Assembly (NCBI RefSeq): GCF_900114715.1
Contig: NZ_FOTY01000001.1
Span: 193,286-257,285 of the forward strand
DNA from: Salibacterium qingdaonense
Lineage (GTDB): Bacteria > Bacillota > Bacilli > Bacillales > Marinococcaceae
Direction: 5' to 3'
DNA: 64,000 nucleotides
Shown here: positions 1-64,000 of the stretch, in pieces
How positions within the stretch are numbered: the stretch's first letter is position 1
How the letters are laid out: each line of letters starts with the position of its first letter
Position numbers and translations under genes: made by a program
Notes under the pieces: generated by a model
Seen by the model: only the letters and a program-made list of their open reading frames with translations
What the model was told of the DNA's origin: nothing
The model's database searches: none

Positions 1-75
1 TCTCCTATGATGAAATTAACCACCGCAGAAATCAGGAAAAGCTATCGAATATTGACGTCAAGGAGGCCTCTTAAC

Positions 76-1044
76 ATGAACATGAAACTTTCAAAAGAAA
101 GCGTTTTAGGCCTTATAGCCCTTGGTATTTTTGTAGGAATGGGTTTATTCACACCAGGATTTTTTTCCTCCAGTAATTTAAATAACATGATGTTTCAACT
201 GCCGGAATTCGGGTTGATTGCCCTGGGAATGATGGTTGTCATTGTAACCGGAGGAATTGATCTTTCCATTACCTATATCGCTGCCTTTTCAGGTGTAGGA
301 GCAGCATTAATGATGACAAATGGCTTTGGAATATTACCAGCCATTGTCGTGGGTATCTTATTTGCTTTGGCCTGCGGTGCTTTTAACGGTACGGTTGTCT
401 CAAAAATCGGAGTTCCGCCGATTCTTGTAACACTTGGAACCATGGTTTTATTTGAAGGAGTAATCCTTGCTATTACAAGCGGGAACGCGATTTCAGGATT
501 TCCTGATGCTTATGGACTTATAGGAAATGGATATTACATGGGCATTATCCCTGTATCGCTTCTTATATTTATCTTCTTCATTATCTTAACCGCAGTATTG
601 CTGAACAAATCAACTTGGGGCAGAAGAGTCTACATGTATGGCAGTAATGATATTGCTACTATGTTCTCTGGAGTGAAAAACAGTAAGGTTTTAATGAAAG
701 TCTATTTATATGCCAGCCTGCTTGCTGCTGTGTCAGCCATCATTATGACATCCCGCTACAATTCGGTGAAAGTAGACCTTGGTTCTTCTTATCTTCTCCA
801 GAGTGTAGCAGCAGCAGTGCTTGGGGGCACTGACATTCACGGTGGTTACGGGAAAGTAATGGGAACTATCTATGCTGTTTTAATCTTTCAGTTTATTCGA
901 AACGGACTCAATCTGATGGATGTTCATTCTTCATTGGTGGATGTGGTGATTGGTGCCATTTTGATTATCGTTCTTACGCTGAATTTCTTTTCTGACAAGT
1001 TCAGCAGACGAAAAGCGGAAAGTTCTTCTGAAAAAACAGCTTGA
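76..1044 (+). CDS. RbsC-type sugar ABC transporter permease
   Basis: Membrane permease of a CUT2 (ribose/rhamnose/AI-2 type) ABC importer. About eight to ten hydrophobic segments span the protein, and the family motif around VTGGIDLSI follows the second segment, as in RbsC/LsrC/RhaP. The start is chosen at 76 because AGGAGG lies 9 bases upstream; the frame is open back to an ATG at position 7, so a 23-residue longer N-terminus is possible. The ATPase and any second permease of the importer would lie to the left, outside the window. The binding lipoprotein gene follows after 77 bases. The substrate cannot be told from sequence alone; the neighbours (epimerase, ribulokinase, GH4 glycosidase) suggest a pentose, pentitol or galactoside-derived sugar. 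Confidence 0.88.
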   Translation: MNMKLSKESVLGLIALGIFVGMGLFTPGFFSSSNLNNMMFQLPEFGLIALGMMVVIVTGGIDLSITYIAAFSGVGAALMMTNGFGILPAIVVGILFALACGAFNGTVVSKIGVPPILVTLGTMVLFEGVILAITSGNAISGFPDAYGLIGNGYYMGIIPVSLLIFIFFIILTAVLLNKSTWGRRVYMYGSNDIATMFSGVKNSKVLMKVYLYASLLAAVSAIIMTSRYNSVKVDLGSSYLLQSVAAAVLGGTDIHGGYGKVMGTIYAVLIFQFIRNGLNLMDVHSSLVDVVIGAILIIVLTLNFFSDKFSRRKAESSSEKTA

Positions 1045-1061
1045 ATGTAAATCATTTCGTT

Positions 1062-1090
1062 TTATAAGCCCGGAAAACCGGGGTTTATAA
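1062..1090 (+). terminator. Intercistronic hairpin between permease and binding protein
   Basis: The arms TTATAAGCCCGG and CCGGGGTTTATAA are separated by AAAA in the 77-base gap between the permease and binding-protein genes. There is no T-run, so it is more likely an RNA-stabilising or attenuating hairpin that lets the binding protein be made in excess than a full terminator. Confidence 0.45.
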
Positions 1091-1121
1091 ATAAATCAAG
1101 AAGAAAAAGGGAGGATCAATC

Positions 1122-2210
1122 ATGAAGAAGTTGTGGTTATCGCTGACTGTGGTGATTGTCGGACTTATTTTATTGACAGGTTGTGTATCGGAACAAAGCG
1201 CCGGCAGTGGAGATTCAGGTGAAGGAGGCGGCACTGGAAGCGAAGAAACCTCCGGAAATTCTGAAGAAGGGAACAGCGGAGAATCCGGATCAGACGGAGG
1301 CGGTGGTGTCGCTGTCGTTCCTAAACTTGTAGGCATTCCATACTTTAATGCTTCGGAAACAGGTGCAGAGCAGGCAGGAGAAGACCTGGGAGTGAACGTG
1401 GAATATACCGGCCCGACGGAAGCGGATGCTGCGGCACAGGTAAAAGTAATAGAAGATTTGATTTCTCAAGGTATGGATACTATTGCGGTAGCCCCAAATG
1501 ATCCGGCCTCCGTGGAACCAGTCCTGAAAAAAGCGAAAGAAGAAGGAATCAACGTCATGGACTGGGATACCCCGGCGGACAAAGAATTAGTGGATTTATC
1601 GATCAAACAGGTAGATGATGAGGAATTTGGGCGTCACATGGCAGAAAAGCTGGTGGAAGCGATGGGGACAGAAGAGGGCAAAATTGCTATCCTGACAGGC
1701 GGTCTTTCTGCTGCGAACTTGAACCTATGGATTGATGCAGCCAAAAGCGAATTGGAAGAGAACTATCCTGATATTGAAATTGTTTCGGACAAAATTCCGA
1801 CAGAAGAAAAGCAGCAGGTAGCTTATCAGAAAACCCTTGATCTGTTGAAATCTTATCCAGAATTGGACGGTGTCCTTGCGGTTTCTACGCCTGCGCCCTT
1901 AGGTGCAGCCCAGGCGGTGCAGGAAGAAGGCCTTCAGGATGAAGTATCCGTTGTCGGTTCCGCCCTTCCTACGGATTCTGAGCCATTTCTCGAAGACGGT
2001 TCCCTTGATACAGCCGTTCTGTGGAATCCTGAAAAACTAGGATATCTCACTGTAGCTTTAGGGAAAATGCTGGCCGAAGGTGAAATGCCGGAAGATGGAC
2101 AGGAAATTGAAAATGTAGGAGAAATCACGGTGAAAGATGACGGAAAAACCGTTATTATGGGGCCTCCTCAGGACTACACCAAAGAAAACGCCTCGGATTT
2201 TGATTTTTAG
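1122..2210 (+). CDS. Sugar-binding lipoprotein of the CUT2 importer (RhaS/LsrB-like)
   Basis: Extracellular solute-binding lipoprotein. The signal peptide ends in the lipobox LLTGC with the lipidated Cys at residue 21. Residues about 22-64 form a low-complexity Gly/Ser/Glu linker, then a periplasmic-binding-protein type I fold begins (VPKLVGIPYFNASETG), with the typical segments DLISQGMDTIAVAPNDP and GKIAILTGG. The overall pattern is closest to rhamnose-binding RhaS and AI-2-binding LsrB proteins. The SD GGGAGG lies upstream of the ATG. It is the binding partner of the upstream permease and is followed by a strong terminator. The ligand is not determined; the very acidic linker fits an exported protein of a salt- or alkali-adapted cell. 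Confidence 0.88.
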   Translation: MKKLWLSLTVVIVGLILLTGCVSEQSAGSGDSGEGGGTGSEETSGNSEEGNSGESGSDGGGGVAVVPKLVGIPYFNASETGAEQAGEDLGVNVEYTGPTEADAAAQVKVIEDLISQGMDTIAVAPNDPASVEPVLKKAKEEGINVMDWDTPADKELVDLSIKQVDDEEFGRHMAEKLVEAMGTEEGKIAILTGGLSAANLNLWIDAAKSELEENYPDIEIVSDKIPTEEKQQVAYQKTLDLLKSYPELDGVLAVSTPAPLGAAQAVQEEGLQDEVSVVGSALPTDSEPFLEDGSLDTAVLWNPEKLGYLTVALGKMLAEGEMPEDGQEIENVGEITVKDDGKTVIMGPPQDYTKENASDFDF

Positions 2211-2224
2211 TTGAAATGAATGAG

Positions 2225-2264
2225 TGAAAAGCGGTCAAATGCGATATGATTTGACCGCTTTTCA
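2225..2264 (+). terminator. Rho-independent-type hairpin after the binding protein gene
   Basis: A perfect stem, GAAAAGCGGTCAAAT against ATTTGACCGCTTTTC with an 8-base loop, ends in a short T-run. It separates the transporter genes from the epimerase gene, although readthrough is possible. Confidence 0.7.
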
Positions 2265-2289
2265 AACTAATTATATCAGGGAGGTTTGA

Positions 2290-3252
2290 ATGCGGTTGAA
2301 ACAAAACTATGAAAGAAAAGATGAAGAAATAAAACGGCAATTTTGCAATATGCTGCAAGAAAGCCCTGGAGAATTCAGTGAGCGTCTCAAGTTCTCGTGG
2401 AGCAATTGGGGATTTGGCTTTGAATCTTTGGAAGATTCTTTTCAACGGCTGCATAAAGCAGGTATTCAGTATATTGAAATTCATGGAAATCATTACGGAA
2501 AAGATTTGGGGTATAGTGTACAGGAAACTAAAAGGTTACTGCAACATTATGATTTGAATGTCTCCGGAGTATGCGGGATGTTTTCGGCAGAGAATGATTT
2601 ATCGAGCAATGACCCAAGGAAAAGACAGGCAGCCATTGATTATATTAAGCGTGAAGTAGAATTTACAAAGGAAGTAGGTGGATCTTACTTATTGATTGTA
2701 CCCGGGGCGGTGGGGAGGCCGCAGGCTTATGATGACATGGAACTGGAAAGAAGTGTAGATTCTATTCATCATGTCGCTCCCTTGTTTCAGCAAAACAATA
2801 TTAAAGCAGCAGTGGAACCCGTCAGAGCAGCGGAAGTAAGTTTCGTTCATACTGTCAGTGATGCGGTGAACTACATTAAAAAAGTGGATCATGAAGGTAT
2901 TCAACACATTAATGGAGATGCATATCATATGCAGTCAGAAGAAGAGCATATAGGGGAAGCGATTCTGAAGGCAGGAGACCACCTGATTAATCTTCATATG
3001 GCAGACAGTAACCGGGGAGCTTTAGGAGATGGGCATATGGATATTGATACAATTATTATGGCTCTTTATCTTATCCGTTTCCACCAAAAAGAGGCGTTTG
3101 TCACTCCGGAGCCGTTGGGGCCGGGAGGAGACCCTTATCCAGCTATGCACGCAAAGCCGGATCAAGCCAAACTGAATCATCTTGTTCAGCAGAGCGTATC
3201 GTATTTTCGGGAAAGAGAAGAACATGTAATAACAGGAAAATCACTAGCGTAA
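2290..3252 (+). CDS. Sugar epimerase/isomerase, xylose-isomerase-like TIM barrel
   Basis: A 320-residue member of the AP-endonuclease-2/xylose-isomerase-like TIM-barrel family, close in pattern to D-tagatose/D-psicose 3-epimerases. The four metal and catalytic ligands expected for that family are visible: Glu176 (in AAVEPVR), Asp210 (NGDAYH), His236 (NLHMADSN) and Glu274 (TPEPLG). SD GGGAGG precedes the ATG by 5-6 bases. A transporter lies upstream and ribulokinase downstream, so it may convert an imported ketose or pentulose into a kinase substrate. The reaction is inferred from the family; the sugar is unknown. The roughly 30-residue N-terminal extension before the barrel is longer than usual. 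Confidence 0.8.
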   Translation: MRLKQNYERKDEEIKRQFCNMLQESPGEFSERLKFSWSNWGFGFESLEDSFQRLHKAGIQYIEIHGNHYGKDLGYSVQETKRLLQHYDLNVSGVCGMFSAENDLSSNDPRKRQAAIDYIKREVEFTKEVGGSYLLIVPGAVGRPQAYDDMELERSVDSIHHVAPLFQQNNIKAAVEPVRAAEVSFVHTVSDAVNYIKKVDHEGIQHINGDAYHMQSEEEHIGEAILKAGDHLINLHMADSNRGALGDGHMDIDTIIMALYLIRFHQKEAFVTPEPLGPGGDPYPAMHAKPDQAKLNHLVQQSVSYFREREEHVITGKSLA

Positions 3253-3313
3253 CAGCAGTTGTTTGTACAAGGTTGAAGGTTTTTTTATTTAAGGGGATTT
3301 AGAGAGGTTTGTA

Positions 3314-3342
3314 TTGTTATCAATTGCTATTTTATTTATAAT
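3314..3342 (+). promoter_or_regulatory. Candidate sigma-A promoter of araB
   Basis: -35 TTGTTA (3314-3319) and -10 TATAAT (3337-3342) are separated by 17 bases. The predicted transcription start falls just before the AraR-like operator. Confidence 0.6.
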
Positions 3343-3349
3343 ATAAAGA

Positions 3350-3366
3350 AGTTGTACGTACATGGT
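3350..3366 (+). promoter_or_regulatory. AraR-like operator upstream of araB
   Basis: The core TTGTACGTACA (3352-3362) matches the centre of the Bacillus AraR operator consensus ATTTGTACGTACAAAT; the flanks match less well. It sits at the predicted transcription start of araB, where a repressor would block initiation. The consensus is recalled knowledge; no araR gene is seen in the window. Confidence 0.6.
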
Positions 3367-3394
3367 TAAACCTGTAGACAGGAGGGGACAGAGG

Positions 3395-5065
3395 TTGAGT
3401 GATTATACGATAGGGATTGATTTTGGAACATTGTCCGGCCGTGCTGTCGTTATTGATACGCAGAACGGGAAAGAACTTGCAGCAGTTGCAGCGGATTATC
3501 CGCACGGTGTTCTGGATAATGAACTGCCGCAGCAGATTAAGCTGGGGGAGGACTGGGCGCTGCAGCATCCCGGGGACTATATTCACGTGCTGAAAACGGC
3601 TGTACCTGAAGCGGTACAACAGTCCGGCGTGTCAAAAGAAGACGTGATAGGCATTGCGATTGATTTTACTGCTTGTACGATGATTCCTGTAAGCGCTGAC
3701 AACGAACCGTTATGTCTGGAGGAAAAATGGCAGGATACGCCGCACAGCTGGGTGAAACTTTGGAAACATCACGCGGCCCAGTCTCATGCGAACCGTCTGA
3801 ATGAAGTGCTCGAGCAGAAACGCCCTGATATTCTGTCCCGCTATGGAGGTAGATTATCGTCAGAATGGATGATTGCTAAAATCATGCAGATTGTCGAAGA
3901 AGCACCGGAAGTGTACGCAGAAGCGGATCAATTTCTGGAAGCTGCCGACTGGGTTACTTCCCAAATGACCGGAGTGATCCGGAAGAACAGCTGCACTGCC
4001 GGGTATAAGGCCATTTGGCATAAGCGGGAGGGCTATTTAGACAAAGAAACGTTGAAAGCGCTGTCTCCGAAAATGGAAGACTTATATGAAACGAAACTAC
4101 GCGGGCAAATCTATCCGCAAGGGGAGAAAGCCGGTGAGCTGACCCCGGATATGGCTGATGTGATGGGGCTTTGTGAAGGTACAGCAGTGGCAGTCGGTAA
4201 CGTGGATGCCCACGTGAGCGTGCCTGCTATGGGAGTGACAGACGAAAAGAAATTGGTTATGTCGATGGGAACGTCCATCTGTCATATGCTGCTTGGAAAA
4301 GAAGAACGCACGGTGGAAGGAATATGCGGCGTCGTAGAAGACGGTGTGATCCCGGGGTATTTCGGATATGAAGCAGGACAGTCCGCTGTTGGAGATATTT
4401 TTTCCTGGTTTGTCAATCAGTTTGTACCAAAAGCTTATGAAGAAGAAGCTCGGGAAAGAGCCATGTCCATTCACGGACTGCTGGAAGAAAAGGCGGATAA
4501 ACTCGAACCTGGGGAGACAGGTCTAGTCGCACTGGATTGGATGAACGGCAACCGGTCTGTCCTGGTGGATACGGACTTAACAGGGATGATCCTGGGGATG
4601 ACACTTGACACAAAACCTGAAGACGTTTACCGGGCGTTGATTGAAGCGACAGCATTTGGCACTTATAAAATCGTAAAAAGCTTCACGGAGCAGGGTGTGC
4701 CGATTGATGCCCTGTATGCCAACGGCGGTCTTTCCTATAAAAATAAAATGTTGATACAGATGTACAGCGATGTCACCAACAAACCGATTTATATCGCAGA
4801 AAGCGAAGAGCTTCCTGCGGTCGGTTCCGCCATGTTTGCAGCAGTGGCCGCCGGTTCAAAGAAGGGCGGCTATGATTCCATTCAGGAAGCCGCCTTTCAG
4901 ATGGCACGTCTGAAACCGGAACCAGTTCTTCCGGATAAAAAACGGCATGAAAAATACCTGGATCTTTATGAAGAATATGAACGTCTGCACGATTATTTCG
5001 GCCGCGGGGAAAACGATGTGATGAAACGCCTGAAACAGATGAAAAAAGAGAAAGTCCCAAACTAA
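3395..5065 (+). CDS. araB: Ribulokinase
   Basis: FGGY-family kinase that phosphorylates L-ribulose (often also other ribuloses and pentitols) with ATP in L-arabinose catabolism. The N-terminus [18 protein letters not shown] is diagnostic for AraB, and the ATP-binding [13 protein letters not shown] and C-terminal [14 protein letters not shown] segments are present. The start is taken as TTG at 3395 because AGGAGGGG lies about 7 bases upstream; an ATG at 3362 would overlap the AraR-like operator. Length (556 residues) is normal for the family. No araA or araD is adjacent, so the ribulose may come from the epimerase upstream or from arabinose isomerase elsewhere. Confidence 0.92.
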
Positions 5066-5076
5066 CAACATAAGGG

Positions 5077-5110
5077 GGGAAGGGCAGCAAAAACTCTTCC
5101 CTCTCTTTTT
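5077..5110 (+). terminator. Weak terminator after araB
   Basis: A 6-bp stem (GGGAAG/CTTCCC) is followed by TCTCTTTTT. It may allow partial readthrough into the GH4 gene. Confidence 0.4.
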
Positions 5111-5159
5111 ATGAAAGAAAAACGGAGACATTCAAAATGTAAAAAGAGGAGGTCCGGCC

Positions 5160-6644
5160 ATGTCATGCAAAGTGGCATTTATTGGAGCGGGGAGTATAGG
5201 TTTCACGAGATCCCTGCTGCGGGACATATTGTCGGTTCGACACTTTAATGATATTGATATTTCATTCACAGACATTGATTCCGGTCATCTGGAAAAAGTC
5301 ACAAAGCTTTGTCAAAGAGATATTGATAACAATGGATTAACAATTTCCATTCAATCAACGACAAACCGGAGAGAAGCACTGAAAGACGCAGCGTACGTTA
5401 TTGTCATGGTGAGAGTAGGAGGTCTCGAAGCTTTTCAAACCGATATTGATATTCCGTTGAAATACGGCGTGGACCAGTGTGTAGGAGACACGTTGAGTGC
5501 CGGCGGTATTATGTACGGACAGCGCGGAATTCCCGCTATGCTCGATTTCTGCCGGGATATCCGGGAAGTCGCAGCGCCGGATTGTCTTATGCTGAATTAT
5601 GCCAATCCGATGGCAATGTTAACGTGGGCGGCCAACCATTACGGGGGTGTTCGGACGATAGGTTTATGTCACGGGGTGCAGCACGGTCATCAACAGATTG
5701 CCGACGTTCTGCATGCCGCCAAAGAAGAGATCGACATTATCTGTGCCGGCATCAATCATCAAACGTGGTATATTCAGGTGAAACATAACGGAAAAGACAG
5801 GACAGGAGATCTTCTCGAAGCATTTGAGAATCATCCGGAGTATAAAAACACGGAAAAAGTCAGGATTGATATGCTCCGCAGATTCGGGTATTTCAGCACA
5901 GAATCCAACGGCCACTTGAGTGAGTATGTGCCGTGGTATCGAAAAAGGCCGGCAGAAATAAAAGAGTGGATTGACGACAGCAGCTGGATTCACGGTGAAA
6001 CCGGAGGCTACCTGCGGGTATGCATAGAAGGGAGAAATTGGTTTGAAACAGATTATCCAAACTGGCTGAATGAACCTGCTTTTCAGTATGAAGAACAGGA
6101 ACGCAGCGAGGAACACGCGTCGTATATTTTGGAAGCACTGGAAACAGGACAGGTGTACCGAGGGCATTTTAACGTTGTTAATAACGGGGTTATTGCAAAC
6201 CTGCCGGATGATGCTGTCATCGAAGCGCCGGGCTGGGTCGACCGGCACGGAGTGAACATGCCCCTTGTCGGAAACCTTCCTTTAGGATGCGCAGCTGTGT
6301 GCAATCAAAGCATTTCCGTGCAGCGCCTGGCCGTAGAAGCAGCTGTTCACGGAGATGATATGCTGCTCAAACAGGCCATGATGATGGATCCTTTGACAGG
6401 AGCTGTATGCAGCCCTCCTGAAATATGGCAGATGACAGAGGAGATGCTGGCGGCGCAGGAAGCCTGGCTCCCTCAATACGAAGAAGCAGTAAAAAACGCA
6501 AGGAAAAGTCTCCAATCCAGTGAGATGCTTCCCACCAATGAATGTAATCGTGGAGCGGCCCGCGCAAACGTGAAGACAGTGGAAGAAATGAAACACCAGC
6601 CGGGAGCAGCAGCCAAAAATGCCTCAAAGGCCGATAAATCATAA
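5160..6644 (+). CDS. melA: GH4 alpha-galactosidase (MelA-like)
   Basis: NAD- and metal-dependent glycosidase of family GH4, 494 residues. The N-terminal dinucleotide motif FIGAGSIGF, the substrate segment NYANPMAM (about 146-153), the metal-ligand Cys170 in GLCHGVQ and His200 in AGINHQ are all present. The pattern is nearer to MelA alpha-galactosidases than to LplD galacturonidases or 6-phospho-glucosidases, since it has GLCH and GINHQTWY. It is cytoplasmic, so its substrate (melibiose-like or another alpha-galactoside) must be imported intact, plausibly by the importer at the left edge. SD AGGAGG lies 8 bases before the ATG. The exact glycoside is inference. The C-terminal 30 residues are Ala/Lys-rich and probably disordered. 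Confidence 0.82.
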   Translation: MSCKVAFIGAGSIGFTRSLLRDILSVRHFNDIDISFTDIDSGHLEKVTKLCQRDIDNNGLTISIQSTTNRREALKDAAYVIVMVRVGGLEAFQTDIDIPLKYGVDQCVGDTLSAGGIMYGQRGIPAMLDFCRDIREVAAPDCLMLNYANPMAMLTWAANHYGGVRTIGLCHGVQHGHQQIADVLHAAKEEIDIICAGINHQTWYIQVKHNGKDRTGDLLEAFENHPEYKNTEKVRIDMLRRFGYFSTESNGHLSEYVPWYRKRPAEIKEWIDDSSWIHGETGGYLRVCIEGRNWFETDYPNWLNEPAFQYEEQERSEEHASYILEALETGQVYRGHFNVVNNGVIANLPDDAVIEAPGWVDRHGVNMPLVGNLPLGCAAVCNQSISVQRLAVEAAVHGDDMLLKQAMMMDPLTGAVCSPPEIWQMTEEMLAAQEAWLPQYEEAVKNARKSLQSSEMLPTNECNRGAARANVKTVEEMKHQPGAAAKNASKADKS

Positions 6645-6650
6645 TACTGA

Positions 6651-6694
6651 TTATCCCCATATACTCCTATAAGGGAATATGGGGAATTTCTTTT
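6651..6694 (+). terminator. Terminator after the GH4 gene
   Basis: Arms CCCCATAT and ATATGGGG are followed by a T-rich tail (TTTCTTTT). It ends the ara/mel transcription unit. Confidence 0.65.
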
Positions 6695-6765
6695 GAATAG
6701 AGAATACCTTCCTAGGTATCAAATATGTTACAGTGATATAAAAACATAGAAAGAAGGATGAGAGA

Positions 6766-6960
6766 ATGCCGGAAGCCGTGTACTGGGGAGATATTATTTT
6801 TTCCCTGATGATGATACTGGTTGTGATTGCGGTTCTTGTAATTGTGACAGGGGCTGTCATAAAGCTTTTTTCCAAGAAACAGAAGGAGACCGGGGAAATG
6901 AATCAAAAACTCGACCGCATTATGGCACATCTTGAAAAAGATGATGATTTTCGAAAATAG
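6766..6960 (+). CDS. Small membrane protein, DUF4083-like
   Basis: A 64-residue protein with one transmembrane helix (about residues 9-33) followed by a basic stretch and a short amphipathic tail containing MNQKLDRIMAHLEKD. This layout matches the small DUF4083 proteins of Bacillus; function unknown. An AGAAGGATGAG ribosome site precedes the ATG. It lies 54 bases before the fluoride-channel pair, but nothing in the sequence links their functions. Confidence 0.65.
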   Translation: MPEAVYWGDIIFSLMMILVVIAVLVIVTGAVIKLFSKKQKETGEMNQKLDRIMAHLEKDDDFRK

Positions 6961-7014
6961 CCTTAGCGGAGTATGATAGGTGTACCAATATTCTATGGAA
7001 CGATGGTGACCTAA

Positions 7015-7389
7015 ATGAAATCTATTATGGCGGTAGGAGCCGGAGGAGCGGCAGGAACCTGGCTTCGGTATCTCGTGAGCCATCAGCTGCCGTTCGATTT
7101 TCCTGTAGGAACGATGATTGAAAATGTATCCGGAAGTCTGCTGCTTGGACTTTTATCCGGGTGGTTTGCTGTGAAAGCGCCGAAAGACTGGGTGAAAGCA
7201 GGACTTGGTGTCGGGCTGTGCGGCGGATACACCACGTTTTCCACGTTTTCGGCAGATGCGGTAGAACTTTTGCACAAGCAGATGATACTTCCAGCAGCAG
7301 GATATACAGCCGGCACCCTGTTTTTTGGCATAGCGGCCGCTGCGGTTGGCTTTACGGCAGGTCAGAAAGCAGGAGGCGGGCGTTTATGA
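7015..7389 (+). CDS. crcB: Fluoride channel subunit CrcB/Fluc (first copy)
   Basis: A 124-residue protein with four transmembrane segments that exports fluoride. The conserved GGAAGTWLRY, the pore Asn in GTMIENVSGS and the GGYTTFSTFS motif are visible. GTMIENVSGS departs from the more usual GTLLVNVIGS but keeps the Asn. It overlaps the second crcB by 4 bases (ATGA), which indicates translational coupling. In many Bacillales, paired Fluc genes encode a heterodimeric channel. No fluoride riboswitch was recognised upstream. Confidence 0.92.
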   Translation: MKSIMAVGAGGAAGTWLRYLVSHQLPFDFPVGTMIENVSGSLLLGLLSGWFAVKAPKDWVKAGLGVGLCGGYTTFSTFSADAVELLHKQMILPAAGYTAGTLFFGIAAAAVGFTAGQKAGGGRL

Positions 7390-7763
7390 CAGTAATTGGT
7401 TTAACGATAGGGGGCGGTCTAGGCGCCATTTTCCGTTATCTTGCCGGCATGTTTTTCGCGCGTTTTCAAAAAGGTGTGCCGTTTCCTGTCAGTATGCTGC
7501 TTGTCAATGTGATTGGATCCTTCAGTCTGGGTCTTCTCACCGCCTTTCGCTTTGAACCATTTGGGGAAGCAGCCGCACAGGATTCATGGTTTCTATTTGC
7601 CGGGATTGGATTTTTCGGTGCGTTTACGACGTTTTCCACCTTCAGTGTAGAAGCCTTTCAGCTTCTGGAACAACGGAATTACCGCGCTTTTTGCTTATAC
7701 ACAGGGTTATCAACAGCTGGAGCATTCCTCTGCTTTGCTCTTGGATGGCAGCTGGGCGGCTGA
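7386..7763 (+). CDS. crcB: Fluoride channel subunit CrcB/Fluc (second copy)
   Basis: A 125-residue, four-helix membrane protein. It carries GGGLGAIFRYL, the pore segment MLLVNVIGSFSLG and FFGAFTTFSTFS, all Fluc signatures, and is closer to the consensus than its upstream partner. Its ATG overlaps the stop of the first copy as ATGA, so the two are made together and probably assemble as an antiparallel heterodimer in the membrane. The frame is open further upstream over the first gene, but that part is a shadow. Confidence 0.92.
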   Translation: MTVIGLTIGGGLGAIFRYLAGMFFARFQKGVPFPVSMLLVNVIGSFSLGLLTAFRFEPFGEAAAQDSWFLFAGIGFFGAFTTFSTFSVEAFQLLEQRNYRAFCLYTGLSTAGAFLCFALGWQLGG

Positions 7764-7851
7764 TCCGGGAAGCGGGCATTGCGTCTTTTACCAACCATTG
7801 TCTATGATGGGGAGAGTATCAGCACATGTTTAGATGGAAAGGGTGAAGGTG

Positions 7852-9000
7852 TTGAAAATAACCGGATATGAATTGTTTCAGGTGCCGCCGAGATGGCTGT
7901 TTTTGAAGATCGAGACGGATGAAGGAATCGTTGGATGGGGGGAGCCCGTGATTGAAGGACGGGCCCATACCGTGAAGGCTGCCGTGGAAGAATTAATGGA
8001 GTACATAGATGGAAAGAATCCTCTCCGTATTGAGGATCACTGGAATATGCTGTACCGCTCCGGGTTTTACCGCGGCGGCCCGATTCTGATGAGCGCGTTG
8101 GCCGGCATTGATCAGGCACTTTGGGATATCAAAGGAAAATATTATCATGCTCCGATTTATGATCTGCTGGGAGGCGCCGCCCGGGATACGATACGTGTTT
8201 ATTCCTGGATCGGCGGCGACAGGCCGGCCGATGTCGGCGAAGCTGCGAAACAGGCAGCCGAAACCGGATTTACGGCGGTTAAAATGAACGGTACCGAAGA
8301 GCTGCAGTATATCGATTCGTATGAAAAAATCGATGCTGTCGCTGAACGCGTGGCAGCTGTCCGGGAAGCGGTCGGAAAAGGGGTCGGCATCGGTATTGAT
8401 TTCCACGGCAGAGTACACAAACCGATGGCCAAAGTACTGGCCAAAGAGCTGGAGCCTTACCGTCCGATGTTTCTTGAGGAGCCGGTTGTACCGGAGAACA
8501 ACGAAGCGCTGAAGAGTATCGCAGGTCACACCCATATTCCGATAGCAACGGGCGAGCGGATGTTTTCACGGTGGGATTTCAAGCCGCTGCTCGAAAGCGG
8601 CTGTGTTGATGTAATTCAGCCTGATATCTCCCACGCCGGCGGTATCACCGAAACGAAGAAAATCGCGTCGATGGCTGAAGCTTACGATGTAGCTGTGGCA
8701 CCGCACTGCCCGCTCGGTCCGATTGCGCTGGCCGCGTGCCTGCATGTTGACGCAACAGCTCACAACGCCTTTATCCAGGAACAGAGTCTCGGTATTCATT
8801 ACAACAAAGAAAATGACCTGCTCGACTACATCAAAGACCACCGCGTGTTTGATTACGAAAACGGTCACGTGAATATTCCGCAGGGACCGGGACTGGGTAT
8901 CGAAGTCAATGAGGACTATGTAAGAGAACGTGCAGCTCAGGGGCACAACTGGAAAAACCCTGTCTGGCGCCACCCCGACGGCAGTATCGCGGAATGGTAA
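7852..9000 (+). CDS. dgoD: D-galactonate dehydratase
   Basis: Enolase-superfamily (mandelate-racemase subgroup) enzyme that dehydrates D-galactonate to 2-keto-3-deoxygalactonate. A TTG start at 7852 is preferred: it follows a GGAAAGGGTGAAGG ribosome site, and from it the catalytic residues fall at the same numbers as in E. coli DgoD (Asp183, His185, Glu209, Glu235, His285, Glu310). An in-frame ATG at 7834 would add six residues and has no nearby ribosome site. The ending [14 protein letters not shown] is also DgoD-like. No dgoK or dgoA is adjacent, so the KDGal product must be handled by genes elsewhere. Confidence 0.9.
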
Positions 9001-9033
9001 GTAAAAGAGGAAGAAACAAACGAATACAGCTGA

Positions 9034-9078
9034 AAAATCCGAACGAGCTTGATTCATTCAAGCCCGTTCGGATTTTTT
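9034..9078. terminator. Bidirectional terminator between dgoD and the rpiR-type gene
   Basis: A long stem (AAATCCGAACG / CGTTCGGATTT plus inner pairs TTGA/TTCAA) with T-runs on both sides lies between two convergent genes. The ATCCGAACGA core recurs in the hairpin at 32141-32193. Confidence 0.8.
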
Positions 9079-9094
9079 GTATGGTATCGGGATG

Positions 9095-9952
9095 TTATAC
9101 CCTGCGTTTTGATATCGCTTTTCTCATTTTATTTACAGCCTGCTGGGTTTTGTCTTTTGTTTTCACACTGTAATTGACATACAACGCATCAAGCAGGGAG
9201 AGTTCGGCAATTCTGGATGACAGAGCTTCCGAACGGTAGTCTGTTTCTTCTGATGTCGTGTAAAGGCAGACGTCCACCTGCTTGCTTAACGGGGACTTAG
9301 CGAGATTTGTGATCCCGATGGTTACGGCACCATTTTCTTTGGCGGTTTCCACCACTTCGAGAAGGTCGTTATTGGCACCGGTGTGGGAAATGAAAAAGAC
9401 AACATCTTTTTCAGTAAGCTGCGAGGCAGCCATGAGCTGCATATGGGTATCGGTGTAGGCAAAACAGGGAATCCCCGTGCGGATGAACTTATGCAGGCCG
9501 TCCTGCGCTGTTATTCCAGATCCGCCGTTTCCGTAGAAATGGAGCTGGTCTGCGTTCAGTATATGATCCAGCACCTGCTTAAAACCGGTGCTTTCCTGTA
9601 TTTCTTTCGTAAACTGAACCGCGTTCATATTCGCTTGGAATACTTTTGTCATAATGTCCATTTCGGAGTCGGTTTCATTAATTTCTTCATGAATATCCTG
9701 GATTGGATGAACCAGTTCGGATGCAAGCGCAATTTTAAGTGCCTGATAGCCTTTGAAGCCGAGCCTTTTGCAGAAACGAAAAACGGTAGCATCCGCGACC
9801 ATCAAATCGTCGGCAATCTGGTTGATGGTGGAATGAACGATGGATTCAGGATGCTTGAGAATGTAATCAGCAATCAGTTGTTCTTTTTCACTTAACTGGC
9901 GGTAGGAAGAACGAATGCGGTGCAGAACCTGGGTGGTGTTGTCGTCATTCAT
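9095..9952 (-). CDS. RpiR/MurR-family transcriptional regulator
   Basis: A 285-residue regulator with an N-terminal HTH_6 domain (residues about 1-80; INQIADDLMVADATVFRFCKRLGFKGYQALK) and a C-terminal SIS sugar-phosphate-binding domain (about 125-260; LHFYGNGGSG, FISHTGANNDLLEV). SD AAGGAG lies 9 bases before the ATG. It is divergent from gntK-gntP-gnd and probably controls that operon in response to a sugar-phosphate such as 6-phosphogluconate; the effector is inference. Gluconate operons in B. subtilis use GntR instead, so this is a regulator replacement. Confidence 0.88.
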   Translation of the reverse strand: MNDDNTTQVLHRIRSSYRQLSEKEQLIADYILKHPESIVHSTINQIADDLMVADATVFRFCKRLGFKGYQALKIALASELVHPIQDIHEEINETDSEMDIMTKVFQANMNAVQFTKEIQESTGFKQVLDHILNADQLHFYGNGGSGITAQDGLHKFIRTGIPCFAYTDTHMQLMAASQLTEKDVVFFISHTGANNDLLEVVETAKENGAVTIGITNLAKSPLSKQVDVCLYTTSEETDYRSEALSSRIAELSLLDALYVNYSVKTKDKTQQAVNKMRKAISKRRV

Positions 9953-9996
9953 AAGGCCGGGCTCCTTTTCGTCTATAGTCTTATGTACAGTTTAAA

Positions 9997-10040
9997 TGAA
10001 AATTTTTTTCGTTAAAAGCACGGTGGTGAAAATTTTTTCG
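9997..10040. promoter_or_regulatory. Candidate RpiR operator pair
   Basis: Two near-identical direct repeats, TGAAAATTTTTTTCG (9997-10011) and TGAAAATTTTTTCG (10027-10040), start exactly 30 bp apart, about three helical turns. Each is an imperfect palindrome GAAAA..TTTTC. They lie between the divergent regulator and gntK, just upstream of the gntK -35. Confidence 0.5.
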
Positions 10041-10051
10041 AAAAAAACCTA

Positions 10052-10079
10052 TTGAACTAAAAAAAATTTCTTGTATAAT
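10052..10079 (+). promoter_or_regulatory. Candidate sigma-A promoter of the gnt operon
   Basis: -35 TTGAAC (10052-10057), 16-base spacer, -10 TATAAT (10074-10079), about 80 bases before gntK. Confidence 0.6.
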
Positions 10080-10159
10080 TCGATTGTAAGAAAAAATATT
10101 TACTTAGTCTTCATCAGAACCCGCAGCAGTCTGGCAGGTTAGAAATGAGAGGGATAAAT

Positions 10160-11725
10160 ATGAGCAGACAGGTAGTTATCGGCCTTGATATTGGCACGAC
10201 AAGCACGAAATGCCTGGCCTATGACGTGAATGGAGAAATACACGCGGAGCAGGAAGCAGAGTATACGCTGTATTCACCGGATCCTTCACGAAAAGAACAG
10301 GATCCTGATGAAATTTTGAAAGCGGTTAAGAAAACGTTGTCACACGTGGTTTGTGAGGTTCAGAAAAAAGGAGCAGTGGTGGCAGGTGCAGGATTCAGTG
10401 CGGCGATGCACAGTCTTCTTGCTCTGGACGACAGTGGAAACATACTGACGAATGCGGTGACCTGGGCGGATCAGCGTTCGGTGAAAGAAGCGGAGGAATT
10501 GAAGGAAGACGGCGGACACGAGCTTTATCTCCGGACTGGAACGCCGGTACACCCGATGTCTCCGCTGACGAAATTGATGTGGTTTCAACGTAACCAGCCC
10601 GACATTTTTGAAAGGGCTGCGAAGTGGATATCGATTAAGGAATATGTCATTTATCAATTATTCGGTCGTTTCCTGGTGGATCACTCTATTGCTTCAGCAA
10701 CCGGGTTGTTTGAACTTAAAACAAAACAGTGGGATGACAAAGCGTTAAGAACGGCAGGCATCACGGTAGATCAACTGTCAGAACTGGTACCCGCAACGTA
10801 TAGGATGAAAGGACTGACACGTGAGGCTGCGGAGGAACTTGATATCGATCCCGATACGCCGTTTGTAATAGGAGCAAGTGACGGAGTGCTTGCCAACATC
10901 GGGGCCGGAGCGGTTTCGCCGGGGCAGGCTGCCTGTTCCATCGGGACGAGTGGAGCGGTTCGGACGGTCGTTGATAAACCCACACTCGACCCTAAAGGAA
11001 GAATCTTCTGCTATGAACTGACAGAAGACAAATGGGTGATCGGCGGGCCGATCAATAACGGCGGGATTGCCCTGCAGTGGATCAAGGAACAGCTCTACCC
11101 GGATCTTGATGGAGCACCGGCATCTAAAGAGGAAAGCACGTTTGATGAAATGACGAAACGGGCTTCAGCCATTCAGCCCGGTGCAGATGGTCTTGTCTTT
11201 CTTCCTTATCTCATGGGAGAAAGGGCGCCGTTTTGGGATTCGGATACGAAGGGGGTATTTTTTGGTCTGACGCTGAATCACGGCCGTGATCATATGGTGC
11301 GGAGTGTACTCGAGGGTGTCATGTACCAGATGTATTCTGTGGTTATCGCATTGACGGAATCGGGAGTACAGCCCACGGAATACCGCTGCGGTGGAGGTTT
11401 TGCGCGTTCTGAACTGTGGCGGCAGATGATGGCTGATATTTTTGAGGAGGACATTGTATTTCCTGAGAGTCATCAAGGCTCCTGCTTTGGGGCAGCCTGG
11501 CTCGCGATGTATGCCCTGGAAATGGTCCCTGATTTATCAAGTGTCCGTGATCTTATCAAAACAACCCTCAAACATCAGCCGGTGGAGGAAAATGTGACGG
11601 CATACCGTGACATCAAACCAATTTTTCTGAGACTGGCCAGAGGGCTGCACGACGAATTTAAAGCGATCTCCGACGTGCAGCGCAGACACGCGTCCGGTAA
11701 AAGAACATTATCATCATCTGATTAA
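10160..11725 (+). CDS. gntK: Gluconate kinase (FGGY family)
   Basis: Phosphorylates gluconate to 6-phosphogluconate. The FGGY-family N-terminus VIGLDIGTTSTKCLAYD, the central GASDGVLANIGAGAVSPG and the C-terminal RCGGGFARSELWRQM are seen. The ATG at 10160 is chosen because GAGAGGG lies 7 bases upstream; the frame extends five codons further. Length 521 is normal for Bacillus GntK. It is first in gntK-gntP-gnd, with 20-base gaps, the standard order of import, phosphorylation and oxidation. Other FGGY kinases (xylulose, glycerol) are less likely given the neighbours. Confidence 0.9.
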   Translation: MSRQVVIGLDIGTTSTKCLAYDVNGEIHAEQEAEYTLYSPDPSRKEQDPDEILKAVKKTLSHVVCEVQKKGAVVAGAGFSAAMHSLLALDDSGNILTNAVTWADQRSVKEAEELKEDGGHELYLRTGTPVHPMSPLTKLMWFQRNQPDIFERAAKWISIKEYVIYQLFGRFLVDHSIASATGLFELKTKQWDDKALRTAGITVDQLSELVPATYRMKGLTREAAEELDIDPDTPFVIGASDGVLANIGAGAVSPGQAACSIGTSGAVRTVVDKPTLDPKGRIFCYELTEDKWVIGGPINNGGIALQWIKEQLYPDLDGAPASKEESTFDEMTKRASAIQPGADGLVFLPYLMGERAPFWDSDTKGVFFGLTLNHGRDHMVRSVLEGVMYQMYSVVIALTESGVQPTEYRCGGGFARSELWRQMMADIFEEDIVFPESHQGSCFGAAWLAMYALEMVPDLSSVRDLIKTTLKHQPVEENVTAYRDIKPIFLRLARGLHDEFKAISDVQRRHASGKRTLSSSD

Positions 11726-11745
11726 AAAAAGAAAGGAGTGCTACG

Positions 11746-13095
11746 ATGGGATCTACAGCATGGCTGGTTGTTATAGCTGTTCTCGCCGTTATTGCTCTAC
11801 TATTTTTGGTAATGAAAACGAAACTGCAGGCTTTTATTGCCCTGCTCATGGTCAGTATGCTCGTTGGTCTGGCCGTCGGCATGCCGCCTGGGGAAATTAT
11901 TACGACGATTGAAGAAGGGATGGGGGGAACCCTTGGATTTATAGCTGTCATTATTGGTCTTGGCGCCATGTTCGGTGAAATGCTTCGGGTCTCCGGAGGT
12001 GCTGAGCGTCTGGCAGTAACCCTGATGAATAAGTTCGGGGAAAAGAACGTATCATGGGCGCTTGGTTTAACCGGGTTCATTGTTTCGATCCCCGTGTTTT
12101 TGGATGTGGCTCTTGTTATCCTCATACCGATTATTTACAGTTTGACGCAGAAAACGAAAAAGTCACTCCTGCATTTTGGTATACCGCTTCTTGCAGGTCT
12201 TGCCGTGACACACAGTTTTATACCACCAACACCCGGACCGATATCGGTGGCTTCCATCATTGATGCAGATCTTGGATGGGTCATCCTTTTCGGAGCGATT
12301 GCAGGTATCCCTGCCATGATTTTGGGCGGTCCGGTTTTCGGACGCTTCATCGGCAATAGAATACAGGTAAATGTCCCGGACTATATGATGGAACAGGTGG
12401 ATGAGTTTGATGACACGCGTGATCTCCCCAGCTTTTTGAGCATTGTATTGATCATTTTGCTGCCTCTTGTGATGATACTCATGAACACCACCGCTGATCT
12501 TGTCTTGGCGGATGACAGCACATTGCGGTCTGTTCTTACCTTTGTAGGACACCCGTTCGTTGCCTTGACCATGGCTTCCCTGTTAGCCTTTTATGTATTC
12601 GGTATCCGCAGAGGATACAGCAAAGAGGACATTCAGCAGATTACCACGAAAGCACTCGAACCGGCTGGTATTATCATTCTCGTGACCGGTGCCGGCGGTG
12701 TATTCGGTGAAATGCTGATCAGCTCCGGTATCGGAGACCTGCTCGCCGAAGGCATGAAAGGAATGCAGATGCCGCTGATCGTCTTTGCCTTTATTGCAGC
12801 TACGGTTGTCCGTGTGGCGCAGGGGTCAGCGACCGTATCCATGGTAACGGCGGCGGGTCTTGTCGCACCGCTTATAGAAAACTTTGATGTCAGTGAACCG
12901 ATGCTTGGTCTGCTTGTTATTGCGATTGCATCCGGAGCCACTGTCTTTTCACACGTGAACGATTCCGGCTTCTGGCTCGTTAACCGTTACTTTGGACTGA
13001 CCGAAAAACAAACACTGCAGACATGGACCGTGATGGAAACAATCATCGGTTTTACAGGCTTTGGCGTCGCATTACTGCTCAGTCTATTTGTTTAA
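11746..13095 (+). CDS. gntP: Gluconate permease, GntP family
   Basis: A 449-residue polytopic membrane protein with about 12 hydrophobic segments. Family motifs include GLGAMFGEMLRVSGGAERLA, PVFLDVALVILIPI, THSFIPPTPGPI and VRVAQGSATVSM. It takes up gluconate by proton symport. AAAGGAG lies upstream of the ATG. It sits between gntK and gnd in one operon, which supports gluconate as substrate. Confidence 0.92.
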   Translation: MGSTAWLVVIAVLAVIALLFLVMKTKLQAFIALLMVSMLVGLAVGMPPGEIITTIEEGMGGTLGFIAVIIGLGAMFGEMLRVSGGAERLAVTLMNKFGEKNVSWALGLTGFIVSIPVFLDVALVILIPIIYSLTQKTKKSLLHFGIPLLAGLAVTHSFIPPTPGPISVASIIDADLGWVILFGAIAGIPAMILGGPVFGRFIGNRIQVNVPDYMMEQVDEFDDTRDLPSFLSIVLIILLPLVMILMNTTADLVLADDSTLRSVLTFVGHPFVALTMASLLAFYVFGIRRGYSKEDIQQITTKALEPAGIIILVTGAGGVFGEMLISSGIGDLLAEGMKGMQMPLIVFAFIAATVVRVAQGSATVSMVTAAGLVAPLIENFDVSEPMLGLLVIAIASGATVFSHVNDSGFWLVNRYFGLTEKQTLQTWTVMETIIGFTGFGVALLLSLFV

Positions 13096-13113
13096 AGAAA
13101 GAGGAGACGTTAT

Positions 13114-14016
13114 ATGAAAGCAGGATTAATAGGATTAGGAAAAATGGGATATAACATCGGACTTCAGATGCTTGAAAAAAATCATGAGCCGGCAGCTTTT
13201 GATGTCGATCCAAAAGCGGTAGAGACATTCAAGGAGGCTGGAGGAGAAGGTGCTGCTTCTATAGAGGAACTGGTACAAAAGCTGGAAGCTCCGAGAGTGA
13301 TCTGGGTGATGGTTCCAGCCGGTACGGTGACTGATGAGGTACTCGAAGAGACGGCCCCGCTGCTGGACGAAGGCGATATTCTTATTGAAGCGGGAAACTC
13401 CCACTACAAGAAATCGATGGAACATCATCAAAACATGGAAGCACGCGGCCTTTATTTCTTTGATGTCGGCACAAGTGGCGGAATATCAGGGGCAAGGCAC
13501 GGAGCCTGCTTCATGATCGGCGGAAACAAAGAAGTCTTTCAGAAAGAGCTGGAACCGCTTTTTGATGATTTATCTGTAGAAAAAGGCTATTTTCACACAG
13601 GAGAAGGCGGCAGCGGTCATTATCTGAAAATGATCCACAATGGAATCGAGTACGGAATGATGGCGGCGATCGGTGAAGGGTTTGAACTTCTCGAAAAAAG
13701 CCCGTTTGATTATGATTATGAAGGGGTGGCAGAGGTCTGGAATCACGGATCTGTCATCCGGGGATGGCTGATGGAATTGATGGGGGACGCGTTTAAAAAA
13801 GATGCGAACCTTGATGATATCCGCGGTGTGATGCACTCTTCCGGAGAAGGGAAATGGACAGTGGAATCAGCGCTTGACTATCAAGCTGCGGCGCCTGTCA
13901 TCGCCCTGTCCTTAATGATGCGGTACCGTTCCCAGGAAACCGACACCTTCACAGGTAAGGTGGTGGCAGCGCTGCGCCATGAATTCGGCGGCCACGCCAC
14001 AGAGCAACAAGAATAA
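13114..14016 (+). CDS. gnd: 6-phosphogluconate dehydrogenase (decarboxylating), short form
   Basis: A 300-residue Gnd of the short, often NAD-preferring type (like B. subtilis YqeC) rather than the 470-residue form. The Rossmann motif GLIGLGKMGYNIG is at the N-terminus, the substrate motif DVGTSGGISGARHG is near 118-131, and the catalytic lysine segment KMIHNGIEYG follows. It oxidises 6-phosphogluconate to ribulose 5-phosphate, completing the gluconate operon. SD AGAGGAG lies 8 bases before the ATG. Cofactor preference is inferred from family type only. Confidence 0.9.
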   Translation: MKAGLIGLGKMGYNIGLQMLEKNHEPAAFDVDPKAVETFKEAGGEGAASIEELVQKLEAPRVIWVMVPAGTVTDEVLEETAPLLDEGDILIEAGNSHYKKSMEHHQNMEARGLYFFDVGTSGGISGARHGACFMIGGNKEVFQKELEPLFDDLSVEKGYFHTGEGGSGHYLKMIHNGIEYGMMAAIGEGFELLEKSPFDYDYEGVAEVWNHGSVIRGWLMELMGDAFKKDANLDDIRGVMHSSGEGKWTVESALDYQAAAPVIALSLMMRYRSQETDTFTGKVVAALRHEFGGHATEQQE

Positions 14017-14058
14017 GAACATCAAGGTAAAGAGGTGCATCTCCCGGGCTGTCACACG

Positions 14059-14267
14059 CCGTGGACACTAAACCGCCGGTGTGCATGCAAAGTGTGCACG
14101 GAAGTAATGTTCATGGACATTGTGAGTTCCCCGCCGGCAGATAGTGTCCATTGGTTTCAGTCCGCACCCACTAATACCAGATTTCAGCGGCGTAGTGTCT
14201 ACAAAACGGTGATCCGTGGACACTACGCCGTTATTTTTCGCCAGTAGTATCCACCACCGCATGAATC
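14059..14267 (+). repeat. GTGGACAC-motif intergenic repeat, copy 1
   Basis: About 209 bp containing seven related octamers in alternating orientation, near 14061 (GTGGACACTA), 14090 (AGTGTGCAC), 14114 (TGGACATT), 14144 (TAGTGTCCAT), 14191 (TAGTGTCTAC), 14215 (CGTGGACACTAC) and 14245 (TAGTATCCAC). The ends are related as inverted repeats. A second copy lies in reverse orientation at 54331-54536, with shared blocks such as GTGGACACTAAACCGCC, GATTTCAGCGGCG and GATCCGTGGACACTAC. Short ORFs across it are not convincing. The remaining gap to 14420 (about 150 bases) holds only the downstream gene's leader. Confidence 0.85.
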
Positions 14268-14419
14268 TCCAACCCGCCGCCTTTCTCTGCTGCTTAGGAC
14301 AGCATACTCTTTCTTCCCACTTGAACAGCGTAAGTCATAACCGTGTTCCTTTCAGGGAATCATGGTACAATGAGGAAACATATCAAGATTTCCGCAGGAG
14401 AGAAGGTTTTATTGCATCT

Positions 14420-15154
14420 ATGCTTACAGAACTTATCGTTATTTTCGTTGTACTATTTATCGGCAGTTTTATTCAGGGGGCGAGCGGATTTGGTTTCGGC
14501 CTGTTCGCGATGAGCTTTCTTCCGTTTTTATTCTCGGTGAAAGACAGCACCCTGCTCGTTATGGCACTGGCACTGGTAACCTGCCTGACGATTTTTTTGA
14601 AGGTGTATTCACGTATCAATATCCGCCGTCTGGCTTTACTACTCGGAGCGGCGGTTGCCGGAAGATTCGGCGCGTACTTTGTGCTGCATAACTTTGGGGA
14701 AATGGATGAATTAAAAAAGGTGCTCGGTATTGTACTGATCGGCATGGTATTTTTCATTCTCTTTCAGAAAAACCCTGATACAGAAAAACGCCGTGAAAAC
14801 CCGGCTGTTCCGATCAGTATGGGCGCGCTCGGAGGGTTTATCGGCGGTGTGTTCGTTGTCGGCGGTCCTTTTTTTGTGTTTTATTTTCTAATGGTATGTA
14901 AAGACAAATACGAATATACAGCCAATATTCAGGCCGTGTTTCTGGTTACCGGCCTTACGACGCTGCTTATGCACGGGTTCAGCGGCGATATTCACATGAA
15001 TCTGCTGCTGTATTTTGTGATCGGTGTGCTGAGTGTCATTATCGGATCCAGGCTCGGTATGAAATGGTTCAAACATTTATCCCAGCATCATATCAAACGA
15101 TTTGCAGGGCTGATTGTTACGCTGGCTGCGCTGAACCTCATCTTTTTTGCTTAA
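14420..15154 (+). CDS. TauE/SafE (TSUP) family membrane permease
   Basis: A 244-residue membrane protein with about eight hydrophobic segments in two repeated halves. The hallmark GSFIQGASGFGFGLFAMSF at the N-terminus and GFIGGVFVVGGPFFVFYF at the start of the second half identify the TSUP family, which moves sulfite, sulfonates or other organic anions. ATG 14420 is used; AGGAGAGAAGG stands 14 bases upstream, which is long, so an in-frame ATT at 14411 could be the real start. The 3' end overlaps the convergent YwaF-like gene by 17 bases. The substrate is unknown. Confidence 0.82.
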   Translation: MLTELIVIFVVLFIGSFIQGASGFGFGLFAMSFLPFLFSVKDSTLLVMALALVTCLTIFLKVYSRINIRRLALLLGAAVAGRFGAYFVLHNFGEMDELKKVLGIVLIGMVFFILFQKNPDTEKRRENPAVPISMGALGGFIGGVFVVGGPFFVFYFLMVCKDKYEYTANIQAVFLVTGLTTLLMHGFSGDIHMNLLLYFVIGVLSVIIGSRLGMKWFKHLSQHHIKRFAGLIVTLAALNLIFFA

Positions 15155-15878
15155 GGTGGATGCTGCGGCACGAACGTACGATGTTGTACACATAATACAT
15201 CCCGGAAAACACCGCAAGAGCCACGACTTCAAGGGATAAAAGATAATAGGGCCAGGGACCGAGCCAGTCAAACAGTGTGGCCTGGACCGGTTTTTCCATG
15301 ATGTACATGTAATTTCCGTCTGTCAGCAGATTGACGCACGCCACCGACACTAAATACAGATTCAAGACTCCCCATGTGCGGAAAATGGATGAACAATAGA
15401 GCTTTCGTTTCTCCACGACAACCATATAACAGACCGCGGCAACGACGAGACCGTGGGTGATAAAAAAGTGAAAGAAACGATAATGGGGAAAGCCGTAATC
15501 GGCCAGGTCCGGTGTGAGAATCGTCAGCAAAGCGCTTGAAGCTCCTGCGAAAAAGGTGATCTCAAACCATATGCGGCGGGATGTGAAAAAGGACAGAACG
15601 GCTGTGATCCAGACGAAACTGCTTAATTGAAGAGGGAGAGAATGAGAAGCATCCCACGCTCCGTTTGAGATCAGAAACACCTGATAAGACAACTCTCCCA
15701 GCAGAAATACCGCAGGAAACAAAGTTTTTATGAAGAGGTCTGCTCTCGTATGGCGCAGGTGTCTGCGAAAGATAATGAACAGAACGCACAGAACCGCCAT
15801 GGTTAGAAATACCATGAGGTGTGCCGGCCCCATCCACGTGAACGACGGACCTTCGTGACTGAATTTCCACCACCACAT
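15138..15878 (-). CDS. YwaF-like integral membrane protein (TIGR02206 type)
   Basis: A 246-residue protein with about seven transmembrane segments. The N-terminal MWWWKFSHEGPSFTWMGPAH, the central SLPLQLSSF and GFPHYRFFHFFITHGLVV, and a late NLLTDGNYMYI are typical of the YwaF family of Bacillus. Function unknown. A double SD (AGGAGAGGAGG) lies before the ATG. It is convergent with, and overlaps, the TauE/SafE gene. Confidence 0.8.
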   Translation of the reverse strand: MWWWKFSHEGPSFTWMGPAHLMVFLTMAVLCVLFIIFRRHLRHTRADLFIKTLFPAVFLLGELSYQVFLISNGAWDASHSLPLQLSSFVWITAVLSFFTSRRIWFEITFFAGASSALLTILTPDLADYGFPHYRFFHFFITHGLVVAAVCYMVVVEKRKLYCSSIFRTWGVLNLYLVSVACVNLLTDGNYMYIMEKPVQATLFDWLGPWPYYLLSLEVVALAVFSGMYYVYNIVRSCRSIHLKQKR

Positions 15879-16013
15879 ACGCTGCCTCCTCTCCTAATAG
15901 GTCTGCTCTTATTTTAATAGGTGAAAAACGAAAATACGACCCCGGAGATGGAGATGAACAGCTTCTTCAATTATGATATGATGGCATTAAAATGATTGAA
16001 GTGGGCCTTATTC

Positions 16014-17081
16014 ATGTTGGAAAAGATACGACAAAAGCAATTTAAATTTATTGGAGCCAGACTGATCAAGACAGGCATAGCCGTTTATGTGGCGGCACTT
16101 ATCTGTTATTTTTTCAATCTTCCGGCTGCGTTTGCTGTTATTACGGCAATCGTCACGCTCGAACCTACGGCGGCAGCATCGATACGAAAAGGGATCAAGC
16201 GGTTTCCAGCGACCCTCATCGGGGCAGCACTCGCTGTAACGGCCGTGTCGATATTCGGGCATAATGCAGCGTCTTATGCTATAGCGGCTGTATTCACCAT
16301 TTATGCGTGCAACCTGCTTCACCTGGAAGTGGGGACGCTGGTGGCTACATTGACGGCAGTCGCTATGATACCCGGAACCGAAGGGACGTACTTTCTATCT
16401 TTTGTGGAACGGGCGGGGACGACAACGATCGGCCTTACCGTCTCAGCGCTCGTGAATTTTTCCATTCTTCATCCGCGTTTTTCGGAACTGATTGCCGACA
16501 AAAATGAAAAAATCATGAGAGAAATTACCGAGGTGCTTGAAAAACGCACCAGGGAATTATGTGAAGACAAACCAGCCGCTAAATCGACAAGGCAGCGTTT
16601 TCAGCAGCTGCAAAAAGAAGTGAACCGCGCCGAAGACCTCGCCTATTATCAGCGCGAAGAATGGAAATACCACCGCTACAGTGCAAAATATATTGATTTT
16701 TTCACTTATGAGAACCGCCGCCTGGAGGCGCTCGAACGAATGGTTTATCACATTAACAGCCTGTTTGTGCTCAAAGAAGTGGAGGACAGCTTCCACGAAG
16801 GGGAGAAGGAATTGTGCAGCAGGGCTTTTCAATCCATTATTACGGTTCTCCAGCATCCGGAACACGCGGTATCAACACAACATCATGACCTTATTTCTGA
16901 AGTGGATCATCATTTCTGGCATATTCAGGAGACGCATCCGGATATGATTTCCTACCGGTACCATCATCAGTTTTCTAAAGAAATTATCGTTTATTATGTT
17001 ATCCTTTCTCTTCACGACCGGTTGGAGGACATGGAAAAACTCTATGAAAGACACAAAAAAAAGCACGGTTCCTCTGCATGA
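16014..17081 (+). CDS. Aromatic-acid-exporter-like membrane protein (DUF939/ArAE_1)
   Basis: A 355-residue protein with an N-terminal membrane half (about residues 15-145, five to six helices; ITAIVTLEPTAAASIRKGIKRFPATLIGA) and a C-terminal helical cytosolic half of charged coiled-coil character. This layout matches the Bacillus YqjA-type ArAE_1 family, related to FUSC efflux proteins. ATG 16014 is preferred, with a weak GAAGTGGG site; TTG 15996 is possible. The stop codon lies inside the stem-loop that ends the gene. The substrate is unproven. Confidence 0.8.
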   Translation: MLEKIRQKQFKFIGARLIKTGIAVYVAALICYFFNLPAAFAVITAIVTLEPTAAASIRKGIKRFPATLIGAALAVTAVSIFGHNAASYAIAAVFTIYACNLLHLEVGTLVATLTAVAMIPGTEGTYFLSFVERAGTTTIGLTVSALVNFSILHPRFSELIADKNEKIMREITEVLEKRTRELCEDKPAAKSTRQRFQQLQKEVNRAEDLAYYQREEWKYHRYSAKYIDFFTYENRRLEALERMVYHINSLFVLKEVEDSFHEGEKELCSRAFQSIITVLQHPEHAVSTQHHDLISEVDHHFWHIQETHPDMISYRYHHQFSKEIIVYYVILSLHDRLEDMEKLYERHKKKHGSSA

Positions 17082-17105
17082 CCGAGAGGAACCGTGCTTT
17101 TTTCG
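17055..17105. terminator. Bidirectional terminator
   Basis: A 14-bp stem, AGCACGGTTCCTCT against AGAGGAACCGTGCT, is flanked by A-run and T-run. It overlaps the end of the ArAE-like gene and serves the convergent amidase gene as well. Confidence 0.9.
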
Positions 17106-17106
17106 T

Positions 17107-18867
17107 TTACCAGTTGTAATAGTTGTCGATACCGTCGAAAATGGCACCGGCTGCTTTATCCGGATAACCTGCCTTTTTCATCCGTGCAGCATCACTTGGG
17201 TTGGTCAAAAAGCCCAATTCGACAAGACTGCTTGGCATTGTCGTGTTTTCAATAACAACAAATCCTGCATCAGCCACACGGCGGTCGGTCATATCGGTCT
17301 GTTTGACCAGCTCCTGTTGGATGGAAGATGCCAGCGCGCGGCTTTCAGATGCTTTGTGGCTCCCGTTATAAAAGGCTTCCGTTCCGTGGGCGGATTGCTT
17401 GTAAGCATTGGAATGAATGCTTACAAAAGCATCAGCATCGACGGATTCAGCAACGTCAACCCGCTCATTCAGCCCGAGGAATGTGTCATCATCGCGGGTC
17501 ATCACAACGTCCACGCCGGCTTCTTCAAGGCGTTCTTCCACTTCCAGGGCCACATCGAGGTTCACTTCTTTTTCAATAAGACCATTTCCGCTGGCTCCGT
17601 TATCGTGATCGCCGTGGCCGGCGTCAATGACGATGGTGCGGTCTTCGAGTGCATCCGCCCCGGGTTCTTTTTCCTGCAGGTAATGGCGGTGGACGTATCC
17701 TTCTCCGCTGCCGTAATCAATACGAGCCCAGTTCTCTCCGGTATGTTCATATACATCAACGGTATCTCCGCTCTGCAGTTTGGTGATGATATCTCCATCC
17801 GTACTGCCTTCGGTCCGGACGTTGAGGTCATCCACCGTTACCTTGGCTGCAGAAATAATACTTCCCTGTACATCGTCTGAAGGGGACTCGTTCGTACCTT
17901 CATCCGGTGTTTCTGATGTGTCGTCCTCTTCGGAGTCGGAGTTGTCCACAGTCGTTACATAAGCGCCGTGGATATAACCCCAGTCTCCTGCATTTTCTAT
18001 TTTCAGCCAGTCACCGTCTCTGCCGTAAATGTCCACATTGGTTCCATCCGACAGTTGATTAACGGCCTGATTCCCGGTGCCGGGGCCTGTTCTGACATTC
18101 AGCGGAGTATCGGCATCGACTTCGCCTTCGTACATCACATTTTCATCCGAAAAGTCTTCTTCATCCGGAGAAGAAGACGGGTTCCCATTTCCGCTTGACT
18201 GCATCGTTTCTTCCATGGCTCTTGCCAGATAGGCAGAAAATTCAGCGCGGGTGGCCGAATCATTAGGATCGAACGAGCCGCTTTCCTGCACAATGCCCTG
18301 ATCAGCGAGAGTGGCTATGTATTCCTGCGCCCAGAAATCGCTGTCTATGTCTGAAAAGCTGCCTGCCGTGTCCGGTTCCGCGGCCTGATCAAAGAAAGCT
18401 CTTGAAACAACGGCCGCCACCTGGGCTTTTTCGATTTCTCCGTTAGGATTAAAGCTGCCATTGTTTCCCTGGAATATATCCAGTTCCGCCGCTTTTTCGA
18501 TGCTGCCGTAAGCCCAGAACGAAGAATCAACATCGGAAAACGTCGGGGATGATGCATTCAGTGCTCCCTCACCAAGCGCGTTTGTCATCATGATGGAAGC
18601 CTGGGCTCTCGTGAGCGGCTGTTCCGGCCGGTAATCTCCGGAAGCATCTCCATCAGCAACTCCCTGCTCAGTCAGGTACTCAATCTCCTCTTCGGCCCAG
18701 TACCCGTTGTCTACGTCTGCATAGCGGTCGGACGCTTCGGCTTGTTCCGCCGAAAATACCGGAATGACAGAGAAAGACAGGGCTGCTGCCATCATGGAAT
18801 ATGTGACTTTTTTATAAAAAATGACAAGATCCCCCTCTCGAAGATAGTTTGGTCTAATATGTGGCAT
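17107..18867 (-). CDS. SLH-domain N-acetylmuramoyl-L-alanine amidase
   Basis: A secreted cell-wall hydrolase of 586 residues. Domains in order: signal peptide (about 20-45, ending SAEQAEA), three SLH modules (about 47-225) for binding secondary wall polymer, an acidic linker, two bacterial SH3 modules (about 247-307 and 345-397), and a C-terminal Amidase_3 zinc domain (about 410-586) with VIDAGHGDHDNGA, an SIHSNA segment and the catalytic Glu in SSLVELGFLTN. ATG 18867 has a GGAG site close by; alternatively an ATT codon about 45 bases downstream follows AGAGGGGGA and would give a typical signal peptide. Very acidic throughout. It probably acts in wall turnover or cell separation. Confidence 0.9.
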   Translation of the reverse strand: MPHIRPNYLREGDLVIFYKKVTYSMMAAALSFSVIPVFSAEQAEASDRYADVDNGYWAEEEIEYLTEQGVADGDASGDYRPEQPLTRAQASIMMTNALGEGALNASSPTFSDVDSSFWAYGSIEKAAELDIFQGNNGSFNPNGEIEKAQVAAVVSRAFFDQAAEPDTAGSFSDIDSDFWAQEYIATLADQGIVQESGSFDPNDSATRAEFSAYLARAMEETMQSSGNGNPSSSPDEEDFSDENVMYEGEVDADTPLNVRTGPGTGNQAVNQLSDGTNVDIYGRDGDWLKIENAGDWGYIHGAYVTTVDNSDSEEDDTSETPDEGTNESPSDDVQGSIISAAKVTVDDLNVRTEGSTDGDIITKLQSGDTVDVYEHTGENWARIDYGSGEGYVHRHYLQEKEPGADALEDRTIVIDAGHGDHDNGASGNGLIEKEVNLDVALEVEERLEEAGVDVVMTRDDDTFLGLNERVDVAESVDADAFVSIHSNAYKQSAHGTEAFYNGSHKASESRALASSIQQELVKQTDMTDRRVADAGFVVIENTTMPSSLVELGFLTNPSDAARMKKAGYPDKAAGAIFDGIDNYYNW

Positions 18868-19263
18868 TATTCTCCAAAGGACATAACCTGCAACCAGAAT
18901 ATCATGGTATGTGGTTTTAGACTAGTATGTAGTAGAGATTGTTCGAAATTAGGAAAAAAATATCAGCAGCTGGCATAAAGTAAGAATCCGGGACAAAAGT
19001 AAAGCAGGCGGAAGAAAAATACGAATGTCCTCGAATGTCCCGCAGCGGAGCCAACATTCTGTGACTCCTGCTCCGAACAGCACGAGTCAAAGGCACCCCG
19101 AAGGATGTGCGGTCAGGTCGGCGCCTGCATGTGACATATCCCCGCAGGGTAATGGCGTTTACGGGGTGCGTTAATTGCCTTATGACTATTCATCTATTTT
19201 TTCACGCAGCGGCAGGCGCTCTTTGCTGCATCGGTCCGTTCGTTGCCTGGCTGAATACCGCCT

Positions 19264-19425
19264 GGTTCTGTTCATAATGACGTTTACGGGGGTACAAAAC
19301 CCTCTAAAGTGCTTTAAGCATCATTCATAGTGACGTTTAGGGGCACACCTGGTGCTCTAAAGTGCCTCAGGCGTCATGCCCAACGACGTTTGAGAGGCGG
19401 CGTGATACCCTGAAGTGCCTTGGGA
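19264..19425. repeat. Tandem repeat with a 53-bp period, three units
   Basis: Matching landmarks recur at exact 53-bp steps: (T/C)GACGTTT at 19278, 19331 and 19384, and AGTGC at 19308, 19361 and 19414. The unit contains CATAATGACGTTTACGGGG and CTCTAAAGTGC. There are no unique spacers between units, so it is not a CRISPR array. A weaker GGCGTTTACGGGG unit lies at about 19153. The same GACGTTTAC motif occurs in the intergenic repeat at 45656-45882. Confidence 0.8.
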
Positions 19426-19609
19426 CCCATTCCAAGCGAACGTCCGACCACCCAACCTGAACGCAACAAACAAACGCATGCATTTTCTGTATCAGTACGG
19501 CCTCGAACTATGGCAGCTTCTAAGACACAATAAGCGCCAGCAAGTCGATGCCGCGCTTGTACTCTGGAGTAAAAGCAAAGTATATTGGCGCAGCGGTTGA
19601 TCTCAGGAA

Positions 19610-19652
19610 CGAAAAATGCCAAACGATTTCAGGAAATCGTTTGGCATTTTTC
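19610..19652. terminator. Strong stem-loop with no adjacent gene
   Basis: A near-perfect 20-bp stem (CGAAAAATGCCAAACGATTT against AAATCGTTTGGCATTTTTCG) with a loop of about 3 bases and a T-rich 3' side. It looks like a terminator, but no supported gene ends here, so it may mark a small RNA or an erased gene. Confidence 0.6.
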
Positions 19653-19848
19653 GCTTCTTTTAACGGTTTTGTCCCAGACTCTTTTCGTCACTATTTATTT
19701 TTTGCCGTAAGATTACTCTTTTATTCTGCAGATTAAAAAGATGTAAATAGATATGTACTTAGTGGCTGCTTGATACATCATGTTTTTACATAGGGTATCT
19801 TTACGATGGTAATACTAAACCTGACATTTTTGAAGGAGTGATGTATCT

Positions 19849-20070
19849 ATGGCAAAACCAGATGATCGTTCCAATAACGCGGAACGGATTGAAAACGCGA
19901 TTGGTCACACGCTTCAGAATCGAAATGAGGCAAGAGACTACGAAAAAGCACATGCCAAAGAGCTGAGTGAGGAAGAAAAACAGCAGATTGAAGAAAAGAA
20001 TGAACGGCGCGAAGAAAGCATTGAAGGACTGCAGCAGGAAATTCAGGATGAGGCAGAGGATAATAAATAA
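19849..20070 (+). CDS. tlp: Small acid-soluble spore protein Tlp
   Basis: A 73-residue, highly charged, helical protein. PDDRSNNAERIENAIGHTLQN near the N-terminus and EEKNERREESIEGLQQEIQDE near the C-terminus match Tlp, a minor spore-core protein of Bacillus made under forespore control. SD AAGGAGTG lies 8-9 bases before the ATG. It is a single-gene unit with its own terminator. Its presence implies an endospore former. Confidence 0.9.
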   Translation: MAKPDDRSNNAERIENAIGHTLQNRNEARDYEKAHAKELSEEEKQQIEEKNERREESIEGLQQEIQDEAEDNK

Positions 20071-20077
20071 TGATACG

Positions 20078-20115
20078 AAAGCGCAGCCTGTGGGACAGAG
20101 CTGCGCTTTTGTTTG
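20078..20115 (+). terminator. Terminator after tlp
   Basis: Stem AAGCGCAGC / GCTGCGCTT with a 12-base loop, followed by TTGTTTG. Confidence 0.8.
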
Positions 20116-20198
20116 TTATCCAAAAGTAGTAAATATCTGAAACGGGAATGGTCACCGTTCGTATGATGGTATAGAATGTGTTCAGGAGGTGTATAAAT

Positions 20199-21767
20199 TT
20201 GAATTTCTTACAAGATGTTCTAGGTTTAATTATTACTGGTGTCGTCATTTTTGTTGTGCTTATTGCAGCCCTTATCGGCTACATTATGTTCAAACGGAGT
20301 TATAAGACGGCGAAGTCCAATGAGGCGCTGATTATCACCGGGAAAAGTCTCGGCAGCGATGAGAATGTGTTTACCGACGAGACAAACGGGCGCCGCCTGA
20401 AAGTCGTGCGGGGCGGCGGTGTGTTTATCAAGCCGCTTGTTCAGGTCGCAGAACCGGTTGATCTGACAACATCACAGCTTATGGTGCAGACACCGGAAGT
20501 CTACACGTCGCAGGGTGTGCCGGTGGTCGCGGATGCCGTTGCGATGGTGCGGATAGGAAGTTCTCTTCATCAGATTGCCAACTTCGCCGAGCAGTTTCTT
20601 GGAAAGAACAAGTCAGACAGGGATCAGGAAATTGTTGAGGTCCTTGAAGGTCATCTCCGTTCGGCGTTGTCTTCATTGACTGTCGAAGAAATCTACCAGA
20701 GCCGGGAGCGGTTTAACGAGCAGCTTCAGGAAGTAGCGGAAAAAGACCTTTCGAAAATGGGATTTGAAATCACGTCCTTTGCGCTGAAAGACATACGGGA
20801 TGAAAATGGCTATCTCGAAGCATTGGGACGTCCCCGCATTGCCGAAGCGAAGAAAAACGCGGACATTGCCGAATCCAATGCCGAACGTGAAACGAGAATC
20901 CATCAGGCGCAGATGGATAAGGAAGCCGAAGAATCAGAATATAAACATAAGACTGAAATCGCCGAAGCCCGGAAAAACAATGAAATCCGGGAGTCCTCTT
21001 TTAAACAGGAGAATGAAAAAGCAAGGGCGCAGGCGGACCAGGCGTATGCTCTTGAAAAAAGTATCAACGACCGGCAGCTGAAAGAGCAGGAAATGGATGT
21101 ACGCGCGGTCGAATTATCGAAGCAGTCGGAACTCGAAGAAATCGAAATCGAGCGGAAAGAAAAGCAGTATGAAGGGGAAGTCAAGAAAAAGGCCGACGCC
21201 GAACGGTACGCTTCCCAGCAGCAGGCTGATGCCGATAAATACCGTACGATCGCCGATGCCGAAGCGCAGGCTGAAACCGAACGTAAACGCGGGGAGGCTG
21301 AAGCCCAGATCATCCGTGATAAAGGACAGGCGGAAGCGGCAGCGAAAGAACAGATGGCTGAAGCCATGTCCAAATACGGCGAAGCTGCTGTTCTTGAAAT
21401 GATGATCAACATGATGCCGGACTTTGCGAAAGCTGTCTCTGAACCGATGAATAATATCGACAGTGTCAAAGTGATCGATACCGGAAGCGGACAGGGCGTG
21501 TCCAACCTGGCAGGAAGCGTCACGAATAATATGGCAGTGATGCAGGATACGTTAAAGGAAACAACCGGCATCGACATGAAGGCACTGCTTGAGAACTTTG
21601 CCGGCGGAGAAGGTGCTCAAATGCTTGCGCAGGCCGCAGATACAAACGGGAAAACAGAAGAAGAAAGCGCAGCTTCCACAGAACAGGAATCATCCACCGA
21701 AGAGGAAGCCCCTCCCGCGGAAGAGACGGATGAAACCGAAGCCGTTGAAGAGGACAAAGAGCAATAA
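20199..21767 (+). CDS. floT: Flotillin-like membrane scaffold protein (FloT/YuaG)
   Basis: A 522-residue flotillin. One N-terminal membrane segment (about 7-30) is followed by an SPFH/PHB domain (about 35-200) and a long Glu/Ala-rich coiled coil (about 210-400) with many EAEAQ-type repeats; the tail (about 485-522) is extremely acidic. It organises functional membrane microdomains and affects membrane fluidity. The start is TTG 20199, with AGGAGGTG 8 bases upstream; the frame extends seven codons over the ribosome site. B. subtilis has an NfeD-type partner (yuaF) next to floT; none is seen here. Confidence 0.92.
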   Translation: MNFLQDVLGLIITGVVIFVVLIAALIGYIMFKRSYKTAKSNEALIITGKSLGSDENVFTDETNGRRLKVVRGGGVFIKPLVQVAEPVDLTTSQLMVQTPEVYTSQGVPVVADAVAMVRIGSSLHQIANFAEQFLGKNKSDRDQEIVEVLEGHLRSALSSLTVEEIYQSRERFNEQLQEVAEKDLSKMGFEITSFALKDIRDENGYLEALGRPRIAEAKKNADIAESNAERETRIHQAQMDKEAEESEYKHKTEIAEARKNNEIRESSFKQENEKARAQADQAYALEKSINDRQLKEQEMDVRAVELSKQSELEEIEIERKEKQYEGEVKKKADAERYASQQQADADKYRTIADAEAQAETERKRGEAEAQIIRDKGQAEAAAKEQMAEAMSKYGEAAVLEMMINMMPDFAKAVSEPMNNIDSVKVIDTGSGQGVSNLAGSVTNNMAVMQDTLKETTGIDMKALLENFAGGEGAQMLAQAADTNGKTEEESAASTEQESSTEEEAPPAEETDETEAVEEDKEQ

Positions 21768-21772
21768 GAAGG

Positions 21773-21807
21773 AAAAAGGAACGGGCCGGAGCGGTCCGTT
21801 CCTTTTT
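21773..21807 (+). terminator. Terminator after floT
   Basis: Stem AAGGAACGG(GCC) / (GGT)CCGTTCCTT followed by TTTTT. Confidence 0.85.
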
Positions 21808-21824
21808 ATGGACAGTTTACACAC

Positions 21825-21907
21825 GAAAGTGTCTAATAACCGAAGTTTACAGACACTTTCAGGGCAGAAGGTGTTTATTTGTCTGTTATTTTTACTTTAT
21901 AGACAAA
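21825..21907. repeat. Two successive inverted repeats between floT and the UDG-like gene
   Basis: The first has perfect arms GAAAGTGTCT (21825-21834) and AGACACTTTC (21851-21860). The second has arms TTTGTCT (21878-21884) and AGACAAA (21901-21907). Loops are 16 bases each. They lie in a 200-base AT-rich convergent gap beyond the floT terminator. Their role is unknown; the second could end transcription from the minus strand. Confidence 0.6.
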
Positions 21908-21967
21908 CATTAGAGGAAAATGGTCTTAAAACAGTTTTTATAGACATTTTTCACTATAGATTGTCCA

Positions 21968-22591
21968 TTATGACATAAGATGCTGCTTCAGTGTTGCCAG
22001 ATGATCGGAAATATCTGCTTCAAGACTGCGTTTATACAGCGCGGCGGCCGGGTGATAAATAGGGAACAGCGGATAAGTGGCGGGTGCCCACGTATAGGAG
22101 CGGGTCTCCCAGTCGTCCAGTCTCAGGACGGGAGAAGTCACAAGGTGTCCGGTGACTTCCGCCATGCGTGGTGCTCCGCCGACAAGGCGTTGATAGGCGG
22201 TACGGCCCATCGGAACAATCATACGAGGCTGAAGGCACTCGATTTCTGCGTCGAGTATCGGTGCGTGGGCGGCGATTTCTCCCTGGTTTGGAGTGCGGTT
22301 GTATTTTCTTTTTTCCCTGCCTTTTGGCTGCCCCCATTTGTACGGGCGGCTGCGGACGGTACTGGTGACATACACGTCGTCCCGGGTCAGCTCGAGTTCC
22401 TGCAGAAAGCCGTTGAAATACTGCCCGGCTCTCCCGCTGAAAGGGATACCATTATGTATTTCCGTTTCACCCGGAGCTTCTCCGACAAACATAAGCACAG
22501 GAGAGGCAGAGCCTTTTCCGTAGACAAAGCCTTCACAAGGGTAAGGAGCGATTCGTTCATTGCAGTGCTGGATCAATTTTTGCGGTATCAT
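21968..22591 (-). CDS. Uracil-DNA glycosylase family 4-like protein
   Basis: A 207-residue protein of the uracil-DNA glycosylase superfamily. Motif 1 VGEAPGETE (about 36-44) with GIPFSGRAGQYFNGFL and the late motif IYHPAA (His180) are those of family 4. Family 4 enzymes normally carry a 4Fe-4S cluster bound by a CxxC pair, a KCRP Cys and one more Cys; here the N-terminal pair is not CxxC, KCRP reads RSRP (Ser81) and the last position reads AHAP (His109), so the cluster is probably absent. ATG 22591 is chosen from AAAGGAG upstream. It probably excises uracil from DNA; activity is unproven. Confidence 0.82.
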   Translation of the reverse strand: MIPQKLIQHCNERIAPYPCEGFVYGKGSASPVLMFVGEAPGETEIHNGIPFSGRAGQYFNGFLQELELTRDDVYVTSTVRSRPYKWGQPKGREKRKYNRTPNQGEIAAHAPILDAEIECLQPRMIVPMGRTAYQRLVGGAPRMAEVTGHLVTSPVLRLDDWETRSYTWAPATYPLFPIYHPAAALYKRSLEADISDHLATLKQHLMS

Positions 22592-22808
22592 AAAACCAGC
22601 TCCTTTCATGTAAAAGTAGTGGTTCCGGCATCCTCCCGCACCAATGCCGGATGGTGCCATCATCAAGGAAATTCTCTATACATATACTATACACAATGCC
22701 GGCTGGTATCAAAAGAAACACAGAAGACAATCTTCCTGCATTGCATGATAAAAGGTTTCCCTGTAACGTAATAAGCAGAAAAAAAGTTAGGGGAGAGGGG
22801 GATAACGG

Positions 22809-23267
22809 ATGGATGACCGTTTGTTTAAGACAGCGATGGGTAAATTTGCGACAGGTGTAACGGTAGTGACCACCGATACAGAAGACGGCGTACATGGTAT
22901 GACAGCCAACGCGTTTATGTCCGTTTCCATGGATCCAAAACTTGTGCTGATATCTGTGGGCAGACACGCCAACACCCACCGTATTATTGAGCAGAACGGC
23001 GCGTTTGCTGTGAACATTCTCAGTGAAGATCAAATAGAATCCGCGCAGTATTTTGCGAAACAGCTTGAGGAAGATGTGGATATCCCAATCGAGCGTTTTG
23101 AAGGACAGCCGATTATTGAAGGATCGCTTGCAAGCATTGCCTGCACAGTCTATGACAGCCATGAAGCAGGAGATCACACCCTGTTCATCGGTCAGGTGGA
23201 GAACCTGATTGTCCAGGATGAAATGCCGCTGCTTTATGTTGAAGGGCAGTTCAGATACTTTCAATAA
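22809..23267 (+). CDS. Flavin reductase family protein
   Basis: A 152-residue FMN-binding split-barrel protein. FKTAMGKFATGVTVVTT and GMTANAFMSVSMDPKLVLISV are the signature of the flavin-reductase (HpaC-like) family, which supplies reduced flavin to monooxygenases. GGGGAGAGGGGG lies upstream of the ATG. It is a single-gene unit with a terminator; no partner monooxygenase is adjacent, so the client oxygenase is unknown. Confidence 0.88.
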   Translation: MDDRLFKTAMGKFATGVTVVTTDTEDGVHGMTANAFMSVSMDPKLVLISVGRHANTHRIIEQNGAFAVNILSEDQIESAQYFAKQLEEDVDIPIERFEGQPIIEGSLASIACTVYDSHEAGDHTLFIGQVENLIVQDEMPLLYVEGQFRYFQ

Positions 23268-23306
23268 AAAAATGCCGCAGGAGTAAAATCTCCCGCGGCA
23301 TTTTTC
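23266..23306. terminator. Bidirectional terminator after the flavin reductase gene
   Basis: Stem AAAAATGCCGC / GCGGCATTTTT with inner GGAG/CTCC pairs. It overlaps the end of the convergent small zinc-finger-like gene. Confidence 0.8.
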
Positions 23307-23481
23307 ATTCCAGTGTGCGGTTGGTTTCATCTACGTCAAACGGTTCATCCGGTTCCGGTTTTTCGCCGGCCTGTAGTATGCCGTCCCCGTTGCAGACGCT
23401 GCATGAATACTTCCACTGCTCGTCATCCATCAACAGGCCGGTGCCGTCGCAGGCTGAACAAACATTGTCGTGAATGTTCAT
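23305..23481 (-). CDS. Small two-CxxC (DnaJ-type/YuiA-like) zinc-ribbon protein
   Basis: A 58-residue ORF. It has two CxxCxGxG-like knuckles, CSACDGTG (8-15) and CSVCNGDG (27-34), followed by an acidic tail. This is the four-cysteine zinc arrangement of DnaJ central domains and of small YuiA/anti-TRAP-like proteins. AAAGGGTG lies about 10 bases before the ATG, and the gene ends in the shared terminator. Function unknown; the paired knuckles and the ribosome site make it very likely real. Confidence 0.72.
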   Translation of the reverse strand: MNIHDNVCSACDGTGLLMDDEQWKYSCSVCNGDGILQAGEKPEPDEPFDVDETNRTLE

Positions 23482-23519
23482 TGGTCGTTTGCACCCTTTC
23501 CTGGAACATGAGGCTTATC

Positions 23520-25463
23520 TTACTGTTTCTCTTTTACCCAGTTGATAAGTCCTCCTGCTAACATGATGTCCACGTGGCGCTCAGTCAATGCATGACGCAG
23601 GCGTATTTCTTTATTTTTTCCCTGAAGCGAAGCGGTGATCTCGCTGCTTTGACCGATGGTATCCCGGATGTTTTTCAGTTCAATGATGTCGCCTTTTTCC
23701 ACGTCTTCAAAATCACTGTCATCGGCAAAAGTGAGCGGAAGAATGCCGAAGTTGATGAGATTCTGCAGATGGATACGGGCGAAGTCTTTGACAATCACGA
23801 CTCTGAGCCCGAGGAAGCGCGGAGCAAGAGCGGCGTGTTCACGGCTCGAACCCTGTCCGTAGTTACTGCCGCCGACAATCGCGTGGCCGGTAGTGTCGCG
23901 GATATCCATCGACCGGTTGTAATAGTCTTCATTTAGAATTTCAAAGGCAAACTTGCTGATCTCCGGCAGGTTGCTGCGGTAAGGAAGCACGCGTGCTCCT
24001 CCTGCGAGAATTTCATCGGTGGAGAGATTGTCTCCGACTTTAAGAAGCACCGGTACGTGCATTTCGTCAGGGAGCGGCTCCATATGTGGAATGGAGGCGA
24101 TATTCGGTCCTTTGTGCAGTTCAACCTGCTTTGCTTTCTCCAGCGGAAGCGGTTCTTCGAGAAGCCTGAAATCCACAGTCGGCTCATCCGGCTCGGTAAG
24201 GCGGGGATAATCCATATCCAGTTTGCGTGGATCTGTGATTTTGCCGTACAGAGCGGAAGCGGCCGCTACTTCCGGACCGCACAGAAAGACGCTGTCTTCT
24301 TTCGTACCGGAGCGTCCCGGGAAGTTACGCGGTGTAGTGCGGAGGCTGTTTCTGCCGGAAGCAGGCGCCTGACCCATACCGATACAGCCGTTACAGCCGG
24401 CCTGGTGAAGCCGTGCGCCGGATGTCAGAAGGCTGGCGATATGGCCGTTTTGGACAAGGTCGGTAAGCATCTGCCGGGAAGTTGGGTTGATATCATAGGA
24501 TACCCCGCTTTCGATTTGTTTCCCTTTCACAATTTCGGCGGCCATTGCGAAGTCTTTATACCCAGGGTTGGCAGAAGAGCCGATATAGGACTGATAAATC
24601 GGTTCTCCTTCCACTTCGGATACAGGAACCACGTTGCCGGGGCTCGAAGGTTTGGCAATCATAGGCTCGAGAGAAGACAAATCGATTTCTTCATTTAAAT
24701 CATAAGAAGCATCATTGTCGGCTTTCAGTTCGCGCCAATCTTGTTCGCGTCCCTGCGTCCGAAGGAACCGTTTCACTTCTTCGTCGGAAGGAAAGACCGT
24801 GGCGGTTGCGCCGAGTTCAGCCCCCATGTTGGCAATCACGTGACGATCCATTGCACTTAACTGGTCGAGACCGGGACCGTAATATTCAATAATTTTGCCG
24901 ACCCCGCCTTTCACATCATGACGACGCAGGAATTCCAGAATGATATCTTTGGCACCGACCCAGTCCGGGAGACTGCCTGTCAGTTTGACGCCCCAGATTT
25001 CGGGCATTTTCACGTGGTAAGGTTCGCCTGCGATGGCCATGGCAACGTCAATGCCGCCGGCTCCCATCGCAAGCATTCCCATACAGCCGTTGGCACAGGT
25101 ATGGCTGTCGGAGCCAAGCAGTGTTTTGCCGGGTACGGCCAGCCGCTGCATGTGCACGGGATGGCTGACACCGTTGCCGGGACGGCTGAAGTGCAGACCG
25201 AAGCGTTTGGCAGCACTTTCGAGGAATAAATGGTCATCCGGGTTCTTGCTGTCTTCCTGAATAACGTTATGGTCGACATACTGAGCGGAGGCTTCGGTTT
25301 TCGCCCGTTCAATTCCCATCGCTTCGAGTTCAAGCATCACCATGGTACCTGTGGCGTCCTGGGTCAGGGTTTGATCAATGGAAAGGGAAATTTCTTCGCC
25401 GGCGTTCATTTCCCCGGACACAAGATGTTCTTTTATCAATTTTTGGGCAGCGTTCAAAGACAT
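23520..25463 (-). CDS. Aconitate hydratase (Aquifex-type, about 650 residues)
   Basis: A 647-residue aconitase that interconverts citrate and isocitrate. It has the 4Fe-4S ligands (Cys in SDSHTCANG and the pair in QAGCNGCIGMGQAP), then NFPGRSG, and the C-terminal swivel domain with GGSNYGQGSSREHAA. It is the shorter TIGR01342-like form rather than the 900-residue AcnA/CitB of Bacillus, so the cell may have both. SD GGAGG stands upstream of the ATG. A palindrome at 25497-25522 lies in the leader. Homoaconitase or methylcitrate activity cannot be excluded. Confidence 0.85.
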   Translation of the reverse strand: MSLNAAQKLIKEHLVSGEMNAGEEISLSIDQTLTQDATGTMVMLELEAMGIERAKTEASAQYVDHNVIQEDSKNPDDHLFLESAAKRFGLHFSRPGNGVSHPVHMQRLAVPGKTLLGSDSHTCANGCMGMLAMGAGGIDVAMAIAGEPYHVKMPEIWGVKLTGSLPDWVGAKDIILEFLRRHDVKGGVGKIIEYYGPGLDQLSAMDRHVIANMGAELGATATVFPSDEEVKRFLRTQGREQDWRELKADNDASYDLNEEIDLSSLEPMIAKPSSPGNVVPVSEVEGEPIYQSYIGSSANPGYKDFAMAAEIVKGKQIESGVSYDINPTSRQMLTDLVQNGHIASLLTSGARLHQAGCNGCIGMGQAPASGRNSLRTTPRNFPGRSGTKEDSVFLCGPEVAAASALYGKITDPRKLDMDYPRLTEPDEPTVDFRLLEEPLPLEKAKQVELHKGPNIASIPHMEPLPDEMHVPVLLKVGDNLSTDEILAGGARVLPYRSNLPEISKFAFEILNEDYYNRSMDIRDTTGHAIVGGSNYGQGSSREHAALAPRFLGLRVVIVKDFARIHLQNLINFGILPLTFADDSDFEDVEKGDIIELKNIRDTIGQSSEITASLQGKNKEIRLRHALTERHVDIMLAGGLINWVKEKQ

Positions 25464-25496
25464 ACGTATAGGAACCTCCTTATGCTGTTTAGTATG

Positions 25497-25522
25497 ATGG
25501 GTATGTAATGGTGTATACCCAT
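25497..25522. promoter_or_regulatory. Palindrome in the aconitase upstream region
   Basis: Arms ATGGGTAT and ATACCCAT, perfect 8-bp inverted repeats, are separated by 10 bases between the divergent aconitase and htpX genes. It may be an operator; the regulator is unknown. Confidence 0.4.
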
Positions 25523-25650
25523 ATTTAAGGAAAATCTAAACAAACCTATCGTTTGGTGAGCCAAAAAGAGAAAGACATGATATAATATGTTACAGTACAG
25601 GAGCATACAATGAACCAGGAACATTATGAAAAACAAGGAGGAAGACGGAT

Positions 25651-26550
25651 TTGGGAAAGCGGATTCTGCTTTTTATCATAACCAACGTTCTGATTATTAC
25701 TACAATCACGATCGTATTCAGTATTCTGGGAATGTTTGGTATTCATATACCGAGTATAAGTGCGACAGCTTCGGGTCAGTTGAACTACGGCCCGCTTCTG
25801 ATATTCAGTGCGGTGATTGGTTTCGGCGGTGCGTTTATATCGCTTGCAATCTCCCGTATTGTCGCCAAGAAATTGATGGGTGTACAGGTTATCGACCCTG
25901 ACACCGCGACCGGTGAGGAAAAGAAACTGGTGGATAAAGTCCACCGCATGGCCCGAAGCGCTGGAATGATGCATATGCCCGAGGTCGGCATATATAATTC
26001 CCGTGAAGTCAATGCCTTTGCAACCGGACCGTCGAAAAAGCGGTCCATTGTGGCGGTATCAAGCGGTCTTTTGCAGACGATGGATGAAGATGCTGTTGAA
26101 GGAGTGCTTGCCCATGAGATGGCGCACGTCGCCAACGGGGATATGGTCACCATGACGCTGCTTCAGGGTGTGGTGAACACCTTCGTCGTATTCCTTTCCA
26201 GAATTGTCGCATCTATTGTTTCGCGTTTCGTTCAGAACGAAGGGATGCGGCTGGTGGTTCATATCGCGGCTATTTTTGTCTTTCAGATTCTTTTTTCGAT
26301 ACTTGGAAGTATCGTCGTCAACGCCTATTCGCGGTACAGAGAATATCACGCCGATAAAGGCGGAGCCGATTTTGCCGGCAAAGATAAAATGAAACATGCC
26401 CTGCAGGCACTTCAGTCCCGTGCCGACATGGTGGATGACAGCCAGACATCGATGCAGACACTGAAAATTAATAACAAACCGACGTTGATGAAACTGTTTT
26501 CTTCCCATCCGCCTTTGGATGAGCGGATCCGGCGTCTGGAAGAAAAATAA
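25651..26550 (+). CDS. htpX: Membrane zinc metalloprotease HtpX
   Basis: A 299-residue membrane M48B protease for quality control of membrane proteins. There are two N-terminal transmembrane helices and two more in the C-terminal half; the zinc motif HEMAH is at 155-159, with the third ligand Glu231 in RYREYHAD. The start is TTG 25651 with AAGGAGGAAG upstream; [16 protein letters not shown] is the usual HtpX N-terminus. A -10-like TATAAT lies at 25581-25586. It is divergent from the aconitase gene. Confidence 0.93.
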
Positions 26551-26650
26551 AACCTCCTATACCACGCCTGTTGATTTATCATATAAAGGAATGGGAAAGG
26601 ATTCTATGAGGAGAGTGCATCTGTGATCAAAGCATGTATCCCCTTTTCTT

Positions 26651-26778
26651 TTTCGTTGGACGGAGCCGTCTGCCCGACTCCAGCGGGAGAAGCGTCAGCC
26701 GAAGATCACCGGGTGATTTTCCCGGTAGCTGAGGCGACGCCCGCGGAAAGCGGGCAGGAAAGGGGGAGTCCAACGAAA
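26651..26778. repeat. 128-bp intergenic element with perfect 11-bp inverted ends
   Basis: The left end TTTCGTTGGAC (26651-26661) and right end GTCCAACGAAA (26768-26778) are perfect inverted repeats. The interior is GC-rich and self-complementary (CTGCCCG.. with CGGGCAG, TCAGC with GCTGA, ACCGGG with CCCGGT), so the RNA would fold into a long hairpin. It resembles repetitive elements scattered between genes in alkaliphilic Bacillus genomes. It occupies the middle of the 397-base gap between htpX and rarD; ORFs across it are not credible. Confidence 0.75.
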
Positions 26779-26947
26779 CGCTTCCTATATTTAGATAATA
26801 AACAGCCGTGCTCCTATACAGAAATGTTTTCGTACCATCCCTATTACCCGGATGCCGTTCAGGCGCCGGGTTTTTTATTCGCGCCGGCGGGGCCGGATGT
26901 TTTATACTGATAGTGGAAAAAGAGAAAATGGAATGGAGGGGAAGCAG

Positions 26948-27868
26948 GTGGGAGAAACACAGCAGGGATTCGGCGTTTTGGCAGCAGTATGCGCATATTT
27001 ACTATGGGGCTTTCTGCCGTTGTACTGGAAACTGCTCGGCGGTGTTCCGGCTTCTGATATTCTCGCTCATCGTATTGTATGGTCGCTTGTCTTCATGCTG
27101 GCTGTCATTCTTGTCACCGGTATGTTCAAAGGGGTGTGGCGGGAAATAAAGAACACGTTCTCTTCGAAAAAAACCGCGCTCGCGATTACTGCTGCATCCA
27201 TATTAATCAGTGTGAACTGGTTTATTTTTATTTTTGCAGTGAACAGCGACCGCGTGATTGAAGCGAGTCTTGGCTATTATATTAATCCATTAATCAACGT
27301 TACTTTGGCTGCTGTTCTTCTGAAAGAAAAGCTGTCAAAAGCAGAGACGGCCGCATTTGGGCTCGCTGCGGCCGGCGTGGTGATGCTGACGGTTTATTAC
27401 GGCTATGTTCCCTGGGCGGCGCTGGGGCTGGCGCTGAGCTTTGGTTTTTACGGGTTGATTAAAAAAATCACCCCCGTCGGCGCATGGGCCGGTCTTACTA
27501 TTGAAACGATGCTGATGACCCCGTTTGCGCTGCTTTTTTTAGTGATATGGAAGGATAATAGCGGGGGCTTCTCTTCGTATGCCGGTTCGGATATTTTACT
27601 GCTTATGGGAGCAGGAGCGGCGACAGCTGTTCCGCTTTTATTGTTTGCAGCCGGTGCGAAACGTATCACATTCTCGTTGATGGGGTTTCTGCAATACGGG
27701 GCGCCGACCATCATGCTTCTTCTCGGCGTATTTTTGTTTGAGGAACCGTTCAGCCATCAACAACTGATTTCATTTCTTATTGTATGGGCCGGTCTTATTC
27801 TTTTTACGTGGTCCCGTGCCGGTACCGCCCGTCGGAATCGAAAACCGTCGGTAAAAAAAGCAAAATAG
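26948..27868 (+). CDS. rarD: RarD-type EamA-family transporter
   Basis: A 306-residue protein with ten hydrophobic segments (two EamA halves). The N-terminal GVLAAVCAYLLWGFLPLYWKLL and SDILAHRIVWSL are the RarD signature. GTG 26948 is preferred because GGAGGGG lies about 8 bases upstream; ATG 26933 has no ribosome site and longer versions read into intergenic repeat. RarD proteins are putative exporters; the substrate is unknown. Confidence 0.86.
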   Translation: MGETQQGFGVLAAVCAYLLWGFLPLYWKLLGGVPASDILAHRIVWSLVFMLAVILVTGMFKGVWREIKNTFSSKKTALAITAASILISVNWFIFIFAVNSDRVIEASLGYYINPLINVTLAAVLLKEKLSKAETAAFGLAAAGVVMLTVYYGYVPWAALGLALSFGFYGLIKKITPVGAWAGLTIETMLMTPFALLFLVIWKDNSGGFSSYAGSDILLLMGAGAATAVPLLLFAAGAKRITFSLMGFLQYGAPTIMLLLGVFLFEEPFSHQQLISFLIVWAGLILFTWSRAGTARRNRKPSVKKAK

Positions 27869-27877
27869 ATGATGTGG

Positions 27878-27910
27878 GACTTCCCTGCTGCAGGAAGTCT
27901 CTTTCTGTTA
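27878..27910 (+). terminator. Terminator after rarD
   Basis: Stem GACTTCC / GGAAGTC with an 8-base loop, then TCTTTCTGTT. Confidence 0.55.
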
Positions 27911-28013
27911 GGAGGTATATCCCAATATTTATAGATGAAAGAGTGGACGTAAAAAGGGAGAAACCCCTTGAAAACGGCATCATTGAACGTTTTATGACTA
28001 ATTTGTGTTGATT

Positions 28014-28042
28014 TTGAAACATTCCCGTGAGATTTATATGAC
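28014..28042 (+). promoter_or_regulatory. Candidate promoter of qoxABCD
   Basis: -35 TTGAAA (28014-28019), 17-base spacer, -10 TATGAC (28037-28042), leaving a leader of about 95 bases. Confidence 0.45.
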
Positions 28043-28142
28043 ATCTAATCGGGTATGTACGCCAAGGGGCAGGAATTTGCTATCATGTAGGAAACATGAT
28101 GAATAAAAACTTGAACGATACTTTAGAAAGGAGAGGAACGCC

Positions 28143-29066
28143 TTGAAAAATAAATGGGGGAAGTACGGCATACTGCTTGCTGTTGCATTTTTGTTGATTC
28201 TGACCGCTGGTTGTTCTGTGCCGGTTCTTGATCCAAAGGGTCCGGTCGGGGAAAGCCAGAAGAATCTTATCGTTTTTTCCATAATCATGATGTCGTTGAT
28301 TGTTATTGTGGTGATGGTCGCGTTAACTTACATGCTGGTTAAGTTCAGGGAGCGTCCCAACCGCAGTGATGAAGACTATGACCCGGAACATGAAGGGAAT
28401 ACGAAACTGGAAATCATATGGACGGTGATTCCACTTATTATTGTGACCGCCCTTTCTATTCCAACGGTGATTACCATTTACCAGCTGGAGGATCCGCCTC
28501 AGTCTTCAAGCGATAAGGAACCATTGGTGGTTCATGCGACGTCGGCCGACTGGAAGTGGTTTTTCAGTTACCCGGAACAAAAAATTGAAACAGTGAACTA
28601 TCTTCATATTCCGACGGACCGGGCGGTTGAATTCAAGCTGTCTTCCGCGGATTCCATGGCCTCTCTATGGATTCCGGCTCTTGGCGGTCAGAAGTATAAT
28701 ATGGCCGGCATGGAAACAACGCTGTATCTCCAGGCTGATGAGGCTGGAACATATGAAGGGAGAAACTCCAACTTTACAGGCACTGGTTTTGCGGAGCAGA
28801 CATTTGATGTTCATGCAGAGCCCGCGGAAGAATTTCAAAACTGGGTGGAAGAAACAAAGCAGAGCGCTCCGGAATTGACCCAGGACCAGTACGATGAACT
28901 GCTTGCGCCTGGCCTGCTGCAGGAGATGGAATTTTCGTCGACGCATCTCGAATACGTGGATCATGGCAGCATGGACGGCAGTGACTATTTGATTCAACGC
29001 CATGGAACAGAAGCATTTGAGGACATTCCTGCTCTTGAAGGCGGAGAAGATGTGGCAAATGATTAA
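28143..29066 (+). CDS. qoxA: Cytochrome aa3 quinol oxidase subunit II
   Basis: A 307-residue lipoprotein subunit of the menaquinol oxidase. The lipobox LTAGC places the lipidated Cys at residue 24; two transmembrane helices follow (about 42-65 and 90-112), then an extracellular cupredoxin domain (SADWKWFFSYPEQ, SLWIPALGGQKYNMAGM). CuA ligands are lacking, as expected for a quinol rather than cytochrome-c oxidase. The start is TTG 28143 with AAAGGAG about 10 bases upstream. It is first of qoxABCD; the acidic C-terminus is longer than the domain needs. Confidence 0.93.
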   Translation: MKNKWGKYGILLAVAFLLILTAGCSVPVLDPKGPVGESQKNLIVFSIIMMSLIVIVVMVALTYMLVKFRERPNRSDEDYDPEHEGNTKLEIIWTVIPLIIVTALSIPTVITIYQLEDPPQSSSDKEPLVVHATSADWKWFFSYPEQKIETVNYLHIPTDRAVEFKLSSADSMASLWIPALGGQKYNMAGMETTLYLQADEAGTYEGRNSNFTGTGFAEQTFDVHAEPAEEFQNWVEETKQSAPELTQDQYDELLAPGLLQEMEFSSTHLEYVDHGSMDGSDYLIQRHGTEAFEDIPALEGGEDVAND

Positions 29067-29099
29067 CAGAGGTATAAAGAAAGCGGGGGAGCAACAGTG

Positions 29100-31046
29100 A
29101 TGGATTTTCTGCTGAATGAGTTCCTGGTAACGGGGGACCCGTTAATTTATGGAGCTATGGTATCCATTGTCCTCGTCTCCATCGCCATAGTATTTGTTCT
29201 GACGTATTTCCGGAAATGGGGATACTTGTGGCGTGAATGGCTGACGACAGTGGATCATAAAAAAATCGGAATCATGTACATTATCGCTGCGATAGCGATG
29301 CTGTTCCGGGGCGGCGTGGATGCGATGCTGATGCGTGCGCAGCTCACCCTTCCGAACACAGAATTCCTGAATTCACAGCACTATAATGAAATATTTACAA
29401 CACATGGCACGATTATGATCATCTTCATGGCCATGCCGTTTCTCATTGGATTAATGAACTTTGTCGTTCCGCTGCAAATCGGTGCGCGGGACGTAGCCTT
29501 TCCGTTTTTGAACGCGGTCAGCTTCTGGTCGTTTGCGTTCGGGGCGATGCTGTTCAACCTTTCCTTTGTTATCGGAGGTTCGCCTGATGCAGGGTGGACA
29601 AACTATGCACCTCTTGCCGGGCCGAACTTGAACCCAGGGCCCAATATCAACTATTACCTGCTCGGTCTGCAGATATCGGGTATCGGGACCCTTGCGACCG
29701 GAATTAACTTTATGGTAACTATCTTGAAGATGCGGGCTCCCGGCATGAAATTGATGCGGATGCCGATTTTCACGTGGTCATCGTTAATCACTTCTTTTAT
29801 CATTACCTTTGCTTTTCCGATTCTTACGGTGGCACTGGCATTGATGACGATTGACCGTATTTTCGGTTCGCAGTTCTTCACGCTGACCGGTGAAGGAATG
29901 CCGATGATGTGGGCCAATCTTTTCTGGCTCTGGGGCCACCCGGAAGTGTATATCGTTATACTGCCGGCGTTCGGTATTTTCTCGGAAGTTATTTCGACGT
30001 TTGCCCGGAAGCAGCTGTTTGGTTACAAAGCCATGGTCTGGTCGATGCTTATCATTGCCGGACTCAGTTTCCTTGTATGGGTGCACCACTTCTTCACCAT
30101 GGGAGCCGGTGCGGGTGTGAACTCCGTCTTCTCGGTAACAACCATGCTGATATCTGTGCCTACCGGGGTGAAGATATTCAACTGGCTTGGCACGATGTAT
30201 AAAGGAAAGATACGGTTTGATACACCGATGCTCTGGTCTATCGGCTTTATTCCGTGTTTTGTATTGGGTGGTGTGACCGGTGTTATGCTTGCGATGGCAG
30301 CAGCGGACTATCAGTATCATAATACGTACTTCCTTGTAGCACACTTTCATAACGTGCTGATTGCCGGAACGGTATTCGGCTGTTTTGCCGGCCTTACCTT
30401 CTGGTATCCGAAAATGTTCGGTCATAAGATGAACGAAAAACTGGGTAAAATCAGTTTCTGGTTCTTTGTCATCGGATTTAATGTCTGCTTTCTGCCGATG
30501 TATTTCCTCGGTTTCATGGGAATGCCGCGGCGGACATACTCGATAGAACCGGAATGGATGCCGCTCAACGTCATCTCTACTATTGGCGCGGTACTGATGG
30601 CTGTTGGCTTTCTCGTATTTGTGTATAACATTTACTACAGTTTCCGATACAGCGAGCGCGAAAAAACCGGGGATACCTGGGACGGCCGTGCGCTGGAATG
30701 GGCGACTACCACACCGGTACCGTTCTACAACTTTGCCACCGTTCCTGAAATAACAGGACCGGAAGCTTTCTGGAAAATGAAGCAGGAAGGCGGCACAACG
30801 TATGACAAAGAGAACCTCGAACCTATTCATATGCCGAGTGATTCCGGTGTGCCGTTTATTATGTCGGCGTTTATGTTCGTAGCCGGGTTTGGTCTCGTCT
30901 GGGAATGGATGTTCATGGCGATTGCCGGATTGATCGGTATTCTTGCCTGCATGGTCGTACGCTCGTTCGATTACGATCACGGTTTTCATGTGTCGGTGGA
31001 AGAAATTAAAGAAACAGAAGAAAAAGCAAGGGAGGGAGAAAAATGA
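29100..31046 (+). CDS. qoxB: Cytochrome aa3 quinol oxidase subunit I
   Basis: A 648-residue catalytic subunit with about 14 transmembrane helices. Heme and CuB ligands are visible: THGTIMIIF (heme a), [15 protein letters not shown] (His-Tyr pair of CuB), VHHFFTMG (two CuB His) and HFHNVLIAG (heme a and a3). The HPEVYI motif marks a proton-pumping heme-copper oxidase. GTG 29097 immediately precedes ATG 29100 and either could start; GGGGGAG is upstream. The 3' end overlaps qoxC by 4 bases (ATGA). Confidence 0.95.
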
Positions 31047-31651
31047 GCGGCCATTCAGAATTGACGACAGGCCCTCTGGAATACCGATCCCATGAGGATA
31101 GAATGACGGTCCTCGGATTCTGGTTATTCCTCGGGGCGGAAATAGCATTATTTGCAACCCTGTTTGCCACGTATGCGGTGTTGTTCGGGCGGACGGCGGA
31201 TGCCCCTGCGCCGCAGGAACTGTTCGAAATGCCGATGGCACTTACTATGACCTTCCTGCTTTTGACGAGCAGTTTTACCTGCGGCATTGCGATTCATGAA
31301 ATGCGCCGCGGTTCCCTTAAAGGGTTATTGACTTGGCTTATCATTACGCTTGCTCTTGGTCTTGGATTTCTTGGCTTTGAAATTTATGAGTTTGTGCACT
31401 ACGCACATGAAGGGGCGACGCTGCAGTCCAGTGCGTACTGGTCGAGTTTCTTTGTATTAACCGGTACACACGGGGCCCACGTTACACTGGGTATATGCTG
31501 GGCTGTGCTGTTGATCATACAACTCAAAAAGCGTGGATTGAATCAGATGACTGCCCGAAAGACATTTGTTCTCGGCCTGTACTGGCACTTTCTGGACGTT
31601 ATCTGGATTTTCCTCTTCACGAGTGTGTATCTTATAGGGATGGTGGTTTAA
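31043..31651 (+). CDS. qoxC: Quinol oxidase subunit III
   Basis: A 202-residue protein with five transmembrane helices, of the CoxC/QoxC family ([56 protein letters not shown]). Its ATG overlaps the qoxB stop and GGAGGGAG lies just upstream, so the two are translationally coupled. The stop directly abuts qoxD. Confidence 0.94.
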
Positions 31652-32011
31652 ATGAGCGCAGAGAACGAAAAGTTCCCTAAACAGCACATCGTCGGATTTC
31701 TTGGTTCCCTGGTTCTAACCTTGGCAGCAGCCTGGGCTGCGGTAGGCTCCGGCCTTCCAACGATCTGGATTATCGTTTCCATTATGGTGATGGCCGTGGT
31801 GCAGGCTTTCATTCAACTGTTTATGTTTATGCATTTAACCGAAAAGAACGGATCCATACAGGTCGGAAATATGCTGCACGCTTTCTTCATTGCTGCAGTC
31901 ATTATAGCGGGTTCTGTCTGGACGATGTCATTTGGTTTCTCCCACAACCACAGCGATGACGGCGGCGGTGGAGAAGAAATGCAGATGGAAGAACAGGAGC
32001 ATAACCATTAA
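31652..32011 (+). CDS. qoxD: Quinol oxidase subunit IV
   Basis: A 119-residue protein with three transmembrane helices (HIVGFLGSLVLTLAAAWAAV, WIIVSIMVMAVVQAFIQLFMFMHL, a third at about 72-90), typical of QoxD. The tail from about residue 95 is rich in His, Asp and Glu (HNHSDDGGGGEEMQMEEQEH) and looks metal-binding or simply acid-adapted. It ends the qoxABCD operon and starts at the base after the qoxC stop. Confidence 0.93.
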   Translation: MSAENEKFPKQHIVGFLGSLVLTLAAAWAAVGSGLPTIWIIVSIMVMAVVQAFIQLFMFMHLTEKNGSIQVGNMLHAFFIAAVIIAGSVWTMSFGFSHNHSDDGGGGEEMQMEEQEHNH

Positions 32012-32023
32012 TAGATAAAAAAG

Positions 32024-32050
32024 AACCGCCCCCCAAAAGGCGGGCGGTAT
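32024..32050 (+). terminator. First hairpin after qoxD
   Basis: Stem ACCGCCC / GGGCGGT; there is no T-run, so termination here is probably partial. Confidence 0.5.
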
Positions 32051-32061
32051 CTGATACGCAG

Positions 32062-32112
32062 CAAAACGCTTCCGGTTGTCTCACATGACTGCCGGGAGCG
32101 TTTTGTTTTGTT
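32062..32112 (+). terminator. Second hairpin after qoxD, with T-run
   Basis: Stem CAAAACGCTTCCGG / CCGGGAGCGTTTTG (one mismatch) followed by TTTTG. This is the likely main terminator of the qox operon. Confidence 0.75.
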
Positions 32113-32140
32113 ATAAAGCAGAGGATGTATGCTTTTAATA

Positions 32141-32193
32141 CAAAAAATCCGAACGATGGGTCGGTTATGATGCCCCCAAATCGTTCGGATTGT
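32141..32193 (-). terminator. Terminator of the convergent 111-residue membrane protein gene
   Basis: Stem AATCCGAACGAT / ATCGTTCGGATT with a long loop; on the minus strand it is followed by a T-run (the A-run at 32139-32144). It shares its ATCCGAACGA core with the terminator at 9034. Confidence 0.65.
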
Positions 32194-32208
32194 TTATTTC
32201 AATATAGG

Positions 32209-32544
32209 TTACCCGAGACTCTTTCTCCACTTGGCAGACCTTTTGTACCCGCCATTTCTCGTGCTGGACCGGAAGGAGTGGATCCAGTCTTTTTTCTGCA
32301 CTTCTTTAATGGAGCGGATGAGAAACATGATGACAGCAGCATCTGCAAGCAGAAGACTGGCGTAGAATGCAAAGATGGATGTCGGTGCATTCAGTACGGT
32401 AATAGATGTGAAGTGGCTGAAGAAGTAGTCCCACATACCGAGCATCAATGCGAACTGTATGATGGCGACTACCTTTAGGTTACGTTTGGCAAAGTAAAGA
32501 GGGGCTAGTGTCGCAACGAGCATAAACAATATCAATACATCCAT
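32209..32544 (-). CDS. Small membrane protein of unknown function
   Basis: A 111-residue protein with three predicted transmembrane helices (about 1-18, 26-46 and 55-77 counted from the ATG) and a basic C-terminal tail (RSSTRNGGYKRSAKWRKS). Not recognised. ATG 32544 is used, with GAGG 8 bases upstream; a GTG three codons earlier is less likely. It is a single gene between the qox operon and the deoR-like gene. A cre-like sequence (TGAAAGCGTTTTAT on the minus strand, near 32574-32587) lies upstream but misses one conserved base. Confidence 0.7.
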   Translation of the reverse strand: MDVLILFMLVATLAPLYFAKRNLKVVAIIQFALMLGMWDYFFSHFTSITVLNAPTSIFAFYASLLLADAAVIMFLIRSIKEVQKKDWIHSFRSSTRNGGYKRSAKWRKSLG

Positions 32545-32682
32545 GAACAACACCTCATTCCGAATATTATATAAAACGCTTTCAGTTAATTGTTAACTTT
32601 ATTGTAACAAATGATTCACAAAAAAGACACAATGACGTCAAAAAAAATTAAAATTTTATAGAGTTATGGATAAAAGGGTAAA

Positions 32683-32716
32683 AAAAGAGCCGGCTTTAGT
32701 CTTTTAAGAGCCGGCC
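32683..32716 (-). terminator. Terminator of the deoR-like gene
   Basis: On the minus strand the stem GCCGGCT / AGCCGGC spans the stop codon and is followed by TCTTTTTTT. Confidence 0.7.
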
Positions 32717-33625
32717 GGCTGTTTTCTGGTCTGTAATCAGTGTATTGGCGTATCCTCCCCGGAGTGCTCCCCGTACGGCCCGGTATTTCATCTGACCCCC
32801 GGCAACGAGAATGGAGAACTCTTTCTTTTTTAACTCGTGAAGTTCAATGCCGATGGTGCGCTCATTTAATTCTTCGTGGCAGATGTGGCCGTAATCATCA
32901 AAAAAGCGGGAGCATATTTCTCCTGCTGCTTCGTTATCAAGTTTCACCAGTTCATCCTGCGTGAAGTAATCGGTCTGCATCAACACAGAATCAATGGTCG
33001 GTGCTCCTACGCTGAAAATTGCCTTTTGGGCGGTTTTTCCTTTTTGGAGAACACGTTGAATGTGGCGGTCTGTTTCGATCGCATGTTTAACAGAAACATG
33101 ATCAACAATAGCAGGAAGCGGCAGAAGCCAGTTATCGGTCTGAAAGGCGCTGCCGAGCAAATGAATAATTTCTGTTGCATAGGTCTGGTTTCCGGAATGG
33201 CTGGCACCGCCGTTCAACTGTACAATTTCGAGATTGGGAAGGGGACGTGTCTGCATATGTTTCGCGGTCTCATACATTGTTGTTCCCCAGGAGGCCGCCA
33301 GAATGTCATCGTTTTGTACGTGACTGTCGAGAAACGATGCGGCTGCTTCCCCGAGTTTTTCTTTCAATGTATATTCTTTCTCATCTACATGAACAATAAT
33401 AACTTCTTTCAATCCGAACCGATCCCGCAGAGCAGAAGACTGCTGTTCAATTTGTTCGGACGGATCGTGAATGGTGACCTCTACAATGCCTTCCTGTTTG
33501 GCTTTTTTTAATATCCTCGAAACAGTCGGACGTGACATCTCCAGTTTTTTGGCAATCTCCTGCTGGCTGTAGTCATATTCATAATACATGCGCGCGGCAT
33601 CGATCATTTTTGAAAGCTGATCCAT
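32696..33625 (-). CDS. SorC/DeoR-type sugar-binding transcriptional regulator
   Basis: A 309-residue SorC-family regulator. The N-terminal HTH (MIDAARMYYEYDYSQQEIAKKLEMSRPTVSRILKKAK, split by family convention into helix 1 and the YSQQEIA recognition region) is followed by a sugar-phosphate-binding domain with SWGTTMYETA, VQLNGG and GEICSRFFDDYGHICH. It strongly resembles B. subtilis DeoR, the deoxyribonucleoside regulator, and CggR-like proteins. ATG 33625 has GGGGGAAG upstream. It lies downstream of transketolase behind a terminator; its target may be pentose or deoxyribose genes elsewhere or tkt itself. Confidence 0.83.
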   Translation of the reverse strand: MDQLSKMIDAARMYYEYDYSQQEIAKKLEMSRPTVSRILKKAKQEGIVEVTIHDPSEQIEQQSSALRDRFGLKEVIIVHVDEKEYTLKEKLGEAAASFLDSHVQNDDILAASWGTTMYETAKHMQTRPLPNLEIVQLNGGASHSGNQTYATEIIHLLGSAFQTDNWLLPLPAIVDHVSVKHAIETDRHIQRVLQKGKTAQKAIFSVGAPTIDSVLMQTDYFTQDELVKLDNEAAGEICSRFFDDYGHICHEELNERTIGIELHELKKKEFSILVAGGQMKYRAVRGALRGGYANTLITDQKTAGRLLKD

Positions 33626-33693
33626 TTTTCTTCCCCCTGCGTACCTGACTGCATCTTTCATTTTAATAAAAGTGAAACGAAAAATATATAGAA

Positions 33694-33720
33694 ATCCGGA
33701 AGAGAGCACCTCTTCCGGAT
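33694..33720 (-). terminator. Terminator after tkt
   Basis: Stem ATCCGGAAGAG / CTCTTCCGGAT with a 5-base loop, followed on the minus strand by a T/A-rich tail containing TTTTTC. It separates tkt from the deoR-like gene. Confidence 0.75.
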
Positions 33721-33731
33721 CATGTCATGTG

Positions 33732-35738
33732 TTAAAGCAGTGCTTTTAATTTGGAAGCTACGTTTTCCGGGGTGAATCCGTACTGTTTGACGACTTCCGG
33801 TCCTGCAGCGGAAGCACCGAATGTTTCGATGCCAAAGGCAGCACCTTCTTCTCCGGTGTAGCGTTCCCAACCGAACGGGGAAGCCATTTCGACTGCCAGC
33901 CGGGCTTTCACCTCAGGAGGGATAACTTGACGGCGGTAGGATGAATCCTGCTGATCAAATTTATCCCAGCTCGGCATGCTGACGACACGAACAGCAATAT
34001 TCTCCTGTTCGAGAAGTTTCTGAGCTTCAACCGCCAGCGACACTTCCGAACCGCTCGCCAGAAGCAGTGCATCGGGATCTTTGTTTGAATCACTGACGAC
34101 ATAAGCCCCGCGTCTCACGCCTTCTTCGGCTTTCTCTGCCGTTCCGGGCAGCACAGGCAGGTTTTGTCTCGTCAATACGAGAGCTGTCGGATGGTCTTTG
34201 GTTTCCAATGCTTGTTTCCACGCCGCCCGGGTTTCATTTCCGTCAGCGGGACGGATGACCGAAATTCCTGGAATAGCACGCATCGAAGGAAGTTGTTCGA
34301 TCGGCTCATGCGTCGGACCGTCTTCGCCGACAGCTATGCTGTCATGGGTGAACACATAATTAACCGGCAGTTCCATGATGGAAGCCATCCGGATGGCCGG
34401 ACGGAGGTAATCGGAAAAGACGAAGAAGGTTCCAGCAAACGCCGTCAGTCCACCGTGCAGAGCAATACCGTTCAATGCTGCTGCCATGGCGAATTCGCGT
34501 ACTCCGAACCACACGTTTTTTCCGGTGTAATCAGGAGGCCCGAAATCTTCGGTATCATTGATATGCGTTTTATTGGAGCCGCCGAGGTCAGCAGAGCCGC
34601 CGAAGAACTCAGGCACATTGCGCGCAATCTCCTGAATAACCTCACCTGATACAGCACGACTTGCTTTTGGTTTATCGTCTTCCTGATAAACCGGAAGCGT
34701 GGCGTCCCATTCAGGTGGCAGCTCACCATTTACAGCTCTTTTAAACTGAGCACCTTTTTCCGGATCGTTCTTTTCATACTGTTCAACAAGGGTCTGCCAC
34801 TTTTCATGCTGGGCTTTGCCGGGTTTTTTGATCATGTCGTGAAAACGGCTGTACACTTGGTCCGGAACGAAGAAAGGTTCCTCAAACGGCCAGCCGTAAG
34901 CTTCTTTCGCCAGTTTCACTTCATCTTCGCCAAGAGCGGCTCCGTGGGATGCGGCACTGCCGCTTTTATTCGGCGCGCCGAAACCGATGACCGTCTTGAC
35001 TTCAATAAAGGACGGTTTATCCGTTACGGACTGGGCCTCTTTAATGGCTTTTTCGACAGCCTCCATATCTTCTCCATCCTCGATATACTGTACGTGCCAG
35101 CCATATGCTTCAAAACGCTTCGCCGGGTTCTCTGAAAAAGAACGGTTCAGGTCGCCGTCGAGGGAAATATCGTTGGAATCATAAAGAAGAATCATTTTGC
35201 CAAGCTGCAGATGACCGGCGAGAGAAGCAGCTTCGGCACTGACACCTTCCATTAAATCCCCGTCGCCGCAGATGGCATAGGTATAATGATCAATCAGCTC
35301 TGTTTTGTCGTCATTGTACAAGGATGCAAGCTTTCGTTCGGCCATGGCCATACCGACCGCCATCGCAACTCCCTGACCGAGCGGACCGGTGGTGGCGTCC
35401 ACTCCCGGTGTATCAGCAGATTCCGGGTGTCCCGGGGTTTTACTTCCCCAGCTTCTGAACTCTTTTAAATCGTCCAGGCTGATATCATACCCGCTTAAAT
35501 GCAGGAGACTGTATAAAAGCATCGATCCGTGACCTGCGGATAGGACGAAACGGTCGCGGTTGATCCAGTCCGGGTTACCGGGATCGGTCTTAAAGAATCT
35601 GCTCCACAGCGTGTACGCCATTGGAGCGGCACCCATCGGCATTCCGGGATGGCCGGACTGTGCATTTTCCACTGCGTCCATGGAAAGCGTCCGAATCGTC
35701 TGTACGGCCAGTTTATCTTCTTCTGTAAAATGTGACAA
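33732..35738 (-). CDS. tkt: Transketolase
   Basis: A 668-residue thiamine-diphosphate enzyme of the pentose phosphate pathway that transfers two-carbon units between sugar phosphates. The ThDP motif GDGDLMEG (with NDISLDG), the pyrimidine-domain [16 protein letters not shown], and [20 protein letters not shown] are all present. The start is TTG (MSHFTEEDK), with GGAGG 8 bases upstream. It lies 36 bases downstream of the PFK-like gene and is probably co-transcribed with it. Confidence 0.95.
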
Positions 35739-35774
35739 AGTTATGTCCTCCTTCTATTATGCTTCAGGCATGTT

Positions 35775-36608
35775 TTATGCGGTGATGTGAAACCATTCCA
35801 CCTGATGGGACGCCTTCAGGGAAGAACGTCTCCATTCATCTGCCTTCCGGGCGGCGCGGACCATCAAGAGTCTGTCTTTTGCCGTAAACTTCGGTCCGAG
35901 ACACTGAGCGCTGTCAACGGTTACAACATTGACATGAGGGGACCGGTTTTGAGGCAGACGCTTCTGTACTTCAGCAAGGTCGACTGATTCCTCCACAGCG
36001 GCGAGAGCAAAAGTGTGCCCGCTTTGGTAATGATGTTCCAGCTCCCGTGTGAAGTGCTGCATCGATTGTTCATCGGCGCTATTCAGTTTCAATCCCCCGG
36101 TGCACAGCGCGGTATCTTCTGTCAAATGAAGAGACGCACCGTCGGGAAGCTGAAGAAAAAACAGCCTCGGATTGTCGTATTTCATGGAATCGGCAGTGTC
36201 GGAAACACGGAGAGCGTACTGTACGATTTCATTGAGCGCGGTATCATACCCGATAGATTCCGACTCACGGATAATCGGATAAAAAATGGAGACCGGCAGC
36301 ATAAAGACCGGCTGTCCAATCTCTTTTAAGAACTGCTGCAATTCCTCTTCCGATGTCAGTGGGTCGGTCAGAAGCAGTACCATGTCCGCATGTGCCTGCA
36401 GTGTCTCCGCTACTTCCCACTGTTTCAGCTGCATGGGTGAGAATGGGGCGCTCCGGGCAAACCGCTCGGGGTCAAATGGGTGCCATTCCGCTTTAAAACG
36501 GCCGGGCAGAACCATATTCCATGTAGAACCGGACTCACAAAGCTGTCCGGCAAAGAAGTGCAGAAAAGAACTGGGTAATACACTCATATTAACAACAGCA
36601 GCGTTCAA
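35775..36608 (-). CDS. Degenerate phosphofructokinase-like protein (probable pseudoenzyme)
   Basis: A 277-residue protein that is not a standard annotation family by eye, but residues 105-141 align without gaps to bacterial PfkA: PVSIFYPIIRESESIGYDTALN against [22 protein letters not shown], then SDTADS against RDTATS. The segment 185-258 also follows PFK (GHTFALAAVEE for KHSIIIVAEG, then a VTVLGHIQRGG-like VVTVDSAQCLG). The catalytic Asp pair (TIDND) reads SIFYP, and the GGDG phosphate-binding site reads TDPL, so kinase activity is unlikely. The start is TTG 36608; the normal PFK N-terminal GGDSPG is missing. It probably shares a transcript with tkt, suggesting a sugar-phosphate-sensing role. 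Confidence 0.6.
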   Translation of the reverse strand: MNAAVVNMSVLPSSFLHFFAGQLCESGSTWNMVLPGRFKAEWHPFDPERFARSAPFSPMQLKQWEVAETLQAHADMVLLLTDPLTSEEELQQFLKEIGQPVFMLPVSIFYPIIRESESIGYDTALNEIVQYALRVSDTADSMKYDNPRLFFLQLPDGASLHLTEDTALCTGGLKLNSADEQSMQHFTRELEHHYQSGHTFALAAVEESVDLAEVQKRLPQNRSPHVNVVTVDSAQCLGPKFTAKDRLLMVRAARKADEWRRSSLKASHQVEWFHITA

Positions 36609-36768
36609 TCTTCATCACCACGCATTGAAATAAATTTCATTAATTAGTAAACATTTTTTCATCAATCATTATAAACGATGAAACAAAGATTAACAATTAA
36701 AATTGGAGAAAAAATCTGAAAAGGTAGATTGACAACCGTGTCATTTTCATAGAAAATAAGTATTGATA

Positions 36769-36785
36769 TTGATAATCTTTATCAA
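36769..36785. promoter_or_regulatory. Fur box
   Basis: The palindrome TTGATAA-TCT-TTATCAA, extended by a further TTGATA just upstream (36763), fits the Bacillus Fur 7-1-7 consensus. It lies 40 bases before the siderophore-binding lipoprotein gene and predicts iron-repressed expression. Confidence 0.85.
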
Positions 36786-36825
36786 TTGAACAGTGATAAA
36801 TATATACAGTAAGGGTGAGATACAT

Positions 36826-37824
36826 ATGAAAAGATGGATGGCAGGTTTGGTGATGGCTGGCATGATGCTTCTTGCCGCCTGCGGGGAAGGCAGTGATGAA
36901 GCAGGATCAGGGTCAGAGAGCAGCGGAGAAAGCGGTGATACCCGAAGTGTGACGATAGAAGATGCAAATGGAGAGCAGACGATAGAAGGAACGCCGGAGA
37001 ATGTGGTGGCCCTGGAATGGTATAATGCGGAGCAGCTGCTCTCTCTTGGCATTCAGCCCGCCGGAGTGCCGAATGTGGAAGGATATAAAGACTGGATGAA
37101 TACCGGGAAGGAGCTGGCCGGCAGCGTAGAGGACGTGGGCACACGCGCGGAGCCGAATCTGGAAGCCATTTCGCGGCTCAATCCGGATCTGATTATTGCC
37201 GCTCAGTTCAGGCACGAACAGACGATTGACCGCCTCAAAGAAATTGCGCCGGTCATTACGTTTGCGCCGTACAACGAAGAAAATTCCCAGAACCTCTACA
37301 AGGCGCTGATGGATCAGTTCCGAACGATTGCCAAAGTGACAGATAAAGAACAGGAAGCCGATCAGGCACTGGAAGAGCTGGATCAATTCTATGAAGAGCA
37401 GAAACAGCGTCTTGTTGATGCCGGACTGGATGGGGCCCGGTACGTGTCTTCCATGACATTCAGTTCCCAGAATTCGCCGACGCTGCGGCTGTATACCGAT
37501 AATTCGTATCCGGCGCAGGTCATGAGTAAGCTTGGTCTTGAAAATGTCTACGAAGCTGATGAACATATGCAGTACGGGTATACCGAAGGGGGCGTGGAAC
37601 CGCTCCAGAATTTTCAGGAAGAAGATGTACAGTTTCTTGCTTTTGTTCAGGAAGATGACAATATCTTCGAAAATCAGCTGCAGGGCAATCCGGTCTGGGA
37701 GAATCTGAGTTTCGTGCAGGAAGGAAACACGTACTTTCTCCCGGGAGATACCCCTGTGATCGGCGGCGTATCCTCTGCCAGAGCATTAACAAAAGAGATT
37801 GTGGATTCTTTGGTGGAAGAGTGA
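36826..37824 (+). CDS. Siderophore-binding lipoprotein of an iron ABC importer
   Basis: A 332-residue extracellular lipoprotein. The lipobox LLAAC puts the lipidated Cys at 19; an acidic Ser/Gly linker (20-42) leads into a FecB/PBP-like fold (SVTIEDANGEQTIEGTPENVVALEWYNAEQLLSLGIQPAGV split over two strands, then LEAISRLNPDLIIA). The pattern fits ferric-citrate or hydroxamate binders. ATG 36826 has AAGGGTGAG upstream; the frame is open 11 codons further back, into the promoter. It is followed after 4 bases by the permease. Confidence 0.9.
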   Translation: MKRWMAGLVMAGMMLLAACGEGSDEAGSGSESSGESGDTRSVTIEDANGEQTIEGTPENVVALEWYNAEQLLSLGIQPAGVPNVEGYKDWMNTGKELAGSVEDVGTRAEPNLEAISRLNPDLIIAAQFRHEQTIDRLKEIAPVITFAPYNEENSQNLYKALMDQFRTIAKVTDKEQEADQALEELDQFYEEQKQRLVDAGLDGARYVSSMTFSSQNSPTLRLYTDNSYPAQVMSKLGLENVYEADEHMQYGYTEGGVEPLQNFQEEDVQFLAFVQEDDNIFENQLQGNPVWENLSFVQEGNTYFLPGDTPVIGGVSSARALTKEIVDSLVEE

Positions 37825-37828
37825 TTCT

Positions 37829-39859
37829 ATGAAAAACAAAACACCACGGCAGCATACGATGCTTGCGGTTCTCACTTTTGGAGGTGGAACCGCTCTTTTG
37901 TTCGTTTTGACTTTTGTTCATATTAATCAGGGAGACGTGTCTATCCCTGTTTCGTTAGTGGTGGAAGCCCTCACGAATCCGCAGGACATTCTCGCCCATC
38001 ACACGGTGCGTATCCTCCGCATGCCAAGAGCGGTGATGGGGATTCTTGCCGGAGGCGCGCTTGCTGTATCGGGTGTTGTTCTGCAGACCGTTACGAAAAA
38101 TCCACTCGCTTCGGCCAGTACACTCGGCATTCATTCCGGTACATATTTTGCGGTTGTGGCAGGTACAGTGTTTCTCCCTGCTGCCTTATCCGGGAATTCC
38201 CTTTTTACGGCTTTTCTTGGGGGTCTTGGTACGTTTCTCGTCGTTTATATGTTATCAGGCGGCAGGAAAGCGACACCGGTTCGAATGGTGCTGGCCGGTA
38301 TGATTGTGACGTTGTTATGTTCGTCGATGACCAATGTCCTTCAAATCTTTTATGAACAGGAAACGGCGGGTCTGTTTTTGTGGGGGTCCGGTACGCTCGT
38401 TCAGAATGACTGGAGCGGCGTTCAGTTTGCGGTGCCATTCGTTGCTGTTAGTTTAGGGATCGTTCTGATTATGTCATCGCAGCTTGATACGTTGAAGCTC
38501 GGAGACGATGTAGCTGCCGGCCTGGGTCAGAACGTCCACCTCGTGAAATTCATCTCTGTCGTCGCAGCGGTAATGCTGACGTCTGTAATGGTAAGTGTTG
38601 TTGGTCCTATTGGTTTTGTCGGTTTGATTGCTCCGCATATCATCAAACGGCTCGGGTACCGAAAGCATTTCTCCATAACGACTGCTTCTTTTATATGGGG
38701 CGGCAATGTACTTCTGGCCGCTGACATTGCAGCAAGAGTCATTGATCCATCCTTTTCCGAGCTTCCGGTAGGTGCCATCAGTGCCTTGATTGGAGCGCCG
38801 TGGCTGATCTGGCTTGTGCTTCGGATGCAGCAGGGCCGGGCCGGAGAACAGAATTCATCCGTTATGGCGGGGCGCCCGACAAGAGAACTTCCATTAACTG
38901 TTCTCCTGCCTGTATTGACCGGACTTATTATCATAATGGGGTTCATCAGTCTTGCCTCAGGAAACTACGGTTTCGAGCCCATCGCCTTTTTCCAGGCGGT
39001 GTCTGGGTCGTCCAATGAGTTCATGAAAAATTTAATTATTGATTTCCGGCTTTCCCGGGCTCTCCTCTCCTTTTTAGCAGGAATGATTCTGGCAGCGAGC
39101 GGCCTGGTATTTCAGGGTGTGCTGCGCAATCCTCTTGCGGACCCGTCTGTTATCGGTATCACCTCTGGTGGAGGAGATGGAGCGTTGACCGCCATGTATG
39201 TGTTCGGCGGAACAGGAATATGGGTTCCGGCAGGCGCAATGGCCGGAGCCATTTTGTTCTTTTGCATTGTGATGCTCCTGGCTGTCCGCGCAGGATTTCA
39301 GCCCGCCACCTTGGCACTGCTTGGAATCGGGGTATCGGCTTTTGGTTCTGCAGTGATCCAGATACTGGTCGTGCAGGCTGATGTCACCGTGACGTCTGCT
39401 TTAACCTGGTTGTCCGGAACAACGTATGCCAAAGGCTGGTCTGAGATCACCGCCTATCTGATCTGGCCGCTCCTTTTTGTTATTCCGTTTCTGCTTCTGC
39501 GTATCCGCGTACTGGATACGCTGGCCCTTGGAGACGATACAGCGGCAGGACTTGGATTAAAGGTTACCCGTACCAGATTTCAGATGGCACTTGCTGCTGC
39601 TGTGCTGGCTGCGTTCAGTGTTGCGGCGGTCGGTTCCATCGGCTTTATCGGCTTGATTGCGCCGCACGCTGCACGCCTGCTGATTGGTCCGTCCCATCAG
39701 AAACTGCTTCCTGTGAGCATTCTCATCGGCGGATTACTGCTGCTTGCGGCAGATACTCTGAGCCGGACGTTACTTGCTCCGAATGAGATACCATCGGGAG
39801 CCGTTGTCGCTATTATCGGGGCTCCTTATTTTCTATGGCTGATGAGAAGAAAAAGATAG
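37829..39859 (+). CDS. Fused double permease of an iron-siderophore ABC importer (FhuB-like)
   Basis: A 676-residue membrane protein made of two complete FecCD-type permeases in tandem (about residues 10-335 and 345-676), each with about ten helices and the coupling motif PIGFIGLIAPH (VGPIGFVGLIAPHIIKRLGY in the first, VGSIGFIGLIAPHAARLL in the second). Most Bacillus iron importers use two separate permeases; the fusion is the arrangement of E. coli FhuB. The ATG has GGAAGAG upstream and lies 4 bases after the binding protein gene. No ATPase follows, so the importer must share one encoded elsewhere. Confidence 0.92.
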   Translation: MKNKTPRQHTMLAVLTFGGGTALLFVLTFVHINQGDVSIPVSLVVEALTNPQDILAHHTVRILRMPRAVMGILAGGALAVSGVVLQTVTKNPLASASTLGIHSGTYFAVVAGTVFLPAALSGNSLFTAFLGGLGTFLVVYMLSGGRKATPVRMVLAGMIVTLLCSSMTNVLQIFYEQETAGLFLWGSGTLVQNDWSGVQFAVPFVAVSLGIVLIMSSQLDTLKLGDDVAAGLGQNVHLVKFISVVAAVMLTSVMVSVVGPIGFVGLIAPHIIKRLGYRKHFSITTASFIWGGNVLLAADIAARVIDPSFSELPVGAISALIGAPWLIWLVLRMQQGRAGEQNSSVMAGRPTRELPLTVLLPVLTGLIIIMGFISLASGNYGFEPIAFFQAVSGSSNEFMKNLIIDFRLSRALLSFLAGMILAASGLVFQGVLRNPLADPSVIGITSGGGDGALTAMYVFGGTGIWVPAGAMAGAILFFCIVMLLAVRAGFQPATLALLGIGVSAFGSAVIQILVVQADVTVTSALTWLSGTTYAKGWSEITAYLIWPLLFVIPFLLLRIRVLDTLALGDDTAAGLGLKVTRTRFQMALAAAVLAAFSVAAVGSIGFIGLIAPHAARLLIGPSHQKLLPVSILIGGLLLLAADTLSRTLLAPNEIPSGAVVAIIGAPYFLWLMRRKR

Positions 39860-39894
39860 AAAGAAAGCGGGAGTTCCGGTATGCGGGGAAATTG

Positions 39895-39911
39895 ATAGAC
39901 AGGTCGTCTAT
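39895..39911. promoter_or_regulatory. TetR-type operator candidate before the AbrB-like transporter gene
   Basis: Arms ATAGAC and GTCTAT flank a 5-base centre (AGGTC). TAGAC..GTCTA sites are typical of LmrA/YxaF-like TetR repressors in Bacillus. The gene starts 53 bases downstream. Confidence 0.4.
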
Positions 39912-39963
39912 ATGCTAATCTGTAGTGTAATAGATGATACGGTAGAAAAGAGATGAAGAGACC

Positions 39964-41058
39964 ATGAAAAAAACTGTCCGTTCCCTGTTTCCTTTCGGTG
40001 AAACAATGATAATGGCTCTCGCTGCAGGTTTTCTTTTTCAGGTTCTGCATCTTCCTCTGCCCTGGGTGCTCGGTCCGATGTCCGGGCTTATTTTATGGCG
40101 GGGGTGTACAGGACGAAGCCTGCGCTGGCCGGCGCAGGGAAAAAATATCGGACTGTTATTTGTCGGATATATGATTGGTGTGTCGGTTACAACGAGCACA
40201 TTGATCCAAATCGGAAAGCAGCTTCACTTGGTTGCGCTCGTAACCTTACTCACGATTGCTGTCAGTATTTTAATAGGAAGCCTGGTATTCAAGAAGATGG
40301 GAATGAAGTGGGCGGATATTATATTCGGCAGCATTCCCGGAGGGTTGTCGCAGGTGGCGGCTCTGAGTGAAGAAGTACAGCAGGTGGATGCTACGAAAGT
40401 GCTCTTTATGCAGATGATTCGTATTATCACGGTTATATTCACCGTACCTTTTCTGGTTGTTCACCAGGCAGCTCTGACAGACGGCGGATCGGCTTCTTCG
40501 GTCTATACGCCTTTCCTTCCATGGCTGTCTTTTTCGCATATTGCGGTGCTTCTCATCTGCGGGGCAGCAGCGTATGTTATCAGTAAAACAGGGTTTCCTG
40601 TCGCCTTTTTGACCGGACCGCTATTTACGGTGGCGGTTATCAATATTTTCTTCGGGACTGCCGCCGACCTTCCATCGTTTCTGACGGTGACAGCACAGCT
40701 TCTGCTCGGTACACATTTTGGGCTGCAGATGGATCCCGGGCTTATTAAGCGCTCGAAATGGATCGGCGTATTTACGTTTCTGTGCAGCCTGACTCTCGTG
40801 CTGCTGTCGCTTGGCATGTCCGTTTTTCTTACGAACGTCACGCAGATGAATATGGCAACCGCGTTTTTAAGCACCGCCCCCGGAGGTCTTGCCGAAATGA
40901 CTGTTACCGGGAGCGGTGTCGGTGCGGACCTTGCCATGATAAGCGGCTATCAACTGTTTCGTATTCTTTTCATTTTGTTTCTGGCCCTGCCTTTGATTAA
41001 GTGGTGGTTTGTCAGGCAGGAGCAGGATCAGCTGCAGAACACTCAGCCGCGAAGCTGA
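39964..41058 (+). CDS. AbrB-family membrane transporter
   Basis: A 364-residue polytopic protein built of two AbrB-duplication halves. LPLPWVLGPMSGLIL and IFGSIPGGLSQVAALSEE in the first half and GFPVAFLTGPLFTVAVINI and FLSTAPGGLAEMTVTG in the second are the family marks (PF05145, formerly called ammonia-monooxygenase-like). Function unproven; a role as a small-molecule exporter is usually assumed. The 3' end overlaps the convergent fetB by 16 bases. Confidence 0.85.
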   Translation: MKKTVRSLFPFGETMIMALAAGFLFQVLHLPLPWVLGPMSGLILWRGCTGRSLRWPAQGKNIGLLFVGYMIGVSVTTSTLIQIGKQLHLVALVTLLTIAVSILIGSLVFKKMGMKWADIIFGSIPGGLSQVAALSEEVQQVDATKVLFMQMIRIITVIFTVPFLVVHQAALTDGGSASSVYTPFLPWLSFSHIAVLLICGAAAYVISKTGFPVAFLTGPLFTVAVINIFFGTAADLPSFLTVTAQLLLGTHFGLQMDPGLIKRSKWIGVFTFLCSLTLVLLSLGMSVFLTNVTQMNMATAFLSTAPGGLAEMTVTGSGVGADLAMISGYQLFRILFILFLALPLIKWWFVRQEQDQLQNTQPRS

Positions 41059-41825
41059 CTTTTCTCATTGAAAAACACTTTGTATGCGTTCTGGACGAAC
41101 AGGATGACCGTTAAGGAGACGGCCCCGGTAACCCCGAGGAGAATCGCGATCTGATATTCAATGGCGGTAACCGGGTTCACTCCTGCTAGAATCTGACCGG
41201 TCATCATGCCGGGAAGAAATACAATCCCGGTTCCGACCATGTTGTTGATTGTCGGAAGTATGGCATTGTCAAATGACTGATTCACAATCTTCCGGCTTGC
41301 TTCTTTGGGCGTGGCTCCGAGCATTAACGCGCTTTCGACGCGGTGGCGCTGGTCCTTCATGCCTTCGGTTAATGTCTGGACACCGAGTGTGACACCTGTC
41401 ATGGAATTCCCGATAATCATACCGGCGATAGGGATGAAATACCGCGGTTCATACCACGGAGAAAACTGAATGACGATAACATTGAAATAGATCAGGCTGG
41501 ACAAGGTCCCGGCGGCCATGGAAACAGCGATGATCTGTTTCATTTTTTTATCCAGACCGCTCCGCACGCGGCGGAAAATGTTCCATACTGCAAACGTAAT
41601 CATGAGCAGCACAACCAGTGCCGTCCACAATGGATGAGGGTTATCAAACAGATAGATGAGAATGTAGCCGACAAGGAGCAGCTGGATCGTCATGCGCAGG
41701 CTGGAAATGAGAATTTCTTTGCTGCGCGGGATGTTTCTTATTTTCACAATGACAAGCAGCATAAGGATAAAGACATAGGCGGCGGCCAGCTGCCAGATGG
41801 TTAAATCAATAATGTTGTTATTCAT
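41043..41825 (-). CDS. fetB: Iron export ABC transporter permease FetB (UPF0014)
   Basis: A 260-residue membrane protein with about seven helices. The family marks RYFIPIAGMIIGNSMTGVTLG and GTGIVFLPGMMTGQILAGVNP are present, as in FetB/YbbM and B. subtilis YjkA. With FetA it forms an ABC transporter linked in E. coli to iron export and peroxide resistance. Its start overlaps the end of fetA by 8 bases, so it is translationally coupled. Confidence 0.9.
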   Translation of the reverse strand: MNNNIIDLTIWQLAAAYVFILMLLVIVKIRNIPRSKEILISSLRMTIQLLLVGYILIYLFDNPHPLWTALVVLLMITFAVWNIFRRVRSGLDKKMKQIIAVSMAAGTLSSLIYFNVIVIQFSPWYEPRYFIPIAGMIIGNSMTGVTLGVQTLTEGMKDQRHRVESALMLGATPKEASRKIVNQSFDNAILPTINNMVGTGIVFLPGMMTGQILAGVNPVTAIEYQIAILLGVTGAVSLTVILFVQNAYKVFFNEKSQLRG

Positions 41826-42459
41826 TTATCTTTCTCCCCTTGTACGAAAACGGCGTGATATCCATCGTCTCGTCTGCATACGCATCGGCAATGCTGCGGG
41901 AGTGGGTGACAAATACCACCGTTTTCTGCTTCTTCCGTGCGTGCTTTATAAAGGCTTCCATCACTTCATGCTCGAGCCCTTCATCGAGTGCGGACGTCGG
42001 CTCATCGAGCAGGCAGACCGGCGGATCAAGCAGGGTGAGTCTGGCGAGCGCGAGCCGTTGCTGTTCCCCGCCTGATAATGTCCCGGCGTCGTCATCGAGT
42101 TCTTTTTGGAGATCATACTGCTGGATAGAATGTGTCATCTGCTCTTCGGAAGGGAGGGGCCTGCCGGCGAAACGGCAACCGGATTCCAAGTTTTCCTTTA
42201 CTGTATCCCCGAACAGGACAGGGTGCTGGGAGAGCATTGCCGCTTCCCTCCGCAGTTCTACGGCCTCCCAGTCTTGTACCGGTGTCCCTTGAAAGCGGAT
42301 GACGCCTTTATCAGCGGACACGAGATGATTCATCAATTTCAGCATCGTCGATTTTCCCGTGCCGCTTTCTCCGATCAGAGCTGTCATGCTCCCTTTGTGA
42401 ATGCGGAGGTCATCGATATGCAGAATGTCTTTGTATACGGCTTCTTCGAATGTAAACAT
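41818..42459 (-). CDS. fetA: Iron export ABC transporter ATP-binding protein FetA
   Basis: A 213-residue ABC ATPase. Walker A GESGTGKS is at 30-37, the signature LSGGEQQRLALAR begins at 128, Walker B VCLLDEPTSALD ends at about 158, and VTHS is the switch His. ATG 42459 is chosen because AAGGAG stands 5 bases upstream; the open frame runs 143 codons further back over an AT-rich leader and the antisense acetyltransferase gene, and that part is not coding. It is the partner of FetB. Confidence 0.9.
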   Translation of the reverse strand: MFTFEEAVYKDILHIDDLRIHKGSMTALIGESGTGKSTMLKLMNHLVSADKGVIRFQGTPVQDWEAVELRREAAMLSQHPVLFGDTVKENLESGCRFAGRPLPSEEQMTHSIQQYDLQKELDDDAGTLSGGEQQRLALARLTLLDPPVCLLDEPTSALDEGLEHEVMEAFIKHARKKQKTVVFVTHSRSIADAYADETMDITPFSYKGRKINE

Positions 42460-42606
42460 AACGACTCCTTTTTTTGATGCTTTTCTCATAGTATCGCCAT
42501 TTTTTTCTCCATACAATATGAAACATCGGCTCAAAAAGGAGAAATGTTTAAAGAAAGCGTCCGCAGGGAATTTTTTAGATAAATAAAGAAAGGTGGCCTG
42601 CCTGCT

Positions 42607-42885
42607 ATGAGTGATATCCAAATCGGAGAAAATAAATTTTTTATCGAAAAAGACGGGAAAGAGGCCGCGGTCATTACGTATTATCACGACAACAACAGCA
42701 ACATTGTCATTGATCACACCGGAGTGTCGGAAGACCTGCGGGAGCAGGGGATTGGCAAAGAGCTTGTCGCCAGTGTGGTGGATAAAGCAAGGGCGGAGAA
42801 CAAGAAGATTATCCCGGAATGCCCATATGCGGAAAAACAATTGAAAGACAACGAAGCCTACCACGACGTACTCGCCACCGCCTGA
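42607..42885 (+). CDS. YjdJ-type small GNAT acetyltransferase
   Basis: A 92-residue protein of the reduced GNAT family (acetyltransf_CG, like yeast-type and Bacillus YjdJ). GVSEDLREQGIGKELV is the acetyl-CoA loop (R/Q-x-x-G-x-G/A) and PECPYAEKQL is the family's catalytic C-terminal motif. AAAGGTGG lies about 13 bases before the ATG. The stop codon lies in the terminator stem. The substrate is unknown. Confidence 0.85.
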   Translation: MSDIQIGENKFFIEKDGKEAAVITYYHDNNSNIVIDHTGVSEDLREQGIGKELVASVVDKARAENKKIIPECPYAEKQLKDNEAYHDVLATA

Positions 42886-42906
42886 CATGAAGTCAGGCTT
42901 TTTTTG
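42880..42906 (+). terminator. Terminator of the YjdJ-type gene
   Basis: Stem CCTGAC / GTCAGG with a short loop, followed by CTTTTTTTG; the stop codon is in the 5' arm. Confidence 0.7.
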
Positions 42907-42940
42907 TGCGTGCAGTTATGAGGACGGTCGTGCCGGGGTC

Positions 42941-43090
42941 ATGCGGCCGGAAAAAGGCTGAAGGGGAGCGCAAACGTAACAATAAACCGTTCATAAGACA
43001 GTTCAGGGTGATCGCCGGTGGTCCAAACGTAATCAGGGGATGATATATATAATAAAAGGAAGCTGCGTTATGGAGACGCAGCTCTTCTTT
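42941..43090 (+). repeat. AACGTAAC intergenic repeat, copy A
   Basis: About 150 bp: ATGCGGCCGGAAAAA, then CAAACGTAACAATAAACC, GTTCATAAGACAGTT, a second AAACGTAA box, and a terminal hairpin AGCTGCGT..ACGCAGCT (43061-43083) with a T-rich tail. Copy B at 45656-45882 has the same blocks in the same order and orientation. The rest of the gap to 43637 (about 550 bases) is AT-rich; it holds one weak ORF (43324-43521, no ribosome site) and the hairpin at 43531. Confidence 0.8.
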
Positions 43091-43530
43091 TATTCGTTTT
43101 GAAAGCGCTTAACAGTAAAATGATTCAAAAGAAGGATATGGAAGAAATAGTTTAGCATTCACAGCAATGCATATAAATCATTAGTAACTGGAATTTCAGG
43201 AAAAACTCCATTTGTATGGAATTAGAGTGCTAAGACGATGAGAAGAGAGTTTGGGAACAAGTAACTAATAAGCATGTAGTCATTTTTTAGTATGAAGTAT
43301 GTCATAGGGTTTGATGTACAACTATGTTCCTAAAAGCAAGATTAGAAGGAAACTTTAGGTTTTTTGGAGATTATGCTAAAAATAGTAAGTGTGAAAAAGA
43401 TGGAAGCATAAGTAAAATTCAAGGGCATGATAACCATTCTAATCAATCACACAAAAAAGAAGACATTTCCCGTTACCATTCACTGGAGTGGGACAACAAA
43501 ACAGCGGGTGGCTGTACATAAAATGGGATT

Positions 43531-43568
43531 GAAAAGAGAAAGGGAGCCGCTTCCTTTCTCTTTTCTAC
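43531..43568 (+). terminator. Strong hairpin without a convincing gene upstream
   Basis: Perfect 13-bp arms, GAAAAGAGAAAGG and CCTTTCTCTTTTC, in the AT-rich gap before the lipoprotein gene. It may end a small RNA or a lost gene; the 65-codon ORF at 43324-43521 ends just before it. Confidence 0.55.
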
Positions 43569-43636
43569 CGCCATTGCGATAAAATTTTTAACCGTGAAAA
43601 TTAACAATCTTCAGATTGAAGAAGGGAAAGGCAAAC

Positions 43637-44146
43637 ATGAAAACACACAGCTTGATATTTCTAACGATACTCTTTCTTCTTATGGCCGCATGCGGGAACA
43701 ACCCTGCCGAAGAAGCGGAAGAAGTGAGAAGCCAGGCGTTAAATGAAGAATTCTGGCAGACATATGATGAATTTATGGCGGTGCAGACCGTGAACGCCGC
43801 ACAGATTGAACATCAATATCCACAGGTGATGGAAGGTTTGAACAACCAAATAACAACCCTAAATGAATTGGACATTCAGACAGAAGATGCCAAGGAAATA
43901 AGAAATAGTTTTGTACAAGGGTTTGAAGCGATGCGGCGGGCGTATGAGCCATTAGAAGGGGAATATGAGGCTATGTACAATGATAATCTGAGTACAGAGC
44001 TGGAAGAAAATTATTCTGCAAAGATAGAAAAAAGTAACGAACAGATGAGTAATGCCCTTGCATCGTTAATGGAGTATTATGACTTTGAAAAAGCGGAAGA
44101 AGAGGAGATTATGCAGAAGCTGGAACCGTGGATGACAGAACCATAA
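43637..44146 (+). CDS. Small lipoprotein of unknown function
   Basis: A 169-residue lipoprotein. The signal peptide ends in LLMAAC, lipidated Cys at 19. The mature part is almost all alpha-helical by composition, highly charged, with no Cys and many Glu, and looks like a small helical bundle. Not assigned to a family. AAGAAGGGAAAGG stands 4-6 bases before ATG 43637. The next gene starts 17 bases downstream, so the two form an operon between two intergenic repeat copies. Confidence 0.75.
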   Translation: MKTHSLIFLTILFLLMAACGNNPAEEAEEVRSQALNEEFWQTYDEFMAVQTVNAAQIEHQYPQVMEGLNNQITTLNELDIQTEDAKEIRNSFVQGFEAMRRAYEPLEGEYEAMYNDNLSTELEENYSAKIEKSNEQMSNALASLMEYYDFEKAEEEEIMQKLEPWMTEP

Positions 44147-44163
44147 ATTGGAGGCTGGAATCG

Positions 44164-45630
44164 ATGAAAAAGGTCCATCTGACAAAAAAGCTGACCAAAG
44201 CGCAGAAAAAATCCTACAAACCTCATGCTCTGCCTGAATTCCCCATCTATCGGACGTTTCCCATCGAGAAGGACGGGAGGTATTTTTATCTCGTAGGTCA
44301 GGTGGGGATTCCTGAAGAAGATCATTTTATGCAGTGGATGGTCCTGGATGACGAGGCAACGATGGTGGATAAAGAAACAGCAAAGCCTATTCATGAAATC
44401 TACACGATGTGGGAGTGGGCGAGAACATTATCGGACAGCCTCATTCCGTTGTTGGAAGAACGGGAACAGCTGCATCCGGATTCAGATGCCCTGGAACAAT
44501 TGATTCGATGGATCGCCGAGCAGTTGAAAGAGAGGGGTCATGAGGATGATACGGAAGAGATACTGAAGTATATAACGTTGTTTCGAAATAAGACGATGTG
44601 CGAACAGGACATTCTGGCGTTTCTTTATGAGTTAAGAAACGTTGTACGGACAACAGAATCGGAAGGATATTTGTCCGAACCCAACGCTGCTCAAATTTTA
44701 GAGCTGTGGAAAGAACTGCAGGAAGCATACCAGCCTTGGATTATACAACTATTTACCATTGATTCCATAACCGCCGAAAACTTTGGTATACAACTAGAAA
44801 AGGAAGAAAAATCCACTGAACAAAAGTATGCATATACTATTTTTCTGGAAAAAAACTATGTATACACTACCGCATCGTCTCTTTCTTCTCTTAACGATCA
44901 TTTTGCCGGGGATTGGAACCATCTGCTGGAATGGCATTTTGAAAAGACCCGGATAGATCCTGACAACCCGAAACCTCCTATTTCTTTTAAAGGGAAATAT
45001 AAACCGTATCCCGTCTTGAAAAGGCTCTATCAGGCGATGGTTTATGCCATCATTCCTCTGGAAGCCTTACTGTTTTTAGTAACATGGAATATTGGTGTTT
45101 TAATTCCAATCGGAGTACAATTGTTAGTCTTCATTCCTATTCTTCGACAGTACTGGATGTGGGCGACCCTGCATCTGATATTCCAGTGGAAAGAGATTCT
45201 TAAAGATAAAAGCATGGTGATTGCGCGTTTTGAAGTCAAAGATATGGGAAGTGCGACGGATTCTAAGACGTTCGCGGTTCTGGTTGCGATCATGGGAGGC
45301 TTCATGCACATTTTTTTAAGAAATTGGATGGTACTTTCCATATTTTTGATTGTTGCTGGTTTGTTATATGGGTACGGGGTTTTAGCTGATCGTACCTCGT
45401 TATCCTGGACCAAGATGGAATTTCACGAATCGTGGATCAAAGTAGGCCCCCTTGAGGTATGGAGTCATTTGGTGAGAGGGCTGTCGTGGAAAGATGAGCA
45501 GACCCTGGAAATCGATATACGAAGGGACAATGGTCCATTAACGGTGCAGTTTAAACCGGAGGATACCGTGGAAGCTGCTGAAGCGCTGGAAAAATGGTGC
45601 GAGAACAACGGCCGCTCTATGGCAGGATGA
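44164..45630 (+). CDS. Membrane protein of unknown function with soluble N- and C-terminal domains
   Basis: A 488-residue protein not recognised. Residues about 1-275 are soluble and charged, including a Tyr/Phe-rich strand region (FPIYRTFPIEKDGRYFYLVG) and helical stretches. Four transmembrane helices follow (about 288-330 and 370-405, in two pairs), and the last 80 residues look like a small beta-rich PH-like or YcxB-like domain (ESWIKVGPLEVWSH, TVQFKPEDTVEAAEALEKW). GGAGG lies 9 bases before ATG 44164. It is co-transcribed with the lipoprotein and may form a membrane complex with it (inference). Confidence 0.7.
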   Translation: MKKVHLTKKLTKAQKKSYKPHALPEFPIYRTFPIEKDGRYFYLVGQVGIPEEDHFMQWMVLDDEATMVDKETAKPIHEIYTMWEWARTLSDSLIPLLEEREQLHPDSDALEQLIRWIAEQLKERGHEDDTEEILKYITLFRNKTMCEQDILAFLYELRNVVRTTESEGYLSEPNAAQILELWKELQEAYQPWIIQLFTIDSITAENFGIQLEKEEKSTEQKYAYTIFLEKNYVYTTASSLSSLNDHFAGDWNHLLEWHFEKTRIDPDNPKPPISFKGKYKPYPVLKRLYQAMVYAIIPLEALLFLVTWNIGVLIPIGVQLLVFIPILRQYWMWATLHLIFQWKEILKDKSMVIARFEVKDMGSATDSKTFAVLVAIMGGFMHIFLRNWMVLSIFLIVAGLLYGYGVLADRTSLSWTKMEFHESWIKVGPLEVWSHLVRGLSWKDEQTLEIDIRRDNGPLTVQFKPEDTVEAAEALEKWCENNGRSMAG

Positions 45631-45655
45631 TACCTTGCATGACACGACTGCCATG

Positions 45656-45882
45656 TATGCGGCCGGAAAAAATGTAAACGGCCGCAAAAACGTGACCATA
45701 AACTGTTCATAAGACAGTTTATAACACCTGAAGCCCCCTAAAACGTAACCGGGCTCATTTCATAACGACGTTTACAGGGCATAAAAGTCATCAAAACGTA
45801 ACCATGGGGGCTGCACTGTACCTTTCTGTGTTTTCTACTGGGTAATAAAAGAGCTGCGTACCAATAACGCAGCTCTTTCGTC
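45656..45882 (+). repeat. AACGTAAC intergenic repeat, copy B
   Basis: About 227 bp: ATGCGGCCGGAAAAA, CAAAAACGTGACCATAAACT, GTTCATAAGACAGTT, then AAACGTAACC, CATAACGACGTTTACAGGG and AAACGTAACC boxes, closing with the hairpin AAAGAGCTGCGT..ACGCAGCTCTTT (45848-45878), which also serves as a terminator for the convergent mhqD side. It shares its blocks with copy A at 42941 and the GACGTTTAC box with the 53-bp array at 19264. Confidence 0.82.
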
Positions 45883-45887
45883 ATTCT

Positions 45888-46493
45888 TTATTTCAAATGT
45901 TGTTCGTAATAAGCGGCGGCGCCCTGGACTTCGTCGATGGTCAGCTGGTGGCCGTTGTGTTCCCACTGAATGTGGACGTGCGCGCCGGCCTGCTCGAGCA
46001 GGCGTGAGAGTTCTTCGGTTTCCTGGGCCGGGCAGATCGGGTCGTTGGCCCCTGCGCCGATGAAGACATGCTGCTCATTCAGGGAAGGCAGTTCCACTCC
46101 TTTACGCGGCACCATCGGGTGATGAAGGAGGGCACCTTTCAGCGCCCCTTCATAATGGAACATGAGGCTGGCGGCGATGTTGGCACCGTTTGAGTAGCCG
46201 ACAGCGATGACATTGCTTCGGTCAAAGCCGTACTGCTCCGCACTTTCGTCGATGAAATCATACAACTCTCTGGTGCGGTGAATCAGGTCTTCTTCGTCAA
46301 ACACCCCTTCGGCAAGCCGGCGGAAAAAGCGGGACATGCCGTTTTCAGAGACATTGCCGCGCACGCTGAGCACCGATGCGTCGTCATCAATCAATTTGGC
46401 AACCTCAAGCAGGTCTTCTTCTGTGCCGCCGGTGCCGTGCAGAAGCAGCAGCACCGGGGCGCCCGGTTTTCCTTCCCGGAAAATATGCTTCAT
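45888..46493 (-). CDS. mhqD: Alpha/beta hydrolase MhqD (carboxylesterase/phospholipase family)
   Basis: A 201-residue esterase. The oxyanion segment LLLLHGTGGTEEDL is N-terminal, the nucleophile Ser is in VGYSNGAN, with Asp in GANDPICP and His in NGHQLT completing the triad. It belongs with the MhqO dioxygenase in quinone/hydroquinone detoxification. SD AAGGAGGA precedes the ATG. It is the last gene of mhqR-mhqO-mhqD, with a 13-base gap from mhqO. Confidence 0.88.
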   Translation of the reverse strand: MKHIFREGKPGAPVLLLLHGTGGTEEDLLEVAKLIDDDASVLSVRGNVSENGMSRFFRRLAEGVFDEEDLIHRTRELYDFIDESAEQYGFDRSNVIAVGYSNGANIAASLMFHYEGALKGALLHHPMVPRKGVELPSLNEQHVFIGAGANDPICPAQETEELSRLLEQAGAHVHIQWEHNGHQLTIDEVQGAAAYYEQHLK

Positions 46494-46506
46494 GACAAAA
46501 TCCTCC

Positions 46507-47484
46507 TTAGACGCCCGGTTTATAATCGAGCGGGTTTAATTTGGCTTCGATTTCATCGCGCTGTGGTTCGAGATACGGCGGCAGCGCGAGAGATTCGCCG
46601 AGGTGCTCCAGGTCTTCATCGCCGTCAAAACCGGGGCCGTCGGTGGCGATCTCAAACAGGATGCCGTTTGGTTCGCGGAAATACAGGGAGCGGAAATAGT
46701 ACCGTTCCACAAACCCGGAGTTCGGCAGGCCGACGCTGCTGATATGCTCAATCCATTGATTCAGTTCGTCCATGTCGGCGGCGCGGAAGGCGACGTGGTG
46801 GACGCCGCCGCGGCCCTGCCGTTCAAACGGGAGATCGGGACGTTCTTCGATATGGATTTCGGCACCGCTTCCGCCCTCGCCGGTTTCGTAAACGACAATA
46901 TCCGGATTTCCTGATTCCGTGGAAGGATAGCTGCTTTTGCGGCGGAAGCCCATCACGTCGGTCAATACGTGGGAGGTGGGTTCGGCTTTGCGGACGGTCA
47001 ATTTAATCGGGCCGAGTCCGGTGATGCCGTGCTCCTGCGGAATCGGTGCGCGTTCCCACGGAGTTCCGCCGGACACGCCGTCGTTGTGTTCATCTGATGC
47101 GAAGATGAGACGCTGTCCTTCAAAATCATGAAAGGCCATCGTATTCCGCCCGCCGCGTTCCTTGATTTCTTCATGAGACACGCCTTTTTCATCCAGACGC
47201 TGTTTCCAGAACTGCAGGGATTCATCGTTTGGAACACGCAGGGAAGTAGCGGAAATACTGCTCGCCCCTGGTTTGTTTGGTGCGGCCATCGGGATCTCGA
47301 AAAACGTTAATTCCGTGCCAGGGTTGCCGCGCTCATCCCCGTAAAATAAATGATAAACGGACGTATCATCCTGATTGACGGTTTTTTTCACAAGGCGCAT
47401 GCCGAGAACATTTGTGTAAAAATCAAGATTGCTTTTGGCATCGGCGGTAATGGCCGACAAATGGTGAATACCTTTGAGATTCAT
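46507..47484 (-). CDS. mhqO: Ring-cleaving dioxygenase MhqO (glyoxalase fold)
   Basis: A 325-residue vicinal-oxygen-chelate dioxygenase with two VOC repeats (about 1-140 and 150-310). LKGIHHLSAITADAKSNLDFYTNVLG opens the first repeat with a metal-ligand His; GGVHHVAFRAADMDEL and the Glu in PNGILFEIATDGPGF belong to the second. It cleaves hydroquinone-type rings. GGAGGG is upstream of the ATG, and only 3 bases separate it from the mhqR stop. Confidence 0.9.
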   Translation of the reverse strand: MNLKGIHHLSAITADAKSNLDFYTNVLGMRLVKKTVNQDDTSVYHLFYGDERGNPGTELTFFEIPMAAPNKPGASSISATSLRVPNDESLQFWKQRLDEKGVSHEEIKERGGRNTMAFHDFEGQRLIFASDEHNDGVSGGTPWERAPIPQEHGITGLGPIKLTVRKAEPTSHVLTDVMGFRRKSSYPSTESGNPDIVVYETGEGGSGAEIHIEERPDLPFERQGRGGVHHVAFRAADMDELNQWIEHISSVGLPNSGFVERYYFRSLYFREPNGILFEIATDGPGFDGDEDLEHLGESLALPPYLEPQRDEIEAKLNPLDYKPGV

Positions 47485-47487
47485 ACG

Positions 47488-47952
47488 TTATCCCTCCATA
47501 TGTTCATTGTACTGCTGAAGCTTGCGTAGAAGATCAAGCAGCTGTTTTTGTTCTTCTTTGTTCAATCCCTGAAACTGGGACGCCTGAAACTGCTCCTGAC
47601 GCGGGACGACGAGGTGGAACAGTTCCCATCCCGAACTTGTCAACGTCAGTACTTTTTTTCTCCATTCCTGGTCCCGGTGTATCCAGCCGAGTTCTTCCAT
47701 CCGCCCGAGAACCTGGGTCATGTTCCCTTTTGTGACGAAAAGTTTTTCGGCGAGCTCATTCTGGGTTAACGGCTCATGCGTGCCGATTTGGACGAGCACG
47801 TCGAACTGCGTTATCGTCACACCCCATTCTTTCAGGTGGGCGTTGGAGCGGCGGAGACTTTGGTTATAAAACCGGGACAGCCGGAACCACAGCAAAAGAC
47901 CCAGTCGTTCTTCATGCCGTGAAGGCAGAGAAGATGTTTCTTTATCGTTCAT
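47488..47952 (-). CDS. mhqR: MarR-family repressor, MhqR-type
   Basis: A 154-residue winged-helix regulator. ITQFDVLVQIGTHEPLTQNELAEKLFVTKG carries the DNA-binding helices and WIHRDQEWRKKVLTLTSSG is the wing. Three consecutive ATG codons occur (47958, 47955, 47952); the last is best spaced from AAGGAGGG. It is first in an operon with the quinone-responsive mhqO and mhqD and probably represses it through the palindrome at 47985-48010. Symbol given by synteny; similarity to B. subtilis MhqR itself is moderate. Confidence 0.8.
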   Translation of the reverse strand: MNDKETSSLPSRHEERLGLLLWFRLSRFYNQSLRRSNAHLKEWGVTITQFDVLVQIGTHEPLTQNELAEKLFVTKGNMTQVLGRMEELGWIHRDQEWRKKVLTLTSSGWELFHLVVPRQEQFQASQFQGLNKEEQKQLLDLLRKLQQYNEHMEG

Positions 47953-47984
47953 CATCATTCCCTCCTTCTGACTATCTGATTCCC

Positions 47985-48010
47985 TTATCAGTTTATACCT
48001 AAACTGATAA
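47985..48010. promoter_or_regulatory. Palindromic operator of the mhq operon
   Basis: Perfect 11-bp arms TTATCAGTTTA and TAAACTGATAA with a 4-base centre (TACC). On the minus strand it covers a -10-like TATAAA, so a repressor bound here would block RNA polymerase. It lies about 33 bases before the mhqR start codon. Confidence 0.75.
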
Positions 48011-48058
48011 AAAAACAAATCATATGCCTGGGCGCGGGGCATATGATGAAAAAGATAT

Positions 48059-49366
48059 TTACACGTTGGTGAAACGCTGTGTGGATTCTTTCAAATGACT
48101 GGAAGCCGAAGCAGCTTCACTCGATGCTTCGTCAATATCTTTCACGGAAGCTGTTAATTTCTCTAGCTCTTTTTCTATATTATCGTTTTGATCTTTCGTT
48201 TGATGCATGGCCTGCTGAATTTCATTGAAATGCTCGTCTGTTGTGGAGAGACTGTCCACACCTCTGTCCACAAGTTCCACGATACTATCCACGGCACTTG
48301 TGACTTTTGCACTTTGTTCTTTCGTATTTTCAATTAATTCCGCGATTCGTGAGGTCGATGACTTGGTCTGGGATGAAAGTTTACGTATTTCACCGGCCAC
48401 AACAGAGAATCCTTTTCCGTGTTCCCCGGCGCGTGTAGCTTCAATGGAAGCGTTCAGGGCGAGGAGATTCGTCTGTTCGGATACTTTATCAACGAGTTCA
48501 ATCACTTCATTCATCTGGCTGGAAATGCCGTTTAATTTTTCTACGTGCCCGGATATGTTGGTGACACTGCTGCTCACATCATTCATGTCTGCATGCAGCG
48601 ACTGCAGCTGTTCCTTCCCGGTGTCGGAACGCTGCTGGGACTCATCAGCCAGCCTTCTTCCTTCCTGCGCCATTCCCATCGCATCTGAGGCCTGCTCGTT
48701 CAGCTTTTTAACGGCATCACTGGTACGTCCGGACAGCCCGGCCAGTTCGTCGGCCGTAGAACGTACATGCCTTGAGAGTTCCCGCTCTGTTTCGGCGTGC
48801 TTTTCGCTCATCCGCCAAAATTCTTTCTCATACTCATCGAGCACAATCTGTTGTTCCATGCTGACGAGTTTACTTACGGCTTTGACAGCCTCGAACAGAT
48901 CGGTGCGGTTTTCGATTTGTTGTTCAAACGCATCGAGGAGAGAAACATATAATGTTTCAAAAGCTCCCATATACCACTTTGTCTGCAGTCCGACCTGTAC
49001 GTGTGCGTAAGCGATCCGGCGGCGTTTGTCCAGGAAATCATCATCGATGCGTCCGGAGAACATTTCTTTAATATGCTGGTTGAATGTTCTCTTAAGCCGT
49101 TCGACACTGCTGTGTTCCTTTATAATGGAAAGAAGACCTGGCTGGGCGGTCACTGCCGCGTAGAATTCATCCGTGATTTCTGAGATGTGATCGTTCACGA
49201 TGGGCTCCAGTGATTTAATGATGCGAAGGTCCTTTTCGGTCAGCGATATTAAGTGAGCCTGTTGCTGCAGATCTTCATGACCGCTTAGGTTCAGCTGGTA
49301 ACCCTGAATGTCCGGTGCATCTGTGGCGGCCTGTTCTTTTTTTGCAAATGGCAGTCCGAATTTCAT
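48059..49366 (-). CDS. hemAT: Heme-based aerotaxis transducer HemAT
   Basis: A 435-residue soluble chemoreceptor. Residues about 20-190 form a globin-coupled sensor with proximal heme His122 ([15 protein letters not shown]); the C-terminal half is a methyl-accepting signalling domain with the conserved tip [23 protein letters not shown]. There is no transmembrane segment, as expected. It senses oxygen and signals through CheA/CheW. It is monocistronic and divergent from the DMT exporter gene. Confidence 0.94.
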
Positions 49367-49522
49367 CGTTTATCCGTCCCCTTATGTAAGCAATTAACAC
49401 AAACTTGTTACTATTTATTTCGGCATAAAGTTCTAAACATTTACCGATAGACTTACGAAAGAGGGAAAAAATCCAGTATAATAAAAGAGATTTGATTGCA
49501 GGAAAGGTGTCCTCATTTATTT

Positions 49523-50422
49523 ATGAAAGCATATCTTTTATTACTCCTTACAGCGATAATTTTTTCCGGCAATATCATTGTAGGGAAAGTAATCAATGAG
49601 TTGCCGCCGTACACGATTGCATTTTTTCGGACAGCGATTGCGTTTCTTGTGATTCTACCTCTTGGATGGAAGGAAGTGAGACGGTATAAACGTACATTTG
49701 TGCAGGAGTGGAAGGCTGTACTTGGACTGGCCTTAACAGGAGTGGCTTTCTTTAACTCCTTTATTTATGCTTCCCTTCAGTTCACGACTACGACGAATGT
49801 GGCCATTATGGAAGCGTCGATTCCCGTTGTTACAATCATTTGCAGCATGCTGTTTCTACACGAAAGGCTGAATAAAAAACAGTGGCTGGGAGTGGTGCTT
49901 TCTCTCGGAGGAGCGGTGTGGGTGATTACGGAAGGATCGTGGGGAGTGATACGCAGCCTGGACTTTAATACGGGAGATATGATTATGATCGCGGCGGTGG
50001 CAGCGTGGACGATCTATTCCATTCTCGTCAAAATTCATATGATGAAGTTTCCGGTGTACGGCAGTCTTGTTGTCATGCTTGCGATTGCTAATATCGTACT
50101 GCTCCCGATTGCTTTTCTGGAATGGAATGCGGGCGGATTTCCGGATATCTTTCAACCAGGCCGCATCGCGGGGCTGTTATACCTTGGTATCTTTCCTTCT
50201 CTCATTGCTCTTGTTTTATGGAATAAAGGGGTGGAGGAGGTGGGCCCGTCCCAGGCCTCTGTATTTTTAAACCTCCTGCCGGTTTTTGTCATGGCGGGAT
50301 CACTTTTGTTCCTGGAAGAAACGGTAACACTGGTGCAGTTTCTCGGTGCCCTGGTGGTGATCGGTGGTGTTTTTCTAACCACAAAGGTTTCCTCTGCTGC
50401 TGAAAACGTCACGAGGAAATAA
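49523..50422 (+). CDS. DMT/EamA-family transporter
   Basis: A 299-residue protein with ten transmembrane segments in two EamA repeats (LLLLLTAIIFSGNIIVGKVINELPP at the N-terminus; AWTIYSILVK opens the second). The ATG at 49523 follows AGGAAAGGTG at a long distance, so TTG 49496 (nine residues longer) is an alternative. It is a putative metabolite or drug exporter; the substrate is unknown. It overlaps the convergent SDR gene by 14 bases. Confidence 0.85.
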   Translation: MKAYLLLLLTAIIFSGNIIVGKVINELPPYTIAFFRTAIAFLVILPLGWKEVRRYKRTFVQEWKAVLGLALTGVAFFNSFIYASLQFTTTTNVAIMEASIPVVTIICSMLFLHERLNKKQWLGVVLSLGGAVWVITEGSWGVIRSLDFNTGDMIMIAAVAAWTIYSILVKIHMMKFPVYGSLVVMLAIANIVLLPIAFLEWNAGGFPDIFQPGRIAGLLYLGIFPSLIALVLWNKGVEEVGPSQASVFLNLLPVFVMAGSLLFLEETVTLVQFLGALVVIGGVFLTTKVSSAAENVTRK

Positions 50423-51278
50423 ATTCACCGCCGTTAATATGAACGGCCTGCCCGGTCATGTAGGAAGACTCCTCGGAAGCGAGAAAAACATATATGCCCG
50501 CGTGCTCCGACGGTTGTCCGGGACGTCCCATCGGGCTGTTCGTCCCGAACTGCGCGACCTGATCGGCCGGGAAGGTCGACGGAATGAGAGGCGTCCAAAC
50601 CGGTCCGGGCGCGACCATGTTGATACGAATCCCGAGCTGGGATAACGGTTCGGCAAGACTTCTCGTGAAAGAAACAATCGCTCCTTTTGCAGCGGAATAA
50701 TCAATGAGCTGCGGATGGCCGCGGTAGGCGTTAATAGACGTTGTATTGATGATGGAACTGCCTTCTTTCATAAAAGGAACCGCCGCTTTCGTAACGTGGA
50801 AATAGGAAAAAAAGTTGGTCTGAAACGTTTCTTCCAGCTGTTCTGTTGAGATCTCGGAGATATCCTGGCGCACGTACTGCACGGCTGCATTGTTTACGAC
50901 GATATCAAGTGTCCCGAACGTGTCCACGGTCTGCTGAATGATGTCTTTGCAGAACGCTTCGTCTTTGATATCTCCTGCAATCAAGAGACACTGTACGCCT
51001 TCTGCTTCCACAAGCTGTTTCGTTTCTTTGGCGTCGCCGTGTTCATTGTAATAGACGATGGACACGTTGGCGCCTTCTTTGGCGTAAACCATAGCCACCG
51101 CCCGTCCGATACCGCTGTCGCCTCCAGTGATAAGAGCGGTTCTGCCGGAGAGTTTGCCACTCCCGGTATATTCTTTCGGCTGGATAGGAAGTGGATTCAT
51201 CTGTGATTCAATACCGGGCTGGGAGGGCTGCGTCTGCGCCGGCTGCCCGTTTATCTGTTGATATCTCAGGTTTGTCAT
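50409..51278 (-). CDS. SDR-family oxidoreductase (YhxC/general stress protein 39-like)
   Basis: A 289-residue short-chain dehydrogenase with the extra N-terminal region (MNPLPIQPKEYTGSGKLSGR) of the YhdF/YhxC/GSP39 subfamily. The cofactor motif TGGDSGIG, NNAA and the catalytic Tyr-Lys (YSAAKGA) are visible. ATG 51278 has AGGAGG 7 bases upstream. Members are often general-stress or spore-associated; the substrate is unknown. Confidence 0.9.
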   Translation of the reverse strand: MTNLRYQQINGQPAQTQPSQPGIESQMNPLPIQPKEYTGSGKLSGRTALITGGDSGIGRAVAMVYAKEGANVSIVYYNEHGDAKETKQLVEAEGVQCLLIAGDIKDEAFCKDIIQQTVDTFGTLDIVVNNAAVQYVRQDISEISTEQLEETFQTNFFSYFHVTKAAVPFMKEGSSIINTTSINAYRGHPQLIDYSAAKGAIVSFTRSLAEPLSQLGIRINMVAPGPVWTPLIPSTFPADQVAQFGTNSPMGRPGQPSEHAGIYVFLASEESSYMTGQAVHINGGEFISS

Positions 51279-51422
51279 CGATGAGCCTCCTTGCTTCGTG
51301 AAATCAGTGCTGCTGTTATCTTTCCACAAATACGGCTGAACAAATCCATTATTTTTCTGTAAAATGAAAGAAGGAAGAGGAAATAAACGTTAAAATAAGC
51401 AAATCGATGGGAGGGGCATAAC

Positions 51423-51590
51423 ATGTACACGTTTGCTGCGGTGGCAGCTGTGATATTTGTGTGCGGATTTCTAATCGCGCGTGTGGTGAATGTTTTCTGG
51501 AACGCATCTTCCATCGCAAGAGATGTTATTGTCACTTTTTTTCAGGGGTTGGCTCTGGCCGGGGTGATTATGATTTGGAAGCTTTTATAA
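51423..51590 (+). CDS. Small membrane protein (55 residues)
   Basis: A short ORF with two hydrophobic segments (about 3-20 and 36-53) joined by a short polar loop (NAFWNASSIARD-like region). GGGAGGGG lies 6 bases before the ATG, and a strong terminator starts at its stop codon, so it is very likely a real gene. No family recognised. Confidence 0.65.
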   Translation: MYTFAAVAAVIFVCGFLIARVVNVFWNASSIARDVIVTFFQGLALAGVIMIWKLL

Positions 51591-51632
51591 TAAAGAGGAA
51601 ACCCGTTTGAAGTCAGGTTTCCTCTTTATTAA
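51588..51632. terminator. Bidirectional terminator
   Basis: 16-bp arms TAATAAAGAGGAAACC and GGTTTCCTCTTTATTA with a 12-base loop. It serves the small membrane protein gene and the convergent ydbM-like gene. Confidence 0.9.
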
Positions 51633-52770
51633 TGAGTTCGGAGGCAAGCTGCATAATGGTCATATCGTCCATCGGAGGATTGTGAAGGCCGGCGCGGACA
51701 TCGCGGTAGTACCGCTGCAGTGGGTTCTGCTGCGAAAGACTCCGGGCACCCGCAATCCGCATGGCGGTATCGACGATGTTTACCGCTTGATTCACGACGC
51801 TGTATTTCACGGCGCCAAGCTCTGGTTTCATCAGCTGCCGCTCGGCGTAAGAGGATTCATCCCATGTGGATGCTACGCTATAGAGAAAGTGTTTGTTCTG
51901 TTTAGAGAGCAGTTCCATTTCCCCGATTTTCTGGCGCACGTTCGGCAGGTCCGAAATCGTACCGTCGATACTGTTTGGCGAGTATTCTTTGGCAAAGGAC
52001 ACGGCGTAGTCTTTCGCTGCTTCGGCAATACCTGCGTAGCATGCCGGAATGTGCAGGAGCCAGCCGGCCGCCGGTTTATCTCCGGGCGTTAAATAGGTGA
52101 CAAGATGATTGTCAGGTACCCGCACCTGGTCAAGCACGAGGTCGTGGCTGCCGGTGCCGCGCATGGCAATGGAGTCCCACGTTTCCTCCACGGCCAGACC
52201 GGAGCTGTTTCCTGGAATCAGAAAGTTTGCGACGCTTTCATCCTTTTCGAGGGTGGCGCTGACGACAAAGTAATCAAGCACCGGTGCCATCGTCGCAAAG
52301 GTTTTCCGGCCGCTGATCTTCCACTGCCCGTTCTCGTGTACGGCAGTGGTTTCCGGCTTTCCGCCTCTGGTTGGACTGCCGGTGGCGGGTTCGGTAGCGG
52401 TATTGTTCAGGAGCGCGCCGTCTTCCAGCACTTCCCGGCAGAAGGAAGCATATACGTCTTCCGGCCAGCTCTTCTGTTCGCCAAGGTTCTGGACGATTCC
52501 CATATGCCAGCCGATGGAGAGCGCCGTCGATCCATCGGATTTTCCGATGATTTCCTGCGCTTTCACCAGTTCCAGGAGAGAAATTTCTTTTCCTCCGTAC
52601 CGGGCGGGGACGGTAAGAGCCGTATATCCGATGTTTTTCAGGGTTTCTATATTTTCCACGGGGAAAGAGGCCTCTTCGTCATGCTGTGCCGCTCTCTCCT
52701 TAAAAGGCTGGACGTGCCTTTTAAGCACATTCAGCCGCTCCGTCATGGTAGATTGCTTGAATAATTCCAT
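51613..52770 (-). CDS. Acyl-CoA dehydrogenase family protein (YdbM-like)
   Basis: A 385-residue flavoprotein of the acyl-CoA dehydrogenase fold. The N-terminal helical domain (GYTALTVPARYGGKEISLLELVKAQE), the beta-domain (NNTATEPATGSPTRGG, WKISGRKTFATMAPV) and a C-terminal helical domain are in order. It resembles B. subtilis YdbM, and this group also includes DszC-like FMN monooxygenases, so dehydrogenase activity is not certain. ATG 52770 has AAGGAGTG 8 bases upstream. Confidence 0.85.
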   Translation of the reverse strand: MELFKQSTMTERLNVLKRHVQPFKERAAQHDEEASFPVENIETLKNIGYTALTVPARYGGKEISLLELVKAQEIIGKSDGSTALSIGWHMGIVQNLGEQKSWPEDVYASFCREVLEDGALLNNTATEPATGSPTRGGKPETTAVHENGQWKISGRKTFATMAPVLDYFVVSATLEKDESVANFLIPGNSSGLAVEETWDSIAMRGTGSHDLVLDQVRVPDNHLVTYLTPGDKPAAGWLLHIPACYAGIAEAAKDYAVSFAKEYSPNSIDGTISDLPNVRQKIGEMELLSKQNKHFLYSVASTWDESSYAERQLMKPELGAVKYSVVNQAVNIVDTAMRIAGARSLSQQNPLQRYYRDVRAGLHNPPMDDMTIMQLASELINKEET

Positions 52771-52828
52771 GGTAGTATCACTCCTTCTGACAGCCATATC
52801 TTATTCTGGAACAATGCAGAAGAACACG

Positions 52829-53320
52829 TCATATATCCGTGTTCTCTTCCTCAACAAGCTCTTTGACTGTATGCCACTGCTGATTAATTTCTGTATACTG
52901 ATAAATGGCAAGAACGGAGAATGTGACAAAAACAGCAAAGGCTGTAATACCCTTCAAAAGTTCCGTATTCCGGTCTATGACAGCCCGCTTGCACTTATAT
53001 TTCATCGTAGACCATAAAGCTTTCCACGTTAGATACAGCATCAATCCTGCTATTACTATATAAGTTTTATAACGAGACATACTGCCATCCATTGCAAAAG
53101 CTTTACGGTCCGTCTCAGCTGCAGCATTCTCTGGTATATACAGCGTACGGGAATCGAACCACTCTCTCTGGAAGGTGACTCCTTTGTCTTTCTCTATTTC
53201 CTTAATGAATCCGCCGGGATACCAGCCTTTTTCCAGCATTTGATAGAAAAGATAACCCGCTGCGGCATATAATGCAATGATCGCACATGTATGTAAGATG
53301 GATTTTACATGTTTAAGCAT
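52829..53320 (-). CDS. Membrane protein of unknown function
   Basis: A 163-residue protein with three hydrophobic segments (about 9-28, 80-98 and 118-138) and a soluble acidic loop between the first two. Not recognised. ATG 53320 lies 8 bases after the methyltransferase stop codon, with AAAGGCA inside the end of that gene as a weak ribosome site. The longer open frame over the methyltransferase is a shadow. It is probably co-transcribed with the methyltransferase. Confidence 0.62.
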   Translation of the reverse strand: MLKHVKSILHTCAIIALYAAAGYLFYQMLEKGWYPGGFIKEIEKDKGVTFQREWFDSRTLYIPENAAAETDRKAFAMDGSMSRYKTYIVIAGLMLYLTWKALWSTMKYKCKRAVIDRNTELLKGITAFAVFVTFSVLAIYQYTEINQQWHTVKELVEEENTDI

Positions 53321-53327
53321 TACGATC

Positions 53328-54095
53328 TTATGTGCCTTTCGTTTCCAGTTTATGGACCGCTGCCAAAAAAGTATCCCGGTCCACGGTCTGCAGGACGTTA
53401 TCTCTGGATTTAATGACGTATTCAGGACCGCCAGCGCTATGCTGGACGAAAGCCTGTAATATGTCAGCATCGTCCTGCTTGTCGACATTTTGGCAGACCG
53501 CTACACCGAGCGGGTAATGCAGTCCTTCACGCTTCGGTTCAATTGTGACGCCCCGCTGATAGTAAAATGAAGTAGCGGGATAATCCTGAAACAGGTCACG
53601 AAACTCCTCTTCGGTGATCTGGTGGTAGTGAAAAGGTGAACGACTCGGCTTCCCGCGTCCCTGTCCGAACGGGGTGGAAAGCACAAGGGTACCGCCGGGA
53701 CGGAGCAGGTTTAGAATGTTTTGCAGAAAAACTTGATCGTCCGGGACATGTTCGATTGTTTCAAAGGACAGAATGGTATCAAATGTGCCAAGCTCTTCTT
53801 CCATGTCTGGATCCAGGGCATCCGCGGTCTGAAAGGTAAGCAGCGGATGGTAATAGTGCTGCTTGGCGTAACGGATTGTTTCTGGATCGACATCCACCCC
53901 GACGATCTCACTGATTTCTTTTTTCTTCTTTTTTGCTGTCATCTGCGCGCCGTACCCGGTCCCGGCTGCAATGTCCAGGACACGGCCTTTTACATAGGGA
54001 AGGGCGAATGTATACCGCGCCAAATGTTCGAGCAGCAATCCGTTTTCCGGCTTCATTTCTTTAGGGATAATACGTTCTCCTGTATCTTCAAGCAT
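53328..54095 (-). CDS. Class I SAM-dependent methyltransferase
   Basis: A 255-residue methyltransferase. Motif I VLDIAAGTGYG (about 39-49), the acidic ribose-binding end of strand 2 (VGVDVDPETI), FDTILSFETIEHV and LLRPGGTLVLSTP match the Methyltransf_11/UbiE-like fold. ATG 54095 is used, with GGTGAG 6 bases upstream; the open frame upstream is not coding. The substrate is unknown. Confidence 0.85.
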   Translation of the reverse strand: MLEDTGERIIPKEMKPENGLLLEHLARYTFALPYVKGRVLDIAAGTGYGAQMTAKKKKKEISEIVGVDVDPETIRYAKQHYYHPLLTFQTADALDPDMEEELGTFDTILSFETIEHVPDDQVFLQNILNLLRPGGTLVLSTPFGQGRGKPSRSPFHYHQITEEEFRDLFQDYPATSFYYQRGVTIEPKREGLHYPLGVAVCQNVDKQDDADILQAFVQHSAGGPEYVIKSRDNVLQTVDRDTFLAAVHKLETKGT

Positions 54096-54156
54096 GATTC
54101 TCACCACTTTACCATTTCTTACGCATCCCATTATATCAGAAAAAAAGTGGCAGGTG

Positions 54157-54357
54157 ATGGCAGAGTCGAAATCAACGGAATTTGAAAAAAGCATCTGGAG
54201 GAAACGAAACAGTACCTGGAGCAGGTGCTTGATAAAGCATCGAAAGACCAGGACACCTTTCAGGGCAGTATAAAACACGCGACGGAAGAACTGGATCAGA
54301 TATTTCAGCGGGGTTGTGTCAGCAGCTGTTCATCCGGCGGTGGACACTGTCATCGAA
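54157..54357 (+). pseudogene. Remnant of a small helical-protein gene with a frameshift
   Basis: Starting at ATG 54157 the frame reads MAESKSTEFEK, then a run of six A residues (GAAAAAAG); after a one-base shift the next frame continues HLEETKQYLEQVLDKASKD and on to EELDQIFQ, a coherent amphipathic helix. A seventh A would restore one frame. The reading then enters the GTGGACAC repeat and ends in it. It could be a slippage-decoded small gene, but truncation by the repeat makes decay likelier. Confidence 0.4.
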
Positions 54358-54536
54358 AAATAAGGATGTAGTGTCCACGGATCATTGTGTTGTGGACACT
54401 GCGCCGCTGAAATCAGAAATTAGTGGGTGCCGGCCGGAATCAATGGACACTAAGGGTCAGCGCGGGGAACCCTAATGTCCCCAAACACTACCTCCGTGTA
54501 CACTATGTATGCTGCCAGGCGGTTTAGTGTCCACGG
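54331..54536 (-). repeat. GTGGACAC-motif intergenic repeat, copy 2 (inverted)
   Basis: About 206 bp, the reverse complement of copy 1 at 14059-14267, with long identical blocks and the same order of octamer motifs (GTGGACAC and GTGTCCAC in alternation). It sits between the broken small ORF and the chemoreceptor gene. The remainder of the gap to 54776 (about 240 bases) is AT-rich and holds the chemoreceptor leader; no clear promoter was recognised. Confidence 0.85.
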
Positions 54537-54775
54537 AACCGCTGCGGCCTGGAACAACGACAGTCTGATTTCAGATGCCGGCTCTTTTTTGTTCGTACCC
54601 TTTTGCCCCTCTTACTTAAAAAAGTTAAAAATATTTTAAACGATAATAACGAGGGATGAAGCGCTATCATTTCTATTGGCTGTAAGGTATGACTATTTGC
54701 TTATTTTTTGTTTTCATATAGAATAGCATCTGAATGAAATAAGACTTATGTATCAATGAAAAATGGGGGATTGTT

Positions 54776-56851
54776 ATGAAGGGGCACATGACGCTGCGGA
54801 AAAAGATGCTTGCGATTTTTATCCCGCTGGTTTTGATATCGGGGGCTGCTGTTTCAGCGGTATCCTATTTTACCGCTAAAGGTGACCTTGAAAATGCACT
54901 GGAGGATAACATGACTGCCACCAGTGCGGAATTGACGGAAGCAACCGAGAAAGGGTTCGTCGCGCACCAACGGATTGGTGACAATTTATCGGCTCTGTTG
55001 AGCAGTCAGGGAACGTCACTGGAAAAAGAAGAGATAGCAGGTATTCTTGAAAATATGATCTGGAATAACGAGCAGACGCTTGGGGCCGGCGTTTGGTTTG
55101 AACCATATGCTTATAATGAAGATACAGAGTATTTCGGGCCATATGTGTATAAAGAAGACGGCGAAGCAGTGTATACCGAAATGTACGAAGAACCTGATTA
55201 TGATTATCCAAGTTATGAATGGTATAAAGCAGGAATGAACTCCGACGGTGCAGCGGTGTGGACGGCTCCGTACACGGACGGGGAAACAGGCATTACGATG
55301 TTGACGACGTCGGTTCCTTTTCAGAATAATGCCGGGGAAACAGTAGGTGTCGTCACGTCAGACATCGATTTGAGCACGTTGCAGGATCAAATTGGTTCGG
55401 CGGATATGAATGGTTCCGGCTTTGCCTTTCTAACCGATGAAAACGGGCAGTATATCGCACATCCGAACCGGGACAAAGTGATGTCGGCAGGAGTGAGTGA
55501 CGAGGAAGAATTCGGCGGGGCATTCTCCACCGAAACAAAAGAGATTCAAAGGCTCGATTACAACGGCGAAGAACATCTTGTTTATCAGCAGAACCTGCCT
55601 ACGACGGGGTGGACGTTATCTCTTGCGGTACCGGAAACGGAATTGTATGCACCGTTGAATAAGCTTTTAACCCAGTTGATCCTCTATACTGTCGTCGTAG
55701 CAGCACTTGGATCCATTGTGATTTTCCTGTTTTCCGGACGCTTGACCCGTCACTTGAATACATTGAAAGAAAAGATGGGGCGTGTCAGTGAAGGAGATCT
55801 TACGGTGAACACATCGATTGCTTCCAATGACGAAATCGGGGTACTGGGACGTCAATTCAATAAGATGACCGAAGATATGAATGATCTTCTTACCTCGATG
55901 CAGCAGACGGTGTACCAGCTGCGGGAGTCGTCTGAACAGATGAGTGCGACATCCGAAGAAACGACCGCTTCGAGTCAGGACATTAACAAAGCGATTCAGG
56001 ATGTGGCAGCAACGGCAACGTCCATGTCGGAACAGACCGAGGAAACCAATCAGGCGTCCGGGGAACTTGCAGCATCGATCGAAAATATTACACATCGGGT
56101 GGAATCGGTCAGGGAATTAAGCAAAAAGCAGGAAACTGACCACAAAGACGGTCTTGAAAAGATGGAGACCCTGCAGCAAGCTTCAGAGTCCGCCGCTGCA
56201 CAGACGGATAAAGCCGGCTCCACCGTACAGGAATTGTCCGAACACGTGCAGAGTATTGAATCTGTGATTGGAAGCATTGAAGAGATTTCTGAACAGACCA
56301 ACCTCCTTGCTTTAAATGCGAGCATTGAGGCAGCCAGAGCCGGGGAGCACGGCAAAGGGTTTGCGGTGGTTGCCGGAGAAGTCCGGAAATTATCCGAACA
56401 GACAAACGATATGACAGGTCGGATTAAAGAACGGATTACTTCCGTTAAACAAGAATCCCAGGAAGCTGTCACATCGATGAGCGATGTGAAAAGCTCAAAC
56501 GATCATCAACGGGAAGCTGTATCCCAGACAAAAGAGATATTTGAACGGCTTACAAGTGTTGCAAGAGAAATGTCCGAGGCAATGAACGCTATTTCCAGTG
56601 ATGCAGTGAACATGAACGAGAAAAAAGACAACATCACGGAGAAACTGGACAACATCAATGCCAGCATTCAACAGACAGCATCGGCGAGCGAAGAAATCAG
56701 TGCATCGACCGATGAACAAGTGCAGGCGCTACAGGGAGTGGCAGAAACCGCCGAGCAGCTCCAGGAAATGAGTGAAGAAGCCGATCAGAAAGTACGGGCC
56801 TTCCATATTCAGGAGCAGACGCAGGAAAAAGCAGACGGCGATGTTCATTAA
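54776..56851 (+). CDS. Methyl-accepting chemotaxis protein with dCache sensor
   Basis: A 691-residue transmembrane chemoreceptor. Transmembrane helix 1 is at about 11-32, an extracellular double-Cache domain at about 35-290 ([41 protein letters not shown]), helix 2 at about 298-321, HAMP at about 322-375, and a long signalling coiled coil with the tip [20 protein letters not shown]. The Cache motif WxxPYxD is typical of amino-acid sensors, so an amino acid or organic-acid ligand is plausible. It is monocistronic with its own terminator. Confidence 0.93.
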
Positions 56852-56861
56852 TCACCGATTT

Positions 56862-56908
56862 AAAGAACGACAGCGGCATCATCATATGCTGCTGCCGTTC
56901 TTTTTTTA
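56862..56908 (+). terminator. Terminator after the chemoreceptor gene
   Basis: Imperfect stem AAAGAACGACAGCGGCAT / ATGCTGCTGCCGTTCTTT followed by TTTT. Confidence 0.75.
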
Positions 56909-56989
56909 CGGCACGTTTGCGATTGAAATTCACGGTCGTGATGATAAGATGGAAATGATAAATTGTCATAAGAATTGGTGGAGAAAATA

Positions 56990-57484
56990 ATGAAAATAGT
57001 AGAAGTGGAAGCAGCGGAAGCGGAAACGGTGAGAATTGTCATGCAGCAGGCGTTTGCTGAATACGATAAGGATATTATACCATCAGGGGCTATGCAGGAA
57101 ACGACGGAGTCTATCGAGTCATCCATAGCAGACGGGGAGGAAACAGCTGCTGTGTGCTATATCGAAAACAGGCCGGTCGGTGTTGTCAGAGTACGGGAAG
57201 AAGAGGACGCGCTTTATTTTTTCCGATTATCCGTTCCGCCGGAAGAACGGGGGAGCGGGATAGGATCGGCATTGATCCGCTGGGTCGAAAGCAAAGCCCT
57301 GCAGCTCGAAAAAGAAACCGTGTATTGTAAAGTGCGGGCGGCCGCGCCTCATAATGTAAGGCGTTATGAACGGCTGGGGTACCATATTTATGATACGTTC
57401 ACTGTGGAAAGACCGGAATGGCCGGCCTTTGATGTTATCGCCATGAAAAAAAAGATACCGGTGGAGCAGTCGACCCATGAATAA
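56990..57484 (+). CDS. GNAT-family N-acetyltransferase
   Basis: A 164-residue acetyltransferase. The acetyl-CoA loop is in PPEERGSGIGSALIRWVE, preceded by the strand ALYFFRLSV, and the C-terminal NVRRYERLGYHIYDTF is the usual GNAT end. ATG 56990 is chosen for GGTGGAG 6 bases upstream; the frame begins five codons earlier. The stop overlaps the start of the YndJ-like gene by 8 bases. The substrate is unknown. Confidence 0.85.
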   Translation: MKIVEVEAAEAETVRIVMQQAFAEYDKDIIPSGAMQETTESIESSIADGEETAAVCYIENRPVGVVRVREEEDALYFFRLSVPPEERGSGIGSALIRWVESKALQLEKETVYCKVRAAAPHNVRRYERLGYHIYDTFTVERPEWPAFDVIAMKKKIPVEQSTHE

Positions 57485-59141
57485 ATGGAGCACGCTGCTT
57501 CCTGGTGCGTTCAGCTTACTGTTCTGGTCCATTATTGTACAGCCGGATCTGATCGAAGCAGCCTTGGCAGCAGCTTTCTTTCTGGTTGTACCTGCTGTGT
57601 TGTATGTTTCAGCTGTGTCCCTCCCCGGACGGACACGTCTGTGCTGGTTTGGTGCTGCCTGGAGCGGTGCACTTTCGATGATGATGGAAACCGGAATAAC
57701 GGCGATGGTGTTTTCTGTGGTGTGGTTTCTGTTTACTGCGTACATTGCCTGGAAAGGCTTATCCAGGCTGATGACAAGAGGGACAGCTCCTTTAGAAGAG
57801 ACGGTGGTCGATGCGGGGTTGGTGTATGTCGCTGTCGGAGGCGCCTGGTTCGTGCTGTCCCGCGCAGGCACCGCTCCATTGCTTCCCTATACGGAAGTAA
57901 TTGTGGATCTAACAGCGGTTCACTTTCACTATGCCGCATGTTTGCTGCCGGTATTAACAGGCCTGCTGGGCCGTCGCCGCTATTATAGAGAAGTGTCCGG
58001 CAGACCTTTATTATACAGGATACTGGCAGCCGGCATAACAGCAGGCCCCGTTTTGACAGCTGTTGCCGTCGATCAAGGACCGCCGCTTGAAGCGGTGCTT
58101 GTCGGCATATATGTCGTATTTCTGTACTGGTTTGCAGGATGGAGCATAAAGGAAGCCTTCTCGATGCCGCTGTTTTCAAAAATAACAATAACTATTTCCT
58201 CGTTTATATTGATAGGGACGATGACACTTTCGATTCTTTACAGCACAGGACGTGCCGCTGGTTACCAAGTAATCGGCATAGCAGGAATGATTCCGTGGCA
58301 CGGCGCCTGGAATGCATTCGCTTTTTCCATTCTTGCGTTGATCGGGTGGGCTCTCGTATCTCCCGGACCAAGAGCGGCTTATCATTCATTTCCCGTCAGC
58401 AGACTGCGGGGAAAAGAGAATATTGCAGAACGCATAGAACAGAATCAGCGGCTTCACGCCACAGATGGTTTGTTTGCTTCGTGGGATACATATAAAAAAA
58501 AAGATTTTGATCCAGAGATGCTTTCTCCGCTTGTAAGCGCGTTTTATACACACACGGACCGGTTCCGTATGAAAGCGGACGTTCAGTGGCGTTTTTCTCT
58601 TCTATATCATGCTTCCTCTTATTTCAGTAAGAAAATGAAACAGATTAATGTTCCGCCAACAGGAAAAGGGGACATGGATGGAAAAATGTATAGTGTAGGG
58701 GAGCAGCAGGACGGGCGCCCGGACCCACGTGTCTGGCTGCGCAGCCATGCAGGTACAGGCAGTCCGGTGTTCACAGCGGTGTATTCCCATCACACGAAAG
58801 AGGATGTCACGTATCTCAATGTAGGGCTTCCTCTTCCGGTTGGTGTGATGACAGGCATTCTCCGGCCCGATAACGGCAAAGACGGTGCGCTTGTTCTTAC
58901 GAGCCGCAAACGATCTGATGTCTGTGGGGATGAGGGTATTTATGTTACGGTCGGCCGCTGGACATGGAAAACACCGCTCCAGGAAACATTTAACATGAAG
59001 CAGACGAAAGAAGATATACTGGAAGCCGAGCATACCATGGCGATAGGTCGTTTTCGTTTCCTTAGGATTACGTACTGCCTGCCTTTGATGACAAGTCAAG
59101 GGAGTCGGCATGACGGCGCTGGACGATTCGCAGGCGAATGA
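57477..59141 (+). CDS. YndJ-family membrane protein
   Basis: A 554-residue protein. The first 300 residues hold about nine transmembrane helices, with the family motif VHFHYAACLLPVLTGLLGR; the rest is a soluble domain. This matches the Bacillus YndJ family, function unknown. The ATG overlaps the end of the acetyltransferase gene, so the two are translationally coupled. The last 74 bases overlap the convergent MATE gene, so the final 25 codons lie over the MATE C-terminus. Confidence 0.78.
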   Translation: MNKWSTLLPGAFSLLFWSIIVQPDLIEAALAAAFFLVVPAVLYVSAVSLPGRTRLCWFGAAWSGALSMMMETGITAMVFSVVWFLFTAYIAWKGLSRLMTRGTAPLEETVVDAGLVYVAVGGAWFVLSRAGTAPLLPYTEVIVDLTAVHFHYAACLLPVLTGLLGRRRYYREVSGRPLLYRILAAGITAGPVLTAVAVDQGPPLEAVLVGIYVVFLYWFAGWSIKEAFSMPLFSKITITISSFILIGTMTLSILYSTGRAAGYQVIGIAGMIPWHGAWNAFAFSILALIGWALVSPGPRAAYHSFPVSRLRGKENIAERIEQNQRLHATDGLFASWDTYKKKDFDPEMLSPLVSAFYTHTDRFRMKADVQWRFSLLYHASSYFSKKMKQINVPPTGKGDMDGKMYSVGEQQDGRPDPRVWLRSHAGTGSPVFTAVYSHHTKEDVTYLNVGLPLPVGVMTGILRPDNGKDGALVLTSRKRSDVCGDEGIYVTVGRWTWKTPLQETFNMKQTKEDILEAEHTMAIGRFRFLRITYCLPLMTSQGSRHDGAGRFAGE

Positions 59142-60450
59142 AAAAACCGACGGCAGCTGAGGTTAATCCGACCGTAATACCGAGCCACCATCCGAAAGGG
59201 CCGAGTGCGGTGTAAGCGGCAAGCATATAACCGGCGGGCAGGCCGAACAGCCAGTAAGATACAAACGACGTGAAAAAAGGAACCGTTACATCCTTGTATC
59301 CCTGCAGCACTCCCTGCAGGGTCGACTGGGCGGCGTCGGAAAATTGATAGAAAATCGCAAACACGAGGAACTGCCCCGCAAGCGCCGCCACTTCCGGATC
59401 ATTTGTGTAAATCCAGCCGATATCCTGCCGGAACACGTAAATCAAACAGGAAGAAATAGAAATAATACACACCGCCGATGCCACCCCGATCCGGGTGTAC
59501 TGCTTTGCGTGGTCCAGCCGCTGGGCGCCGATTTCAAACGCTGTGACAATCGTTAAAGCAAGAGAGATGCTTAATGGAATCATAAAAATGATGGATGTGA
59601 AACTGAACGCCGCCTGATGGGCGGCAATCGTCACCGTATCAAACATCGCTCCCATGAAAAGCGTGACCGCGGAAAAAATACTGGCCTCAAAAAACAGAGA
59701 TAAACCAAGCGGTATCCCGATACGAAGCTGCTTTTTCCAGGCGTTCCATGAAGGAGCGCTCCATTGTTTAAAAAGACGGAACGGCCTCATGATTTCCACC
59801 CGGAACGTCATGACAGCACTAAACAGCAGTACAACTCCGTATGATAAAGCAGTAGCATATCCCGCACCGATCCCTCCCATTTCCGGCATGCCGAATTTCC
59901 CGAATATCAGACAGTAATTAAACAAAAAATTGAGCGGAAGAACGCCCAGCATAATCGTCATTGTAATGCGGGGATACCCTTGCGCATCAAAAAAGTTGCG
60001 TACCACCATTGACAGAAAAAACGGAATGATACCAAAGGATAAACCAATCAGATAATGTTTGGCAATGTGGTGTACGGATGGATCAAGCGACATGACCGAC
60101 AGCACGGGATCCAGGAAAATCCATCCCGCTCCGAGGATAACAAGGCCGAAAAGAGTTGCAATATAAAAGCCCTGTGTCACGATGTCTGTGATGCTGCGCC
60201 GGTCATTTCTGCCGAGCAGCTGTCCGATCACCGGTGTGATGGAAAGAAGGATTCCATTTACCCCGGTAAAGACGGGGAGCCATAAACTGGATCCAATGGA
60301 AACTCCGGCGAGGTCGTTTGTGCCGGCCTGACCTGACATGATGGTATCGATGAGATTCATGCCGAAATAACTTAATTCCGTAACGAGAATCGGCCATAGA
60401 ATGACCGCGAAAAGCTTGATTTTTTCTAGTATAGTGATGGCGTGGTACAT
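59068..60450 (-). CDS. MATE-family multidrug efflux transporter
   Basis: A 460-residue protein with twelve transmembrane segments in two MatE halves. LFAVILWPILVTELSYFGMNLIDTIMSGQAG at the start of the first half and WKKQLRIGIPLGLSLFFEASIFSAVTL at the start of the second are characteristic of NorM-like pumps (segments quoted by position: about 12-42 and 233-261). It exports cationic drugs in exchange for Na+ or H+. A promoter and a 16-bp palindromic operator lie directly upstream. Confidence 0.9.
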   Translation of the reverse strand: MYHAITILEKIKLFAVILWPILVTELSYFGMNLIDTIMSGQAGTNDLAGVSIGSSLWLPVFTGVNGILLSITPVIGQLLGRNDRRSITDIVTQGFYIATLFGLVILGAGWIFLDPVLSVMSLDPSVHHIAKHYLIGLSFGIIPFFLSMVVRNFFDAQGYPRITMTIMLGVLPLNFLFNYCLIFGKFGMPEMGGIGAGYATALSYGVVLLFSAVMTFRVEIMRPFRLFKQWSAPSWNAWKKQLRIGIPLGLSLFFEASIFSAVTLFMGAMFDTVTIAAHQAAFSFTSIIFMIPLSISLALTIVTAFEIGAQRLDHAKQYTRIGVASAVCIISISSCLIYVFRQDIGWIYTNDPEVAALAGQFLVFAIFYQFSDAAQSTLQGVLQGYKDVTVPFFTSFVSYWLFGLPAGYMLAAYTALGPFGWWLGITVGLTSAAVGFFIRLRIVQRRHADSLDLSSKAGST

Positions 60451-60469
60451 AAATAAAGCCTCCGGACGT

Positions 60470-60485
60470 CATGGTTCGAACCATG
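60470..60485. promoter_or_regulatory. Palindromic operator before the MATE gene
   Basis: The perfect 16-bp palindrome CATGGTTCGAACCATG lies 4 to 19 bases downstream of the -10 of the MATE promoter, a classic repressor position. The regulator is not encoded in the visible neighbourhood. Confidence 0.6.
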
Positions 60486-60488
60486 CTT

Positions 60489-60517
60489 AACATAGCAATT
60501 TCTACTGTTTTTAGCAA
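60489..60517 (-). promoter_or_regulatory. Candidate sigma-A promoter of the MATE gene
   Basis: Minus strand: -35 TTGCTA (60517-60512), 17-base spacer, -10 TATGTT (60494-60489). Confidence 0.5.
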
Positions 60518-60674
60518 GATATAAAGGGTGGAGATGATTGTACGTCAAAGAACGTCAAAACTATTTTAATATAATAGCTTGTTCCTGTCGTATTTACAGG
60601 CTGAAGGTGAGAAGATGGAATTGTTCCTGAGGAGCCGAATCTTTATATTATGTTAAAGCAAAGAAGGTGAGACG

Positions 60675-61607
60675 ATGAGATCTGTTGCTGCCTATGGTAT
60701 AACAATGCTGGGAGCTTCTTTCTGGGGGCTGACCGGACTGTTTGTTCAGCGCCTCTATATGTTTGGGTTTTCCCCGATTCATGTCGTAACGATACGAATG
60801 GTGCTGTCGATGGTTATCCTGTTCAGTATCGTGGGTATCATCCGGCCTTATCTTCTGAAGATCCACCTCCGGGACCTGCCTTATTTCATCGGCCTGGGGG
60901 TTGTGAGCATCGCATTATTTAACTGGTTCTATTTCACGGTTATGGAACAGGCTTCCCTGTCGGTGGCGGTCGTTCTGTTGTATACGAGTCCTGTTTTTGT
61001 GGCGCTGATATCCCGGTTTGTATTCCAGGAGGCGTTCACCGTGAATAAAATCGGAGCCGTCGTGCTGACTACGGCCGGATGCAGCCTTGTTGCCGGCTTT
61101 TTTCCGTTTGGTTCCATGAACCTAACCGTATCTGTTGTGTTTTTCGGGCTGGCTTCCGGATTTTTCTGCGGATTGTACAGTATTATTGGAAAATCCGTCA
61201 GCCGCAAATACCATTCTGTTACCATTACGGCTTATTCGATGATGTGCGGGGGAGCGTTTCTTCTGCCGGTCAGCGGCATCGAAAAAAACCTTATGCCGTT
61301 TCTGGAGCCGATAGTATGGATACACGTTTTAGGCAGTGTCCTCGTATCTACCATATTGGCTTATGTATTATATACGGCTGGATTGAAATATATTGAATCC
61401 AGCCATGCCGCGGTCCTTGCAACCATTGAACCGATTGTCGGTATAATAGTCGGGGTTCTTGTTTTCGGGGACGAATTAACGGGATGGCAGAGCGCAGGAA
61501 TCGTTCTCGTTTTTTCTTCCATTATTCTATCTGTCTTTTCCAATGGAAATAAATTCAGATCTAAAAGACAGAGACGTTATTTTTCCGACAACGGGAATGC
61601 CATGTAA
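60675..61607 (+). CDS. DMT/EamA-family transporter
   Basis: A 310-residue protein with ten transmembrane segments in two EamA repeats (GITMLGASFWGLTGLFVQ; FGLASGFFCGLYSIIGKSV) and the end motif ATIEPIVGIIVGVLVFGDEL typical of the family. AAGAAGGTGAG lies upstream of the ATG. It is a putative exporter; the substrate is unknown. The basic C-terminal tail is unremarkable. Confidence 0.87.
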   Translation: MRSVAAYGITMLGASFWGLTGLFVQRLYMFGFSPIHVVTIRMVLSMVILFSIVGIIRPYLLKIHLRDLPYFIGLGVVSIALFNWFYFTVMEQASLSVAVVLLYTSPVFVALISRFVFQEAFTVNKIGAVVLTTAGCSLVAGFFPFGSMNLTVSVVFFGLASGFFCGLYSIIGKSVSRKYHSVTITAYSMMCGGAFLLPVSGIEKNLMPFLEPIVWIHVLGSVLVSTILAYVLYTAGLKYIESSHAAVLATIEPIVGIIVGVLVFGDELTGWQSAGIVLVFSSIILSVFSNGNKFRSKRQRRYFSDNGNAM

Positions 61608-61662
61608 GGTTTTGTATGTGATAAAATCAGGGTAAAGATAGGTAAACGAGGAGGGATCAGGG

Positions 61663-62301
61663 ATGAAGGTTTTGGTGGCCGGTGCCCACGGGGATACCGG
61701 ACAGATTCTCGTACGTATTCTTGCCGAACAGCCCGGGTATGAAGTGCACGCCATGGTACGCGATTATGATCAAGCCGCAATAATGAGGGAATGGGGAGCA
61801 GATTACATCGTGACAGCGGATCTTGAGAACAATGTGTCAAAAGCCCCGAAAGAAATGGATGCTGTTCTCTTTGCTGCTGGCTCCGGACCCGAAGCCGACC
61901 TTGAAAAGATCCTCGCAGTGGAGCAGGTAGGTGCGAAAAAACTGATGGATGCTTCCAGGGCTCAGGGGGTTCACCAATTTATTATGCTGAGCAGCATCGG
62001 GGCGGACCAGCCGTCCGGACCGGATAAATATTATCTGGAAGCCAAAGGAACGGCAGATGCGCACCTGCAAAGCAGCGGACTGAGCCACACCATTATCCGG
62101 ACAGGTTCTCTTACTCCCGGAGAAGGAACCGGGTTAGTGGAAATAAAAGAACGATTCACAGATGCGTATGAACGAAGTATCTCAAGGGAAGACGCCGCTG
62201 CGGTAATGGTCGCTTCGTTAACACACAACAAAGCACGTGATAAAACGTTTGAGCTTTCCTCAGGAGACCACCCGGTAAACGAAGCATTGAATAAGCTGTA
62301 G
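61663..62301 (+). CDS. NAD(P)-binding oxidoreductase, YhfK-like atypical SDR
   Basis: A 212-residue Rossmann protein. The N-terminal VLVAGAHGDTGQILVRIL carries the glycine-rich dinucleotide motif; VLFAAGSGPEADLEKILAVEQVGAKKLM and the YYLEAKGTADAHLQSSGL region (with the Y-x-x-x-K pair) match the atypical SDR group that includes B. subtilis YhfK. GAGGAGGGA precedes the ATG. The substrate is unknown. Confidence 0.86.
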   Translation: MKVLVAGAHGDTGQILVRILAEQPGYEVHAMVRDYDQAAIMREWGADYIVTADLENNVSKAPKEMDAVLFAAGSGPEADLEKILAVEQVGAKKLMDASRAQGVHQFIMLSSIGADQPSGPDKYYLEAKGTADAHLQSSGLSHTIIRTGSLTPGEGTGLVEIKERFTDAYERSISREDAAAVMVASLTHNKARDKTFELSSGDHPVNEALNKL

Positions 62302-62321
62302 GCTGCCTTGTTATGTTTTAT

Positions 62322-62335
62322 ATTTCCCGGGAAAT
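62322..62335. promoter_or_regulatory. 14-bp palindrome in an intergenic gap
   Basis: The perfect palindrome ATTTCCCGGGAAAT lies 21 bases after the YhfK-like stop and about 140 bases before the next gene. It could be an operator or a chance palindrome. Confidence 0.3.
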
Positions 62336-62477
62336 GATGTCGAAAAAGGGGAAAGAAAAGAGTGCTGCCAATTCGTGCGGTGCTCTTATTTATTTTAAAT
62401 ATTTAAGGGTTTGGAAGGAATTATCCGAACGGTGTCGAAATCTATCTTAAAGGTGCAAAGGAAGGGTGGAATGGATC

Positions 62478-62720
62478 ATGGGATTTTCCATCGAAGTAAA
62501 CGGAGAAATCGTTACGCACAATCAGGCAGAGCGGCTTGGAGATAGATCGTTTCGTCTTGTGAAGGACGGGTACCATCTGTATCCGCTTGATTCGAAAGTT
62601 GATATTCAGATCGAAGAGCAAAAACCGCCGTTTGGAACGGCGGTCATTACAAAGGTGGAATGGAGTTCCGGGTGGACGACCCTTTTCTATGAACTCGTTT
62701 CCCTGTCTTCGGTGAATTAA
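62478..62720 (+). CDS. Small conserved protein, DUF2584-like
   Basis: An 80-residue, mostly beta-strand protein (FRLVKDGYHLYPLDSKVDIQ, GTAVITKVEWSSG, LFYELVSLSSVN) whose pattern matches DUF2584 of Bacillaceae; function unknown. ATG 62478 has GGAAGGGTGG about 8 bases upstream; a GTG four codons earlier (62466) is possible. Confidence 0.65.
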   Translation: MGFSIEVNGEIVTHNQAERLGDRSFRLVKDGYHLYPLDSKVDIQIEEQKPPFGTAVITKVEWSSGWTTLFYELVSLSSVN

Positions 62721-62751
62721 TGCAGGACCCGTTCCCCGCAGGCACCTTCTT

Positions 62752-63558
62752 CTATACGTAAATCATGAAATCCGTATTACCCCGTGTGCTTCTAATCTGA
62801 TCAGGGTCGGCAATCACCGTCGGCTGATAATCAATCAGGATGGCGGACCGTTCCCCCGGACCGTCTGTTTCCCCTTTTTCAACATCCCCGACATAATGCG
62901 TGACAAGTGGATCATATACACTGTAGGACTCAAGAGGCTTATCCAGGTAAAAGGACTGCTTAATATCATCCTGCGGGATATCGGCCGGCATTTTGCCGCG
63001 GTGCCGGGGTACAGAAATTGCATTTAACCCGCCGCTTATGTTGTTTCGCCGGATGAGGTGGGCAAACGTAAACGGTTCCCCGTCCTGATGGAGGGTGTTC
63101 GGTGAAGATACTGCCACATCGCCCGGATTTTCCACCTTCAGTTTTACAAAATGCACGCCTGCGTGAAAAGGCATCAGCGCATCTTCTCTCGTCCAAAATG
63201 TTTCCCTGAAGTCCTGACGTATCATTTCCCGGAGCAGCCTGTTTTCCATTGAACACTGCCAAAGAGCCGGGAACCGCCGGTATTCCCCCACATATTCCGG
63301 ATTAAAGCTTCCCTGAAAATATTCATAATAGGCATGACCGTCGACCCATGTTTCCGGAAGCCACGTCACCTCATGCGTGCCCGGCATCACAAGCGCCCGC
63401 CCGTAACGGCGGTACCGGTTCAGGTGCGGAGCGTATTCATCGGCTGGGAGGTTGTCAAAGGCATGCTGAAGCGCAGCCAGATCATCGTCGATACCCGGAT
63501 AATCTATTTTATCTTTGAAATGGTAATATTCGTATCCTGCTTCTTTTAACTGACTCAC
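62752..63558 (-). CDS. 2-oxoglutarate/Fe(II) dioxygenase family protein (2OG-Fe_Oxy_2)
   Basis: A 268-residue protein of the family that includes the L-isoleucine 4-hydroxylase of B. thuringiensis. The Fe ligands are His157 and Asp159 (in LHQDGEPFTFAHLI) and probably His221 (VTHYVGD); an Arg in ERSAILIDYQP could bind 2-oxoglutarate. GTG 63558 is chosen because GGAGG lies 8 bases upstream; ATG 63573 would sit on that site. It probably hydroxylates a free amino acid or similar small molecule; the substrate is unknown. Confidence 0.78.
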   Translation of the reverse strand: MSQLKEAGYEYYHFKDKIDYPGIDDDLAALQHAFDNLPADEYAPHLNRYRRYGRALVMPGTHEVTWLPETWVDGHAYYEYFQGSFNPEYVGEYRRFPALWQCSMENRLLREMIRQDFRETFWTREDALMPFHAGVHFVKLKVENPGDVAVSSPNTLHQDGEPFTFAHLIRRNNISGGLNAISVPRHRGKMPADIPQDDIKQSFYLDKPLESYSVYDPLVTHYVGDVEKGETDGPGERSAILIDYQPTVIADPDQIRSTRGNTDFMIYV

Positions 63559-63700
63559 AGCTATGACCTCCATCTATGATAATTCCTTTAAAAGTTTATC
63601 ATTTTTTCCTCCCGCCGATAAGAGAAAGCATTTCGAAAAGAAGTGACATCCTATATACTGAAAAGAACATACATTCGATATCATCCAGGAAGGAGCATGT

Positions 63701-64000
63701 ATGATGCCGGTTATTCTCGCAGAAAAACCAAGTCAGGCGAAAGCGTATGCCGCTGCATTCCCAAAAGGTCAGAAAAAGGAAGGATACATGACAATTCCCG
63801 CCTGTTCTGTTTTCCCGGAAGGGGCTGTACTGACATGGGGAGTCGGCCATCTCATCGAACTAAAAAGCCCGGCCGAATATGAAGCATCGTGGAAACGGTG
63901 GGATCTCCAGCAGCTGCCGATGCTGCCGGGCACGTATGAATTCCGTCCGGCCCAGAAGACGAAAAAACAGTTTCAGATTGTGCGCCGTCTGCTCAAACAG
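63701..64000 (+). CDS. topB: DNA topoisomerase III, N-terminal part (runs off the window)
   Basis: The first 100 residues of a type IA topoisomerase. MPVILAEKPSQAKAYAAAF is the TOPRIM start with the catalytic Glu, and VLTWGVGHLIEL is the next conserved strand-turn; the catalytic Tyr lies beyond the window edge. ATG codons at 63701 and 63704 are both spaced acceptably from AGGAAGGAG. TopB relaxes and decatenates DNA. Confidence 0.9.
   Translation, partial: MMPVILAEKPSQAKAYAAAFPKGQKKEGYMTIPACSVFPEGAVLTWGVGHLIELKSPAEYEASWKRWDLQQLPMLPGTYEFRPAQKTKKQFQIVRRLLKQ

Follow-up and report, generated by a model that had tools for sequence, protein, structure and literature searches.

Phased arrays of alternating 10-bp boxes in Salibacterium: candidate docking platforms for a chromosomal protein

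Introduction

The window analyzed here, a stretch of 64,000 nucleotides from the genome of Salibacterium qingdaonense, carries two copies of a repeat in which short related motifs face alternately one way and the other. The locus raises the question of what a repeat of this build is for, and whether its motifs act in double-stranded DNA as sites for a protein or in a transcript as parts of a folded RNA. The answer to which we give about an even chance is that these arrays are double-stranded DNA docking platforms for a putative, cooperatively binding chromosomal protein, likely shaping or insulating the chromosome.

Architecture of the Two Window Arrays

The first-pass annotation of the window reported alternating related motifs with an inverted counterpart approximately 40 kb away, and a shuffle test, the complementarity of the copies and a geometry scan all bear this out. 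The motif GTGGACAC has seven exact occurrences in the window, whereas shuffled sequence gives a mean of 1.2 and none of 100 shuffles reaches seven; six of the seven fall inside copies 1 and 2. Two ungapped alignments of these copies, which lie some 40 kb apart, span 137 and 63 nt with 78% and 81% complementarity. The geometry scan of the window returned copies 1 and 2 alone, and nothing was found in three shuffles at a lower threshold.

Each copy consists of eight 10-bp boxes (Table 1) instead of the seven octamers described earlier, with strict alternation of GTGGACACTA and TAGTGTCCAC in both copies, copy 2 being inverted. The spacing, previously given as mostly 25–45 bp, measures 29/23/29/22/29/23/29 from box start to box start in copy 1 and, in its own orientation, 29/23/30/22/29/23/29 in copy 2. 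The last box of copy 1 stops at 14254, so that the end of the extent first assigned to the repeat (14059–14267) lies slightly too far downstream. The layout amounts to four 52-bp units, symmetric about the centre, with 52 bp corresponding to approximately five turns of B-DNA. Box 5 is weak: in 53 copies it has a mean of 6.8 of 10 consensus letters, as against 8.5–9.5 for the other boxes; six of 59 copies, fragmentary or rearranged, were left out of these box statistics and of the 53-copy covariation statistics below. Copy 1 follows a 6-phosphogluconate dehydrogenase-like gene and precedes one that is TauE-like. The neighbours of copy 2 are the genes of a methyltransferase and a chemoreceptor, which are mutually divergent.

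Table 1. Positions of the two arrays and their boxes in the window.
Feature	Position	Strand	Sequence or orientation	Basis and remarks
Copy 1 array, eight 10-bp boxes	14061..14254	+		Geometry scan, sequence; same place in S. halotolerans
Copy 1 box 1	14061..14070	+	GTGGACACTA	Sequence, geometry scan
Copy 1 box 2	14090..14099	-	AAGTGTGCAC on + strand	Sequence, geometry scan
Copy 1 box 3	14113..14122	+	ATGGACATTG	Sequence, geometry scan
Copy 1 box 4	14142..14151	-	TAGTGTCCAT on + strand	Sequence, geometry scan
Copy 1 box 5 (weak box)	14164..14173	+	GCACCCACTA	Sequence, geometry scan
Copy 1 box 6	14193..14202	-	TAGTGTCTAC on + strand	Sequence, geometry scan
Copy 1 box 7	14216..14225	+	GTGGACACTA	Sequence, geometry scan
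Copy 1 box 8	14245..14254	-	TAGTATCCAC on + strand	Sequence, geometry scan
Copy 2 array, eight boxes	54340..54534	-		Geometry scan, sequence; absent at matching place in S. halotolerans
Copy 2 box 1	54525..54534	-		Sequence, geometry scan
Copy 2 box 2	54496..54505	-	Opposite to box 1	Sequence, geometry scan
Copy 2 box 3	54473..54482	-		Sequence, geometry scan
Copy 2 box 4	54443..54452	-	Opposite orientation	Sequence, geometry scan
Copy 2 box 5 (weak box)	54421..54430	-		Sequence, geometry scan
Copy 2 box 6	54392..54401	-	Opposite orientation	Sequence, geometry scan
Copy 2 box 7	54369..54378	-		Sequence, geometry scan
Copy 2 box 8	54340..54349	-	Opposite orientation	Sequence, geometry scan
Copy 1 with less conserved flanks common to part of the family	14042..14313	+		Profile match 53–331 of 346
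Copy 2 with less conserved flanks common to part of the family	54295..54593	-		Profile match 13–311 of 346

Abundance and History in Salibacterium

The repeat had been labelled one of two copies. When copy 2 served as the BLASTN query, 36 matches at E <= 1 were obtained in the window's own genome (G000) and 45 in that of Salibacterium halotolerans S7 (G003), and these were the sole genomes among 101 with matches at E <= 0.001. The box TAGTGTCCAY was counted 144 and 186 times in these two genomes, with 12 and 10 for the reversed control, and 7 and 9 times in two congeners (G001 and G002), where the reversed control gave 13 and 13. A sequence-only profile built from 30 diverse arrays, with 150 candidates per genome scored, listed at least 113 matches in G000, 143 in G003, 9 in G001 and 2 in G002, with both strands counted because the array layout is nearly palindromic. 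A scan permitting a maximum deviation of one base per gap resolved 101 distinct arrays among the loci examined in S. qingdaonense (46) and S. halotolerans (55), numbers that are not genome totals. The spacers of 24 of these arrays match those of the main family at less than 42%. It had been reasoned that a lack of further copies, with random divergence across the motifs, would point to a chance duplication; dozens of copies exist, their boxes diverge least, and chance duplication is rejected.

Some arrays are clustered, with three in 2.2 kb of S. halotolerans (L108, 2023–4226) and two in 1.7 kb of S. qingdaonense (L109, 1853–3562), surrounded by ordinary-looking ORFs. A second short common sequence, terminator-like and corresponding to model positions 360–440, lies at a varying distance of approximately 90–170 bp past the last box of many Salibacterium copies.

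S. halotolerans carries copy 1 at the same place and lacks copy 2 at the corresponding one. Copies have thus spread to new sites, as mobile elements do. The two congeners hold approximately five arrays (G001) and one (G002), mostly decayed and less regularly spaced, and three of those in G001 carry a drifted box, TAGTGTCCTC. When the flanking genes of the six G001/G002 loci were compared with those of the examined G000/G003 loci, one site proved to be shared; it lies behind an aminotransferase gene, where an array is also present in G000 and on two G003 contigs. The arrays therefore predate these species, and the family either grew in the lineage of S. qingdaonense and S. halotolerans or was lost in the other congeners. 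With approximately five and one partly decayed arrays in the latter, a large array number is not essential in the genus.

A supposed homologous array at the place of copy 1 in G001 was rejected, as an unrelated dispersed repeat of the sequence CTCCTGCGGGAAAAGCACG... occupies it (L085, 170–560), a repeat that at E <= 1 matches 80 times in G001 and 27 times in G002. A match to a member of the Phycisphaerae in the genome scan was set aside as a chance match.

Conservation of Boxes and Spacing

The first-pass annotation suggested that both the motifs and their spacing are under selection, a view supported by the slow change of the boxes, the fixed gaps amid drifting spacers and the indel counts. 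Boxes were located free of any spacing rule and with no gap limit, in loci found by similarity; neighbouring +/- pairs within 60 bp stand 29 bp apart in 231 of 268 cases, 30 bp in 27 and 28 bp in 6, and neighbouring -/+ pairs stand 23 bp apart in 161 of 193 cases and 22 bp in 27. The 24 divergent-spacer arrays have a median pairwise identity of 0.34 in the spacers, which is near-random, and of 0.73 in the boxes. Under a scan tolerating one base either way, 21–24 of these 24 arrays keep any given gap at its standard length, and even the shorter central linker is kept, at 22 in 22 of 24.

In twelve corresponding copy pairs from S. qingdaonense and S. halotolerans, substitutions affect 101 of the 960 positions compared in boxes, 233 of 909 in loops and 91 of 456 in linkers. 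The boxes change 2.4 times slower than the loops between the species (p 1e-17). One pair of unproven orthology (L018/L055) matches over only approximately 420 bp around the array, and without it the counts become 89/880 for boxes and 204/834 for loops. Indels per substitution number 8/421 within the arrays against 25/562 in 100-bp flanks that contain some coding DNA, a marginal difference (p 0.047). With slow box change and few internal indels, motif and spacing appear to be constrained in place, and gene conversion between copies could have contributed to the conservation of boxes across species.

Segment matching revealed loops that are inverted between unchanged boxes, in unit 4 of L013 and L051 and in unit 1 of L021, L047 and L030, a pattern that strand switching, or recombination at these inverted boxes, might produce. 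By the same method, units are missing or broken in L024, L026, L052, L053 and L054. Taken together, the sequence and direction of the loops seem to matter little.

Double-Stranded Sites or Structured RNA

The annotation had offered a choice between multi-protein binding and a folded RNA, and had suggested that covariation be weighed against per-motif conservation. In the 53 copies, no adjacent box pair rose more than 1.7 standard deviations above shuffles on any measure. In a reduced set of 41 copies, B4:B5 (for doubly changed pairs) and B1:B8 reached z 2.3–2.4 among 16 box pairs tested. On the alignment of 30 arrays, a four-hairpin structure is paired in 82.2% of cells as against 81.8% in shuffles; of 500 shuffles, 13 attain its covariation score and 23 its count of cells with changes on both sides, a slight excess that can arise from relatedness. 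The consensus fold is worth -0.89 kcal/mol. Folded individually, copies 1 and 2 do better than their shuffles (z -5.5 and -3.7) and adopt structures that differ from each other, as any sequence full of inverted boxes would do. No match to Rfam was obtained anywhere in the window at gathering thresholds, and a known RNA family was rejected on this ground together with the lack of a common fold.

The RNA reading would have four hairpins closed by partner boxes, placed in 3′ untranslated regions or in a processed small RNA. It draws on the good folds of both copies, the slight covariation excess on the one alignment, the gene-end location of the main family and the palindromic linker arms of other genera described below. 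Set against these are the different folds of the two copies, the consensus fold of -0.89 kcal/mol, the adjacent box pairs without covariation, the loops that occur inverted between boxes and the empty Rfam search. In addition, hairpins do not need loops and linkers of exactly 19/13/19/12 nt. We regard a structured RNA as distinctly unlikely. Covariation between boxes that is weak at best and differing folds fit double-stranded protein sites better, so that the protein half of the original proposal is favoured and its folded-RNA half is left without support.

A Proposed Nucleoprotein Platform

On the docking-platform reading, a putative chromosomal DNA-binding protein would read the 10-bp box, each inverted pair taking up two subunits. 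A two-fold complex is suggested by the constant alternation of 29 and 23 bp and by the symmetry about the centre. As the 52-bp unit comes to approximately five turns of B-DNA, successive complexes would sit on the same face of the helix, where they could assemble cooperatively into a nucleoprotein structure. Such platforms, intergenic and numbering dozens, lie in the main family mostly at gene ends and would most likely serve to shape or insulate the chromosome through its topology, its domains or its anchoring. From the DNA side alone we infer the binding protein, its dimer state, its cooperativity and its role in chromosome organization; a protein lattice with a period of five helical turns is the most economical account of the observations. 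A similar role in shaping or insulating the chromosome has been suggested for the bacterial interspersed repeats known as BIMEs.

Position Relative to Genes

Among the 97 arrays with both neighbours, 40 stand in convergent, 50 in codirectional and 7 in divergent contexts. The main family (n = 73) accounts for 33 of the convergent and 2 of the divergent cases, whereas the 24 divergent-spacer arrays have no convergent preference (7 convergent vs 5 divergent). An ORF of at least 100 aa is overlapped by 14 of the 101 arrays. The placement of the arrays relative to genes speaks for a part in chromosome structure or insulation and against one in promoter control.

The prevalence of convergent over divergent contexts, which in other genera stands at 11 vs 1 of 26, would also suit bidirectional transcription terminators or transcript stabilizers between convergent genes. 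Terminator-like matches number 2 in the region of copy 1 and 1 in that of copy 2, against 0.5 expected in each, and terminator-like common flanks lie beside some copies. This explanation nevertheless appears very improbable: half of the contexts are codirectional and 7 are divergent, the boxes lack terminal T runs, and neither the 52-bp phasing nor the alternation of identical boxes is needed for it.

Multiple inverted sites in intergenic DNA are also operator-like, as if the arrays served a transcription regulator with a large regulon. The 40 convergent contexts against 7 divergent ones, the unrelated genes flanking the arrays of other genera and the absence of a promoter-like excess at copies 1 and 2 make this the kind of role that can hardly be expected here.

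Mobility and Origin

Passages of two papers (PMC2817692, PMC3733652) describe BIMEs as dispersed intergenic alternating motifs, regularly spaced and mostly located between convergent or codirectional genes, with IHF and gyrase among the proteins that bind them. The arrays might accordingly be a BIME/REPIN-like non-autonomous mobile element, in which the boxes are sites for a transposase acting in trans and are conserved for mobilization and not for host function. This is consistent with the dozens of dispersed copies in two species and the few in two congeners, with the species-specific occupation of the copy 2 site, with flanks beyond the boxes that are common to part of the family, and with an alternating layout and gene-end location like those in the cited passages on BIMEs (PMC2817692, PMC3733652).

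Several observations weigh on the other side. The window's genome, where arrays abound, has no PF01797, the Y1 transposase domain found in RAYTs, and RAYT was therefore rejected as the driver; G001, G002 and G003 have 1, 2 and 1 such domains, respectively. Neither clean insertion ends nor a target duplication could be defined; at the copy 2 site, the ends are blurred and a target-site duplication is not recognizable. No ORF start looked transposase-like when the first 60 residues of the ORFs in ten array-rich regions were read by eye, which led us to reject an autonomous element. Mobility alone, moreover, does not need slow box change in copies that stay in place. We therefore view a mobile element as a rather unlikely explanation, if one to be taken seriously.

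A plasmid or phage origin was also sought with a few queries against each collection and was not found in viral contigs, phages or plasmids. The copy 2 array had no match in plasmids or phages, arrays of two other genomes had none in plasmids and one of these had none in phages, and three exact patterns gave 0 matches in viral_contigs.

Arrays with Other Boxes in Other Genera

The profile matched 5 of 29 genomes of the family, of which one belongs to another genus (G018; one match, E 7e-4). The G018 array has the same 23/29 alternation and a different box, GTGGACTCTT/TCGAGTCCTC. Among 397 genomes of the order, 29, including three of Salibacterium, carry a match to a box-relaxed pattern of two units with 22 fixed letters, at most two mismatches and a fixed pitch; the matches cover 17 of 135 genera, with 0 for the reversed control among the rows listed. 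Four of the positive genomes (G002, G125, G163 and G403) have one match each, and the repeat in G163 (L150) fits the box type poorly. The box types include TGAAGGACACTT, ATCGGACACTTTT and TTCGGACTCT, in arrays that reach approximately 20 tandem units.

As this pattern fixes the pitch, the actual test of pitch is a search with free spacing, in which spacers could range over 10–26 and 12–32 bp. It was applied to 28 of the 29 positive genomes and to G018, and matched 23 of 29 genomes with 0 for the reversed control. Exactly the standard length of 57 bases was found in 138 of the 150 matches listed; 100 of the 150 come from one genome, where 93 of 100 have the standard pitch. The others listed measure 56 bases (5), 46 bases (4) and 58, 61 and 64 bases (1 each). 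The 46-base matches are 11 bp short, or approximately one helical turn, and one of the four overlaps a standard match.

The arms beside the linker are 60–86% paired at positions 1–5 in 30 loci, 27 from other genera and 3 that are Salibacterium by their boxes. Such pairing is expected if one symmetric protein reads both halves, and a hairpin would produce the same. The 26 loci of other genera with both neighbours comprise 11 convergent, 14 codirectional and 1 divergent context. A common neighbour gene was rejected, as no Pfam family occurs in more than two of the 53 proteins flanking 27 loci in these genera.

The recurrence of the pitch with other boxes raises the tentative possibility of a chromosome-architecture system of the whole order, built on a rapidly evolving protein with a DNA code of its own; the box would vary between genera while the two-fold lattice of 52 bp, or five turns, is kept. 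Phased nucleoprotein arrays, dozens to a chromosome, might then act as anchors, insulators or topological buffers.

In other genera (L147–L172, L176), one strand of the spacers is rich in pyrimidines and has a T-tract close to the middle of the loop, at positions 17–19 of 52. This asymmetry was seen in 30 loci, three of them resembling Salibacterium, and may be merely a general strand bias. In G033 two arm types occur among the matches listed, GTCCTTCAT/ATGAAGGAC and GTCCAATAGA/TCTATTGGAC, and the two arms flanking a linker are mostly of one type.

Relation to Known Repeats

The Salibacterium arrays share with REP and BIME elements a dispersed, intergenic distribution and alternating motifs at regular spacing. 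They differ in that the box GTGGACACTA has neither an internal palindrome or hairpin nor a GTAG/CGTC tag, although in other genera the palindromic linker dyad goes part of the way. The window's genome is also without a RAYT, other genera show the same pitch with different boxes, and the length of the array spacers is fixed while their sequence drifts; in Stenotrophomonas BIMEs, the segments between motifs are described as varying freely in length (PMC2817692). The arrays are best read as BIME-like in their working, yet outside the REP/BIME class by their unit and tag, their spacer length and the missing Y1 transposase.

The bcr1 and MITE-like repeats of the Bacillus cereus group are, like the arrays, non-coding dispersed repeats in a Bacillales genome, and bcr1 is grouped with MITEs in a passage of PMC3733652. 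The arrays have eight internal boxes at a fixed pitch and no defined terminal inverted repeats of 15–30 bp, and bcr1 is here set apart by its description.

A further resemblance, in idea, is to RacA sites and parS, which offer many chromosomal sites to a dimeric protein. These are sites of chromosome anchoring or partition. The arrays are scattered and far more numerous than parS, a distinction drawn from number and distribution. The partly palindromic repeat at regular pitch in other genera recalls CRISPR; array spacers, however, are shared between units and loci and are not unique, and dozens of loci occur per genome. No cas genes were present among the 25 families listed for the 53 flanking proteins of other genera.

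A search of open-licence papers found no description of such arrays. They are a variant of dispersed alternating-motif repeats, and a categorically new kind would need the protein. A spacing fixed to approximately 1 bp amid near-random spacers, together with the same pitch on other motifs elsewhere, is a strong sign of a protein lattice. If the protein were found, it would be a new nucleoid or boundary factor with a readable code. Even if the arrays were mobile, they would represent a class of repeats that obeys a strict rule of helical phase and, in this host, goes without a RAYT.

Other Repeats in the Window

Two other repeats were observed in the window. A 63-nt direct repeat of 81% identity, with no Rfam match, occupies 42941–43003 and 45657–45719 and is possibly a shared upstream region. 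At 19605–19658 there is a near-perfect inverted repeat with 26-nt arms and 2 nt between them, perhaps a bidirectional terminator.
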